Shown here in pieces: positions 1 through 48,379 of a stretch of 48,379 bases of DNA. The DNA lies in contig JAABTP010000014.1 of assembly GCA_011389815.1 (NCBI GenBank), positions 1 through 48,379 on the forward strand. Direction: 5' to 3'. A model generated the notes under the pieces. That model was not told the DNA's origin. It searched no databases and saw nothing but the letters and a program-made list of their open reading frames with translations. This stretch comes from Desulfobulbaceae bacterium (lineage in GTDB: Bacteria > Desulfobacterota > Desulfobulbia > Desulfobulbales > Desulfobulbaceae). The position numbers and the translations under genes were made by a program. How positions within the stretch are numbered: position 1 is the first letter of the stretch; every line of letters starts with the position of its first letter.

Positions 1-581
1 GGCCACGAGATCACTTGATTTCCTGGAGTAAACCTGCACGTCCTGAATGGATGGATGAGGCAACGTATAATACTATGCCCGACACATTGACCATCCGCGA
101 AATAAAAGCAGGAGGGAAAGTTATTGCATCTACTTTGCTGGCCCCAAAGGAGGTTACCAAAAAGGAACTCGCTGATCTTTATGTCAAACGGTGGATTATT
201 GAAGTAGATTTACGCTCAATCAAGGAGACTCTCCAAATGGATGTTCTGCGTTGCAAAACACCGGAGATGATTCGTAAGGAAATCGGGGTTCATCTCCTTG
301 CTTACAATCTGATACGTACAGTAATAGCTCAGTCAGCTTCTTTGTTTGGAATTTTACCAAGAAAAATAAGCTTCAAAGGAACTGTGCAAACCCTTGAAGC
401 GTTCAGAGATAAAATAACCTTGATAGCAAGGAAGAAACTTCCTGAATTATATAGGGCTCTTTTAAAAGCAGTTGCCGGACATGGGGTAGGAAATAGACCA
501 GGTCGCAGTGAACCGCGGGCTGTGAAGCGTCGTCCAAAGGCCTACCCTCGTTTGACAGTACCAAGAAGACAAACGGCGTAA
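1..581 (+). CDS. IS4-family transposase, C-terminal part (5' end outside window)
   Basis: The reading frame is open from the first bases, so this is the 3' portion of a gene that begins upstream; the TTG at 15 is not a true start. The protein carries the IS4 DDE-transposase C-terminal signature, W-I-I-E-V-D-x-R-S-I-K-E-T-L (about residues 60-73 of the visible part), in which the E lies in the YREK region of the catalytic core and is followed by the typical LRCKTPEMIRKEI and HLLAYNLIR helices. The tail is basic and proline-rich, as in many family members. The enzyme would act on its own element ends. Only about 190 residues are visible, so integrity cannot be judged. Family assignment is confident; the exact IS is unknown. 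Confidence 0.85.
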   Translation, partial: PRDHLISWSKPARPEWMDEATYNTMPDTLTIREIKAGGKVIASTLLAPKEVTKKELADLYVKRWIIEVDLRSIKETLQMDVLRCKTPEMIRKEIGVHLLAYNLIRTVIAQSASLFGILPRKISFKGTVQTLEAFRDKITLIARKKLPELYRALLKAVAGHGVGNRPGRSEPRAVKRRPKAYPRLTVPRRQTA

Positions 582-594
582 TCCTGTGGTCAAC

Positions 595-613
595 CACTTA
601 AGGTCGTGCCATT
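595..613 (+). repeat. Possible right terminal inverted repeat of the IS4-type element
   Basis: Fourteen bases after the transposase stop lies CACTTAAGGTCGTGCCATT. It resembles the terminal repeats of IS4-group elements, which often end in a TTAAG...TGCCATT-like sequence. The left end is outside the window, so the match cannot be verified; the position is the expected one for a right end. Confidence 0.3.
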
Positions 614-648
614 AGACTGTGCCACCTCACATCGGGAGCTGTAGCCAT

Positions 649-664
649 GCAGGGTTCACCCTGC
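649..664. repeat. Small perfect hairpin between IS end and toxin remnant
   Basis: GCAGGGT-TC-ACCCTGC forms a 7-bp perfect stem in the otherwise unassigned stretch from 614 to 724. It has no T-run, so it does not look like an intrinsic terminator. Nothing else could be identified in that stretch. Confidence 0.3.
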
Positions 665-724
665 GCACCATCTGCTCTGATGCAGAAGCCGCATCCTATC
701 ATCCCCTTTTGCCCCAATGATGCG

Positions 725-832
725 CTATTCATAATGTGACCACATCCGAAGGATATGCATGACATGTTGGTCTGGATCAACAGAATACACCAACCGATAG
801 GTGTCAGTCACCTCTGCGCTCCATAAACCGAA
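725..832 (-). pseudogene. RelE/YoeB-type toxin remnant (C-terminal about 35 codons)
   Basis: The minus strand has an open stretch ending at the TAG at 725-727 that reads ...TDTYRLVYSVDPDQ then HVMHILRMWSHYE. The spacing of RLVYSVD and the closing ILRMWSHYE matches the last two beta strands of RelE/ParE/YoeB mRNA-interferase toxins. An in-frame TGA at 833-835 and the end of the panE-like gene (stop at 804-806, another frame) cut off the N-terminal two thirds, and no start codon or antitoxin is present. It is therefore a decayed fragment, probably left by rearrangement next to the IS. Identity rests on one short motif block. Confidence 0.5.
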
Positions 833-1757
833 TCATATTATACAACATCGTATTGCAGGGCACCGCAATCCCGTATTCCTTTCCCAGGCGAATCACCGCC
901 CCGCTCAGGGCATCAATCTCGGTTTTCTTGCCAGCTTGAATATCCTGCAAAGTAGACGAGCGATGCTTGGCCGCCAGCGGAACGATGGTGCCGTAAAAGG
1001 CTTCAAGGTACTCGGCAGCACTCCGCCAATGCGTGCGATAGCCAGCCGTCTCCATCACCGAAAAAATCTCGCGAATGACCTCATCCATAATCTGACGGGA
1101 GTTTTCCTGCTCTGCCAAGGCACCATAGGGTACATTAAAAATTGCGCCCAGAGGATTCAGGGCACAGTTGAACAGCATCTTGGCCCAGAGATCACGGTCA
1201 ATATCCGGGTCAGACTCACAGGGAATACCGCCTTGATCAATTTTACGGCAAACACCTTCTATCCCGGACAAATCGCCGCCAAACAGGCTGCCAATATGGA
1301 TGGGTTGGACATGGACGGTAATATCCACCTGATTGCTTTCAGGTCTGCAAAAACCCGTGATCACCCGTGCATTGAAAATGCGAGCTGCCGGAAAATGCCC
1401 GGCAAAGATCTCAGCATTGCCCCAACCGTTCTGCACCAGGATAATACCACTCTGCTCATGCAGCAAGGCTGGGTGCCCTGCAAGTTCCTGGGCCACTGTG
1501 GACGAATCAAAGGATTTGGTACAGACGAGAATGAGATCGTACGGCGTATCAGGCAAATCATCGGTTCGGACAAAACAACCAAACTCCCCCGGGCCAGCAT
1601 GATGCTCACCAAAAATGCCGATCCGGATTAAACCGTTCTGTTGCAGCTTGCGCTGCGTACCCTGTCGGGTAAGAATATCAACCTGCTCCCCTGCCTTGAG
1701 CAGGCAACTGGCAAGCCCTAATCCGACTGCTCCGCCGCCGTAAATCAATATTCGCAC
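804..1757 (-). CDS. panE: Ketopantoate reductase family protein (2-dehydropantoate 2-reductase-like)
   Basis: Family members reduce 2-dehydropantoate to pantoate with NADPH in the cytoplasmic route to pantothenate and CoA. The 317-residue protein has the N-terminal Rossmann glycine motif MRILIYGGGAVGLGLA, the LVCTKSFD segment after strand 4, and the C-terminal helical domain with DLWAKMLFNCALNPLGA, whose lysine and asparagine are at the usual catalytic positions, followed by EIDALSGAVI. Length is normal. It begins at GTG 1757 with an AAGG about 8 nt upstream. The last codons overlap a toxin remnant in another frame. Many ApbA/PanE homologues have substrates other than ketopantoate, so the exact reaction is less certain than the family. 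Confidence 0.8.
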   Translation of the reverse strand: MRILIYGGGAVGLGLASCLLKAGEQVDILTRQGTQRKLQQNGLIRIGIFGEHHAGPGEFGCFVRTDDLPDTPYDLILVCTKSFDSSTVAQELAGHPALLHEQSGIILVQNGWGNAEIFAGHFPAARIFNARVITGFCRPESNQVDITVHVQPIHIGSLFGGDLSGIEGVCRKIDQGGIPCESDPDIDRDLWAKMLFNCALNPLGAIFNVPYGALAEQENSRQIMDEVIREIFSVMETAGYRTHWRSAAEYLEAFYGTIVPLAAKHRSSTLQDIQAGKKTEIDALSGAVIRLGKEYGIAVPCNTMLYNMIRFMERRGD

Positions 1758-1848
1758 AAGAAAAACCTTTTATGGAACGCATTGGAATAAATAATCACAC
1801 CACAGAGCATTATAACGAATCTTATACCACAACCTTTATATAACTTTT

Positions 1849-2349
1849 TCAATCTTTATTTATCTTTTTCCACGCTTTAAATTCAGGAAACCTATCTTCA
1901 AAAGCACATTCAAACCAATAAATTCTTTTAGGATCAGTCTCTTCCAGTTCGAGCAACCATGATTTTAAAAGTTCTAAAAAACGCTCTCTCTCTTCCCCAC
2001 ATGGGAGTATTTCCTCGTATTTTTCTGTTGATTCTGCAACCTCATTCTGCTGTTTTTCCGCAACAACAGGCCGTTGATAACTTCCTGTCTTTTTTCCCTC
2101 CGTTGATAGACATTTCAATCCCTTTCCTGTAAGAATCCACTCAGTGGAAAGGTTATATTCCTTAGCAACCAGATAGGCCCATTCAATAGGAAAATCCCCT
2201 GCTTTTTTTCGTGCGGATATACTTGGTTGCGTTTTACCGACTATCTCACTCAACCCATTAAAATTAGATATATTTGTCTCTTCTTTTATACGTTCCCATG
2301 CTGCCGTGAAATTATTTTTATATTTTTTTATATTTTTTCTTGTTGACAT
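1849..2349 (-). CDS. CI-type helix-turn-helix transcriptional regulator
   Basis: The first 80 residues (RIKEETNISNFNGLSEIVG, then KTQPSISARKKAGDFPIEW, then YNLSTEWILTGKG) match the phage CI-repressor N-terminal HTH fold. A Gln/Glu-rich linker follows, then a short C-terminal segment (ERERFLELLKSWLLELEETDPKRIYWFECAFEDRFPEF, in part) that is probably an oligomerisation region; there is no visible LexA-type peptidase domain. I chose ATG 2349 because GGGAA lies just upstream; a longer frame reaches 2379 without a good ribosome site. The gene is divergent from the small gene at 2450, whose promoter it may control. Such repressors often occur in Desulfobulbales outside prophages, so prophage origin is not implied. 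Confidence 0.7.
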   Translation of the reverse strand: MSTRKNIKKYKNNFTAAWERIKEETNISNFNGLSEIVGKTQPSISARKKAGDFPIEWAYLVAKEYNLSTEWILTGKGLKCLSTEGKKTGSYQRPVVAEKQQNEVAESTEKYEEILPCGEERERFLELLKSWLLELEETDPKRIYWFECAFEDRFPEFKAWKKINKD

Positions 2350-2377
2350 GATTCCCTTTCTGGAATATAGAAAATAC

Positions 2378-2401
2378 AATATTATTTTTTAAATATTATT
2401 T
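2378..2401. promoter_or_regulatory. Direct AT-rich repeats in divergent promoter region
   Basis: AATATTATTT occurs twice (2378-2387 and 2392-2401) in the 100-bp gap between the HTH regulator and the divergent small gene, and a short TTCTGGAATATAGAA dyad lies beside it at about 2359-2373. These are plausible operator or promoter elements for an autoregulating CI-type repressor, but the region is AT-rich throughout and chance repeats are possible. Confidence 0.25.
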
Positions 2402-2449
2402 ATCGTCAATCCGTTTTTCTACTAATAAAAAGAATGCGAGGAGAAAAAA

Positions 2450-2740
2450 ATGACAGCAACCCAACCACTCCCTTCAGCTTGCCACCTGAAGACCAGAATC
2501 AAAGGATCTGTAATAGACGTCACCCACATCAAACTGAATGAAAAACAAGGCTTTTTCCGTAACTTTGTAACAGTTCCAGCTGATAATGAATACACCCATG
2601 CCTCCACCTTTATCGTACATGCCTCCACACCTCTTGGTCAGGACGGCCAGGAGGTGGATGTCACATGCCTCGTACGTTCCGCCAGTCTGCCAGAATGTTA
2701 TAATATTCAGCTTTGGTTAGAAGAATTTTCAGATGCCTGA
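2450..2740 (+). CDS. Small conserved-looking hypothetical protein, possibly OB-fold
   Basis: This 96-residue protein is preceded by a strong GAGGAG ribosome site 7 nt before ATG. It has no recognised family signature. The pattern of alternating hydrophobic residues (RIKGSVIDVTHIKL, FFRNFVTVPADNEYTH, STFIVHASTPLG, GQEVDVTCLVRSA, YNIQLWLEEF) predicts about five beta strands, reminiscent of small single-stranded nucleic-acid-binding OB-fold proteins carried by plasmids and integrative elements. It is divergent from the CI-type repressor and convergent with the acyltransferase at 2854. The OB-fold idea is inference from strand pattern only. Confidence 0.55.
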   Translation: MTATQPLPSACHLKTRIKGSVIDVTHIKLNEKQGFFRNFVTVPADNEYTHASTFIVHASTPLGQDGQEVDVTCLVRSASLPECYNIQLWLEEFSDA

Positions 2741-2853
2741 GCTGAAAAATAACTTTTTCGATAACTTGTCCAATAAGGGACAGCACTTAAAAAATCATGC
2801 CCAACCTCATCACTCTACCTTACCAAGCATGTTACCAAATATATTAACAAACA

Positions 2854-3522
2854 TTACACATGGCCCTGCTTGCCAACATCTTGCCACAACTGCTGATACA
2901 TATGTATCATGGCGGTTTCCACCTGTTGCCGGTATTCCTCCACCCGCTGTGAGGTCAACTTGGGCTCCACGTAGATCAGATCACCGTACTGCAAAATAAT
3001 GGGACTCAACGGCATAGGGACAACCGAATGATCCCAGGAATTAAAAACCTTATAGCGTTTTGTCGCCCACACAATGGGCATAATCGGCGAACCCGACTTT
3101 GCCGCCAGCATGATAGCACCAGGCTGCATTTTCAGAGCAGGGCCTTGGGAACCATCAGCCACGATCCCTGCATTCTTGCCCTGTTTCACATGGTTCACCA
3201 TGCCCTTTAATGCCCTGACTCCAAAACGATTGGCAGAACCACGTACCGTCTCAAAACCGAGAAGTTCTGCCACCCGTGCAATATACTCGCCATCCTTGCT
3301 TGCGCTCACCATAGCCACGCCTGGATATTGGCGAAGATGGTAAAGCATATAAAAGACAGAGTAATGCCAAAATGGCACCACCGCAGCCCCTTGATCCATC
3401 ACCTTGTCCAGGTTTTCCTTTCCCCGAATCTGAACCGGGCAGGTGCCAAACCAGAGACGGGTCAAGGTAACATAAAGCCGGGGGACAACTGCAAGCGATG
3501 TTTTATAAACAAGGTTATTCAC
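2854..3522 (-). CDS. Lysophospholipid acyltransferase-like protein (DUF374)
   Basis: The protein shows the DUF374 variant of the PlsC/LPLAT fold: a PFWHYSVFYML segment in place of the H-x4-D box, then GVAMVSASKDGEYIARVAELLG, RGSANRFGVRALKGMV, the IVADGSQGPA block that binds the glycerol-phosphate-like acceptor, and PIMPIVWATKRY. At 222 residues it has the usual length for the family, which attaches acyl chains to a lipid at the inner membrane, often in lipid A or outer-membrane lipid contexts; the substrate here is unknown. It begins at GTG 3522 with only a weak ribosome site. It follows TGase-like gene 1 on the same strand at 101 nt. Confidence 0.75.
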   Translation of the reverse strand: MNNLVYKTSLAVVPRLYVTLTRLWFGTCPVQIRGKENLDKVMDQGAAVVPFWHYSVFYMLYHLRQYPGVAMVSASKDGEYIARVAELLGFETVRGSANRFGVRALKGMVNHVKQGKNAGIVADGSQGPALKMQPGAIMLAAKSGSPIMPIVWATKRYKVFNSWDHSVVPMPLSPIILQYGDLIYVEPKLTSQRVEEYRQQVETAMIHMYQQLWQDVGKQGHV

Positions 3523-3623
3523 AAAGACAGATCTTTTGTTATCCTTCCCCCCAAAAAAAGAGGGGCAAGATGGAAGTTATATGAAGCACCCCGCCCAAGG
3601 GAAGGGATGGAATTATCCGCTCT

Positions 3624-5096
3624 TTAGCTATTGGCAAAGGCAATCAGCTGTTCTACAATTGCTGCCAAAGGAGCCTGCTCATATTCCGCAGCCATTGAGG
3701 CACTCTGCCGCCATTGTTGGGCTATCGGCTGGCCGCTCTGCCATTGCTCGTTCAACGAAATATGGTGTTCTGCTGCTGTCACAATTCGCTCTCCCTGAAG
3801 CGGGGTCCAGAGAAAATCAGGATGGGCATTCTGATACCATTCCCCACCAATAATATTACCTGCAAAATCAAGCTCAAGATCGTATAGATACACAACGCTC
3901 TTCACATGATCATTTGTAGCACCGTCCTTTTCTGAATGAGTTGGGGCTGTCTCAACAAGATAGGATACCTTCATCTCAATCCCGACAATGCTGTCTGTCT
4001 CATTACTGCGAAACCGGGCAAACTTATCATTGGAGAAATCACTAACCGCAACCCCTGCCCCATCCACTGAGCTGGCATAGTACATGGTCTTTGGATTAAA
4101 ATAGCGATAACTATAGGATAGGATCGGTTGATTCCATACCTGATAATCATAGGTAGCATCCATGATCATGCTACGCTGAGAAACTCCGATCTGGTTCACC
4201 ATTGCCAAATGCCAGGTGCCAGGATTTGTGTCAAAGCAAATCTGGGAGAGAATTCTACCTGTCTGTGAATCCTTGGCCGGGTCTTTATCATTGCAACGGC
4301 CACCGATAAAACGGGAATGATATTTCACCTTTGCCCAGAGTAAGGTGGCTAATGCCTTCACATCAGCAGGGTAAAAGGTCAGATACGTTTGCCCATCAGC
4401 TGCCAGCACCGTTGCGGTTCCTGTGGGCCGAGGTAACATATACGCAGCTGGGGCCCAACCGTGACAAAGTCCCATCCAGGCCTCAACCTGTCCATCCCGG
4501 ACATAATACTTCCTTCCCTGATCCCACATCTTGCGGGTCAGAGAATACTCTGTATCTCCAACCAGGATATCGTATTTTTCCGCCGGTGAAAGGCGATTGA
4601 TCGCGTCTGCGTTTCCTTGCGCGACAATTTCAGCAGCAGGATTATTCTGGATATAATCATAGTTTTCTTTCCAATCCATTGAACCTGGAAAGTTAGGGTC
4701 TGCATACCGCTTACCCAGAGAACCAAGATAGAATGCCCAGTAATCATCAGACCAGGGAGACTCGGGCAACTCAGCCCGCATGAGTCCGTTGTCTTCCATG
4801 CCTTGTAAGCCGGAAAAACGAAATTCATCAACAAAGCCATCTGCCTCATCATTATCAGCAAAAGCAGCCCTGCCCACCGCGATTTCATCTTTCTCGGTAA
4901 CCTGTTGACGCAGGTCATCACGGGCCTCCACATGGGTACTCTGCTCAATATCTGCCTGATCAAAGAGACTCGTCGCATCTGAGGAATCCGGTTTTTCCCC
5001 ATCATATTTCGGAGGGATACGCTCCATGAACTCCACAGGGTTCTCATGAAATTCCTGTACACTGGTATTCATCTCTTTTTCCTGTTCCCCAGACAT
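3624..5096 (-). CDS. Transglutaminase-elicitor-like protein 1 (predicted Cys-His-Asp enzyme)
   Basis: This 490-residue protein is clearly paralogous to the one at 7541-9226. The core has GQVEAWMGLCHGWAPAA with predicted nucleophile Cys211, then FYPADVKALATLLW, FDTNPGTWHLAMVNQIGV (His296), MDATYDYQVWNQP (Asp313 or Asp317) and near the end GGEWYQNAHPDFLWTP. This order matches the 'transglutaminase elicitor' family known from oomycete GP42 and marine bacteria, which crosslinks glutamine to lysine side chains. No signal peptide is visible; the N-terminal 100 residues are acidic. The start is firm: GAGGAGG precedes ATG 5096. It is the last gene of the co-directional cluster that begins with the sensor kinases. 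Biochemical activity is inferred from motif order only. Confidence 0.65.
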   Translation of the reverse strand: MSGEQEKEMNTSVQEFHENPVEFMERIPPKYDGEKPDSSDATSLFDQADIEQSTHVEARDDLRQQVTEKDEIAVGRAAFADNDEADGFVDEFRFSGLQGMEDNGLMRAELPESPWSDDYWAFYLGSLGKRYADPNFPGSMDWKENYDYIQNNPAAEIVAQGNADAINRLSPAEKYDILVGDTEYSLTRKMWDQGRKYYVRDGQVEAWMGLCHGWAPAAYMLPRPTGTATVLAADGQTYLTFYPADVKALATLLWAKVKYHSRFIGGRCNDKDPAKDSQTGRILSQICFDTNPGTWHLAMVNQIGVSQRSMIMDATYDYQVWNQPILSYSYRYFNPKTMYYASSVDGAGVAVSDFSNDKFARFRSNETDSIVGIEMKVSYLVETAPTHSEKDGATNDHVKSVVYLYDLELDFAGNIIGGEWYQNAHPDFLWTPLQGERIVTAAEHHISLNEQWQSGQPIAQQWRQSASMAAEYEQAPLAAIVEQLIAFANS

Positions 5097-5205
5097 AACT
5101 CCTCCTCATTGTATGAATATTTTTCCTCTGGATAGTCCCGTACTTCTGCCTGAAAAAACGCATCAAGCCGTCTTCACCGCATAACAAAACATCTTACAAA
5201 CCGAT

Positions 5206-6372
5206 CTACATCTCTTTTTCCACCTCCAGCCTGTCCGGTCGATGAACAAGCCAAAGCGAGGTCTTAATCACCCCGTCAGCAAGTTGCGCAGCCAAGGAAC
5301 CAGGAGGTACAATCGCCTTTCTTTGTTCAACCGCTTTCACAATGCGATCCCAACTGGTGCGAAGCATGGGCGGAGCCGGAAAAGCCGGCCGCTCATCCGT
5401 GAGTTTATTGAGCATAAGGGCCTGAATATCGGGATGCTCAACACATTCAGCAGGGAGTTTTTTCAATAAGGCGGTGAGCAGAACAACGTTAAGTTTCCCT
5501 TGCCCTGACAGCGAATGCGCAACCAGAATAACCTGCATAGGATTAAGGTGCTCTTGTTTGAGCAAATCAGACACAACTGTCTCTGTAACCACCTGACGCC
5601 CGTGCAGCAGACCGAGCCGAAGCAACTCGACCTGACGACTTGTCTCATTTTCCCCATCAAAGCCCTGCCCTGCTTCCACCATCAGCACAGCAACAGAGGG
5701 CAGAGCAGCCCGATGGTCGTCCGCAACATCAGGAAGCCAGGCCGCCTCTGACACAGCAAAGACCTGGGTCTGCCAGCCTGCGACCGTTCGTACAAAAATC
5801 TCGTAAAATTCTCCGGGTTCCTCTTCTACCCGCAGGCGGTAGGTTCCTGGATTCACCTCAAGATGGAGGGCGAAATATCCGTTTTCCTGATCACAGATAC
5901 CCAGGCCAGGTTCCGCAATCAGCGAACCTTCAAGGTCATGCAGGGTCACTCCGGTCCAGGGAGCAGCCTCAGCCTCAAACTCGGCGATTTCCCGTATACA
6001 AAGAAAAAGCCACGCCCCCTCCCCTTTTTTCTCAGGATCTGATCGTGAAATTGTTTCAGCAGCGTTTCGATACAGTTCTTGCTTTTCCTGCCCAGTGTTG
6101 ATTCCAACAAGGGGGACAGGCGAACTGAAATCCACCGGGATACCGTCAATCTCCAGCACCTCTGCTCCCGGATGCACCTCAATCAGTTGATCAACCTGCG
6201 TTTGTCCGATGCGGAATCGAGCCTTATAAAGACCTGGATGAACAGAGGTCTCAAGGTATCCCACAGCAGCAGCTATCTTCTCGAATCGGCTGTTCACCAA
6301 AAAAATCTCGCTCAAACGCTCATGAGATCGAACGCTGAGTCTGACCTGCTTATCAGACAATGATTTCTGCAT
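5206..6372 (-). CDS. Caspase-partner protein with two PG-Y beta-domains, function unknown
   Basis: The gene overlaps the 3' end of the caspase-like gene by about 20 nt, which implies coupled translation; ATG 6372 is favoured by GAGGTG seven bases upstream over a start at 6387. Residues 40-80 and 190-235 each resemble a small beta-sandwich built around PGLYKARF...QLIEV and NPGTYRLRVEEEPGEFYEI; the first closely resembles the C-terminal end of the neighbouring caspase. The C-terminal half (QVELLRLGLLHGRQVV, VILVAHSLSGQGKLNVVLLTALLKKLP) is mainly helical and rich in leucine. No catalytic motif or membrane segment was recognised. It is probably a regulator, adaptor or substrate-binding partner of the caspase, but this is inference from linkage and the shared domain. 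Confidence 0.6.
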   Translation of the reverse strand: MQKSLSDKQVRLSVRSHERLSEIFLVNSRFEKIAAAVGYLETSVHPGLYKARFRIGQTQVDQLIEVHPGAEVLEIDGIPVDFSSPVPLVGINTGQEKQELYRNAAETISRSDPEKKGEGAWLFLCIREIAEFEAEAAPWTGVTLHDLEGSLIAEPGLGICDQENGYFALHLEVNPGTYRLRVEEEPGEFYEIFVRTVAGWQTQVFAVSEAAWLPDVADDHRAALPSVAVLMVEAGQGFDGENETSRQVELLRLGLLHGRQVVTETVVSDLLKQEHLNPMQVILVAHSLSGQGKLNVVLLTALLKKLPAECVEHPDIQALMLNKLTDERPAFPAPPMLRTSWDRIVKAVEQRKAIVPPGSLAAQLADGVIKTSLWLVHRPDRLEVEKEM

Positions 6373-7363
6373 GGTTGGGCACCTCAAATATTTGCTGACG
6401 ATCTGTATTTTTTACAGCAATCTTATAAAGTCCAGGCTCCAGCTCCAGAGTACGCATGGCCCCCTTTGCTCCCTTTGCCTGATCTTCCCGGATTTGTTGA
6501 AAATTACCATCAGAAAGAAGCAAGGTTTCATCACCATTATAAGGTTCCAACCGCACCTGGACTGGAACGGTCCGGGCCGATTTTCGATGCAGAAAGGTTA
6601 TATCCTGAGAGGAATCCAACCTGATCACAGGCGGCTCTATCTGAATATCCCCGGCAAACTTGCCAATACTATTGTGAATTTGGTTCTTGAGCTGCTGCCC
6701 GGTAATTTTTCCATCCTTTGGAGAGGCTGTCTCTAAGGCATGGAGAATTGCTCGGGTAAAAATACCCGAATCCCTGCCATCTTCAAAACGCCTTTCCCGG
6801 GCGATTCGTCCTCTACCCACTGCAAAGGCGTAAAAAAAACGCACCTTATCTGCACCAATCCGCCCCTTACTTGTGGGATATTGGGGTTCTTTCACCTCAT
6901 GATATACATTTATGGTGCGGCAACAGTCCATCAACAACACAATCTCATCAAAAACCGCATGACGCTGCAACCAATCCACATAATCTGTAATCGCTACATG
7001 CCAGGGAAACATCTTTCGGGCATTGGCAGCATAGAGAGCTGTTGTCCCCATATCACCGGGATCCCCAAAGCCATGACCAGCAACAAAAACATAAAGCCGT
7101 TCACCGCATCTCCCCTGCACACCCTTGGTGATAAAAGGCTCAAACAAGACTTCAATCTGGTTGGGAAAGGGCAAAGACGCATCCTTGGCAAAATCCGATG
7201 ATAAGATACACTGGATGTGCTCTTCCGGGAGATTACCACCTTGAGGGTCACGCAGCCAAGCTGAAAAATCCTCAGCATCATTAACCGGGCCTTTTAATGG
7301 AGACAGGCCGCTCACCGGATAGCTGTTCAGCCCGATAACGATCGCATGGTGTTTATTTTTCAT
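6353..7363 (-). CDS. Caspase-like (peptidase C14) protein
   Basis: Residues 1-230 form a caspase/metacaspase fold: KHHAIVIGLNSYP (strand 1), the PLKGPVNDAEDFSAWL helix, YVFVAGHGFGDPG with the catalytic His, and EIVLLMDCCRT with the catalytic Cys (second Cys of the pair, D-x-C spacing). The aspartates and short loops favour the prokaryotic caspase-homologue group, which commonly cleaves after basic residues, though specificity cannot be read here. The last 80 residues form an extra beta domain ending PGLYKIAVKN...IFEVPNHAEIIV. No signal peptide is seen, so the protein is cytoplasmic. ATG 7363 (MKNKHHAIV) is favoured because the fold starts at once; a longer frame begins at 7393. It overlaps the partner gene downstream and sits between two TGase-like paralogues. 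Confidence 0.85.
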   Translation of the reverse strand: MKNKHHAIVIGLNSYPVSGLSPLKGPVNDAEDFSAWLRDPQGGNLPEEHIQCILSSDFAKDASLPFPNQIEVLFEPFITKGVQGRCGERLYVFVAGHGFGDPGDMGTTALYAANARKMFPWHVAITDYVDWLQRHAVFDEIVLLMDCCRTINVYHEVKEPQYPTSKGRIGADKVRFFYAFAVGRGRIARERRFEDGRDSGIFTRAILHALETASPKDGKITGQQLKNQIHNSIGKFAGDIQIEPPVIRLDSSQDITFLHRKSARTVPVQVRLEPYNGDETLLLSDGNFQQIREDQAKGAKGAMRTLELEPGLYKIAVKNTDRQQIFEVPNHAEIIV

Positions 7364-7450
7364 CTTTTTCAACCGCTTATGATGAAAGCACATAACGCGA
7401 TTATTGCCACAACATGTTGCTGAATATACATGATATTCGAATATTTTCTA

Positions 7451-7528
7451 TTGTAGGGGCAGACCTACATGTCTGCCCTTTATTTTCCGGGCGGCAACAA
7501 GGGTAAACACACAGGTTTACCCCTACAA
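7451..7528. repeat. Palindromic intergenic repeat, full copy A (78 bp)
   Basis: The element is bounded by TTGTAGGGG and CCCCTACAA and contains two internal hairpins, GGGCAGAC...GTCTGCCC and GGGTAAAC...GTTTACCC, joined by an AT/GC linker. Copy B at 39091-39164 is the same element in the opposite orientation, including the CTTTATTTTC linker. It lies in the gap between TGase-like gene 2 and the caspase gene. The hairpins could act in RNA as processing or attenuation structures, but the dispersed occurrence argues for a MITE- or REP-like repeat. Confidence 0.8.
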
Positions 7529-7540
7529 AAATTCAATCAA

Positions 7541-9226
7541 TCAGGTATTGGCAAAACTGATCAACTGCTCCACAATGGCAGCCAAGGGGGCCTTCTGATA
7601 CCCTGATGTCGTTGCTGCAACCTCTTGCCATTTCGCAGGAAGCGGTTCCTCAGTTTTCCAGGTTCCTGAAAGTCCATAGCGTTCCTCCCAGTAAGTAACT
7701 GCCCTGATGCCTTTTTCAGGAGTCCAGAGAAAATCAGGATGGGCATTCTGATACCACTCGCCACCAATAATATTACCAAGGCCATCAAGCTCCAAATCAT
7801 AATAATAACGAACTGTCTGCACCCTGTCGTACTGTGAGCTGTCTGGAGAATATTGCTCTGGGTTGGTCTCAACAAGATACGAAAGATCCATGGCAACACC
7901 AACAATGGTATCAGTCTCTCTATCCCGATACTTTTTGAATCTGTCCGTATCAAAACTTGCTTTCAGCACAGATGCCTCAGCCAAGGAACGGGCATAACCT
8001 CTCTTTTTCGGGTTAAACAGCCTGTACTTATAGGCAACAATGGGCTGATTCCAGACTTCATAATCATAGGTGACATCAAGGACCATACTGCGGCCTGAAA
8101 CACCGATCTGGTTGACCACGGCAAGATGCCAAGTTCCAGGATTGGTATCAAAACATTTCTGCGGCAGAATCCGTCCGGTCTGTGGATCAACTGCTGGCTT
8201 CTTTTCATTACAACGCCCACCGATAAAACGGGAGCTATATTTTACCTGTGCCCAGAGCAAGGTTGCCAGGGCCTTAATATCGGACGGATAAAAGGTAATA
8301 AATGTCTTGCCATCTGCGGCAAGCACTGTTACCGAATGAGTAGGTCGGGGAAGCATATAAGCAGCCGGAGCCCAGCCGTGACAAAGCCCCATCCACGGCT
8401 CTACCTGTCCAGTGCGGATATAGCGTGCCTTTCCTTCCTCCCACATCTTGTTGGTCAGGGTCATCTTTTTATCCCCAACCAAAATATCGTATTTTTCCGA
8501 AGGAGAGAGTCGATTCACAGCATCGCTATCATTGCTCTCCACAATCTGCAAAGCAGGCCTGCCTTGAATATACTCAAAATTGACCTTCCAATCCAATGAC
8601 TTAGGAAAACCAGCATCAGCATAACGATGGCCCAGCATTCCCAGATACATGGCCCAATAATCATCAGACCAGGGTTGTTCAGCCAAACGGGCACTGGTCA
8701 AGTTATTCTCTTCCATCCCCTGTAAACCAGAATAGGAAAAAGTATCAGTAAAACGGTCTGCCTGATCGTTTTCTGCAAACGCGGCCCTGCCAGCTGCGAT
8801 TACATCCAGCTCAGTGAGTTCTTTCCGATGTGCATCACGGGCATCAACAAAGGTCATCTCCTGAATAGCTTCATCATCAAATAATGATTGAACTGCGTTG
8901 AGCACCTGGCCTTGTTCATCATACTTTACAGGCAGTTTTTCCATAAAGGCAACAGGATCTGCCAATAACTCCTCTGGCAGATTTTCCGGTTTTTCCGACT
9001 TTTCTGATATTACCTGGTCTCCGTCACCAGCATTACCTACGTTATCAACATCATCTAAGGTATCACTGCTGCTGTCCTCCGGCTCCGATCCTTGAGCAGA
9101 ATCAGTTGTCTCAGTTGCCTCTAAGGGTTCAGGTTCATTTGGTGTCGGTTGCTCTGAAGATGTCTCCGTAGCCCCTTTAAAGAAATTCAATAAAAAGCAA
9201 TTATGCTTCCCTTCCGGTGTAGCCAT
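7541..9226 (-). CDS. Transglutaminase-elicitor-like protein 2
   Basis: This 561-residue paralogue of the 3624-5096 protein aligns along the whole core: PVAFMEKLPVKYD, GLQGMEENNL, QPWSDDYWAMYLG, the QVEPWMGLCHGWAPAA block with Cys282, GTWHLAVVNQIG with His367, and LDVTYDYEVWNQP with Asp384/388. Both end in AAIVEQLI-F-AN. It differs in a roughly 80-residue Glu/Ser/Thr-rich, probably disordered N-terminal extension. The leader AATGAGGAGGAG is nearly identical to that of paralogue 1, as expected from tandem duplication. It starts 28 nt after the diguanylate cyclase stop, so it is probably part of the same transcript. Predicted role: protein crosslinking or proteolysis-like acyl transfer, inferred from the Cys-His-Asp order. 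Confidence 0.65.
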   Translation of the reverse strand: MATPEGKHNCFLLNFFKGATETSSEQPTPNEPEPLEATETTDSAQGSEPEDSSSDTLDDVDNVGNAGDGDQVISEKSEKPENLPEELLADPVAFMEKLPVKYDEQGQVLNAVQSLFDDEAIQEMTFVDARDAHRKELTELDVIAAGRAAFAENDQADRFTDTFSYSGLQGMEENNLTSARLAEQPWSDDYWAMYLGMLGHRYADAGFPKSLDWKVNFEYIQGRPALQIVESNDSDAVNRLSPSEKYDILVGDKKMTLTNKMWEEGKARYIRTGQVEPWMGLCHGWAPAAYMLPRPTHSVTVLAADGKTFITFYPSDIKALATLLWAQVKYSSRFIGGRCNEKKPAVDPQTGRILPQKCFDTNPGTWHLAVVNQIGVSGRSMVLDVTYDYEVWNQPIVAYKYRLFNPKKRGYARSLAEASVLKASFDTDRFKKYRDRETDTIVGVAMDLSYLVETNPEQYSPDSSQYDRVQTVRYYYDLELDGLGNIIGGEWYQNAHPDFLWTPEKGIRAVTYWEERYGLSGTWKTEEPLPAKWQEVAATTSGYQKAPLAAIVEQLISFANT

Positions 9227-9254
9227 GTTCTCCTCCTCATTCAGTAGCTATCTG

Positions 9255-11039
9255 TCACGTTTTCTTCTGCTCTCTGCGGTCATTCTCATCTGAGGACGTT
9301 CCAGCAAGAAAACTCCGCCCTTTGCCAAAATGCTTTGCAGTATACATGGCCTTATCAGCATGCTGTAACAGACTTTCTGGTTTTGTACCGTGATCTGGAT
9401 ATAAGGCAATGCCAATACTGGTCTGAATATGTTCACCTTCAGCAGAACAATCAACATCAGCCAAAGAGGTTACGATGCGCTCTGCTGTGGCAACAGCATC
9501 GTCTATGGAATGAACATCATCAATAATGGCGGAAAACTCATCTCCGCCAATACGGGCAACAAAGTCTTCCAGACGCAAACAATCCCGCAGCCGATCAGCA
9601 ACCACCTGCAAAACCCGGTCACCAACAAGATGGCCCAGGTTATCATTAATTATCTTAAAATTATCCAGATCCAGATAAAGCAAAGCTACCCGACTGTTGA
9701 GACGTTTGGCCCGGGAGAGTGAGCTGCGCAGACGTTCATCAAACATAACACGATTCGGCAGTCGGGTCAGCGGGTCATGCATTGCCTGATAACGAAGAAT
9801 CTCCTCAGCCTGCTTCCGTTCACTGATATCAGAAAATAAGGCAACATAATGGGAAATATTCGTATTGGACTTACGGATAACTGCAATAGATAGCCATTGC
9901 GGATACTCTTCTCCATTACGACGACGATTCCAGATCTCCCCCTGCCAACTATTATTCCGCAGCAGAATCCGCCACATATCCTCATAAAACTCGTTATCCT
10001 GCCGATCAGACTTTAAAAAAGAAGGATCTCTCCCCAGGGCCTGTTCCCGATGATACCCGGTTATTGCTGTAAAGGCCGGATTCACCATAATAATGCGATT
10101 ATCCGCATCTGTAACCAGCATCCCTTCTGAGCTGGTTTCAAAGACCGTATGGGCAAGTCGTAGCTCGTCTTCAGCTTTTTTCTGTTCTGTCAGATCACTG
10201 ATGATACAGACAAAACCATTACAGATACCATCTCCTGTCCTTCGTGGACTGATCCAGTGCCCTCCTGGAAAGACAGAGCCGTCCTGATGAACAAATTTCT
10301 TATCTGCATAATGCTGCTCTTGCTGTCCATAACGGATATACTCCATGACCTCCTCTGTTTCATCAATAAAATCAGGATGGATAATATCCTGAAGCCGCAT
10401 ATCCTGAAACTCTTCCCGAGAATAACCAAAAACCTCAGCATACAGACCATTCACCATTTCATAGGTTCCATCAAGAGAGAGAAGACCTATACATACAGCT
10501 GCATTATTGAGAACTGCCTCATTGCGGGACTCGCTGTCCAGTAAGGCAGCATGTGCTCTTTCTTTATCGCGAATTTCTTCTTTGAGTTCCTGATTTCGGC
10601 AAGCAAGTTCATGCTGAGCCCTCCGTAAACTGATCTGCGTTGAAACCCGGGCTATCAACTCAGAAGGCTCATAGGGTTTCACCAGAAAATCAGAGCCTCC
10701 GGCTTGAAAACCACGAATCTTGTCGGCCACATCACTCATGGCCGTCAAAAAAAGGATAGGGATGTTACAAAGTACAGGGTCGTTTTTCAGTTGGGCGCAT
10801 ACCTGAAAACCGTTCAATTCAGGCATACTGATGTCGAGCAAAACTACTTCAGGTGGGGCCGTACGGCAATGAGCTAGAACTGTTGTTGGATCAAAAAGAG
10901 CCTGGGAGACAAACCCATGTGATCGGAGGATAGACTCCAGCAGGCAGACGTCACTTCGACTATCATCAACAATCAGGATATACGGAGACGTTTTATCATC
11001 GCAGAAATATGGTTTTTTTTCCGAGTCAGGCATTACCAA
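9255..11039 (-). CDS. Response regulator diguanylate cyclase (REC-PAS-PAS-GGDEF)
   Basis: The 594-residue protein begins with a receiver domain (ILIVDDSRSD, phospho-acceptor Asp69 in VVLLDISMPE, Lys in FLVKPYEP), followed by a short coiled coil, two PAS domains (about 170-290 and 295-410, the second followed by ISERKQAEE) and a GGDEF domain. The active site RIGGDEF (residues 496-502) is intact, and RLED lies five residues before it, so the c-di-GMP inhibitory I-site is present. It should make c-di-GMP when phosphorylated. It overlaps the upstream REC-DUF4388 gene by 14 nt and is followed after 28 nt by TGase-like gene 2, so it probably forms the output of the kinases in this cluster. Confidence 0.95.
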   Translation of the reverse strand: MVMPDSEKKPYFCDDKTSPYILIVDDSRSDVCLLESILRSHGFVSQALFDPTTVLAHCRTAPPEVVLLDISMPELNGFQVCAQLKNDPVLCNIPILFLTAMSDVADKIRGFQAGGSDFLVKPYEPSELIARVSTQISLRRAQHELACRNQELKEEIRDKERAHAALLDSESRNEAVLNNAAVCIGLLSLDGTYEMVNGLYAEVFGYSREEFQDMRLQDIIHPDFIDETEEVMEYIRYGQQEQHYADKKFVHQDGSVFPGGHWISPRRTGDGICNGFVCIISDLTEQKKAEDELRLAHTVFETSSEGMLVTDADNRIIMVNPAFTAITGYHREQALGRDPSFLKSDRQDNEFYEDMWRILLRNNSWQGEIWNRRRNGEEYPQWLSIAVIRKSNTNISHYVALFSDISERKQAEEILRYQAMHDPLTRLPNRVMFDERLRSSLSRAKRLNSRVALLYLDLDNFKIINDNLGHLVGDRVLQVVADRLRDCLRLEDFVARIGGDEFSAIIDDVHSIDDAVATAERIVTSLADVDCSAEGEHIQTSIGIALYPDHGTKPESLLQHADKAMYTAKHFGKGRSFLAGTSSDENDRREQKKT

Positions 11040-11721
11040 CAGTTTCGTCTTTACGGGTCATAGCCTCCATAATAAGGCCCATGAGGCTTGAGTTGATGCG
11101 CTTTTTTACCTTATGTGAACTAGGTATATCTGTAAAACTTATACTTGCTCCCTCAAGACCAATCAAGGAATAAGCAGCCTCTTCTCCATTTAATCCCTTA
11201 AAGGCCGCATCAAAGACTTCTCCGTTCTCTATATAAAAAAAGCCTTTCTCATTACTTGTGGACCTAATCTCCAACAAACAGGTCTTCTGTTCCAACGCTA
11301 TCATCTGCAGGAAATTGGCAACAGAAATGCCTTGCAGCATCCCGCCAGGGGACTGCGGAACCAAAGCCTCCTGTACCGCCTCAACCAGTTTATTAATAGT
11401 AAAAGGTTTTTTCAGCAAGCGTTGCCCGGTTTGAGCAAATTGTTTCTCTATTTCCGGGGTTGAATGGGCCGTCATGATTACACAAGGCATTTTGGGAAAA
11501 GCATCATTAATATATGCCAGTAACGTGAGGCCATCAATCTTTGGCATCTGCAAATCCGTAACAATGAGATCAATCGGTTTTCGATTAAGAATACCGATTG
11601 CCTCCTCGCCGTTATTGGAAAGAATAACTTCAAAATCTTTTTTATATTTTTTAAGACTGATCCCCAGTAATCTCTGAAAACCAAGATCGTCATCAACAAT
11701 TAAGACATTTTTCATTTTCAA
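11026..11721 (-). CDS. Response regulator with C-terminal DUF4388 (PatA-like) domain
   Basis: The receiver domain covers residues 1-125 (VLIVDDDLGFQRLL, LIVTDLQMPKIDG with phospho-acceptor Asp, RLLKKPFTINKL). It is followed by a DUF4388 domain, recognisable from GISVANFLQMIALEQKTCLLEI and GFFYIENGEVFDAAFKGLNGEEAAYSLI. This domain is common in deltaproteobacterial and cyanobacterial regulators of motility and gene expression and is thought to mediate protein contacts; it has no known enzymatic function. The start is at MKMKNVLIVDDD, 30 nt after the previous gene, and the end overlaps the diguanylate cyclase. Role: signalling intermediate or anti-output partner in the cluster. Confidence 0.9.
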   Translation of the reverse strand: MKMKNVLIVDDDLGFQRLLGISLKKYKKDFEVILSNNGEEAIGILNRKPIDLIVTDLQMPKIDGLTLLAYINDAFPKMPCVIMTAHSTPEIEKQFAQTGQRLLKKPFTINKLVEAVQEALVPQSPGGMLQGISVANFLQMIALEQKTCLLEIRSTSNEKGFFYIENGEVFDAAFKGLNGEEAAYSLIGLEGASISFTDIPSSHKVKKRINSSLMGLIMEAMTRKDETVGNA

Positions 11722-11751
11722 TGCTGCCCAAAGGGTTAAAAAGAAAGCTGC

Positions 11752-12948
11752 TCACGATTTTTTATCAGCTTGCTGAAAATCCAGCAAGGTACATACAATA
11801 CGATCTAATTCTTCAGCTGCCTTGGTAACAGGACGACTGACTGTTTCAAGATCTTTGTTTTGTCTGAGCAAACTACCTATCGCGTCAATCCCAAAGAGTA
11901 TGGTTGCCAGGTTATCCCGTATCGCTTTCCGATTTTTATCAATAAAGTCGTTCACAGCTGATTCTGCAGCTTGACAAATTTGTTCACTGTCATTGACCTG
12001 CCCACCTCCCTGCTCCTGAATAACATGAGCAACACCTTGCATCTCTTCGTTCTCATCAAAAAATGGTATATGCAAAGTTTGTACCTGATTATTTTCTTGC
12101 TGCTCTTCAGACATCGCTCTTTCTCCCAGAGAAGAGCATTCTGCACAATAAAAGCTGGGATCCTGAAGTACTTCATGGCGCAGGGAACCAACAAGCTCAG
12201 AAAGCCGCATGTTGCAAAAATCACGGGTCGCCTTATTGACCCAGAGTATTCGTCCTTCTGTATTTTCTATAATCAACCTGTCCTGAACAAGATCAAGTAA
12301 GGCCAGTTGATTATTTTTCTCCTGCTGCAAACGCTCAAGTTGCTGCTCAATCTCAATATTATCCTGATGCAGTGAGTTAATAAGGCTATCAGATTGTTTT
12401 TTCTGCTGATCAACAAGTTGCTTCAGGCGAAGTTGGACTGTGATTCTTGCATTCAGAATTTGAAGATTTATCGGTTTGTTGATATAATCAACAGCTCCCA
12501 GGGTAAACCCTTTATATTCGTCATCCTTGTCGTCACGAGCACTGACAAAAATAACGGTAATTTTCCGGGTAACAGGGTTTTCTTTCAAACGCTTACAGAC
12601 CTCATATCCATCCATGCCAGGCATGCTCAGATCCAGAAGGATAAGATCCGGTTTCCGTTCTGCTGCCAGCTCAAGTCCATGTACTCCGGTTGAAGCGATT
12701 GAAACCGTATATTCTTTCTCCAACGTTGTCTTCATCAACTGGAGATGGGCAAAATCATCATCAATCAGCAGAAGATGATAATGCAGGGTATTAATAGGCT
12801 CTGATGAACGGAGGTGGGGAATTATCGTTTCCTGCGAGATAATATTCCCGCAAATCTGGCACCCAAGCGGTGTATTATCAATACGCTCCAGCTGCTCATC
12901 TGCAACAATATTCTTTCCGCCACATTCTTCGCAAAAAATTACTTTCAT
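11752..12948 (-). CDS. Zinc-ribbon/REC/PAS signalling protein
   Basis: An N-terminal zinc ribbon (C6-x2-C9 ... C30-x2-C33) is followed by a receiver domain with phospho-acceptor Asp106 (LILLDLSMPGMDG) and KPINLQIL, a coiled coil (residues about 185-215), a PAS-like segment (LALLDLVQDRLIIENTEGRILWVNKATRDFC) and a helical C-terminus (NKNRKAIRDNLATILFGIDAIGSLLR, in part) that resembles a histidine-kinase dimerisation helix without the H-E-x-R box or ATPase domain. It therefore looks like an adaptor, not a kinase. It starts 6 nt after the kinase gene upstream, implying translational coupling and stoichiometric partnership. The zinc ribbon at the N-terminus is unusual for a response regulator. Confidence 0.85.
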   Translation of the reverse strand: MKVIFCEECGGKNIVADEQLERIDNTPLGCQICGNIISQETIIPHLRSSEPINTLHYHLLLIDDDFAHLQLMKTTLEKEYTVSIASTGVHGLELAAERKPDLILLDLSMPGMDGYEVCKRLKENPVTRKITVIFVSARDDKDDEYKGFTLGAVDYINKPINLQILNARITVQLRLKQLVDQQKKQSDSLINSLHQDNIEIEQQLERLQQEKNNQLALLDLVQDRLIIENTEGRILWVNKATRDFCNMRLSELVGSLRHEVLQDPSFYCAECSSLGERAMSEEQQENNQVQTLHIPFFDENEEMQGVAHVIQEQGGGQVNDSEQICQAAESAVNDFIDKNRKAIRDNLATILFGIDAIGSLLRQNKDLETVSRPVTKAAEELDRIVCTLLDFQQADKKS

Positions 12949-12954
12949 GCGCGA

Positions 12955-15900
12955 TCAGCTCCTGCTTTCCCCGGAAGTCAGCTGTAATAAGGCACGAAGA
13001 TTATCCTCCAGTTGCCCCAACAGAGCACTATAATCGGCCTCCTGTTCTTCTTTACTCGCAACCTCAATTTCTCTTGCCTGCTCAGCCTCATCTTTCAGTC
13101 CCACACCAAGGAGGATGCCTTTGGCCTTATGCCCTGCTGCGGACAATGCTTTATAATCATTCGCTGTCACTGCCTGCCATGCCTGTTCAAGAGTCTCGGC
13201 TATGGAACAAGAGGACAGCTGTATCATCTGTTCCACTTGGTCTGGCTCAAGACTGTATATGTTTTTGAGATGTTCAGCAACATTTGTAAGAAGGGCATTA
13301 TCGTTTTCTTTTTTTTCTTCTCGCATAGAAGTATCGTCCTGTTGTTTTTTTTTCATTCTGGTCTTCACTTCTCCGTCAACACAACCTGTCTGCTGAAAAG
13401 CCTGGTAGATTTCCTTTGTTTTAAAGGGCTTGACTGCATACCCGTCCATCCCGGCATCCAGACATCGCTGTTTATCCTCTTTCATAGCATGTGCTGTCAA
13501 GGCAACAACCGGCATATGACCACCTGTCAGCCTATACTGTAATGCTTCTGTAAACTCTTCTGTTACCTCTGTGGGTAATGTATGATTCTCTACGGACTGA
13601 TATTTCTTCTGCTCACAAGCCCGTATAATCTTAGTGACCGTTAACCCGTCCATGATCGGCATTTGCACATCCATGAGAATAACATCAAAATGATGATCAA
13701 GCAGGATGCGAAGTGCTTCAAGGCCATTTTCCGCTTCAATAATCTGATGGTTATCCTTCTGAAACATCGCCTTAGCAAGAAAACGATTTGATTCATTATC
13801 ATCAACCACCAAAATACGCAAGCCTTGTAATGCTTCGTTGTTATCCGGTGTCACACCAACAAGAGCCGATTCTTTGTCAGCAATCTGCTTAAAACGAGCT
13901 GTAAAGGTGAAGGTACTCCCCTGGCCAAGAATACTGTCAACACCAATATTTCCACCCATCATTTTGCACAGCCTATAACATATTGTCAGCCCCAGACCAG
14001 TTCCTTCAAAATCCCTGCTGGTACTGGTGTCAACCTGAACAAAGCGCTCAAAAATATCTCCCTGTCTTTCCGGGGCAATACCAATACCGTGATCCTTTAC
14101 CCGAAACTCCAGCAGGACTTCCTCATGATCACTTTCCCGTAGAAAAACCTGAATGGAAATTTCCCCTTTCTTGCTGAACTTTATACTATTATTCAAAAGA
14201 TTTACAAAAATCTGGCGTAACCGCATTGCATCGCCATACAAAGAACAGGGCACCTTGGGATCAATATTATAATGCAGGTGTAATCCTTTTTCCTCAGCCT
14301 GAAACGCAACCGTCCGCACAGCATCCTGAATACTCTCTTCAAGGGAAAAAACAGTTGGTTCCAATTGAAGTTTTCCCTCTTCAATTCTTGCAAAATCAAG
14401 AAGATCGTTCAATAAACCAAGCAGAGATTCTGCTGCCTTGTTCACTGTCCCAATATAACGTAGCTGCTCCTCATCAAGAGGGGTGTCTAATGCGAGCCTG
14501 CTCATGCCGATAATAGCATTCATAGGCGTACGAATTTCATGACTGATATTAGCAAGAAAATCACTTTTGGCCCGATTCGCCTGCTCTGCCCTGTCCCGGG
14601 CTAATTGCAGCTGCTGCTCCTCTTCCTTTTGACGGCTGATATCCTTGGTGATCCAAATTGCACCCTGTTCGGGATCCGTACAATCAATGATTTTAGCGGT
14701 TAATGAACACCAAAACTCACTCCCATCCCGGCGACGCATCAGATGATCCTCTTGAAAGACACGATTCGCTTCAAAGGACAACAAGGCCCGCTCATAGGCC
14801 TGTTCAAATACTTCCTGATTATCAAAAAGCACTGAGAATGAACTTGCTATAAAGGCATCCTTATCAGTATAGCCAAACATCCTTGCAGCCACCCCACTGA
14901 CCCAAACAAAATCCGTCCCAATAATCCGAACAATCCCTATAGCAGCATGCTCAACAATCAGTTCAAGCTTGGCCAACTGGGCCCTGAATTTCTTCTCTAA
15001 GTCAAGCCGCTCAGTAATATCATTTTTTATGGCCAGGTAATAACTGATCTCCTTTGTATACCGATCATATAAAGGACAAACAGTCTGGCCTTCCCAGTAT
15101 TTCTCTCCGTTCCTCCTAGTATTCCTCAGGAATCCTTTCCAGGTTCCTCCATTTTTAAGGGTACGCCATATTTCTTTACAGACAGGAGTATCCTTTTCTC
15201 CGGCCGTCAGAATATCAGGATTTGTGCCGTACAGTTCTTCCCGGGTACAGCCTGTTAATTCACTAAAAAAAGAATTTGTATAAACAATATTTGCAGAACT
15301 ATCAGTTATAACAATGGCACTGGTACTCTGCTCAACAGCCTGAGAAAAAAGAAAAAGCTGCTCCTGTTCCTTTTTTCGCTCAGAAATATCTGTAAAAAAA
15401 GAAAAACAGGTTTTCTTCTTGCTACCAGGCAGAGTTATACACGAAGAGGTGATCAGAACATGGAGCAACGCACCATCTTCTAAGCGTAACAGCCCTTCCT
15501 GGGAAAGATCAAAACAATTTTCACTGCCTTGCCCTTTTTGCCTCTTTTCTTCCCCAGGATACAGATCCTTTGTTACGAGAAATTCATGAATATTATGACC
15601 AATAATCTCTTTTGCCGACCTTTGCAAAAGAAGACAAAGGCTCTGATTCACCTCAATAATGATCCCTGATGCAAAATCAATCAACCAAAACCCCTGGGGA
15701 TTCCGGTTAACAATTGCCTCATATTTTTCTTTATCCTGAACCCGCTGTTCTGCTTCGCGCTCCAGTGTCGCTGCTGTCAATAGTGCCTGACGATGATGTC
15801 CATTTGCCATATAGAGCAAGGCAAGCATGATCAGCAGCATCAAACAAAGCAACATGATAAAACTGGATGACCCCAGGGAAGCTGGTCGATAATTTTCTTC

Positions 15901-16806
15901 AAACCAGGCCTTTTGCACAATATGAATCAAAGCAAGGTCATCTCCAATCAGGGGCTGAAAAAACAGATAATAGTCAACACCAGCAGAATCCCTTGTACTC
16001 AAAAAACCAATTTTCTCTAAGAGTTCAAGGCCATAGGGTATAATGTCTAATGATTGTATCTGATCCAGTGGAAATTGCTTACTGTGCCGTAGATATTCTT
16101 GCTGATCTCTATTCAAAGGCCGCAGAGAAACAAGGTTTGCTGTTGTATTAAAAAGAATATTATTATCTGTCGATAAACCAATACGCATTTCTTCGGATTC
16201 AGGCGGTGTAGCAGTAAAGGCTGTGCTGAAGGAGCGAAGGTGGAAAATATCCAGACTAATCTTCAGAACAATCATTCCAAGCGGGCGGTTACCGTTTTTA
16301 ATAGCCCGGGCATAATACACTTCATTCTGCCGGGTAGCTAGGTTCATTGAGGCATAGAGATCATACCCATCAACTATGGCATCATGAAAAAAACCTGCAA
16401 AACCATAGTCCTTGCCTATTGTTTCAGGCACTGTCCCATAGACACATTTTCCTTCAAGATCAAGCAAGAAAACAGCCGTGATATTGTTAACATCTGCAAC
16501 GGCTCCTAAATTTTTTTTTACAATTTTTTGAGCCACTTCTGTTGGTTCAACATGACGTATATAACTATTCATCATGCTAATAATAACAGGGTTGTCTGAC
16601 AATAACCGCGAAACACCAGCGATCTGGTCAAAAGTCTGCCGAATCCGCTCAGCCTCCTGAGTCAGAGAGTAGCGATAGGTCTTGATATCTTCCCGGACAA
16701 GTTCCTGCTGATGCATGTAAAAAACAAGGCCGCCGCCAAAGAGCACAAGAACGACCAAGCTTATCGCCATGATAATATATAGAAACACTATATTACTATA
16801 CTTCAT
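12955..16806 (-). CDS. Hybrid sensor histidine kinase (Cache-like/PAS x3/HisKA/REC/HPt)
   Basis: The 1283-residue protein has transmembrane segments at about residues 7-28 and 310-332 around a roughly 280-residue periplasmic domain of Cache type ([21 protein letters not shown]). Three PAS domains follow (about 350-470, 480-610, 620-740). The HisKA box is [19 protein letters not shown] with the phospho-His near residue 755; the HATPase has EGTGLGLTI and the N-box [11 protein letters not shown] receiver domain ([12 protein letters not shown], Asp near 1045) and a C-terminal HPt domain ([12 protein letters not shown], His near 1225) complete an internal phosphorelay. It starts 34 nt after the first kinase gene, so it is in the same operon. 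The ligand is unknown. Confidence 0.95.
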
Positions 16807-16840
16807 TCGCTACGCTCCGCAGCAATTCCGCCCAAAGAAA

Positions 16841-19800
16841 CTAAACTGTAAGTTCTTTCAGGGCCTCAGCAAGTTTTTCCAGCAGAGAAAAATGCCTTTC
16901 CTCTATTTGGTTCGGCAGCTCTTTTTCCAAAGCAAATGCAGTTTCAGCATGCTGATTCAGCCCAAGATTGAGCAGGCCACCTTTCATGGCATGAGCTTGG
17001 CGCCCTGCTTCTGCCCCCTCTCCATTGTCCATATGTTGACGAAGGTCAATAAGTCCTTGAGCAAGTGACTCAGCATACGTTGTCAGCACTGTTCGCGCAT
17101 CTTCCTGCTCCAGTTCAAAATGCTTCATAAGATGCTGCATCACCTCATCCCATGAAACCGCCACATCACCCTCTTTCTCTGGTTGCTCAGAAGAAGGGGG
17201 AAGTGCGTGGCTGGTACTTTTCTCATCAAAATTATGCAAAATCTTTAATAAGGAATATTTTTTATAAGGTTTACTGAGATATTCATCCATCCCAGCTTCA
17301 AGACATTGCTTACGGTCTTCATACATAGCATTAGCTGTCACAGCAACAATGTACAAATGCCCATTAACGAGCCGATCATGGAGCTGATCCGAGACTGTAT
17401 CAAGCTCTGGAAGATCAATGGCAACACCTTGCTCAACCTGGCGTATATAGCGGGTAGCGGTTAACCCGTCCATAATCGGCATCTGCATATCCATAAAAAT
17501 TAAATCAAAATGCTGACGGCTTAAATAAGAGAGGGCCTCAAGCCCATTATTAGCCACTGTCACCTTTTGCCCCTGTTTTTCAAGAATTATAACAGCAAGA
17601 CGTTGATTTGCCGGGTTATCTTCAACTAAAAGAATATCAAGACATCGCTTGGAAGAGGTCAAGCTCTCCTGTTGTTGCTCTGTGCTGGTCATGGGATCTT
17701 TTGCCTCTTCCAATAAGATATTAAAAGAGAAAACACTCCCAACTCCTAAGGTACTTTTCAGGTAAATCTCACTGCCCATAAGCTGGAGCAAACGATTACT
17801 GATAGCAAGCCCAAGACCGGTTCCGCCAAAATCCCTGGTTATCGAGCTGTCTGCTTGGGTAAAATTAGCAAAAATATTTTCCTGCTGATCTTGTGAAATA
17901 CCAATACCTGTATCGCTGATTGTAAAGCTTGCTGAACAGTAATTAGCATGGGTAGAACGAATATTAACCTCAAGTGTCACATACCCCTGATGAGTAAACT
18001 TGATAGCATTACCAAGGAGGTTCAGCAACACCTGGCGGATCCGCAAAGAATCTCCCATTGGGTGACAGTCATCATCATTCACAACACTCAGGCGGAGCTC
18101 AATCCCTTTTTGCTCAGCGAGTATTTTTAGAGTTCGGACAACCTCTTCAGCCAGCTGTCGAGGTTTAAAAGGACGATAATCAAGTTCCAATTTACCTGCC
18201 TCAATTTTTGAAAAGTCAAGAATATCATTAATGAGTGACAAAAGTACACTGGCAGAACTGTTGATATTCTCAACATATCCCTTTTGTTCAGAACGTAATT
18301 CTGTCTCAAGCAAAAGCTCTGTCATCCCTATCATGGAATTCATTGGTGTGCGAATTTCATGACTCATATTGGCAAGAAATTCACTCTTTGCCTTATTCGC
18401 ACTATCTGCCTGCTGCCGAGCCTTTTTCAAATCTGTTATATTTTCTTTTGTAACAATAATATGCGTTATTTCATTCTCTTCATTACGAATCGGTGAGGCA
18501 ACGACATTCTCCTCATAAAACGTTCCGTCTTTCTTGCTATTAACCAGCTCTCCTGTCCATTCATTCCCGGTCCGAACAGTGGACCACATTTTTTTATACA
18601 CATCAGCCTCTGCCTTGCTGGGAGCCAGTATTTCCAGGCTTTGGCCGATTATCTCATGGGCATTATAACCAGTTGTGCTGACAAAGGTTCTGTTGACATA
18701 CTCTATAATGCCGTCCGTACTGGTAATAACAACCGAATTGGAACTCTGCTCCACAGCCTGACTGAGACGTTGTATTTTTTCAAACATCTCATTCTGACTG
18801 CTCATATCTTCAAAAAGATACAGCTCTCTTTTGGTTTCCTTCTGTCTGTCACTGCCAATAGAAACCTGACGTACCTTACTCCAGAAAGGTTGCTGGGCCT
18901 TCACGCCAAGCTCTGTTTTTTTCACCATAGAGAACATTCGGCCACTTCCATCCCAGCATTCAGCCTCTTTACCAGCAAAAATAGCAGAGCGAAAATGGGA
19001 CCACGGCATTTCTACTATCTCATCAAAAGAATAGCCAAACATGCTTTCAAAGGTGGTATTGACGCGGACAATCCGTTCATCCTGGACCAGGATAAGGCCA
19101 AGCATGGTGTTATCCAGAATAACCTTGAGTTCTGCTAAGGCTGAGTGAAGACGCTCATCCATTCGCCTGGCAGTAGTGATATCCTGAGCCATCAGCATAA
19201 GTCCACTTGCAACTTCCCGGCCCTGCTCACTCTTTGCTTTAATAGGTGACAGGTAGACCTCAATGATGCGCTGTTCGCCCGGCTCTTTTCCTCCCTCTTC
19301 TCCCTCACCAGCTGCGCCAGCAACGTTATAGGGAAAATCAGAGGTCCCAACTGTAAAGGTATGCGAGCCCTTTCGCAGGGCATTATCAATCAAACTATTG
19401 AATTTCTCTTCACGATTTTTTATTTGAGGATGAAAGGCTGTTACTTTCTTTCCAACAACCTCCTCTGCCTTAAAACCAAATAGCTTCTCTGCAACCGGGT
19501 TAAAATAAGTCACCACCAAATTCATATCCGTTGCCACAATCCCCATGACCTGAGATGATTTCAGCAAATTATCTATAAAAACATTGCGCTGTCGAAGCTC
19601 TGCAGTCTTTACCTCAACGATATCCCAGAGTTCCTCATCTTTCCGCTGAATCAAATTCAACATATTATTGAATTGATTAATAAGCGGAGTGAACTCGTTT
19701 GTTACACTTGACTCAATCCTATTGCCCAGATCTCCTTCACTGATTTTATGCACAAGCTGCTTCAGCTCCTGAATCGGATTAAGAACCGAACCAGTAATGA

Positions 19801-20755
19801 AGAAAATCAACATGATAGAACAACAAAGGCCAACAAAAAGAATAATGATAAAATGTTGACCAAACTCTCTTTTAGTGGCAAGAATCAACTTAGAAGGATG
19901 CGAAAGAACCAGGAAACTGCTCGTACTGTTTTCTAGCCCTGGAATATATTTAATTTTCACATACATCTTCTCTTTAAAAAAAGAACTTTCATGTATGAGA
20001 TCAATAGCACCAGGTAAGAGCACAGATGAATTATACAGAGGATAGTTATCACCTCCCTGGAGGATTTCATCAGGAGGAAGAGTCGTGGCAACAATCAAAT
20101 TGTCACTTACAAGGGTTATGTCCATATGGGAGTATATGGGAAAACGCAAAAGAAAGGTGCTGTCCATCAAATGACAGCTAAAGACAAAAAAACTTTGTGA
20201 GGAATAGGGCAGCATCACAGGGACAGCTGCAATCATATAAAAAAATTGCTTTCCTTGCTGCTCCTTTTGCCCCATACCTAAATTGCGTCCAATCTTAACT
20301 ACAGTCCGAAAAGGTTGGCCAGTTGCTATCTTTTCCTGAACAACCTGATGACGCGTTAAGGAAGTGGCAACATCAATCTTTTTTTTATCATAGGGAATGA
20401 TTCCCCCGACTTCATTGCTCAAGAAATGAATATCACCGGTTTTTTCCCCTTTAAGAGATCGAAAAATCTCAATCAAAGTCTGTTGCCCATCTTTTTTCCG
20501 CATCTGACGAAGAATAAGCTCATCAGCTATTCCCTTGGCAGTAAAAAGCAACTGTCGGCTAAACAGATCAAAACAGGTACTGGTAACGCTTTCTGTATTA
20601 AAAAATTCTGTTGCAACGTCCCGTTCTATTTTCTGGCCAGTCACATAATAGCTTATCAGGATACTGGTTCCGCTGATTAAAGTAACCAACACCAGTACCG
20701 TAAGCATCATACTGAAACGGAGCCGCCTGTAAAAGGGAACGTTTTCGCTTTGCAT
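16841..20755 (-). CDS. Hybrid sensor histidine kinase (HAMP/PAS x3/HisKA/REC/HPt)
   Basis: This 1304-residue protein has TM1 at about 13-35 and TM2 near 295-318 (FIIILFVGLCCSIMLIFFIT) enclosing a periplasmic sensing region, then a HAMP domain (NPIQELKQLVHKISEGDLGN), three PAS domains (about 385-520, 540-650, 665-780), HisKA with [19 protein letters not shown] (His near 799), a HATPase (NLLGNAIKFTH, GGTGLGLAIS), a receiver (IFMDMQMPIMDG, Asp near 1088) and a C-terminal HPt (RQAHAMKGGLLNLG, His near 1254). All catalytic residues appear intact. It is the first gene of a co-directional group that continues to 3624. It differs from the following kinase by having HAMP, so the two probably sense different inputs and converge on the same receivers. 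Confidence 0.95.
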   Translation of the reverse strand: MQSENVPFYRRLRFSMMLTVLVLVTLISGTSILISYYVTGQKIERDVATEFFNTESVTSTCFDLFSRQLLFTAKGIADELILRQMRKKDGQQTLIEIFRSLKGEKTGDIHFLSNEVGGIIPYDKKKIDVATSLTRHQVVQEKIATGQPFRTVVKIGRNLGMGQKEQQGKQFFYMIAAVPVMLPYSSQSFFVFSCHLMDSTFLLRFPIYSHMDITLVSDNLIVATTLPPDEILQGGDNYPLYNSSVLLPGAIDLIHESSFFKEKMYVKIKYIPGLENSTSSFLVLSHPSKLILATKREFGQHFIIILFVGLCCSIMLIFFITGSVLNPIQELKQLVHKISEGDLGNRIESSVTNEFTPLINQFNNMLNLIQRKDEELWDIVEVKTAELRQRNVFIDNLLKSSQVMGIVATDMNLVVTYFNPVAEKLFGFKAEEVVGKKVTAFHPQIKNREEKFNSLIDNALRKGSHTFTVGTSDFPYNVAGAAGEGEEGGKEPGEQRIIEVYLSPIKAKSEQGREVASGLMLMAQDITTARRMDERLHSALAELKVILDNTMLGLILVQDERIVRVNTTFESMFGYSFDEIVEMPWSHFRSAIFAGKEAECWDGSGRMFSMVKKTELGVKAQQPFWSKVRQVSIGSDRQKETKRELYLFEDMSSQNEMFEKIQRLSQAVEQSSNSVVITSTDGIIEYVNRTFVSTTGYNAHEIIGQSLEILAPSKAEADVYKKMWSTVRTGNEWTGELVNSKKDGTFYEENVVASPIRNEENEITHIIVTKENITDLKKARQQADSANKAKSEFLANMSHEIRTPMNSMIGMTELLLETELRSEQKGYVENINSSASVLLSLINDILDFSKIEAGKLELDYRPFKPRQLAEEVVRTLKILAEQKGIELRLSVVNDDDCHPMGDSLRIRQVLLNLLGNAIKFTHQGYVTLEVNIRSTHANYCSASFTISDTGIGISQDQQENIFANFTQADSSITRDFGGTGLGLAISNRLLQLMGSEIYLKSTLGVGSVFSFNILLEEAKDPMTSTEQQQESLTSSKRCLDILLVEDNPANQRLAVIILEKQGQKVTVANNGLEALSYLSRQHFDLIFMDMQMPIMDGLTATRYIRQVEQGVAIDLPELDTVSDQLHDRLVNGHLYIVAVTANAMYEDRKQCLEAGMDEYLSKPYKKYSLLKILHNFDEKSTSHALPPSSEQPEKEGDVAVSWDEVMQHLMKHFELEQEDARTVLTTYAESLAQGLIDLRQHMDNGEGAEAGRQAHAMKGGLLNLGLNQHAETAFALEKELPNQIEERHFSLLEKLAEALKELTV

Positions 20756-20979
20756 AGGTGTAAGAAGTCGTAAATGAGAAGCTCCGCCTCAGTGTAGGAA
20801 AAAAGTCCTGGAATGAGACGAATCAATAAGCGGAACAGCTGCTCATAGAAGGTATAATATATATCAGAACAGAAGTCTGAGTTGGCCTTATTAAGCGAAA
20901 ATCAGGGCAATTACCAGCGCAGGCTGTGCAATCACCCTGCATCGTTGAATTCTTTTGCCAACAACCAACAAACAGTCGG
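20756..20979. other. Gap between bacteriohemerythrin and kinase operon
   Basis: This 224-bp stretch has no credible gene. An imperfect dyad (CAGGG...CCCTG, about 20905-20940) lies downstream of the bacteriohemerythrin stop and could be part of a weak terminator, and the rest would have to hold the promoter of the kinase operon, but I could not pick a convincing -35/-10 pair. Confidence 0.3.
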
Positions 20980-21387
20980 TCACATTATTCCGGCAGCATT
21001 CATCTCGGCAGTGTATTTTTTGTCAATACCAAAGATATGATCAATCAGCCAATCAATAACTGTTTTAGAAACTTTCACCACGACAAATTGGGCCCGCCCT
21101 TTCTCAATTTCCTGCACAGACTTGTTCAGTTCATCGGTGAAAATAGCATGGGCTTTTTTATGGGCAGCAATACCAGAATAGCCTATTCGTTCCAGTGCTT
21201 TTTCTTCTTCAGAAAGATGGTATTTTGTATAATCGACCAACTCTCTCAAAGTAACTTCAATAACTTCTGCGCCCTTACCGCTTTTCATCATATCATGCAG
21301 CTGATTGGCAATATCAAAAAGCTTTTTATGATGGTTATCAAAACGCGAAACCCCTACGCTGTATTCATCTTTCCAAGTATAAAGCAT
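20980..21387 (-). CDS. Bacteriohemerythrin (O2-binding di-iron protein)
   Basis: The 135-residue protein carries the hemerythrin signature: W5 in YTWKDEYSVGV, FDNHHKKLFD, YHLSEEEKAL with the HxxxE ligands, AHKKAHAIF and the closing WLIDHIFGIDKKY with HxxxxD. All di-iron ligands are present and length is normal for a single-domain protein. It reversibly binds oxygen in the cytoplasm and probably serves oxygen sensing or storage/scavenging. It lies alone upstream of the kinase operon on the same strand. The match to a known family is secure; the role in this organism is inferred. Confidence 0.95.
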   Translation of the reverse strand: MLYTWKDEYSVGVSRFDNHHKKLFDIANQLHDMMKSGKGAEVIEVTLRELVDYTKYHLSEEEKALERIGYSGIAAHKKAHAIFTDELNKSVQEIEKGRAQFVVVKVSKTVIDWLIDHIFGIDKKYTAEMNAAGIM

Positions 21388-21889
21388 ATTTTTCTCCGTG
21401 AGATATGATTATAAAATAAAGAATGTTGAACACATTCCATTGCAGCCTTACGAGCAGTACAAAACTCAACAGCCCTTGGTTCTTCCTACACACGCTGACC
21501 AATATCCAGGATACAGGGAGCAATCTATGGAAGTTTACACAGTGCATACAAAAAACACAACTTAATATTAACAAGTTGCAAAACCTATTGTATTTCTGTA
21601 ATCAATAAGATAATCACAAGACAGAAATAAATATTTATAAATATCCCTGCAAAGAGCATATCATGTTACACAACGGTGTTCAAGAATTGAGTTTACTTGT
21701 ACCGATAATGCGAATCGATTTCAATAAGTAGAACATAAATAGAACATATACATGGCCTATCTCTTGCAATCTTTCCATGCAAACTCATTCTTGATATCGG
21801 AAAATTTTAGTTGAAAAGGGGAGAAAAATTCGTGATAGTATTTCTCAACTCAAAAAAAACAGACACAGAATATTACTCAGGAGTCTCTC
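21388..21889. other. AT-rich intergenic region, no gene seen
   Basis: About 500 bp between two divergent genes. The plus strand has only short frames with no ribosome site or coding-like composition. The strong AGGAG ahead of the ATG at 21890 indicates a promoter for that gene nearby, but no clear -35/-10 pair or terminator stood out. Confidence 0.4.
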
Positions 21890-23065
21890 ATGCCAATCTC
21901 CAGCTACCAAGCACTTGACCTGTTCCGCTGGCTCACAGAAAAAGAAGATATTGTTATCCTGGATGTTCGAAATCCAAAGGACTTTTCCCGTTTTCATATC
22001 GAATCGCCGTATCCTTTTGAACTCCATAATATCTCCTACTATGATTTTATGGAAGCAGAAGAGGAATCAGTTGCACGCGTTCCAGCTGGTCGTCGTATTC
22101 GCATTATCTGCGCAAAAGAAGGGTCAGCAAAATATGTTGCTGAAATTCTTGATAAGCACGGATTCAGCGATGTGAGCTATCTCTCAGGAGGATTTAAAAG
22201 CTGGGGTAATATGCTGGTTCCCAAACTCGTGGCTGCTGAAAACGATTTTCAGCTTTATCAGTTTATCCGACCAGCCAAAGCATCCTGTTCCTATGGCCTC
22301 CTGTATGAGGGTGAGATGATGCTCTTTGACCCTTCACGCAATATTGATTTCTATCTTGCCTTTGCCGCAAAAAACGGCTGTACCATCACTCAAACCTTTG
22401 AGACACATCTCCAGGCAGACTATATCTCGGGATCCAGAGCAATTGCCGAAAAAAACGGGGCAGTATTTTATGGTAATAAAAAAGATTTTGGCGATTCAAA
22501 TAATCCCTACACTCCAGTAGTTGATGGCGAGACTCATCGTTTTTCAGAGAACAACAGCAGCCCGACTGTCGATGTTATCTTTACCCCCGGCCACACTCCC
22601 GGCTCAACTTCCTACATCATTAATAAGAAATATATGATATCAGGGGATACGGTCTTTATCGCCTCAGTGGGGCGCCCAGACCTTGGAGGACAAGCTGAAG
22701 CCTGGGCAAGTGAGCTCTATAAAACCATAGGTATGATAAAAGAGCTTAACCAAGACCTTGCAATCCTCCCTGGTCACTACATGAACTGGGAAGAGGCAAA
22801 TAAAGATCTCATTTTTACCACCTCTCTTGGCGATGCCACTGAACAGAATAAGGCTATCTATTCTATTGCCAATGAAGCTGATTTCATTCAATTCATCAAG
22901 GACAATATACGGGAGCAACCTGAAGAGTACGCCATAATCAGACTGATCAATGCCAATACAGAGCAGGTAGATAATGACCGGGCAGAGGAACTGGATATCG
23001 GCAAAAATGAATGCGCAGCCACAGCCTATGCCAAAGCACAGGTAGAAAAAGATGCTGTTTCCTAG
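21890..23065 (+). CDS. Rhodanese/metallo-beta-lactamase fusion protein with altered metal motif
   Basis: Residues 1-115 are a rhodanese domain (IVILDVRNPKDFSRFHI, RIICAKEGSAKYVAEIL with the active Cys, VSYLSGGFKSWGN). Residues 125-330 are an MBL fold of the persulfide-dioxygenase/ETHE1 type: FETHLQADYISGSR, FTPGHTPGSTSYI, SGDTVFIASVGRPDLGG and LPGHYMNWEE. In place of the canonical TH-x-H-x-DH ligand motif the first motif reads THLQADY, so the second His is Gln and the last is Tyr; later ligands His and Asp are kept. The protein may thus bind metal differently or lack dioxygenase activity. It starts with AGGAG upstream and overlaps the next gene by 14 nt. It probably handles sulfane sulfur in a sulfur-metabolising cell; this is inference. 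Confidence 0.85.
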   Translation: MPISSYQALDLFRWLTEKEDIVILDVRNPKDFSRFHIESPYPFELHNISYYDFMEAEEESVARVPAGRRIRIICAKEGSAKYVAEILDKHGFSDVSYLSGGFKSWGNMLVPKLVAAENDFQLYQFIRPAKASCSYGLLYEGEMMLFDPSRNIDFYLAFAAKNGCTITQTFETHLQADYISGSRAIAEKNGAVFYGNKKDFGDSNNPYTPVVDGETHRFSENNSSPTVDVIFTPGHTPGSTSYIINKKYMISGDTVFIASVGRPDLGGQAEAWASELYKTIGMIKELNQDLAILPGHYMNWEEANKDLIFTTSLGDATEQNKAIYSIANEADFIQFIKDNIREQPEEYAIIRLINANTEQVDNDRAEELDIGKNECAATAYAKAQVEKDAVS

Positions 23066-23909
23066 TCTTGCCAGAATGCCTGCAAACGTTCTTCCTGGGT
23101 TCGCTGCCTTATGTATAGCCTGGACAAGTATAGCTTTGCCAATACTCGTTCCTCTTGCTCAGGCTGAGGAGGTTTATCCAGAACTGGAAACCTCTCTTCC
23201 GACAACACCTAAGGCAGACTATCTCATGTCCCAGGCAATGCCAAGGGTGAAAAAAGAACTTGCCCGTAAAGGCATGCACCTTGGACAACCCGTATTCATA
23301 CGCATTTTCAAGCTCTCAAAGCAGCTTGAACTCTGGTTATACAGCAGGGGTGAATTCAGACTCTTTAAGACCTATCCTATTTGCAATTACTCAGGATATG
23401 TTGGCCCCAAACTCGCAGAAGGCGATTGGCAAAGCCCGGAAGGTTTCTACACAGTTTCTGGTAAGCAGATGAATCCCAAGAGCCGATTTCACCTTTCTTT
23501 CAACATAGGCTATCCCAATAACTATGATGCTGCATGGGATCGTACCGGCAGTGCCATCATGGTTCATGGCCGTTGCGTTTCCCAGGGCTGTTTTGCAATG
23601 GGCAATAAACAGATAGAGGAGATCTACCTGCTTGCCTATCAGGCCTTTCTTCAGGGGAGGCAGGAAGAATTCAGCATCCACATCTTTCCCTTTCGCATGA
23701 CGCGTACCAACCTGGTCAAGTACCGCCATTCCCCTTGGTACAAATTCTGGTCAAATCTGACAACAGGCTATAATGCCTTTGAAGAAACTCGTCAGGTGCC
23801 AACGATCTCCACCGAAGGTGGCCGGTATGTTTTTGAGGATGAAAAAGAACAGTGGATACGAAAACGCTGGGTGTTAATGCAGAACAGAAAAAAATCCCTG
23901 GAGAAATAA
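23052..23909 (+). CDS. L,D-transpeptidase (YkuD/YafK family), periplasmic
   Basis: The protein begins with a hydrophobic N-terminus ending LVPLAQAEE, a plausible signal peptide with cleavage after QA. The catalytic domain carries RIFKLSKQLELWL, PICNYSGYVGPK, GDWQSPEGFYTV and the YkuD nucleophile region VHGRCVSQGCFAM, with catalytic Cys180 (S-x-G-C) and His172. Such enzymes form 3-3 crosslinks or attach lipoprotein or other groups to meso-DAP in peptidoglycan; YafK-type homologues can also cleave the Braun link, so crosslinking versus hydrolysis is open. The 285-residue length is normal. Its ATG overlaps the 3' end of the rhodanese-MBL gene by 14 nt, so the two are translationally coupled, although no functional link is obvious. 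Confidence 0.85.
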   Translation: MLFPSLARMPANVLPGFAALCIAWTSIALPILVPLAQAEEVYPELETSLPTTPKADYLMSQAMPRVKKELARKGMHLGQPVFIRIFKLSKQLELWLYSRGEFRLFKTYPICNYSGYVGPKLAEGDWQSPEGFYTVSGKQMNPKSRFHLSFNIGYPNNYDAAWDRTGSAIMVHGRCVSQGCFAMGNKQIEEIYLLAYQAFLQGRQEEFSIHIFPFRMTRTNLVKYRHSPWYKFWSNLTTGYNAFEETRQVPTISTEGGRYVFEDEKEQWIRKRWVLMQNRKKSLEK

Positions 23910-23911
23910 AA

Positions 23912-23944
23912 AAAAGCTGCTCCGAACAAGACGGAACAGCTTTT
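23912..23944. terminator. Bidirectional intrinsic terminator
   Basis: AAAAGCTGCTCCG and CGGAACAGCTTTT form a stem flanked by A-run and T-run on both sides, located immediately after the L,D-transpeptidase stop and 25 nt before the stop of the convergent SleB-like gene. It can stop transcription from both. Confidence 0.85.
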
Positions 23945-23968
23945 ATCAGTCCTAATCAATCGTTGGTT

Positions 23969-24334
23969 TCAGTTCCGATAGAATATATGTTCTCCATACT
24001 GGGCAACATAATTCTTCTGTCCAGCCCATTTGGGATGCACATCTTCCCGATGATAAAAGGTGGCACCATCGGTAAAATCAGGGGTCGTCATGGCCTTCAT
24101 TGCGGTCTGCAGGCAGTCAACAAAGGCATCTGACTCCTTGGGCATATATGATTTCTGCAAAAACGTCCAGCTGAACTGGCGAGGCGCTGTAACAATCTGC
24201 TCAACGGTCTTGTTCTTTTCACTTGCTCTGTTCAGGGTAACATGGGCAACAGCAAGCTGACCGATCTGAGGTTCACTGCGGGCTTCATGATAAACGTTAA
24301 GAGTGAGCCAAAGTAATCCTTCAAGAAAACTCAT
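23969..24334 (-). CDS. Cell-wall hydrolase, SleB/Hydrolase_2 type
   Basis: The short protein has the SleB-like catalytic domain (LTLNVYHEARSEPQIGQLAVAHVTLNRA, ATFYHREDVHPKWAGQKN, HIFYRN) with the conserved Glu in YHEARSE. This family cleaves peptidoglycan as a lytic transglycosylase or amidase-like hydrolase. I selected ATG 24334 because GAGGAAGAGG lies directly upstream; a longer frame reaches 24409 but lacks such a site. There is no signal peptide, so the enzyme may be released by lysis or leaderless export, as for phage lysins. It is convergent with the L,D-transpeptidase, a second wall enzyme. Confidence 0.8.
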   Translation of the reverse strand: MSFLEGLLWLTLNVYHEARSEPQIGQLAVAHVTLNRASEKNKTVEQIVTAPRQFSWTFLQKSYMPKESDAFVDCLQTAMKAMTTPDFTDGATFYHREDVHPKWAGQKNYVAQYGEHIFYRN

Positions 24335-24734
24335 TCCTCTTCCTCGTATTATTGAATAGATAGATTGAACTGATGAAAAACGGATACTTTTTACCTTATT
24401 CCCCATCATAAAGCAAGTGTAAAAGCAAGCGTCTCTTTGTTTTACTGATCTTTTTCACACTCAAACACCTGGATTTATAAAAAATAAAAAAAGTCATCTT
24501 TAATCACTTTTCGTCATTTTTCTTCTCTTCGATGTACTGCTTGAACCTGAAAATCCTTTTCTACGCCCTCGCGCCTTTCCTCATGCAAGGGCTTTTCTTG
24601 TATGGTATATTCCTTGAATATGTGAATCATTTCAGAGTTCGTCACTATGCGAACATCTTTCTCTCTATACAGACATCGTAAACATCAAAATGACACTTAC
24701 TTGATAACCATTTGATTTTATATACGATTAATAG

Positions 24735-24771
24735 AATTTGGACATTTCGTCTTGTAGCAAGTGTCCAAATT
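24735..24771. repeat. Inverted repeat upstream of livH
   Basis: AATTTGGACA (24735-24744) and TGTCCAAATT (24762-24771) are perfect 10-bp inverted arms around a 17-nt spacer, about 93 nt upstream of livH. It could be an operator or the relic end of an insertion sequence; GGACATTT also occurs at the right edge of the window (48369). Confidence 0.5.
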
Positions 24772-24783
24772 TAGTAATTTTGT

Positions 24784-24789
24784 TATAAT
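24784..24789 (+). promoter_or_regulatory. Possible -10 element for livH
   Basis: TATAAT lies in an AT-rich run about 75 bp upstream of the livH ATG. No convincing -35 was found at the right distance, and the surrounding composition makes chance matches likely. It falls just downstream of the inverted repeat, which is where a repressor or activator site would act. Confidence 0.2.
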
Positions 24790-24863
24790 ATTAAATTATT
24801 ATAAACAATGTCCAGTTTTAGCGTTTACGATGTCTGCTATAGGAGCCTAGGAGCATTAATATA

Positions 24864-25778
24864 ATGGAATATTTCCTCCAAAATCTTATCAATGCCCTCC
24901 AGTGGGGAAGCTTTTATGCCGTCATCTCCATCGGCTATTCCATGGTCTACGGCGTCCTGATGCTCTTTAACTTTGCCCATGGCGATATCTTCATGGTGGG
25001 CACCTATATCGGTTTTGGAATTGCCACTCTGTTGCTTGCTCTTTTTGGGGCCGTACTGCCGGGCTGGGCCATCTTCCTGCTCACTGTTGCCGTTACCATG
25101 TTTCTCACGGCCTGGGTTGGCGTCTTTGTCGAGGTAGTGGGCTATCGTCCCTTGCGGGGAGCACCCAGGGCCTCTGCCGCTATCACCGGTTTAATGATCG
25201 GTATTATCTTTGAAACCGGCAATCTGATCATTTTAGGGGCCAAGCGGCTTAGTTTTCCCAGCCTGATTGAATCGGTCAGCTATAATATCGGTGGGGTTTA
25301 CTTTACCAATGTTAAAATACTGATCATTGTGGCCTCACTGGTCCTCATGCTGGCCCTGCATACCTTTATCCAGAAAACCAAATGGGGTATGGCCATGCGG
25401 GCCATGTCCTATGATTTTCAGGCCGTACCGCTCATGGGCGTTTCCATCAATATCCTGGCCCCACTGACCTTTGCTATCGGCGCGGGGCTGGCCTCTGTGG
25501 CTGGCGTGTTATACGGGCAGGCCTATCCGGTGCTGGATCCCTACATGGGCATTTTGCTTGGCTGGAAGGCCTTTGTTGCGGCCATTCTTGGGGGCAGAGG
25601 CTCCATCATGGGAGCGGCTTTGGCTGGTTACCTGTTAGGAGCTATTGAGATCTTCACAGCAATGGTCTTCCCGTCAACCTTCCGGGATCTCATTGCCTAT
25701 ACCATCATTCTGATTATTCTGACCTTCCGGCCACGGGGATTTTTCGGCATGGCGCACAGTACCCAGCTCAGGCTGTAA
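24864..25778 (+). CDS. livH: Branched-chain amino acid ABC transporter permease LivH
   Basis: This is the LivH inner-membrane permease of a high-affinity branched-chain amino acid (or urea/amide) ABC importer. The 304-residue protein starts MEYFLQNLINALQWGSFYAVISIGYSMVYGVL and has eight or so hydrophobic helices, with the LivH box LNFAHGDIFMVGTY-like (LFNFAHGDIFMVGTYIG), WGMAMRA, and the helix-loop GWKAFVAAILGGRGSIMGAALAGYLLG that contacts the ATPase. GGAGCCTAGGAG lies upstream. No livM, livG, livF or binding-protein gene follows; trxB is convergent after 87 bp. So the gene is detached from its usual operon, and its partners must be elsewhere. Confidence 0.9.
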   Translation: MEYFLQNLINALQWGSFYAVISIGYSMVYGVLMLFNFAHGDIFMVGTYIGFGIATLLLALFGAVLPGWAIFLLTVAVTMFLTAWVGVFVEVVGYRPLRGAPRASAAITGLMIGIIFETGNLIILGAKRLSFPSLIESVSYNIGGVYFTNVKILIIVASLVLMLALHTFIQKTKWGMAMRAMSYDFQAVPLMGVSINILAPLTFAIGAGLASVAGVLYGQAYPVLDPYMGILLGWKAFVAAILGGRGSIMGAALAGYLLGAIEIFTAMVFPSTFRDLIAYTIILIILTFRPRGFFGMAHSTQLRL

Positions 25779-25865
25779 GACTGTTCTGGAGCCAAGGAGA
25801 TAAAAAAAGGAGAGAACGGCGCAAACACGGAGAAAAGCAGCCTGCGCCCCAACGAATCAGCGTTT

Positions 25866-26810
25866 TTACTCGGCAGAATCGCCTAAATTACTCAGATAAT
25901 GCTCAGCAGAAAGTTCTGCTGTTGCGCCCTCACCAGCTGCATTGATGATCTGGCGGGAATTCTTACTGCGGATATCCCCGGCAGCAAAGACACCGGGCAG
26001 CTTGGTACACATCTCATGGTCGGTAACAACAAAACCTCCCTCATCGCTTTCCAGCTGGTCCAGAGGGAGCACCTCATTATTTGGCGCAATCCCAATCAGG
26101 ATGAAAAATCCTGTCACTGGCAGGTTGGAGGTTGAGCCGTCATTATGCTGAATATTAAGGGATTCAACCCCTTCGTCATTGCCAACAACCTCGCTGACCT
26201 GGGCATCCCAGATAAACTCAATTTTTTCCTCAGCAAAGGCCTTTTCCTGTAAAATAGCAGTGGCCCGCAGGGTATCACGACGATGGATCACCGTCACCTT
26301 AGAGGCAAATTTGGTCAGATGCAGGGCCTCCTGAATAGCAGTATTACCGCCACCAACCACAGCGATCTCCTGATCCCGGTAAAAGGGACCGTCACAGGTG
26401 GCACAATAGGAGACTCCTTGCCCAGACAGCTCTTCTTCGCCGGGTATATTGAGTTTTCGTGGTTTGGCACCAGTGCTAATAATGACGCTTTGCGCTGTCA
26501 GTTCTTCCCCGGATTCCAAGCTTATCTTCTTCTGCTCACCCTGCAGATCCATGCCCGTCACGTTGGCGAATTTCTTTTCCAGGTCAAAACGATCAGCATG
26601 GGCCGTCATCTTGTCCATCAACTCGAAACCCGTAATACCGTCGTAAAAACCAGGATAATTATCCACCCAATCTGTCACTAACACCTGACCACCAGTCGCC
26701 CCTTTTTCAATGAGTAATACGTCCAGGCGACCTCGGGCAGCATATAATCCTGCTGTTAACCCGGCAGGGCCACCCCCAATAATAATCAGTTGATAATCTG
26801 TTTTTTTCAT
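25866..26810 (-). CDS. trxB: Thioredoxin reductase
   Basis: A two-domain flavoprotein that reduces thioredoxin with NADPH in the cytoplasm. It shows the FAD motif IIIGGGPAGLTAGLYAARG, redox-active CATCDGPFYRD, the NAD(P)H motif VVGGGNTAIQEALHLT, and the C-terminal GVFAAGDIRSKNSRQII. The first methionines (from 26876) are an extended frame; ATG 26810 (MKKTDYQL) gives a normal 315-residue protein and has GGGAAT upstream. Its substrate gene trxA lies upstream on the same strand, 102 bp apart, separated by a terminator hairpin, so expression may be partly independent. Confidence 0.97.
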   Translation of the reverse strand: MKKTDYQLIIIGGGPAGLTAGLYAARGRLDVLLIEKGATGGQVLVTDWVDNYPGFYDGITGFELMDKMTAHADRFDLEKKFANVTGMDLQGEQKKISLESGEELTAQSVIISTGAKPRKLNIPGEEELSGQGVSYCATCDGPFYRDQEIAVVGGGNTAIQEALHLTKFASKVTVIHRRDTLRATAILQEKAFAEEKIEFIWDAQVSEVVGNDEGVESLNIQHNDGSTSNLPVTGFFILIGIAPNNEVLPLDQLESDEGGFVVTDHEMCTKLPGVFAAGDIRSKNSRQIINAAGEGATAELSAEHYLSNLGDSAE

Positions 26811-26862
26811 AGATAGTATTCCCAAAAAATAGAAAAAGCTGAGAGGCTGGCTTTCATGAAAA

Positions 26863-26886
26863 AGGGCGAACACCATGGTTCGCCCT
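26863..26886 (-). terminator. Intrinsic terminator or attenuator between trxA and trxB
   Basis: AGGGCGAAC (26863-26871) pairs with GTTCGCCCT (26878-26886); in the minus-strand transcript it is followed by a T-run (the AAAAA at 26858-26862). It lies after trxA and before trxB and so would reduce read-through between them. Confidence 0.75.
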
Positions 26887-26912
26887 CCAGTACCTGCATC
26901 AAAAAATGCTGA

Positions 26913-27239
26913 CTATGCCTTGCTCAGCAACTCCTTAAGCTGAGCCTTACCCACAGCACCGGTAATACGGTCAACTGCTTCTCCGTTTTTAAAGAGAATC
27001 AGGGTTGGGATAGCCTTGATACCGAATTTTCCCGGAGTAGCAGGGCTATCATCCACGTTCATCTTAACGATCTGGACCTTACCGGCATATTCCTCAGCCA
27101 GTTCATCAATAACCGGACCGATTGCTTTACAAGGACCACACCAAGGGGCCCAGAAATCCACCAAACAAGGCAGTTCGTTTTTTTCTACCTTAGCCTCAAA
27201 GTCACCATCGCCCACAACGATAACGTTTTCGCTTGCCAT
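26913..27239 (-). CDS. trxA: Thioredoxin
   Basis: A normal 108-residue thioredoxin, with the redox motif WAPWCGPCKAIGPV, cis-proline region AIPTLILFKNG and the GAVGKAQL end. It reduces protein disulfides in the cytoplasm with electrons from TrxB. The start ATG 27239 (MASENVIVVGD) is preceded by GAGGAGATGATAG; a longer frame from 27299 has no such site. Adjacent to trxB, its reductase. Confidence 0.97.
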   Translation of the reverse strand: MASENVIVVGDGDFEAKVEKNELPCLVDFWAPWCGPCKAIGPVIDELAEEYAGKVQIVKMNVDDSPATPGKFGIKAIPTLILFKNGEAVDRITGAVGKAQLKELLSKA

Positions 27240-27407
27240 AACTATCATCTCCTCTCTACTTTTTATTTTTAAGGTACGTTTAATATCCAGTGAGACCAAA
27301 ACTAATACGGAACCGTGTTTCAGTCAACCAGATGATAATAATTCACAGTATCTTTTCACGCAGAACGTGTCAGATAAGATTGGTTCTACGAGCTGATGTG
27401 CAGTTTC

Positions 27408-27428
27408 GTAGGGTGCAACCGCACCTAC
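27408..27428. repeat. Short imperfect hairpin at 3' end of hypothetical gene
   Basis: GTAGGGTGC and GCACCTAC pair around AACC with one bulge. The hairpin includes the stop codon (TAG, 27425-27427) of the hypothetical gene. It resembles the ends (GTAGGG...CCCTAC) of the palindromic repeats A and B, so it may be a degenerate half copy. Confidence 0.4.
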
Positions 27429-27886
27429 TCTTTATTTCCCCTTTTTTTGCCTGCGCCAAAGTGATCAGCCAGAAAGGCAAAGGCATAGCCCACCTGGGGA
27501 TCAAAGGCTTCCGCAGCCTGGGACCGGTGATACAGGGCGAGCACTGCCCGGTAGGCCTCGGCAAGATGCACTATGCGGGTCTCCCGGACCTGCTCAGCCC
27601 GCTTTTCCAGCCACTCGGTATAGGGAATCAGCTCGTCGGACAGATCAAGATGCTCCGCGACCTTGACCGGATCAAACTCCTCCTGGCTCAGGCGGAGTTC
27701 GTCTTTGTACTCAGGATACAGGGCCAGCACCTGCCGGGCAACTTCGCTGAAATCGGTCTTGGGTTTGGGGAGTTTGCGGATTTCCTCGGGATCAAGATCA
27801 ATCAACGTAAAGGGCGACAGGTCAATCTGCTTGTCCGCAAGGGTCGGCGGGGCACTCGGGGTATGAGGATTGTTCGGATTGTCAGG
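27425..27886 (-). CDS. Hypothetical protein, acidic N-terminus and helical C-terminus
   Basis: This 153-residue protein has no recognised family. The first 30 residues (MPDNPNNPHTPSAPPTLAD) are proline- and asparagine-rich and probably disordered; the rest is mainly helical (DFSEVARQVLALYPEY, PVKVAEHLDLSDELIPY, EKRAEQVRETRIVHL, AYRAVLALYHRSQA). GGAGACATAAG lies upstream of ATG 27886; a longer frame starts at 27940. No membrane segment is present. It sits alone between trxA and the GGTATGG repeat block. The composition is similar to its neighbours. Its function is unknown. Confidence 0.6.
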   Translation of the reverse strand, partial: PDNPNNPHTPSAPPTLADKQIDLSPFTLIDLDPEEIRKLPKPKTDFSEVARQVLALYPEYKDELRLSQEEFDPVKVAEHLDLSDELIPYTEWLEKRAEQVRETRIVHLAEAYRAVLALYHRSQAAEAFDPQVGYAFAFLADHFGAGKKRGNKE

Positions 27887-28005
27887 CATCTTATGTCTCC
27901 TTCGGTTGAACTTTACGGTTAAAGCAGTCCGCAAGGGCACTGAACGTCACGGGCTGCGCTATTTTCGTCTTGCGTGAGCGGTTCTTCGCCTCCGGGGAGC
28001 GGAAG

Positions 28006-28158
28006 AACCTATAGTCGGGTATGGTTGAACCTATCCCTTGGTATGGTTCAGGGTATCTCTGGGTATGCCTCAACCATACCTCGGGTATGCTTCAGGGTAT
28101 CAGCGGATAGGTAAAGCCTATTGTCGGGTATGGTTCGACCTATCCTTGGATATGTTCC
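28006..28158. repeat. Degenerate GGTATGG-type repeat block with two 45-bp direct repeats
   Basis: Copy 1 (28006-28049) and copy 2 (28114-28158) share about 45 bp (AACCTATAGTCGGGTATGG... versus AAGCCTATTGTCGGGTATGG...) with few differences. Between them GGGTATG/GGGTATC recurs at 28052, 28061, 28083 and 28095, with an opposite-strand CATACC at 28075. It occupies most of the gap between the hypothetical gene at 27425-27886 and the methyltransferase, and carries no evident gene. It could be a degraded tandem array, a regulatory region with multiple sites, or a MITE-like remnant. Confidence 0.7.
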
Positions 28159-28236
28159 ATCTACATCGTTACTTACTGAATTCGAGATGAGTTTCATTAT
28201 ACCCCCTACTGGGGCCAGAGATCGCCAGTAATGATT

Positions 28237-28857
28237 TCAGCCATGAAGCCTCTTGTACAGAGCGTAAATATAGGGCCGTGGATCACCGAATGGATTAATA
28301 AATGTATATTCCTCACTCCTTATAAGCTCAAACTCTGAACCCATTCGCCTGCTCATTTCATTGACTGAATATCGATGAAGCTCCAGCCCCGCACATTTGG
28401 GAGCACCCAAGGTGGAAAATTCTGCCAATAATACCCATCCCCCAGGCTTGACAACAGTATGCAAATTAGCAAAATAGCCCTCAATATCCGCCTCATCAAG
28501 CAGAAAGTGAAGAACTGCCCGATCAATCCAGATATCAACTTGCGGGATATCGGCAGGCAAAGGCTCGGAGATATCATGTTGAAGCCATGACACCCCTTCC
28601 TTCTCTCCCGTTCTCTCTCTCAGCGCATTCAGTGCTTCATCGCTTATATCATTCAGAATAAGTTGATATCCCTTACTGAGCAATTCATCGACAAGTAAAG
28701 AAGTTCCTGCATCGGGGAGAAAAACCACATTGGACGTATTCCGAGGAATCTCATCTAGAAACCACAATGTCTGCGAAACATCTTTCTCATACCAGCCGAG
28801 TTCTCTATCAGCTTTATTGGAAAATATGTTATTCCAATGCGCTTTCAGTGTCTTCAT
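28237..28857 (-). CDS. Class I SAM-dependent methyltransferase, small-molecule type
   Basis: The 206-residue protein has a Rossmann-like methyltransferase core: VVFLPDAGTSLLVDELLSKGYQLILNDIS (variant of the glycine motif), QHDISEPLPADIPQVDIWIDRAVLHFL and VKPGGWVLLAEFS. The N-terminal HWNNIFSNK-x-DRELGWYE resembles thiopurine/tellurite-type methyltransferases that detoxify small nucleophiles. The motif I glycine pattern is reduced to PDAGTS, yet other motifs are intact. The substrate cannot be deduced. It lies 49 nt from the copy of the aroA 3' end described below. Confidence 0.8.
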   Translation of the reverse strand: MKTLKAHWNNIFSNKADRELGWYEKDVSQTLWFLDEIPRNTSNVVFLPDAGTSLLVDELLSKGYQLILNDISDEALNALRERTGEKEGVSWLQHDISEPLPADIPQVDIWIDRAVLHFLLDEADIEGYFANLHTVVKPGGWVLLAEFSTLGAPKCAGLELHRYSVNEMSRRMGSEFELIRSEEYTFINPFGDPRPYIYALYKRLHG

Positions 28858-28906
28858 ATCATCTTCCTATAGTATCTCTATAACATAACGAAAAAGTCTC
28901 TCTCTC

Positions 28907-28956
28907 CTACCCCACCATCCCCTCAAACCGCTCCCAGAAATCAGCCACGCTCTCTC
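28907..28956 (-). pseudogene. Displaced copy of the aroA 3' end
   Basis: On the minus strand this encodes ...ADFWERFEGMVG followed by TAG, the same as the end of the real aroA (PDFWERFEGMVG). 37 bp (28907-28943) match 30180-30216 with one difference, then a 12-bp deletion and a few more identical bases. It has no upstream coding part. The intact gene ends 1.27 kb away, beyond the DUF1016 nuclease, so the tail is a duplication flanking that gene. Confidence 0.8.
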
Positions 28957-28974
28957 ATTGATCAGAACAACAGC

Positions 28975-30093
28975 TTACTCCCCTCTGATCTGCTTTTCGA
29001 TAAACTCCTGTATTTCTTTCTTGTCTGGCAATTCAAGCTGATATTTGGAAACGAAAAGTTCATTGTCCATACCGGCCAATGCATATTGCACCAACGCATG
29101 ATCCTTTTCTGTGCAGAGCAGAATACCCACAGGCGGATTGTCTCCTTCGGTCATCATGTTGTGCCTGTACCAGCTTACATATGTGTTGAGCTGGCCGATG
29201 TTTTCATGCCCGAACTTCTCCAGTTTCAACTCAACCAGAATATGGCACTTCAATATGCGGTGATAAAAGACAAGATCAACAAAATTATGATTGTCACCTA
29301 TGAGAATACGCTTCTGACGAGCCTCGAAACAGAAACCGTGCCCCAATTCGAGGAGAAATTCCTGCAAGTTATCCAGAAGCTGATCTTCCAGGTGAGACTC
29401 ACTCATAACCTCAACAGGCTTCAACCCGAGAAACTCGAAAACATACGGGTCTCTTATGGCGAGTTTCGGATGTGCAGTTTCCGCATTACGCTGCGCCAGC
29501 TCGGCTAATTTCTTTTTATTGCCGGAAAGTTCAGAACGTTCATAATAAAGACTGCCTATTTGTCTCCTCAATTCGCGAACCGACCAGTTCCCGCGCATAC
29601 ACTCAGTCTCGTAAAAAAATTGCTGGCCGGGATTGTCGCATTTCAGCAGTTCGACAAAATGAGTGAAAGAGAGGCGGGCAAGAAGCTCCTGTCCGGGAAC
29701 GATTAAAACGGGAAATGCATCCCCCCTTTCTACGGTATGTTCATGAGGTGACTGCGATAACAGCTTCTCACTCAATTCGGGAGTCAGTGAATCCCGGATT
29801 TGCGGATAGACCTGATAAAATTTTCTATAGCGCCGTAATTCTCTTTCCTCTGTTCTGCTGACTCCCTGTTCTGTCAAGTGAATCGAAAGACGTTGCAAAA
29901 GCTTTTCGCCATAGGCCGCCCGATCTTCTCCGCGTTGTTCGTATTCGGTAATATGATGACCGATGAGCCAGTTACGCAAAGTAAGACTGTAATTAACGGC
30001 ACGCCCTGCCTGAACGGCACATTCGCTGTCAATATCACGGATGAACAGAATTAAGTCAGTAAACGTCAGCTGTTGTTTCATTGCAAGGGCCAT
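28975..30093 (-). CDS. DUF1016 (YhcG-type) PDDEXK nuclease domain protein
   Basis: The N-terminal part (TFTDLILFIRDIDSECAVQAGRAVN, then RNWLIGHHITEYEQRGEDRAAYGEKLLQRLS, in part) and the C-terminal part match the DUF1016/YhcG family, whose C-terminus is a PD-(D/E)XK nuclease: NFVDLVFYHRILKCHILVELKLEKF holds the catalytic Asp and the E-L-K. The 372-residue length is normal. Function in the family is unclear, with proposed roles in mobile elements and DNA processing. The gene lies in a 1.27-kb segment bounded by 37-bp repeats of the aroA 3' end, which suggests that it was inserted next to aroA. Its composition is similar to the neighbours. The nuclease fold is inferred from motif reading. Confidence 0.85.
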   Translation of the reverse strand: MALAMKQQLTFTDLILFIRDIDSECAVQAGRAVNYSLTLRNWLIGHHITEYEQRGEDRAAYGEKLLQRLSIHLTEQGVSRTEERELRRYRKFYQVYPQIRDSLTPELSEKLLSQSPHEHTVERGDAFPVLIVPGQELLARLSFTHFVELLKCDNPGQQFFYETECMRGNWSVRELRRQIGSLYYERSELSGNKKKLAELAQRNAETAHPKLAIRDPYVFEFLGLKPVEVMSESHLEDQLLDNLQEFLLELGHGFCFEARQKRILIGDNHNFVDLVFYHRILKCHILVELKLEKFGHENIGQLNTYVSWYRHNMMTEGDNPPVGILLCTEKDHALVQYALAGMDNELFVSKYQLELPDKKEIQEFIEKQIRGE

Positions 30094-30179
30094 ACTCGTG
30101 TCATCCGAGTTTCAATCCATCCTCAAGTCGTTAGCCCTGATGAACGTTCGGAGTAACTTGTGCGGACTGTACCATCCCT

Positions 30180-31457
30180 CTACCCCACCATCCCCTCAAA
30201 CCGCTCCCAAAAATCAGGAAAGGACTTGGCCACGCACTCCTCACCATGCACCTTCACCCCGGCAACCCGCAGCCCGGCCACAGCAAAGCACATAGCGATC
30301 CGATGATCCTCATAGGTTTCGATATCAGCCCCGTGCAGATTAGCCCCCCCAATCTGCCCGTGGACGATCATCCGATCATCCTCTTCCTCAACATCCGCCC
30401 CCATCTTCCGCAACTCGTTGACCATAACCGCTAAACGATCGCATTCCTTGATCCGCAGATGAGCAATATTATTAATCACCGTGGTTCCTTCCGCAAAAGC
30501 AGCCACCACAGCCAGAGTCGGAGCCACATCCGGCATATTGCCCATATCCACCTCTATGCCCTTGAGCTGCTCCGGTCCCTGCACTGTAATCCCACCTTCA
30601 CTCCGCTCCACATGACAGCCCATGCGCTCCAGCAATGGCACAAGCTGGGCATCCCCCTGCAAAGAAGGCACTGGCACATTGGCAACATTGACCTTACCTC
30701 CTGTGATCGCAGCAGCAGCCCAGAAATAGGAAGCCCCGGAGGCATCGCCTTCAACCTGATAGCGGGTGCCACGATAGCAGCCTTGTGGAATCTGAAAACG
30801 ATTCATGTTGGGAGACACCTCAGCCCAGATCCCGAAGTCTGCCATAACAGCCAAGGTCATCTTCACATAGGGTTTGGAAAAGACCTCGCCCTCCACTTTC
30901 AGGTCAGCCTTTTGGGCCGCATAAGGAGCAACCAGCAATAATGAAGACAGGTACTGGCTGGATTTTCCTTCGGGCAACACAGTCTCGCCTCCAGAAAGGC
31001 CAGCTGCATCAATGGACAAGGGAGGACAGCCATTGGCCGCCTCACTCTGAATCTGGACCTGCCAACCCCGCAAGGCCCGAATCAAAGGCTCAATGGGACG
31101 CTCTGCCATGCGCTCTCCACCGCTGATGCGAAACCGACCCTGGCCCAAGGCAGCCACTGAGGTCAAAAAACGGGTAGCAGTGCCGTTATTACCAAGAAAA
31201 ATATCCTTGTCCGGGGTTGCAATTTCCCCCCCGGATCCTTGAACCATCCAGGCTTTAGGATCGCTGTCATCCACGACAACCCCCATCTGGCGTAAGGCTT
31301 TCATGGTGTATGCCGTGTCTTCACTGGCAAGAGGACCGATCAGGGTGGATTCTCCGCAGGCCAGAGCAGCGGCAATCAGGGCGCGTTGGGTCAGACTTTT
31401 GGAACCAGGAACTTCGACTATAGCGTCCAGGGTATCAATCGGTGTTATTAATCTCAT
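30180..31457 (-). CDS. aroA: 3-phosphoshikimate 1-carboxyvinyltransferase (EPSP synthase)
   Basis: AroA transfers an enolpyruvyl group from PEP to shikimate-3-phosphate in the sixth step of the shikimate pathway. The protein shows PGSKSLTQRALIAAALA with the substrate Lys, FLGNNGTATRFLTSVAAL (the class-defining N-G-T-A-T-R in place of the more common N-A-G-T-A-x-R spacing is present), LPEGKSSQYLSSLLL, and the C-terminal DHRIAMCFAVAGLR. A TTG-initiated longer frame at 31472 has no ribosome site; ATG 31457 is preferred though its AAGAG is weak. It is the last gene of the pyrK-pyrD-aroD-aroE-aroA group, 153 nt downstream of aroE, with repeat D between. Confidence 0.97.
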   Translation of the reverse strand: MRLITPIDTLDAIVEVPGSKSLTQRALIAAALACGESTLIGPLASEDTAYTMKALRQMGVVVDDSDPKAWMVQGSGGEIATPDKDIFLGNNGTATRFLTSVAALGQGRFRISGGERMAERPIEPLIRALRGWQVQIQSEAANGCPPLSIDAAGLSGGETVLPEGKSSQYLSSLLLVAPYAAQKADLKVEGEVFSKPYVKMTLAVMADFGIWAEVSPNMNRFQIPQGCYRGTRYQVEGDASGASYFWAAAAITGGKVNVANVPVPSLQGDAQLVPLLERMGCHVERSEGGITVQGPEQLKGIEVDMGNMPDVAPTLAVVAAFAEGTTVINNIAHLRIKECDRLAVMVNELRKMGADVEEEDDRMIVHGQIGGANLHGADIETYEDHRIAMCFAVAGLRVAGVKVHGEECVAKSFPDFWERFEGMVG

Positions 31458-31583
31458 GATATCTTTGTTCAACTCTTTTTAATAACGGTAAACTTCTGTT
31501 TCCAAAGCTCCAGCCTGGGAACCGTTTTCCCCTGAAGCTCTGCTTCATTTCCGCACCACCCAAAGGGGTATACAATCAAATAT

Positions 31584-31610
31584 ACGGGCGACCGCCGGTC
31601 GCCCCTCCCC
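31584..31610. repeat. Palindromic repeat, half copy D
   Basis: CGGGCGACC-GCC-GGTCGCCC followed by CTCCCC. It is a single hairpin with the arm-end pattern (GGGG...CCCC and CGCC/GGCG) of the A/B repeat family but different internal bases. It sits between aroE and aroA, directly after the aroE stop codon, where it could also serve as a stem-loop in the transcript. Confidence 0.45.
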
Positions 31611-32449
31611 TAAGCAGCCCGACGCTGTAATTCCTCTTCCAGAGCTAAACGCATAACATCCTGGGGAGCTTTCTTGCCAGTCCAGGTCTCAAACTGAGCA
31701 ATGCCCTGATAGAGCAGCATGGCCAGGCCATCAATGGTCTGACAACCAGCAGCCCTGGCCTCCCGAAGCAAACGGGTTTCCAGAGGAGCATAGACAATAT
31801 CCATGACCACGGAAAAGCCTGGTAATAAAGAAGGGGGGACGGCAATGCCTTCATTATCCGGCTCCATGCCCACAGAAGTAGTGTTGATCAACACATCCGC
31901 TGACACGTTGGTAACCTCTGCCAAAGGGATAAAGGTGCAACCAAGCAAGTCCGCAAGGGCCTTGCCGCTCTCTGCGGTTCTATTGGCAATAATCACCTCT
32001 GCTCCAGCCTCAATCAGGCCAAAACCCACGGCCTTGGCAGAACCACCAGCTCCGATAACCAGTATTCGGCTCCCTGCTAAACTGACCTTTTCTGCCAAGG
32101 CTGTATTAGCACCCAGCCAATCAGTATTCAATCCGTGCACATGAACCTGTCCACCTTGCCTTGGCTGAAAAACCAAGGTATTAACAGCTCCGATCTTTTC
32201 TGCCACCGGGTCAATGTCGTCAAGAAAAGGAATAACCGCCTCTTTATGCGGTACGGTGACACTGACACCTCGGAACCCCAAGGCCCGCAGGCCGGTAAGT
32301 CCCTCCTTAATATTCTTTACTTCCAGAGGCACGTAGGCCCGGTTCATTGCCAGGTCGGCAAAGCCAGCATTATGCATCACCGGACTCAGGGAATGACGAA
32401 CCGGATTACCGATTATTCCGTACAGTTCTGTTTTTCCATCAATAGCCAT
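31610..32449 (-). CDS. aroE: Shikimate dehydrogenase (NADP+)
   Basis: AroE reduces 3-dehydroshikimate to shikimate. The 279-residue protein has the substrate motif GNPVRHSLSPVMHNAGFA, the catalytic NTDWLGA region (GLNTDWLGANTAL), the Rossmann motif ILVIGAGGSAKAVGFGL and TTSVGMEPD. ATG 32449 is preceded by GAGAG; the longer frame starts with TTG. It follows aroD by 35 nt. The N-terminal residues and length are typical. Confidence 0.97.
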   Translation of the reverse strand: MAIDGKTELYGIIGNPVRHSLSPVMHNAGFADLAMNRAYVPLEVKNIKEGLTGLRALGFRGVSVTVPHKEAVIPFLDDIDPVAEKIGAVNTLVFQPRQGGQVHVHGLNTDWLGANTALAEKVSLAGSRILVIGAGGSAKAVGFGLIEAGAEVIIANRTAESGKALADLLGCTFIPLAEVTNVSADVLINTTSVGMEPDNEGIAVPPSLLPGFSVVMDIVYAPLETRLLREARAAGCQTIDGLAMLLYQGIAQFETWTGKKAPQDVMRLALEEELQRRAA

Positions 32450-32484
32450 CAATATCTCTCTCAAAAAAACTCACGCAAACACGT

Positions 32485-33186
32485 TCAGGACAGAAGAGCC
32501 GTTAATTTTTGCAATTGCTCAAGGGATAACTGGCCAGGAGCTGTGGCCTGGGCATCATTCAGACAGGCATAGGTCATGTACCCGCCCAGGTAGAGGGTAG
32601 CCAACCGGGTAATCTGCCCTGCTTCACCCATGCAAAAGCAACTGAGGGGAAAATTTACCGCCCTGGCCTGCTCCTGAAGACCAAGAACCCGTAAGGCATC
32701 CTCAGGATTATGGGCGGTGGTGACAATTTTTCCAATAACTTTATCAACACGACCAGTACCAGCACTCTCTATCATTTGTGCCAACACCTTATCCAGTTCT
32801 GCCTGGGACGGGGTACCCTCAAAATTATGCCAGGACAGGATCAATCGGGTCTGGGTCAGGCTCGTAGCAGCCAAGAGCCGCTTCCGTAGCCGTTGCTCTG
32901 CTCTCAGTTCCAGATCAACATAGGCAACTTCCTGGCGAGCAGCCTCAAGCAAGGGAATGATCCGTTTCTCTTCTGGTCCGTCATAGGAACCACCTTCCCA
33001 AACCGGTCGATTGGTGAATAGAAGCGGTTTTTGCAGCAGAGAACGGCAGCCGTATATATCTGGTTTTACCATGCTGTCCAGACGAATTTCAACGACATCT
33101 GCCCGGTCCAGGGACTGCTCCACCTGATTATACATTATTGTCGCATCCGGCCCTGCCAGAGAAACACAGATCTTACCTAGTCTCAT
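32485..33186 (-). CDS. aroD: Type I 3-dehydroquinate dehydratase
   Basis: AroD converts 3-dehydroquinate to 3-dehydroshikimate through a Schiff-base lysine. The 233-residue protein shows ADVVEIRLDSMVKPD, LILSWHNFEGTPS with the catalytic His, KVIGKIVTTAHN with the Schiff-base Lys and CFCMGEAGQITRLATLYLGG, which are the type I features; the fold is a TIM barrel. The start ATG 33186 adjoins the pyrD stop directly (TAA then ATG), so translation is coupled. Type I enzymes are common in some Desulfobacterota and in enteric bacteria, so the type agrees with the host guess but does not prove it. Confidence 0.97.
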   Translation of the reverse strand: MRLGKICVSLAGPDATIMYNQVEQSLDRADVVEIRLDSMVKPDIYGCRSLLQKPLLFTNRPVWEGGSYDGPEEKRIIPLLEAARQEVAYVDLELRAEQRLRKRLLAATSLTQTRLILSWHNFEGTPSQAELDKVLAQMIESAGTGRVDKVIGKIVTTAHNPEDALRVLGLQEQARAVNFPLSCFCMGEAGQITRLATLYLGGYMTYACLNDAQATAPGQLSLEQLQKLTALLS

Positions 33187-34155
33187 TTACGCCATCCCTG
33201 TTTTTAAGGTGCCTATAATATCAACAAGGCGATCTTCTCCCTGCTGTTGTAAATAACCGGTTATTCCCTGTACAATGTTCTCAGCTGCCGAAGGATCATA
33301 AAAATTCGCGGTTCCCACCTGGATAGCACTGGCTCCGGCCAGCATAAATTCCACAGCATCATCAGCGGTGGTGATACCGCCAATACCGATCACAGGCAAT
33401 GCCACAGCCTGGGCAACCTGCCAGACCATGCGCAGGGCCACCGGTTTAATGGCAGGACCAGACAGACCGCCAATCACATTCGCCAATCGTGGTTTCCGGC
33501 TCATCGGGTCAATAGCCATCCCGATCAGGGTATTGATCAAGGATACCGCATCCGCCCCTGCTTCTTCAACGGCCTTGGCCATGAGGACAATATCGGTCAC
33601 ATTGGGAGAGAGCTTAACGATCAGAGGCAGGCCAGAGGCCTCCCGGACTGCCTCAGTCACCCTGGCTGCCATTTCCGGCATTGTGCCAAAGGCAACCCCA
33701 CCTTTTTTCACATTGGGACAGGAGATGTTTACTTCCAGGGCTGCAACCCCTTCCACCCCATCCAATCTGCGGGCGATTTCACCATACTCTTCCACAGAGT
33801 CGCCAAGAATATTAACCACAACCGGTGTTGTCAGGGAACGGAGATATTTCATCTTGCCTGCAATAAAACGATCCACTCCCACATTTTCCAGGCCAATGGC
33901 ATTGAGCATTCCACAGGCTGTTTCAACGACTCTGGGCGGAGGATTACCAGGCTTAGGTTGCAAAGAGATGCCCTTGACAACGATAGCACCGAGCCGCTCC
34001 AGATCCACCAGATTCTCAAACTCTCTGGCATAGCCAAAGGTACCAGAGGCGGTCATGACCGGATTACGTAAAGCAAGGGATCCTATCTGAACCCGTACGT
34101 CAGGGCCTGTACAGAGAACAATTTCTTCTGCCGGGTTCATATAATCTTCTTTCAT
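33187..34155 (-). CDS. pyrD: Dihydroorotate dehydrogenase class 1B, catalytic subunit
   Basis: PyrD oxidises dihydroorotate to orotate in pyrimidine synthesis; the class 1B form works with PyrK and NAD+. The protein starts with MKEDYMNPAEEI; ATG 34155 overlaps the pyrK stop as ATGA, and GGGGAGAG sits before it. Signature stretches are LRNPVMTASGTFGYAREF, KGISLQPKPGNPPPR, ALEVNISCPNVKKGG (the serine/cysteine region with catalytic Cys typical of class 1B), VKLSPNV and GIGGITTADDAVEFMLAGASAIQVG. It adjoins aroD with no gap, so nucleotide and aromatic synthesis genes share a transcript. Confidence 0.96.
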   Translation of the reverse strand: MKEDYMNPAEEIVLCTGPDVRVQIGSLALRNPVMTASGTFGYAREFENLVDLERLGAIVVKGISLQPKPGNPPPRVVETACGMLNAIGLENVGVDRFIAGKMKYLRSLTTPVVVNILGDSVEEYGEIARRLDGVEGVAALEVNISCPNVKKGGVAFGTMPEMAARVTEAVREASGLPLIVKLSPNVTDIVLMAKAVEEAGADAVSLINTLIGMAIDPMSRKPRLANVIGGLSGPAIKPVALRMVWQVAQAVALPVIGIGGITTADDAVEFMLAGASAIQVGTANFYDPSAAENIVQGITGYLQQQGEDRLVDIIGTLKTGMA

Positions 34156-34937
34156 ATCTCTCCCCATGCCAACACATCTGCGTTAAAAACCGGTCCCTGC
34201 TTACAGACATGAACCAGGCCTCGTTTCCCATGCACGGTACAGCCCAGACAGGCCCCCATACCGCAGGCCATATGAGTTTCCAGAGAAACCTGACAGCTCA
34301 CCTCTGCCTGTTGGCATTGCCCCACAATATTTTCCATCATCAGGTGAGGACCGCAGGTGTAAACCTGTTCTACTGAGGGCAGGACAAAATCAAGGAGGTC
34401 CGGGATAAAGCCCTTATGACCAACACTGCCGTCATCGCTTGCCAGCTGGACAGCATAGCCCAGGGCAGAAAACTCTTCTGCCAACGGAGCCAGTTCATCC
34501 TTGTTGCGGGCTCCAAGCAGGACATGATCTTTTTGGGTCTCACGCCCGCTCTGCTCTAATTGTTCTGCAAGAAAAAGCAAAGGGGCAATCCCCATTCCAC
34601 CGCCGATCAAACAGACCGGTTGCTCACCGGAAAAATCAAAACCTTTCCCCAAGGGACCAACCAGGTCAAGCTGGTCACCGACACAACGTTGGGCCAAGAT
34701 TTCGGTTCCCTTACCAATCACCTTAAAGAGCAGAGAAATTGTCCCGTCAGCAGAGCTGCGGTGGATTGAAAAAGGGCGCCGGAGCAAGGGATCAAGACCA
34801 TCAATAACCCGCACCATAACAAACTGGCCAGGCCGGGCTGTGACAGCGATTTTGGGGGCCTGAAAGGTCAAACGAACCACATCAGGTGCCAGGCAATCAC
34901 GGGCAAGAAGAGTACATTTTTGCTGGAATTCAGACAT
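34152..34937 (-). CDS. pyrK: Dihydroorotate dehydrogenase electron-transfer subunit (iron-sulfur flavoprotein)
   Basis: PyrK passes electrons from PyrD to NAD+ via FAD and a [2Fe-2S] cluster. The 261-residue protein has the FAD-binding RRPFSIH box, LVGPLGKGFDF, the NAD-binding GGGMGIAPLLFLAEQL, and the Fe-S cysteines in ACGMGACLGCTVHGKRGLVHVCKQG. Length is normal. ATG 34937 opens the cluster; transcription probably begins between this gene and the divergent prepilin peptidase gene. The 4-nt overlap with pyrD is the standard pyrKD arrangement. Confidence 0.97.
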   Translation of the reverse strand: MSEFQQKCTLLARDCLAPDVVRLTFQAPKIAVTARPGQFVMVRVIDGLDPLLRRPFSIHRSSADGTISLLFKVIGKGTEILAQRCVGDQLDLVGPLGKGFDFSGEQPVCLIGGGMGIAPLLFLAEQLEQSGRETQKDHVLLGARNKDELAPLAEEFSALGYAVQLASDDGSVGHKGFIPDLLDFVLPSVEQVYTCGPHLMMENIVGQCQQAEVSCQVSLETHMACGMGACLGCTVHGKRGLVHVCKQGPVFNADVLAWGEI

Positions 34938-35080
34938 GAAAAAGGCTACAAGTAAACATTAAAAAGAAAGGGGTCATGGTAGGTCTTCCCTACCAGTCCG
35001 GCTATAATAACCGGCACAGCCTTTTGATTCAAGGAAACATTATTCTTCAGCAAAGCACACCTGACACGGATATAACAGAT

Positions 35081-35863
35081 ATGGAAACACTCTTTCTTCT
35101 TTACAGCTTTATTTTTGGTGCCCTGGTTGGTTCCTTTCTCAATGTAGTTATTTACAGATTGCCTGATGAGGAACAATCTGTGGTCTTTCCTGCCTCCCAC
35201 TGCCCCAAATGCAACACCAATCTGCACTGGTACGAGAACATTCCCATTCTCAGCTATATCGCCCTGCGAGGAAAATGCAGGACCTGCAAGGTACCCATCT
35301 CCCTCCAATACCCGGTGGTGGAACTTTGCATGGCCCTGCTCTCCCTGGCCCTCTATCATCGTGTTGGATTATCCCTGATTCTGCCTTTTCACTTCCTCTT
35401 TCTTGCAGGGCTACTGGCTATTATTTTTATTGATATCCATCTTCAGATTATCCCAGACAAAATCAGCCTGCCTGGAATCCTGGTCGGTTTTATCAGCTCC
35501 TTTTTCAATCCCCTGGTCAGCTGGCAGGAAGCCGGGCTTGGCATTCTTCTCGGAGGAGGGGTTCTTTATGCGGTTGCGGCAGGCTATGCCCTCCTCACAG
35601 GACGAGACGGCATGGGCGGCGGCGACATCAAGCTGCTGGCCATGATCGGAGCCTTTTTGGGATACCAGTGCCTGCTGTTTGTTATTTTCTTTAGCTCGCT
35701 GACAGGTTCTCTTGTGGGGCTTGCTGCCATGTTCCGCCAACGCAAGGGGGGGCAAACCCGGATCCCCTTTGGCCCTTTTTTATCCCTGGCTGCAATGGCA
35801 TGGCTCTTTTTCCAACAAGATATTTTGACCCTCTGGTTTTGGTATCTCTCTGTATCAGGATAG
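35081..35863 (+). CDS. pilD: Prepilin leader peptidase/N-methyltransferase (A24A)
   Basis: The enzyme removes and methylates type IV prepilin or type II secretion pseudopilin leaders at the inner membrane. METLFLLYSFIFGALVGSFLNVVIYRLP is followed by the zinc-binding Cys pairs C41-x2-C44 and C66-x2-C69 (CPKC, CRTC), and several TM segments. The catalytic aspartates are D118 (FIDIHLQIIPD) and D182 (GMGGGDIKL). ATG 35081 fits the family N-terminus; the frame is open to 34976 but lacks a start feature there. No pilin or secretion gene lies nearby, so the gene is alone. Confidence 0.92.
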   Translation: METLFLLYSFIFGALVGSFLNVVIYRLPDEEQSVVFPASHCPKCNTNLHWYENIPILSYIALRGKCRTCKVPISLQYPVVELCMALLSLALYHRVGLSLILPFHFLFLAGLLAIIFIDIHLQIIPDKISLPGILVGFISSFFNPLVSWQEAGLGILLGGGVLYAVAAGYALLTGRDGMGGGDIKLLAMIGAFLGYQCLLFVIFFSSLTGSLVGLAAMFRQRKGGQTRIPFGPFLSLAAMAWLFFQQDILTLWFWYLSVSG

Positions 35864-36000
35864 AAACAGCTCTGTTACTTTTTTCACCAACGAGAATAAA
35901 ATTCATTATTATCAAGAACGGTTAAAGAAAAAACCACAGGCCTGCGCAAATTTATTTTTTTCATCAATCCTCTGCCAAAGGTCGCCAGTAAGAGAGTCTC

Positions 36001-36111
36001 GGGGGAGAAGAAATCCGTAAGCTAAAAATAGAGCTTTTTAAAGATCAATGCAGCCTTGAAGAGTATGAAGAAGTTTTTGCGCCTGTCAATTTTGTCACAA
36101 TAAAAACATAA
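36001..36111 (+). pseudogene. Possible C-terminal gene relic
   Basis: A frame open from 35992 to the stop at 36109-36111 codes EEIRKLKIELFKDQCSLEEY followed by EEVFAPVNFVTIKT. The composition and heptad pattern are protein-like, but there is no start codon or ribosome site, and an in-frame TAA lies just upstream. It is probably the decayed tail of a lost gene; the family is unknown. Chance openness cannot be excluded. Confidence 0.25.
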
Positions 36112-36268
36112 CTCGACATATCATACCGGAAAGAAAGCATATAATAAAAAAGAACCCAAAAACATACCGCTAGCCCATATACCGATCTCTATCGCCTGCA
36201 AATCAAGCTCTTTGGTCAATCTCTTCCACTCTCTTTCTCTATTGGAGTTTCTCAGAAAATCAAGCCTA

Positions 36269-36309
36269 ATCATTTTTGACCAGGAAAGATATTTTCAGGT
36301 AAAAATGAT
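36269..36309. promoter_or_regulatory. Imperfect inverted repeat upstream of dnaA
   Basis: ATCATTTTTGACC (36269-36281) and GGTAAAAATGAT (36298-36309) form a 12-of-13 dyad with a 16-nt spacer, centred about 115 nt upstream of the dnaA start. A repressor operator or DNA structure near the dnaA promoter is plausible; no function is shown. Confidence 0.35.
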
Positions 36310-36402
36310 CAGAATATAAAAAAATAATACAATAAAGTAACAAGGCTTTCATTTCTGAACAGCCTTTTATCAAAAACTCATCCGACCCAAATAACACCAT
36401 AT

Positions 36403-37734
36403 ATGCTCTGGGATACTGTCAAACATTCTTTATCCAGCTCACTGTCTGAAAGTGAGTACAGCCTGTGGATCAAGCCGCTCTCTTGTGTACAGGAGGACGA
36501 CAAGACCTTGCAGATTGTCTGCCCGGATCGTTTTTTCTGTGCCTGGATTAAAGAACGCTACTTAGGGCTTATTGAATCAAATCTGAGTAAAATTACAGAC
36601 GCTCCCCCTGCAATATCTTTGAGCGTATCAAACCTTCCTCCAGCTCCAGAACAGGAAAAAAATGGTTCAGGACAGTTACGGCTCCCTGGTATGGACACCT
36701 TCAAATCCACGATCAGGTCCCTCCATCCAGCCTACACCTTTGATCAATTCATGACCGGTGAGTGCAACATGCTGGCCCGTTCAGCCTGCAACGCCATTGC
36801 TGCTGCTGATTATACCTTTGGCAATAACCTCTTTATGGCTTCAGGGACCGGACTTGGGAAAAGCCACCTGACCCAGGCCGTTGTTCATCAGGTTATGCAT
36901 ACTGCCCCTGGCACCCGTATGCACTACCTGACAGCCCAGCAATTCTCTGCTGAAATGGTGAAAAGCATCCGCAACAACAGCATGCAGCAGTTTTCCAATC
37001 GCTTTATCCATGGCTGTGACCTGCTGTTGGTGGAAGATGTCCATACGTTGGCTGGCAAAACAAAGACCCAGGAAGAGTTGAACAACGTCCTTGATTACCT
37101 GATAAAGTCAGGAAAAAGGGTTGTCATGACCTCTGCGGTGCCAGCACGGGATATCCAGGGACTGGATGAGGACTTTCGTTCCCGAATGACCTCTGGCCTG
37201 ATCACTGATATTGAAGCTCCTGAGTATAAGACCCGGGTCTCTATCATCCGCCATAAAGCTGCCCACAATAATCTGAACCTCCAGGATGATCATATCCACT
37301 TCCTGGCAGACCAACTTCAGGGTGATATCCGCCGCATTGAAAGTGCCCTTATGGGAATTAAGGCCAAGACAAGTGTGTACAAGGCCCCACCTGACATGGA
37401 TATAGTTCGAAGCGTCCTGGAAAGTCTGGGCACCTTACAGCAACAAAAGCAGCTCACAGGCACCATGATTCGGGATATCATTTCCAGCCAGTATAAAATT
37501 TCAGTGGACGAACTGACCTCACGCTCGCGTAAACGGGTTTATTCCTTTCCCCGTCAGATTGCTATGTATCTGACCAGAAAGTATACAGAGGAATCTCTAG
37601 CCCATATTGGCAATCTCTATAACCGGGATCACTCCACAGTGCTCTATGCTGTAAAGGTTATTAACCGTGATATTGCCCAGAAAAATTCGGTTCGCCAACA
37701 GGTAGAGCTGCTCAAAGATAAACTGGAAAAATAA
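36403..37734 (+). CDS. dnaA: Chromosomal replication initiator DnaA
   Basis: The 443-residue protein has all DnaA domains: domain I (MLWDTVKHSLSSSLSESEYSLWIKPL), a short linker, the AAA+ domain with Walker A SGTGLGKSHLTQAV (K153), Walker B LLLVEDVHTLAGK (E211-D212, where most DnaA have D-D), sensor I TSAVPARDIQGL, and the domain IV helix-turn-helix RQIAMYLTRKYTEESLAHIG...NRDHSTVLYAVKVI, with the DnaA signature. It binds DnaA boxes and opens the origin. The linker is short. The neighbours are not dnaN, recF or gyrB, so the usual dnaA operon is broken. The ribosome site before ATG 36403 is weak. Confidence 0.93.
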   Translation: MLWDTVKHSLSSSLSESEYSLWIKPLSCVQEDDKTLQIVCPDRFFCAWIKERYLGLIESNLSKITDAPPAISLSVSNLPPAPEQEKNGSGQLRLPGMDTFKSTIRSLHPAYTFDQFMTGECNMLARSACNAIAAADYTFGNNLFMASGTGLGKSHLTQAVVHQVMHTAPGTRMHYLTAQQFSAEMVKSIRNNSMQQFSNRFIHGCDLLLVEDVHTLAGKTKTQEELNNVLDYLIKSGKRVVMTSAVPARDIQGLDEDFRSRMTSGLITDIEAPEYKTRVSIIRHKAAHNNLNLQDDHIHFLADQLQGDIRRIESALMGIKAKTSVYKAPPDMDIVRSVLESLGTLQQQKQLTGTMIRDIISSQYKISVDELTSRSRKRVYSFPRQIAMYLTRKYTEESLAHIGNLYNRDHSTVLYAVKVINRDIAQKNSVRQQVELLKDKLEK

Positions 37735-37770
37735 CGCAAAACAACAAACTCCCACTTTGAGATGCTGAAT

Positions 37771-37799
37771 TGCAGGGGCAGATCTGCGTGTCTGCCCGG
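37771..37799. repeat. Palindromic repeat, half copy C
   Basis: TGCAGGGGCAGAT and the partner GTCTGCCC form a hairpin with the bases of the left half of repeat A (AGGGGCAGAC...GTCTGCCC). It lies 36 nt after the dnaA stop, where it may also act as a transcript 3' stem-loop. No poly-T follows. Confidence 0.6.
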
Positions 37800-38002
37800 T
37801 TCTTTCATCCCACCTCCTGTTCTCTTCTCCTCTTGTTTCCTTCCTGATTATCTGTTATTCTTCCTTATCAGAAAAACTATCAGGAAAAGGAGAAAAACGC
37901 CCCCTGCCCGGCAATTCCGCCAACTGCCAAGCCTTTACCGAGCTGCGAGCCGCTGCCTGTTCCATTATGCACAACATCCCACAATACGAGTACAAGGAAC
38001 CA

Positions 38003-39094
38003 ATGCATCCCCAAAAGGACACAGGACAACCAGATAGTGTGCCATCACGTTATTTTACCGTAGTCTTTCTGATCTCTGTTCTTCTGCTTGGCCTGGTACT
38101 CTGGCCTTTTTGGCAACTCCTGATCCTCGCCTTTTTGCTGGCTGGTATCTTTCGCCCCATCTATAACTGGCTCAACAAATGGGTTTCTCCCTGGATGGCC
38201 TCCAGCCTGACCTGCGCCCTGATTGCCCTGATTATCTTTATCCCCCTGACCTTCTGTATCGCTGTCCTGTCTACAGAGACCTTGAATGTCTATCAGTTGG
38301 GCCGGGATACCAATATGCTGATCAAGCTGCAACAGGTAATTCAAAACAGCAAATGGATTACTCAGGGCCAGGAAATCCTGCAGGGCTTTGGCGTCAACTT
38401 CCAGCCTTCTGATATTACCGAGATCTTTTCAGACCTCAGTAAAGAGGCTGGCATGTTTATCTACAGCAAAGCCTCTGTCTGGGCCGCCAATATTATGAGC
38501 TTTGTGCTCCAGTTCTGTTTTCTGATCCTGATGATCTATTTTCTTCTTATTGAGATAGACCGCCTGGTCCGCTTCATTACCCGGCTTTCACCGCTGCCGG
38601 AAGAACAGGATAACTTGCTCTTAAAAAAATTCCTGGATATCTCTGGAGTAATCCTGGTAGGCAATGGAATAAGTGGTATATTCCAGGGAGTTATGGGGGG
38701 AGCATTCTTTGCTGTACTGGGGATCAAATCACCTGTGCTCTGGGCAGGGGTGATGGCGATACTGGCTTTTCTTCCCATCTTTGGGATAGGATTGGTGCTG
38801 CTTCCCACTGCCGCCCTGCTTTTTCTCAATGGTGCACCTGGACAGGCAGCTCTGACCTGTATTTTTTATATTATTCTTTCCTTCACTGTGGAGTACCTGC
38901 TCAAACCAAAATTTGTGGGTGATCAGGTCAAGATGCACACCCTGTTGGTCTTTCTAGCTATCCTGGGTGGGATGTCGGTCTTCGGGGTTCTGGGGATCAT
39001 CTACGGCCCCCTGATTGTGACCGCCTTTCAGACCTTGTCAGATATTTATCTGAAAGAGCATCGACCTGCTCTCAAGGTCATAGAAGAGGCGTAG
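38003..39094 (+). CDS. AI-2E family transporter (PerM/YdiK type membrane protein)
   Basis: The protein has six to eight hydrophobic segments: YFTVVFLISVLLLGLVLWPF, LILAFLLAGIFRPIYNWL, SSLTCALIALIIFIPLTFCI, a cytoplasmic-facing central part, and C-terminal NGISGIFQGVMGGAFFAVLGI, LWAGVMAILAFLPIFGIGLVLLP and GGMSVFGVLGIIYGPLIVTAF, the last with the conserved PLxV ending of the family. The substrate of this family ranges from signalling molecules to Na+/H+, so no substrate is assigned. ATG 38003 is chosen because AAGGAA sits five bases upstream; a longer frame starts at 37967. The stop codon TAG lies inside repeat B. Confidence 0.88.
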   Translation: MHPQKDTGQPDSVPSRYFTVVFLISVLLLGLVLWPFWQLLILAFLLAGIFRPIYNWLNKWVSPWMASSLTCALIALIIFIPLTFCIAVLSTETLNVYQLGRDTNMLIKLQQVIQNSKWITQGQEILQGFGVNFQPSDITEIFSDLSKEAGMFIYSKASVWAANIMSFVLQFCFLILMIYFLLIEIDRLVRFITRLSPLPEEQDNLLLKKFLDISGVILVGNGISGIFQGVMGGAFFAVLGIKSPVLWAGVMAILAFLPIFGIGLVLLPTAALLFLNGAPGQAALTCIFYIILSFTVEYLLKPKFVGDQVKMHTLLVFLAILGGMSVFGVLGIIYGPLIVTAFQTLSDIYLKEHRPALKVIEEA

Positions 39095-39164
39095 GGGTAA
39101 ACCCCTGTGTTTACCCTTGCCGCTATCCAGAAAATAAAGGGCAGGCACAGGGGCCTGCCCCTAC
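39091..39164. repeat. Palindromic intergenic repeat, full copy B (74 bp)
   Basis: The boundaries are GTAGGGG and CCCCTAC, with internal hairpins GGGTAAAC...GTTTACCC and GGGCAGGC...GCCTGCCC. It is the inverted counterpart of repeat A, including the CTTTATTTTC/GAAAATAAAG linker. It begins within the stop codon of the AI-2E gene, so the element provides that gene's stop, and it ends 12 nt before the M16C peptidase stop; both genes are convergent here. Confidence 0.8.
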
Positions 39165-39176
39165 GGTTTCATATTG

Positions 39177-42107
39177 TTAGAGTTCCAAAATATCATCAAA
39201 GAGTTCAGCGTGCTCTCTGATCTTCTCTCCGCTTCCTATGGTGGCCCGGAAACGATTCTCTGTCCGGGTTAACTGCTCCAGTACTGGCGCATAGGCCCGC
39301 ATATCCTCCACCTCCGTATCAATCACCCGACCAATCCGCTTCTGCTTATACTCTGGGGTAATCGCGCACAAGTACTCATTCCGGGCTGCAAGCCCCTGCA
39401 CTGCCGGGGACTGGAGTGGGTTCAGTGCCCCATAGGTACCAATGATCAGCTGATCCAGTCTTTCCCGGCTCAGTTCAAGCCCCTGCACCGCAGTTGGAAT
39501 AGCATCATAGGCTGCATAAGTCTTGCGCACCTGGGGGTCCCGATAGCTGACCAGGGCAACATTACCGGTTAACTGATGGAGCTGGACAAAACAGCCATAG
39601 GCCCCGCCTAACTGGCGCACCGTATTCCAGAGATAATCACGGGACAACCAGGTCTTGAGCACCTCAAAGACGCCTGTATATTGCTCAGGTCCTGTGAACA
39701 AGGAACAGGCTTGCACATTATAGACAACATCAGCAGAGGTTGTGAAGGCCTGCTGAGCAGGCAAGCTGGGAAATTGAAACTTTTCGACAGGCTGCTGAAC
39801 TCCTTGCAGAGAACTACGTAAAGAGCCTGCGTATCCTTTGACCGTATCAATATCCTCCTGGGAACCGGTCACGGCCAGCTTCAGGTTCTCCGACTGAAAG
39901 ACCTGACTCCGCAGATCCTCAAGACGGGCCAGAAATGCCTCTTCCTGATCTTCATAAGAGGCAACTAACTCCTTGAACTTCAAATAGGAGGTCACCCCAT
40001 GGACACACTCGTTCAGCATCCCGGAACGGCTGAGATGGGCCAAGGCCCTGGAAGAGGCCAGATTAAAGCCCTCGCTCTGGACATTATGTTCAGCCCAGGT
40101 AAACTCCCGCATCACAATCTCCCGGATACGCTGGCGGTTGGTGAGATCCATATCCGCAAAGACCTCCTGAACCAGTTCAATGGCCTTGGACAGATAACCA
40201 GACAAGGCCTTGACCTGAAACCAAAGCACCGGCTGCAGGGTGTCCGGGGCATTCATCTCCTGGTAGGTGGCAAAGGAATGGTTAAAACCACCAGTGCAGA
40301 TATTCACATCCTTGGCAAAACGCATATAATCACGGGAGCCAGTACCGATCTCAGTGGCAATGGTGCCAAAGAGATCCAACCAAGGCAGCAGGTCTGGAGA
40401 AATCGCTGAACAATCCAGACCAACCTGGACATAGGTAATGGAATTGATCTCCAGGGCATTGGCAATGCAGGTGGCACCATCACAATCTTCTACCTCAGCC
40501 TGCAAAAAATCAGGCTTCCTATCCAGATCCTGACGGGACAAACGGGGCAACAGGGCCAGGGTTTCCTCGCTGTTCGGGGTCTGCTGGAGCTGCATCAGCT
40601 CCTGGGTCTTGGCAATCAGGGCTGCGGTTGTTTCCTGATCCAGAGTCTGCTCATAGTCAGCTAAACGCTGCTGTTCCTTTTCTGCTATTCGGGCTGCCTT
40701 TTCCGGGTCAGGGGTCAAAGTGACCGCCACAAAGGCCGGGTTTTCCAAAAGCTCTGTCTGAATAAGCTCTTCAAAATACTTTTCCTCCAGGGCCTTTTTC
40801 CGAATAGTGGCAAACATCTCCTTAATAGCCAGGGCTTCAAAAGGATCTGAACCATGCTTAAGACTGGGCAGGGCCTTACCAATGAGATCCAATCCCCGCT
40901 GGGCCTTGGTCAGGTCTTCCCGAAAAGAGAATTCATACTTATTCAACTCAGACAGGACCAAATCCTGATCAAGCCCCTGTTCAACAATCTCTCCCAGTAC
41001 CCGACGGTAAAGGGCCAGAAATTCATCCCGCTTCTCAGCCTCAGAGCCAGCCAGATAGGTCATCATAAAGGTCTTGTAACAGGAATCCGCAAGAAAGAGG
41101 CCGCCAAAATCCCGACAGAGCCCTGCCTCCACAATGGCCTTTTTCAGGGGAGATGCATCCGAGTTATAGAGGATATTGGCAATGATCTGAAAGGCAGTAT
41201 TGCGCCGTCTATCCAGAACCGTGCCTACAGCGGTGCCCACGGCCAGATAGGTCTTGCCGCTCAAATCACTGCCCGACTGGACAGCATAGCCATCCTCAAT
41301 AAAGACCGGCTCAGAGATATCCTTGCCCCGGACAATCTCGGCCTTGCTGCCTGGTTCATCATAAGAGGCCAGGAAATTATCCTGGACCGCTGCCAGCTCC
41401 TGTTCCAGGTCGGCATCGCCGTAAAAAAACAGGATACCGTTGGAGGGATGGTAATGTTTTTGATGAAATTGAACAAACTGCTCATAGCTCAGATCCGGGA
41501 TCGCTGAGGGATCACCGCCTGATTCATGGGCATAGGTGGATTCCGGCATCAGGCCTGCAAAGGTATGATGGAAAATAGAGCGGATAGGGTCAGAAAAGGC
41601 CCCCTTCATCTCGTTAAGAACCACGCCCTGGAATTGCAGGGGAGCGTCTTCGGATTCCTTATGATAATGCCAGCCCTCCTGCTCAAAGGTGCTGCGCGGA
41701 ATCAGGGGATTGAGGGCAACATCACAATACACATCCATGATATTAAAATACTCGGTCATATTACGGCTGGCAAAGGGGTACCAGGTGGTGTCGGAGCCGG
41801 TCATGGCATTGAGAAAGGTGGTCAGCGCGCCCTTGTTGATCTCTCCGAACACATCATGGACAGGATATTTTTTTGAGCCCATGAGTACAGAATGCTCCAG
41901 GATATGGGCCACTCCGGTGGAATCCTCCGGTACTGTCTGAAAGGTGAAACAAAAGGTCTTGTTGGGATCGGCGTTTTTTATGGCCAGGGCTGGAGTACCA
42001 AGCACCTCGTGCTCAAAAAGATAGACTTCGGAATGAATATCTGCAACATGTTCTTTTCGTCGCAGGATGAATCCATGATACGTGGAACCGGGAGTGAAAT
42101 CTGTCAT
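39177..42107 (-). CDS. M16C metallopeptidase (PreP/falcilysin-like insulinase family)
   Basis: The 976-residue enzyme has the inverted zinc motif HxxEH in AHILEHSVLMGSKKYP (His68, Glu71, His72) with the distal Glu in the NEMKGAFSD region. The two half-repeats of the M16 fold and the central M16C-associated domain are recognisable. Such presequence-protease-like enzymes degrade unstructured peptides up to about 60 residues in a closed chamber. No signal peptide is evident, so it is cytoplasmic. It is convergent with the AI-2E gene and 69 nt downstream of dtd on the same strand, hence probably in one transcript. Confidence 0.92.
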   Translation of the reverse strand: MTDFTPGSTYHGFILRRKEHVADIHSEVYLFEHEVLGTPALAIKNADPNKTFCFTFQTVPEDSTGVAHILEHSVLMGSKKYPVHDVFGEINKGALTTFLNAMTGSDTTWYPFASRNMTEYFNIMDVYCDVALNPLIPRSTFEQEGWHYHKESEDAPLQFQGVVLNEMKGAFSDPIRSIFHHTFAGLMPESTYAHESGGDPSAIPDLSYEQFVQFHQKHYHPSNGILFFYGDADLEQELAAVQDNFLASYDEPGSKAEIVRGKDISEPVFIEDGYAVQSGSDLSGKTYLAVGTAVGTVLDRRRNTAFQIIANILYNSDASPLKKAIVEAGLCRDFGGLFLADSCYKTFMMTYLAGSEAEKRDEFLALYRRVLGEIVEQGLDQDLVLSELNKYEFSFREDLTKAQRGLDLIGKALPSLKHGSDPFEALAIKEMFATIRKKALEEKYFEELIQTELLENPAFVAVTLTPDPEKAARIAEKEQQRLADYEQTLDQETTAALIAKTQELMQLQQTPNSEETLALLPRLSRQDLDRKPDFLQAEVEDCDGATCIANALEINSITYVQVGLDCSAISPDLLPWLDLFGTIATEIGTGSRDYMRFAKDVNICTGGFNHSFATYQEMNAPDTLQPVLWFQVKALSGYLSKAIELVQEVFADMDLTNRQRIREIVMREFTWAEHNVQSEGFNLASSRALAHLSRSGMLNECVHGVTSYLKFKELVASYEDQEEAFLARLEDLRSQVFQSENLKLAVTGSQEDIDTVKGYAGSLRSSLQGVQQPVEKFQFPSLPAQQAFTTSADVVYNVQACSLFTGPEQYTGVFEVLKTWLSRDYLWNTVRQLGGAYGCFVQLHQLTGNVALVSYRDPQVRKTYAAYDAIPTAVQGLELSRERLDQLIIGTYGALNPLQSPAVQGLAARNEYLCAITPEYKQKRIGRVIDTEVEDMRAYAPVLEQLTRTENRFRATIGSGEKIREHAELFDDILEL

Positions 42108-42176
42108 AAAAGACCTTGTTCGGGTTAAAGTTGACGGGTACCGGAGAAAACCGGAAAAAATTGTAGAAATATTGTC

Positions 42177-42626
42177 CTAAAATTGCTTGTGAGAATCAAG
42201 GAGAATAGTGACTGGCCCGGAATTTACCAGGCTCACATCCATCATGGCCTGGAATTCTCCGGTGGCAGTGGTGATGCCGGAATCGGCAATGGTTTGGATA
42301 AACTCTTCGTACATTCGGCGGGCCTTGTCTGGCGGGGCGGCCTCTGACCAGGAAGGACGACGGCCTTTGCGGCAATCAGCCAGCAGGGTGAACTGGGACA
42401 CGATGAGCATGGAGCCTCCGGTGTCGGCCAGGGAGTGGTTCATCTTGCCGTCATTGTCCTCAAAGATCCGCAGGTTGATGATCTTGTCGGCCAGCCAGGT
42501 GATGTCCTTTGGTTCATCGTCCTTGTGAACGCCCAGCAAGACCAGCAGGCCCTCGCCGATGGCCCCGGTCTGGCGGTCGTCTACTGTTACTTTGGCGGAT
42601 GTTACTCTTTGGATTACTGCTCGCAT
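42177..42626 (-). CDS. dtd: D-aminoacyl-tRNA deacylase
   Basis: DTD hydrolyses D-amino acids from tRNA as a chiral proofreading step. The 149-residue protein shows [35 protein letters not shown] and the Gly-cisPro [11 protein letters not shown], which are the invariant motifs. Length is normal. It precedes the M16C peptidase gene on the same strand, and the AT-rich radical SAM/HerA operon follows on the other side (80 nt). Confidence 0.97.
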
Positions 42627-42706
42627 GGGTTATATCGCTCTATCCCACTTCTTTTCTTGATAGTTAAGATACAATCGGCTCCGTTTCTAATAAAAACTGT
42701 TCAGTT

Positions 42707-44602
42707 TCAGCGATCAACTGAGCCATACCCGAAACCGTCCTCTGCAAGATCCTTAGGGGAAATCTGGTAATGTTTAAGTAAACATTTCAATTTATTGTTC
42801 ATGCAAATACCATTTATTTCGCTAAAATTATTTCTCTCAATTATCGGCAGGACATTGTTCAATTCGACGTTAGACATTGATTGATAAAGTTTTCTCCAAG
42901 AATCGGTCAAGCCTTTTTTTTCGCACAGACGCCGATGCAAAATATACGCTTCCGGCATGTACAGGATTTCAAAAAACTCATTTTCATCCTTTCCAAAAGC
43001 GGCCTTAAAAAAATCTAACTTTGTACCGACCTTACCTTTCGTCGCATTCAGAACTGTTTGTATTGAACGAATGAACTTTCGGTTCCAATGGTTACCGATG
43101 TAGGTTCTGCCGTGATGCAGTTTATTATCGTCCCAAATCGGACTAAATCTCATTGGAAACGAATAAATCTGTAAATCAAGTTCATTGCTTAACTCGACAT
43201 TTATTCTCATCCGTTGATACAGTTCAACTGGTCTATCCTTGTGATTGAACAGTAAGTAGTTAGATAGCTGTTTGATATTGTATTTTGCAGCAAGCCGAAT
43301 GGCTTTCTCGTATGGCTTTGCAAGTTTCATGCTGTCGAAGGCAATCCTTAATGGCTTAATCGGAATTGTCGCAAGAAGAGCCATTTTTTCCTCTGTAAGT
43401 AATCGCGCATCAACACCTTGGTTAAAATCTACATACCTATATTTAGATGCTTTATTGCGCCGATCCTCGTACAGCTCCTTAACATCCTCATATACACCAG
43501 TCAGCTGGTCACTTGTCGGAAGTAACTCTGCACATATTTCATTTTCCTCAAGCAGCCGTAAATAGTTTTTGAGAGTCGCTCCAGACAATCTAGATCGAAA
43601 TTTAATAAGGATTGAATGCGCTAATCGACGATAAGCAAATTCATTAATACCGGACTTCAGGTTCGCTATAGAGATTTGTAAATAATTCGGGCTTACAAAC
43701 TTTGCTCCTTTATAGAATCCGTTAGCACATATCTGTTGAATAATTTCTGGAAACCTCTTTGATGCCAAAACATTATTATCAAGCAGCAACAAATTCCTTC
43801 TCGCACCATATGTTCGGTCGATATATTCAAGCTGTTCGGATATTGGAAGGTACCCTTTGAAGACAGGTTCTAAAACAGGAACTGCACAGAACTCGCATTT
43901 ACGTATACAGCCACGCGATGTATACCCGTAGTATCCATCATGCTCAGGATATGTATAATCGATTTCCTCAAGAATTGAATAATCTGGAGGTAGTTGGTCA
44001 ATTATGGTTGTATCCCCCTCGTCCAACATACCGGGTGTATCCAGCAAGCCGATAATAGGTCTAATGCCTGTTGCTTCCTCAACCTCATCCGGTATCAAAG
44101 AAGCCATTACTCCGCCGACTAAAACGTTACTTTCGTCTGAAACCAACTTTTTGCAATACTCAATCGTTTCAATAGTTCTCTTAAAATAAAAAGTAAACAG
44201 AGACGTTACACAAATTCTATCCCAACTTGCACAACTCTCAACACGACCTGCTCTATAGGCTTTATTATAATATTTCAACCAAATTATAATGGATGGAGAG
44301 AAAATACCGCCTAACTCCGAAATTTGAGCCAAAGCGGTCTTTCGTCCATATCGAATGAATTGAGCAACAATTGGAGCGTGGCATTTCCAATCTATCCTAT
44401 CATCAATGGAGTAGAGTTGTTCTATAACGGTCTCAGTATACAGCTCGATGACAAGCTTACGTAAGTCCCCTTTAAAAAAACGCACATAATCACCGCGATT
44501 CCGGTGATACGCCGCTAATTTCATCAATCCAAGAGGCGGATATTTATTTCTATAGCCAGGTTCTACAAGCAGTACCCGCCTCTGCTTCAGCGAGTTACTC
44601 AT
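42707..44602 (-). CDS. Radical SAM protein with N-terminal B12-binding-like domain
   Basis: The 631-residue protein has the radical SAM cluster motif GCIRKCEFCA (C232-x3-C236-x2-C239) near the middle, preceded by a region similar to the B12-binding Rossmann fold (VLLVEPGYRNKYPPLGLMKLAAYHRNRG) without the D-x-H-x-x-G cobalamin ligand. Past the core, a long C-terminal region has no family match. The first 8 nt overlap the preceding Hsp90-like gene, so it is co-translated with it. Some radical SAM enzymes in defence loci make modified nucleotides or peptides; the reaction here is unknown. The gene is AT-rich compared with dtd and the peptidase gene. Confidence 0.85.
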   Translation of the reverse strand: MSNSLKQRRVLLVEPGYRNKYPPLGLMKLAAYHRNRGDYVRFFKGDLRKLVIELYTETVIEQLYSIDDRIDWKCHAPIVAQFIRYGRKTALAQISELGGIFSPSIIIWLKYYNKAYRAGRVESCASWDRICVTSLFTFYFKRTIETIEYCKKLVSDESNVLVGGVMASLIPDEVEEATGIRPIIGLLDTPGMLDEGDTTIIDQLPPDYSILEEIDYTYPEHDGYYGYTSRGCIRKCEFCAVPVLEPVFKGYLPISEQLEYIDRTYGARRNLLLLDNNVLASKRFPEIIQQICANGFYKGAKFVSPNYLQISIANLKSGINEFAYRRLAHSILIKFRSRLSGATLKNYLRLLEENEICAELLPTSDQLTGVYEDVKELYEDRRNKASKYRYVDFNQGVDARLLTEEKMALLATIPIKPLRIAFDSMKLAKPYEKAIRLAAKYNIKQLSNYLLFNHKDRPVELYQRMRINVELSNELDLQIYSFPMRFSPIWDDNKLHHGRTYIGNHWNRKFIRSIQTVLNATKGKVGTKLDFFKAAFGKDENEFFEILYMPEAYILHRRLCEKKGLTDSWRKLYQSMSNVELNNVLPIIERNNFSEINGICMNNKLKCLLKHYQISPKDLAEDGFGYGSVDR

Positions 44603-46187
44603 GAGATTTTGTTATTCCGAACCGCTCTTCGATTTTATAAATCAATACGTTCTGGAGGTCTGGAGACAAGATAGTCCTGATGACTTCATAAATTTCACCT
44701 ACTAATTTCTGTTCTTTCCTACTCAGTTTGCTCAGTTTGTTTGCTTTATACTTCTTGCCGTTGCTCTTTTTTTCTGACGAGTTTCCCTTGTTTTTTTTGG
44801 GTGATTCTGTATTTTTCTTCTCAGTATTATTGCTGCTTCTGTACTGAACAAAACGGGCCAAAGTTTCATTATCTTCGGCATGTTGTTCAATCCTTTTTAA
44901 CTGTTTTTTGGCCTTTTCCGCATTTTCTCTGATTTTATCAAGCTTGTCCTTTTCCTCTTTCTCATGTTCTGGGCTATAAAATTCCTGTGTTTCTAATGTG
45001 TCTTCAAATTTTTCAATCTGGTCTGCATAAGTTTCAACCTTCTTTTCCGCACTATTCCATTCTGATGCCTTCCGGCAAATATTTTGAAGCTTGCTTGTCA
45101 ACCCATGAAGTGCATCCTCAAATTCACTCAACAGTTCACACTCATCAAAATAATCACGTTGCCCATTCGGAAACAGTTCTTCATGCAATACATGAATTTC
45201 ACCGATAAAATAACGATGAAAACGGTTTTCTCGAAAAAAGCGTTGTAAAGTAAATTCATCTCCAACTTGTATATTACCTTTGCGGAGCCTTATCCCCCAA
45301 GCTTCGTTAACAACAGGTATAAGCTGCATATACTTAGTGACGGCGTACCATCCCACAGCAAGAAGCTGATTATGCTTTGAATACAAATCGAAAAATTCAA
45401 TATCAATTACTTCGTCAATACGTTTCTTCTGTTTTTTTTCCTGCTTATATACATTATTACGATATGCTTTAAATAGCTGAGTCGTGTTGACAAATATTCG
45501 ATAGCCTTCGCAGGATACCCCCCTGTCAACAAGCCCCTTTTTAACTTTAGAAGTGAACACAAATTTCGGATCGTAAAAATCAACCGGGGCTACCATCCGT
45601 AAATTTTTTGTCACCGCATCGTCATCAAGTAATTTCACATTTTTTACATTCTGCAATATCACATTGAAATAATGCTTGTCCTTGTGCTCTACTATCCCAT
45701 CCTCTATCGTTGTAATGGCTTGAATTACCTCAGATGCAAGTTTCTTGTCCTTTTTATCACTGATAATCTCTTTCAGCTTCTGCCCATTCCATTGCAAAAC
45801 AGTTTTTGTATCTTCGCCCTTAAACGAAGTTTCAATAATCAATTCATCACAATAAGCCAATCCAGCCAAACGACCGATACCACGAAACCCCAAGTTCTTC
45901 GTTCTGTCTTTGCTGGAGGCGGCAATACTTGTGAGGACTTGCCAAGCATTCTCCCTTGGAATACCTACCCCATTATCTTCAAAAGAAATACGTCGCTTTT
46001 CTTTATCAATAACGATTTGTATATCACCTTCAGAAATATCCTCTAAAATTTCTCTAGTTACAGCCTCGTTAATTGCATCGATCGAGTTTTGAACGTACTC
46101 CCGAAAAATCACCAACGGATTATGGTACATCCCCGTTGTGAGGATTTCGATTATATTTTTTCCTATAATGACAGAGTCGGAATTCAT
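44595..46187 (-). CDS. Hsp90/GHKL-type ATPase with coiled-coil Lys-rich C-terminus
   Basis: The N-terminal ATPase shows the GHKL motifs: FREYVQNSIDA (E30, N34, D37 region), FEDNGVGIP (D71) and NLGFRGIGRLAG (ATP-lid, G103/G105). Residues about 110-370 resemble the middle region of Hsp90/MutL-like enzymes (IRLRKGNIQVGDEFTLQRFF, FPNGQRDYFDECE). The C-terminus is charged: coiled coil about 370-440 (EKEEKDKLDKIRENAEKAKK), then a Lys/Asn/Ser-rich segment, and a final amphipathic helix. ATG 46187 follows the HerA stop by 2 nt and the end overlaps the radical SAM gene. The protein probably forms ATP-driven clamps on DNA or on partner proteins, but this is inferred from the ATPase class. Confidence 0.8.
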   Translation of the reverse strand: MNSDSVIIGKNIIEILTTGMYHNPLVIFREYVQNSIDAINEAVTREILEDISEGDIQIVIDKEKRRISFEDNGVGIPRENAWQVLTSIAASSKDRTKNLGFRGIGRLAGLAYCDELIIETSFKGEDTKTVLQWNGQKLKEIISDKKDKKLASEVIQAITTIEDGIVEHKDKHYFNVILQNVKNVKLLDDDAVTKNLRMVAPVDFYDPKFVFTSKVKKGLVDRGVSCEGYRIFVNTTQLFKAYRNNVYKQEKKQKKRIDEVIDIEFFDLYSKHNQLLAVGWYAVTKYMQLIPVVNEAWGIRLRKGNIQVGDEFTLQRFFRENRFHRYFIGEIHVLHEELFPNGQRDYFDECELLSEFEDALHGLTSKLQNICRKASEWNSAEKKVETYADQIEKFEDTLETQEFYSPEHEKEEKDKLDKIRENAEKAKKQLKRIEQHAEDNETLARFVQYRSSNNTEKKNTESPKKNKGNSSEKKSNGKKYKANKLSKLSRKEQKLVGEIYEVIRTILSPDLQNVLIYKIEERFGITKSHE

Positions 46188-46189
46188 AG

Positions 46190-47863
46190 CTACTTCTCCT
46201 GAAAATAAATAGGTCGCGGAAACCGTATATGAAGCGGTGAAGTGAACACCGGATTTTGCACAATATACTCTCCCTGAGTCAGTCTAATCATCATATTCTT
46301 ATATACTTTCGGGATGTAACTATAATCTTTCTTTGACACTTCAATTGTATTTGTCCGTCCATACGCATGTGTTGAACAGTTCCCTTTAACTCGTTCGTGG
46401 ATAGCACTTTTAAACTGTTCAGCTGAAAACAGAACAATTCCCAAGGAGCGTCCACGTTCCGATATATCAATTATCTGCCTCAAGATTGGTGAATTTTTCG
46501 GCAAATCTGACCCTGCATATTTATTCAGCTCGTCTATGAAAACGATAATTCTGGAAGGAATATTTTCCTCATTGTCAGTAAGCTGACCAAGTTTGAGGTC
46601 ATAAATTGTCCTGATTACATCGCCAAAAACAAAAGATTGCAGGTTTTCGTCAAGTTTGGCGATATCAACTACAAATACCTCGTTTGCCTTGATCTGCTCC
46701 AATGCGGAACTCAACCGGATTTCACTCCGCTCAGATACCACGCGATTTCCAAACATGCTGTTTTTCAAAGATTTAGAGATGATCCGTTTGAACTTTCTCC
46801 AACTTTGTACAGTGATATCCTTATCAGTTCTACCACTGTTCGCTTTTCCGTATTCACTGATTTCATTTTCCAGTTCATCCCAGTTGCGAATTCTCGCAAA
46901 TCCTCCTTGCCTCGACTGAATATAATGACACGCAGATTCCATTGTTCCTGTCGAATCTTCAATGTTTGCAAAAAGAAGATCCAAGCTGTCAAGATCTTTG
47001 TCAAAGCTGTACTTGTATCGAAATCCTTTCTTCTCCTCTATCAGTTCATCAACATAGTCTTTCTGGGCATATGTGTTCGAAAAGTCATCCTGTTCATATG
47101 GGAAAAAATACTTTACGTTGTCGAAAGGGTTCGGTTCAATGCCAAGCTCCTTGTATCGTTTGGCATCTGCTTCCGTGAATTGCCCAGAATCGGGTCTCTT
47201 GTCCAAAGTCAGCAGGTCTCTACCCTTAACGTTGAGAACAACAAATGCAACCGACTCATCGCCGAACGGTTTATCATCCCCAACTTGACTCATTCGATGC
47301 TGGATGCCTTTTAACAGAAACATTGCATATGATGTTTTGGCAGCAAGCCCGGATATTCCACTGATATTTAAATGCGCTCCCTCCGGTCCTATTAAGAATT
47401 TCCCATTAAAATTAACCGGCAAAAGCACCTGTTCACTTTTATTTTTCGAGTACATCTGGATATATCCGCACGGTAGTGCATTCTGCACATTCGCCAGCCC
47501 CAATGCTTCGCTAACTTCCTCATTATTAGCAAGTCTTACCTGACTGCCGTCCTGAACAGGTGTATAAATCGCTTTGGTATTCTTAACTACACTGGCCTTA
47601 ATGTAGTTCATACCTATTCGTCGAGTCGGAGCGGTCGTATCAACCTCGCCAAAGTCGTTCGAAATAAAAGCTCCCATATATCCAGGTGTATCAGTGATAT
47701 GATTTATTTCTTCAATAACACCGTATGTCTTCGACCCCTTCAAATGCTCTACGACAACTACATCAAATGGATCAAGTATCCTTTCTGGGGGTGTCCAAAA
47801 ATAAAATTCATCAATTGTAGTAGGCCTGTTTTCAAGCGCAGTTACTTTCCCAATAATTCTCAT
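46190..47863 (-). CDS. herA: HerA-like DNA translocase ATPase (DUF87)
   Basis: The protein opens with a HAS-barrel-like domain (MRIIGKVTALENRPTTIDEFYF, in part, then DVVVVEHLKGSKTYGVIEEI). The P-loop reads GISGLAAKTSYAMFLL (residues 169-184), a variant with A-A-K-T instead of G-S-G-K-S/T that recurs in some HerA-family groups. Walker B is IIVFIDELNKYAG (D-E near 442), and the C-terminal part (SPILRQIIDISERGRSLG, SAEQFKSAIHERVKGNCSTHAYGR) matches the HerA helicase core. HerA hexamers translocate double-stranded DNA and act with NurA. The NurA-like gene is immediately upstream (14 nt) and the Hsp90-like gene 2 nt downstream, so one operon is likely. Confidence 0.85.
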   Translation of the reverse strand: MRIIGKVTALENRPTTIDEFYFWTPPERILDPFDVVVVEHLKGSKTYGVIEEINHITDTPGYMGAFISNDFGEVDTTAPTRRIGMNYIKASVVKNTKAIYTPVQDGSQVRLANNEEVSEALGLANVQNALPCGYIQMYSKNKSEQVLLPVNFNGKFLIGPEGAHLNISGISGLAAKTSYAMFLLKGIQHRMSQVGDDKPFGDESVAFVVLNVKGRDLLTLDKRPDSGQFTEADAKRYKELGIEPNPFDNVKYFFPYEQDDFSNTYAQKDYVDELIEEKKGFRYKYSFDKDLDSLDLLFANIEDSTGTMESACHYIQSRQGGFARIRNWDELENEISEYGKANSGRTDKDITVQSWRKFKRIISKSLKNSMFGNRVVSERSEIRLSSALEQIKANEVFVVDIAKLDENLQSFVFGDVIRTIYDLKLGQLTDNEENIPSRIIVFIDELNKYAGSDLPKNSPILRQIIDISERGRSLGIVLFSAEQFKSAIHERVKGNCSTHAYGRTNTIEVSKKDYSYIPKVYKNMMIRLTQGEYIVQNPVFTSPLHIRFPRPIYFQEK

Positions 47864-47877
47864 AATTTTTAAAAATA

Positions 47878-48336
47878 TTAAAGTAGATGCATAATTACAT
47901 GATCACTAAGACGATGGCTCTTCAGGCAACGCTCTGTCAAATGTATCGGATACAGGTGATTAGCCCATCTCCGGTCACTTCCATAGCAAGTTGGATTACG
48001 CTCCCACATGATATGCGCTGAAATGGAGTCAATAACCTCACTTCCCAAACCATCCCTAACGGTTTTATCATCCACCAAGAGCTTTTCAACTTTCACGACA
48101 CCATCAAAGGGACTGATAGTATGTTTAATATCACGAATCCTGATATACCAAGTAGCGAAATGGACTGCGCCCCCCTCCCCGGCAGCAACATTTGATTTAA
48201 ATTTAAAAGCGGGGGTGCGATGGTAGAGGGGGAGTTGTGCAATCAACGAGGCGTTCGATTTTCCCTTTTGATCGCAGCTCTTCTCAGGATTAAATTTTTT
48301 GGAACAGGCCCCTGACAGCCTTTTTCTGCTAGCTGG
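47878..48336 (-). pseudogene. NurA-like nuclease, C-terminal part, 5' end disrupted or beyond window
   Basis: The frame is open back to an in-frame TAA at 48337-48339 without a clear ATG; a TTG at 48246 is the only start-like codon with sensible length (122 codons). The visible part (HFATWYIRIRDIKHTISPFDGVVKVEKLLV in outline, then SDRRWANHLYPIHLTERCLKSHRLSD) resembles the C-terminus of NurA 5'-3' nuclease, where a YP..L..A or YP..L..E helix follows an R-E or K-E strand. The N-terminal catalytic Asp region is missing. Since HerA lies 14 nt downstream, a NurA identity is expected. Either the gene was truncated, perhaps by an insertion near 48340, or a frameshift separates it from the upstream part. 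I cannot decide from this window. Confidence 0.5.
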
Positions 48337-48379
48337 TTAATCTTTTAATTTTACACCAGAAAAAAATGGACATTTGAGA

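Follow-up and report, generated by a model that had tools for sequence, protein, structure and literature searches.

The window, the whole stretch of DNA analysed here (48,379 nucleotides, the entire contig C54), carries on its minus strand, between positions 42707 and 48303, a truncated nurA, herA, a gene for a GHKL/Hsp90-like ATPase and a gene for a B12-type radical SAM enzyme (hereafter, rSAM). The 3′ part of nurA (47878–48303) is followed by herA (46190–47863; a HerA/FtsK-type DNA translocase of 557 aa), the ATPase gene (44595–46187; 530 aa) and the rSAM gene (42707–44602; 631 aa). The open reading frames agree with the preliminary description of this DNA, with gaps of 14 nt (nurA-herA) and 2 nt (herA-ATPase) and an 8-nt overlap (ATPase/rSAM), and the genes are AT-rich relative to their neighbours, as had been stated (GC 0.386–0.394 across 43–47 kb versus 0.519–0.524 across 39–42 kb). 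Genus comparison identifies dtd (42177–42626, minus strand) as the conserved border of a variable insertion site: it was found in 8/8 genus genomes, and the genes after it vary between species: G007 has a PstI-like restriction-modification (R-M) pair at this site, and G004 a related methylase. On C54, the ATPase and rSAM genes alone lie between dtd and herA; the mre11/rad50 genes of the archaeal Mre11-Rad50-HerA-NurA repair cluster are not in this interval.

The NurA frame in the window, corresponding to residues ~249–389 of a ~389-aa NurA-like nuclease, aligns to residues 247–389 of the intact 389-aa NurA from the relative L009 with 76% identity, and residues 5–250 are encoded on another contig, C191, ~75 bases from the contig end. 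Scoring of 40 of 58 candidates showed the last ~76 bases of C54 to be repeated at 95–100% identity in at least 17 other places of the genome, and in at least four of these the copy opens a contig. The C54 and C191 junctions have the same 20-bp inverted terminal repeat, and TCC flanks both. Because the terminal bases recur, the two parts of nurA lie on two contigs, and the junctions share the repeat and TCC, nurA is interrupted by an insertion sequence, one end of which occupies 48304–48379; C54 and C191 are probably adjacent in the genome. The earlier identification of a NurA-like end stands by fold match (below), and the frame is broken by the insertion sequence instead of simply running off the contig. 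The only other genome of the genus with the four-gene set has a split herA.

Neither Pfam nor NCBIfam recognised HerA or NurA in the window operon, and their identities are therefore based on profile-to-PDB and fold matches. The closest PDB match of the HerA profile (alignment A3) was HerA of the Deinococcus radiodurans NurA-HerA pair (7f6d_B, E 1.2e-47; PMC9960219). K176/T177, D444/E445 and R470/R472 are invariant in 38 sequences, with the Walker A (lysine K176) and B positions assigned by eye (alignments A1–A4 each comprise 36–38 sequences, picked from 80 loci together with those window proteins that are intact). The HerA of locus L024 contains a run of N. The structure model of the intact L009 NurA matched the nuclease chain of the D. 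radiodurans HerA-NurA complex, 7f6d_G (Foldseek E 2.0e-13; VIA Z 21.7, rmsd 3.8, 300 aligned), and fits several further NurA structures. In a DGS motif near the NurA N-terminus, located on C191 in the window genome, D80, G81 and R83 are invariant and S82 almost so (36 sequences). The Pfam NurA model PF09376 matched in 0/13 operon-bearing genomes versus 7/14 control genomes; the operon NurA is a divergent branch that has the fold though PF09376 does not recognise it.

Among the profiles proposed in the preliminary description, those for HerA and NurA thus failed, the ATPase was found (PF13589, E 2.8e-15), and the radical SAM profile PF04055 stayed below the cut-off. In the ATPase, N34, D37, D71, G75 and G100–G105 are invariant (38 sequences), and its best PDB match is HtpG (E 1.7e-10), covering the N-terminal domain alone. 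The rSAM cysteines C232/C236/C239 form a CX3CX2C motif, a string present in 59/59 rows of the rSAM tree set (22 of 63 complete loci, the window and 36 others; a quick tree in which phage rows are long-branched). The family motifs are RGCxxxCxFC, DNNxLA and DFNQGxDA. PF02310 was also below the cut-off (E 0.026), and the rSAM alignment A1 gave a single chance-like match among PDB sequences. The structure model (pLDDT 91) matched AprD4 (VIA Z 22.6), MgmA (21.8), TsrM (20.1) and MiaB (20.1) over both domains, including the N-terminal B12-type Rossmann domain. By motif and fold the window rSAM is of the B12 type, and it may bind cobalamin. It also matches the phage family phrog_9298 (E 7.1e-39).

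To survey relatives, we fetched loci by HerA and kept the best 80 of 210, which is not a random sample. NurA was present in 79/80 of these loci (the exception, L067, begins at herA) and the ATPase in 76/80. The rSAM was called in 71/80, all nine others stopping at a contig edge, and a member of the family occurs in 70/71 of the contigs that extend far enough; the rSAM call in L074 was rejected (25% identity by BLAST, an upstream position and a tree branch ~10 changes long). The co-occurrence that the preliminary description proposed to check is found in other genomes. Cultured strains with all four genes at full length include Desulfogranum marinum DSM 2058, Carboxylicivirga mesophila JCM 18290 and Dysgonomonas macrotermitis DSM 27370. 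Median intergenic gaps across the relatives are 9, 9 and −1 nt. Pairwise protein distances are correlated, with Mantel r of 0.79–0.95 over 63 loci including L074, and 0.88–0.95 among the four proteins over 60 loci from which L074 and two twins were left out; 0/999 permutations reached the observed r. These genes form a genuine unit that has been conserved. Among the same best 80 of 210, L039 and L076 have a split ATPase gene, and L030 and L037 a split rSAM gene; the cutting genes are the broken part in the two genus members, and no clear bias to them exists among the 80. Other genes occupy the ATPase position in L037 and partly in L030.

The set has a sparse and patchy distribution: in a phylum sample of 395 genomes, a HerA of the operon kind was found in six and HerA together with rSAM in three. 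Going by their titles, the records that carry the set, many of them metagenome bins, belong to eleven bacterial phyla and one archaeal lineage, and all four genes are present on the viral-collection contigs L105–L108. The unit is horizontally spread, as had been suggested from its base composition, and its site holds R-M genes in sister species. An unverified 8.9-kb scaffold from human faeces (MT836743, ‘Bacteriophage sp.’) has all four genes and was given no weight. Around the main operon, home-made profiles found DndB in 3, PbeA in 3, AbiEi in 7 and AbiEii in 6 of the 80 loci and PbeC, MTase and IIG in none, and all seven were 0/20 in controls, which comprise one third of the bases. DndB-like genes (3/80 versus 0/20) were rejected as a general neighbour, and the AbiE loci are not independent, because those covered by the HerA tree (a quick tree of the window and the 63 loci that are complete) are all Bacillota.

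Relatives of the rSAM lie beside other defence cores. By profile, L154 has the order PbeA (1.6e-223)-PbeC (3.7e-171)-PbeD-like (1.9e-5)-rSAM, repeated by similarity in L152. L170 carries DrmA (2.8e-161)-DrmB (7s9v_B, 9e-8)-NERD/UvrD-rSAM-ATPase, and its rSAM is 61% identical to that of L179, where the core is SNF2/ParB-like (in these C2 proteins PF02195 is below the cut-off, making the ParB-like identity weak). A DndB/DpdB-like gene adjoins the rSAM in L153, L156, L126, L171 and L009. L182 has csf1-cas11-csf2-csf3-rSAM by profile, and L181 likewise by similarity. Conversely, L160 has NurA-HerA without rSAM, preceded by a type IIG restriction-methylase (E 0), and L159 and L161 have similar genes. 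C9, a 140-aa ORF, was read by eye as PD-(D/E)XK; searches gave no match. Of the rSAM loci, 34 fall outside the main clade; 24 of them come from the viral collection, so they are no fair sample. The ATPase was not recognised in 16 of the 34, some cut by contig ends, and eight had no recognised partner. Different restriction cores share the rSAM as a module, in many cases together with the ATPase; this and the insertion sequence in nurA go beyond the preliminary description. Some of these restriction systems normally include a DNA methylase or a DndC/CysH-type protein, and, judged from such usual contents, the rSAM may fill a corresponding ‘slot’; to our knowledge, type IV CRISPR is no proven modification system.

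Known systems resemble parts of the operon. In the phosphorothioation defence TdpABC, TdpAB is a HerA/NurA-like cutting arm that acts with a separate DNA-modifying enzyme, TdpC. Among its structures (8wet, 8wfd), 8wet_G aligned to the L009 NurA model with Z 15.5, below the 21.7 of 7f6d_G, and the operon differs in that marking would fall to a B12-type rSAM accompanied by a GHKL ATPase. Dnd/PbeABCD (CxC-ABC ATPase plus DndE) is linked through the PbeA-PbeC-PbeD loci L154 and L152, and the four window proteins gave no match to DndC/D/E or PbeA–D. For DISARM, DrmA-DrmB occur with an rSAM-ATPase pair in L170 only, and no Drm protein is in the window set. HerA matched mad8 of MADS in PADLOC (2.4e-7), with no other mad match in the four proteins. 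DUF4297-HerA (PMC11291478) is a HerA translocase with a nuclease partner, as in the operon; that nuclease is Cap4-like, whereas the operon has a NurA-fold enzyme plus the extra ATPase and rSAM, and profile searches found no DUF4297 or SIR2 family in the four proteins. D. radiodurans NurA-HerA shares the nuclease and translocase and is described as an end-resection pair (PMC9960219), to which the operon adds the ATPase and the family rSAM. In the accessible portion of a 2024 survey (PMC10853773), ‘radical SAM’ is used twice, both times about DndC. No PADLOC model fits the four-gene set, in line with the earlier remark that exactly this set is not known as a named system, and no description of it was found among the matches listed in the literature searched; a mention in a 2004 FtsK-HerA survey is possible.

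A restriction-like defence role of the operon is well supported, and we give roughly even chances to one form of it: an exchangeable DNA-modification module (rSAM plus ATPase) combined with NurA-HerA as the cutting arm of a mobile, restriction-like anti-invader system. HerA, a translocase that is probably hexameric by analogy with its relatives, and NurA, an RNase H-fold nuclease that is probably a dimer, would form an arm that threads and degrades DNA. In the self-marking arm, the GHKL ATPase may clamp onto DNA under ATP control, or serve as a scaffold there, and so couple the two arms, and the rSAM would put a modification on host DNA, protecting it by preventing HerA-NurA from acting or loading; the mode of action may resemble TdpABC or Dnd. 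The window genome would retain the marking arm alone, because the insertion sequence breaks the cutting arm. More tentatively, the rSAM family could be a new DNA-modifying class, a B12-type ‘epigenetic writer’ used in at least six restriction cores (NurA-HerA, DISARM, Pbe/CxC-DndE, SNF2-ParB-like, PD-Lambda-5 and type IV CRISPR). Such a writer, with or without the GHKL ATPase, would stand in for methylases and DndC/CysH proteins, and the phage relatives (phrog_9298) may mark or disguise their own DNA with it.

Against a DNA substrate, none of the nearest solved folds works on DNA: their substrates are proteins, small molecules or RNA. The system could instead defend with an rSAM that produces an altered nucleotide or small molecule, or whose target is a partner protein that it modifies, while the GHKL ATPase senses infection and activates HerA-NurA, a reading we consider unlikely but worth keeping in view. 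Viperin is a known defence rSAM, its structure (5vsl) aligns to the window model over the barrel only (Z 10.5, 193 aligned), and the close folds MgmA, TsrM, AprD4 and RimO work on proteins and small molecules; however, the family adjoins DNA-directed Pbe, DISARM, DndB/DpdB and HerA cores. Improbable in our estimation is a GHKL-gated suicidal nuclease without self-marking, in which complex formation itself starts promiscuous DNA cleavage: DUF4297-HerA acts so (PMC11291478) and the ATPase is plausible as a gate, yet the rSAM kept in nearly all testable loci is left unexplained and the window set has no DUF4297-like family. Very little probability falls to a phage- or plasmid-borne weapon against competing elements; L105–L108 and Marinitoga camini virus 1 (NurA-HerA plus a distant rSAM) fit it, but most copies found are on bacterial contigs, in scans that are not comparable samples, and HerA matched in six plasmid records only, all at <34% identity (sbcD/sbcC-type genes adjoin two of these distant HerAs). 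Least probable is an end-resection or repair unit, as suggested for archaeal NurA-HerA (the archaeal pair resects ends; PMC12977600) and in keeping with the D. radiodurans HerA match, since HerA is found in so few sampled genomes, the site is variable with R-M genes, copies lie on viral-collection contigs, the operon is broken in both genus members having it, and the D. radiodurans authors hypothesise that NurA-HerA in bacteria dampens the repair of breaks (PMC9960219). Thus, where the preliminary description left defence or repair open, defence is much better supported, because few genomes, scattered in distribution, have the set, and contigs of the viral collection carry it.

Bacterial NurA-HerA is described in PMC9960219 as present in only a few bacteria. 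If the restriction-like reading is true, the pair would belong to a defence system spread, by record title, over eleven bacterial phyla and an archaeal lineage. The role of the CysH-like protein of type IV-B CRISPR is an open question (PMC8175902), on which this reading bears because L181 and L182 have an rSAM of the family adjoining their type IV cas genes. The reading would, in addition, give a name to a family of enzymes that may write a new kind of DNA mark.

All four genes lie on the minus strand at the end of the window (contig C54) in a 4.0-Mb genome of 233 contigs. Of nurA only the 3′ part is present; herA encodes 557 aa, the GHKL ATPase gene 530 aa and the radical SAM (rSAM) gene 631 aa. 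Successive genes are separated by 14 and 2 nt and then overlap by 8 nt, exactly as given in the preliminary description, and base composition bears out its remark that the operon is AT-rich relative to its neighbours. The 5′ part of nurA was located on C191, a separate contig of the same genome. Because both junctions share an identical 20-bp inverted repeat, flanked at each by TCC, and the C54 end sequence recurs at 95–100% identity in at least 17 other places of the genome, nurA is interrupted here by an insertion sequence.

Within the genus, dtd and the M16C gene border one end of the operon, and a pair of conserved genes borders the opposite end. The ATPase of this set has a match in two of the eight same-genus genomes, the window's own and G004. 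The G004 operon occupies the same site, its herA is interrupted by a transposase gene (PF07592, E 4.7e-92), and its adjoining methylase is related to that of G007, which carries a PstI-like restriction-modification pair at this site; G002 has an ORC/CDC6-like gene there. Elsewhere in G004 (contig C1 near 2.17 Mb; L126:5691-11132), a second rSAM-ATPase pair lies beside a DndB/HEPN-like 779-aa protein.

Searching one genome per species with HerA returned 210 relatives, of which the best 80 were analyzed. Co-occurrence of the four genes, on which the preliminary description made its proposal depend, was found throughout this set: NurA in 79, the ATPase in 76 and the rSAM in 71 (counting a distant match in L074), with the query HerA in all 80 (masked bases hid the L024 copy from the ORF caller). 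All nine rSAM-less loci reach the contig end first, and among the 71 others only L074 is without a family rSAM. Median intergenic gaps are 9, 9, and −1 nt. Pairwise distances of the four proteins correlate (Mantel r 0.79–0.95) across the 63 of 80 loci that are complete (all four genes full length by our rule, including L074), and r was 0.88–0.95 over 60 loci after removal of L074 and two twin records, with none of 999 permutations as high.

The central genes of these 80 loci vary. An AAA/OLD-type ATPase (cluster c4; NsnB- and AriA-like, L018 being the member tested) occurs in 10 loci, accompanied in seven by a second protein (c6); c10 occurs in five, some loci have a second GHKL-type ATPase, and other genes replace the usual ATPase in L037. 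In L018, L023, L025, L035, L045, L051, and L053, the AAA/OLD-type ATPase and a ~280-aa protein lie between herA and the rSAM gene, and four of these seven also have the second GHKL ATPase. AbiE-type toxin-antitoxin genes were found upstream of nurA in L063, L066, L073, L077, L081, L085, and L048 (by home-made profiles, AbiEi-like genes in seven loci and AbiEii-like in six).

The HerA profile matched D. radiodurans HerA (7f6d_B, E 1.2e-47). Using a structure model of the intact L009 NurA (pLDDT 87), the best match was the nuclease of the D. radiodurans HerA-NurA complex (Foldseek E 2.0e-13; Z 21.7, rmsd 3.8, 300 aligned), followed by TM1739 (Z 19.6), Sulfolobus NurA (16.6), TdpAB (15.5) and, further down, Argonaute and endonuclease V (Z about 10). 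The Pfam NurA profile (PF09376) suggested earlier as a check did not recognize this nuclease, matching none of 13 operon-bearing genomes vs. 7 of 14 controls. The first ~150 residues of the ATPase adopt the GHKL fold. The rSAM model (pLDDT 91) matches B12-type and methylthiotransferase enzymes across both domains (Z: AprD4 22.6, MgmA 21.8, TsrM 20.1, MiaB 20.1); CX3CX2C is present in 59 of 59 rSAM sequences, with no variation in DFNQG or DNN across 12 drawn from different contexts.

By record title, 33 of the 80 loci (best of 210) belong to Bacillota, 28 to Bacteroidota and 4 to Thermodesulfobacteriota; the others are spread over nine further phyla or lineages, one archaeal, except for five whose titles give no phylum. 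In the HerA tree, the window clusters first with Desulfogranum and next with a Bacteroidales genome; Thermodesulfobacteriota were counted at three places, one being the twin of an Ignavibacteriales record and possibly mis-binned. These twins (L040/L041) have identical HerA proteins and a common neighbor layout in bins titled Ignavibacteriales and Syntrophaceae, reflecting either recent transfer or mis-binning. In a phylum sample of 395 genomes (E up to 1e-40), such HerA occurs in six, the rSAM in eight and both in three; the rSAM was found in four of 345 genomes of L014's class, including L014's own. Four viral-collection contigs (L105–L108) carry all four genes, with nurA and herA 1.1 kb apart in L108.

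Outside the main clade of operon-borne rSAMs, 34 rSAM loci were recovered: seven from the phylum search, the second G004 copy, 24 from the viral collection (two type-I loci being excluded), L108, and Marinitoga camini virus 1. In each partner group, 1–3 members were tested to name the family; the remaining members were placed by similarity of sequence or with home-made profiles. The partners include a second form of NurA-HerA (L157, L158, L178, L108), NurA-HerA with a convergent rSAM (the Marinitoga virus), SNF2 helicase with ParB-like proteins (L168, L169, L172, L173, L174, L176, L179), DndB/DpdB-like proteins (L153, L156, L126, L171), PbeA-PbeC-PbeD (L152, L154), DrmA-DrmB (L170), PD-Lambda-5_A (L164, L165), and type IV CRISPR genes (L181, L182). 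The ATPase is present with the rSAM in 18 of the 34 loci, and is its sole recognized partner in L166, L175, and L177; eight have no recognized partner. Sister rSAMs, 61% identical, reside in DISARM (L170) and SNF2/ParB-like (L179) loci, which points to the exchange of whole cutting cores. That the rSAM is a module is our key finding.

Several of these loci have further features. In the Marinitoga virus (L101:7933-11759), the convergent gene beside phage NurA-HerA is a small radical SAM gene (phrog_9298). A 977+/1308-aa protein heads the PbeA-PbeC-PbeD-rSAM locus in L152 and L154 (L154:253-10379), with a sigma-70 region 4-like stretch and a weak MzaA match. In L181 (5076-10606) and L182 (5197-10660), a pair of radical SAM genes comes immediately after the type IV CRISPR genes; csf1, cas11, csf2, and csf3 were identified by profile in L182, and none of the genes recognized in the two loci is CysH-like.

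NurA-HerA also occurs without the rSAM. In L160 (301-6578, by profile), L159 (9748-15944), and L161 (both by similarity), a type IIG restriction-methylase is followed by NurA and HerA, the L161 contig terminating inside HerA; these loci thus join NurA-HerA to a modification enzyme. On viral contig L109, a 1127-aa ORF occupies the corresponding position.

No PADLOC model fits the four proteins, and no published account of the set was found among the matches listed for its combined gene names, in line with the initial impression that no named system has this composition. DISARM has methylases, and in the TdpABC phosphorothioation system the modifying role falls to TdpC. Other HerA systems have been described in a HerA/FtsK capture survey (PMC10853773) and a 2026 BREX survey (PMC12839542); in the available portions of both, the words NurA, GHKL, and Hsp90 are absent, 'radical' does not occur in the latter, and 'radical SAM' in the former (2024) concerns DndC only. 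According to PMC10853773, DNA methylase or PT genes take the modification role in CxC-DndE systems, and type IV-B CRISPR is described in PMC8175902 as having a CysH-like protein likened to DndC.

Both arms therefore have varied partners: the rSAM is found beside several restriction cores, and NurA-HerA is paired in some loci with the rSAM and in others with a modification enzyme. Given this, and the methylase, PT, and CysH-like counterparts elsewhere, our reading is that the rSAM (with the ATPase, where present) makes up the self-marking arm and that cutting is done by the NurA-HerA arm. The gene unit, its spread, the protein folds, the motifs, and the variety of partners are direct observations. 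Beyond these, NurA-HerA would cut DNA, the rSAM would place a mark on DNA, its presumed substrate, that may confer protection, and the ATPase may serve as a DNA clamp. Bacterial NurA-HerA has been ascribed in PMC9960219 to few bacteria only, where it may attenuate repair; the present loci considerably widen the range stated there.
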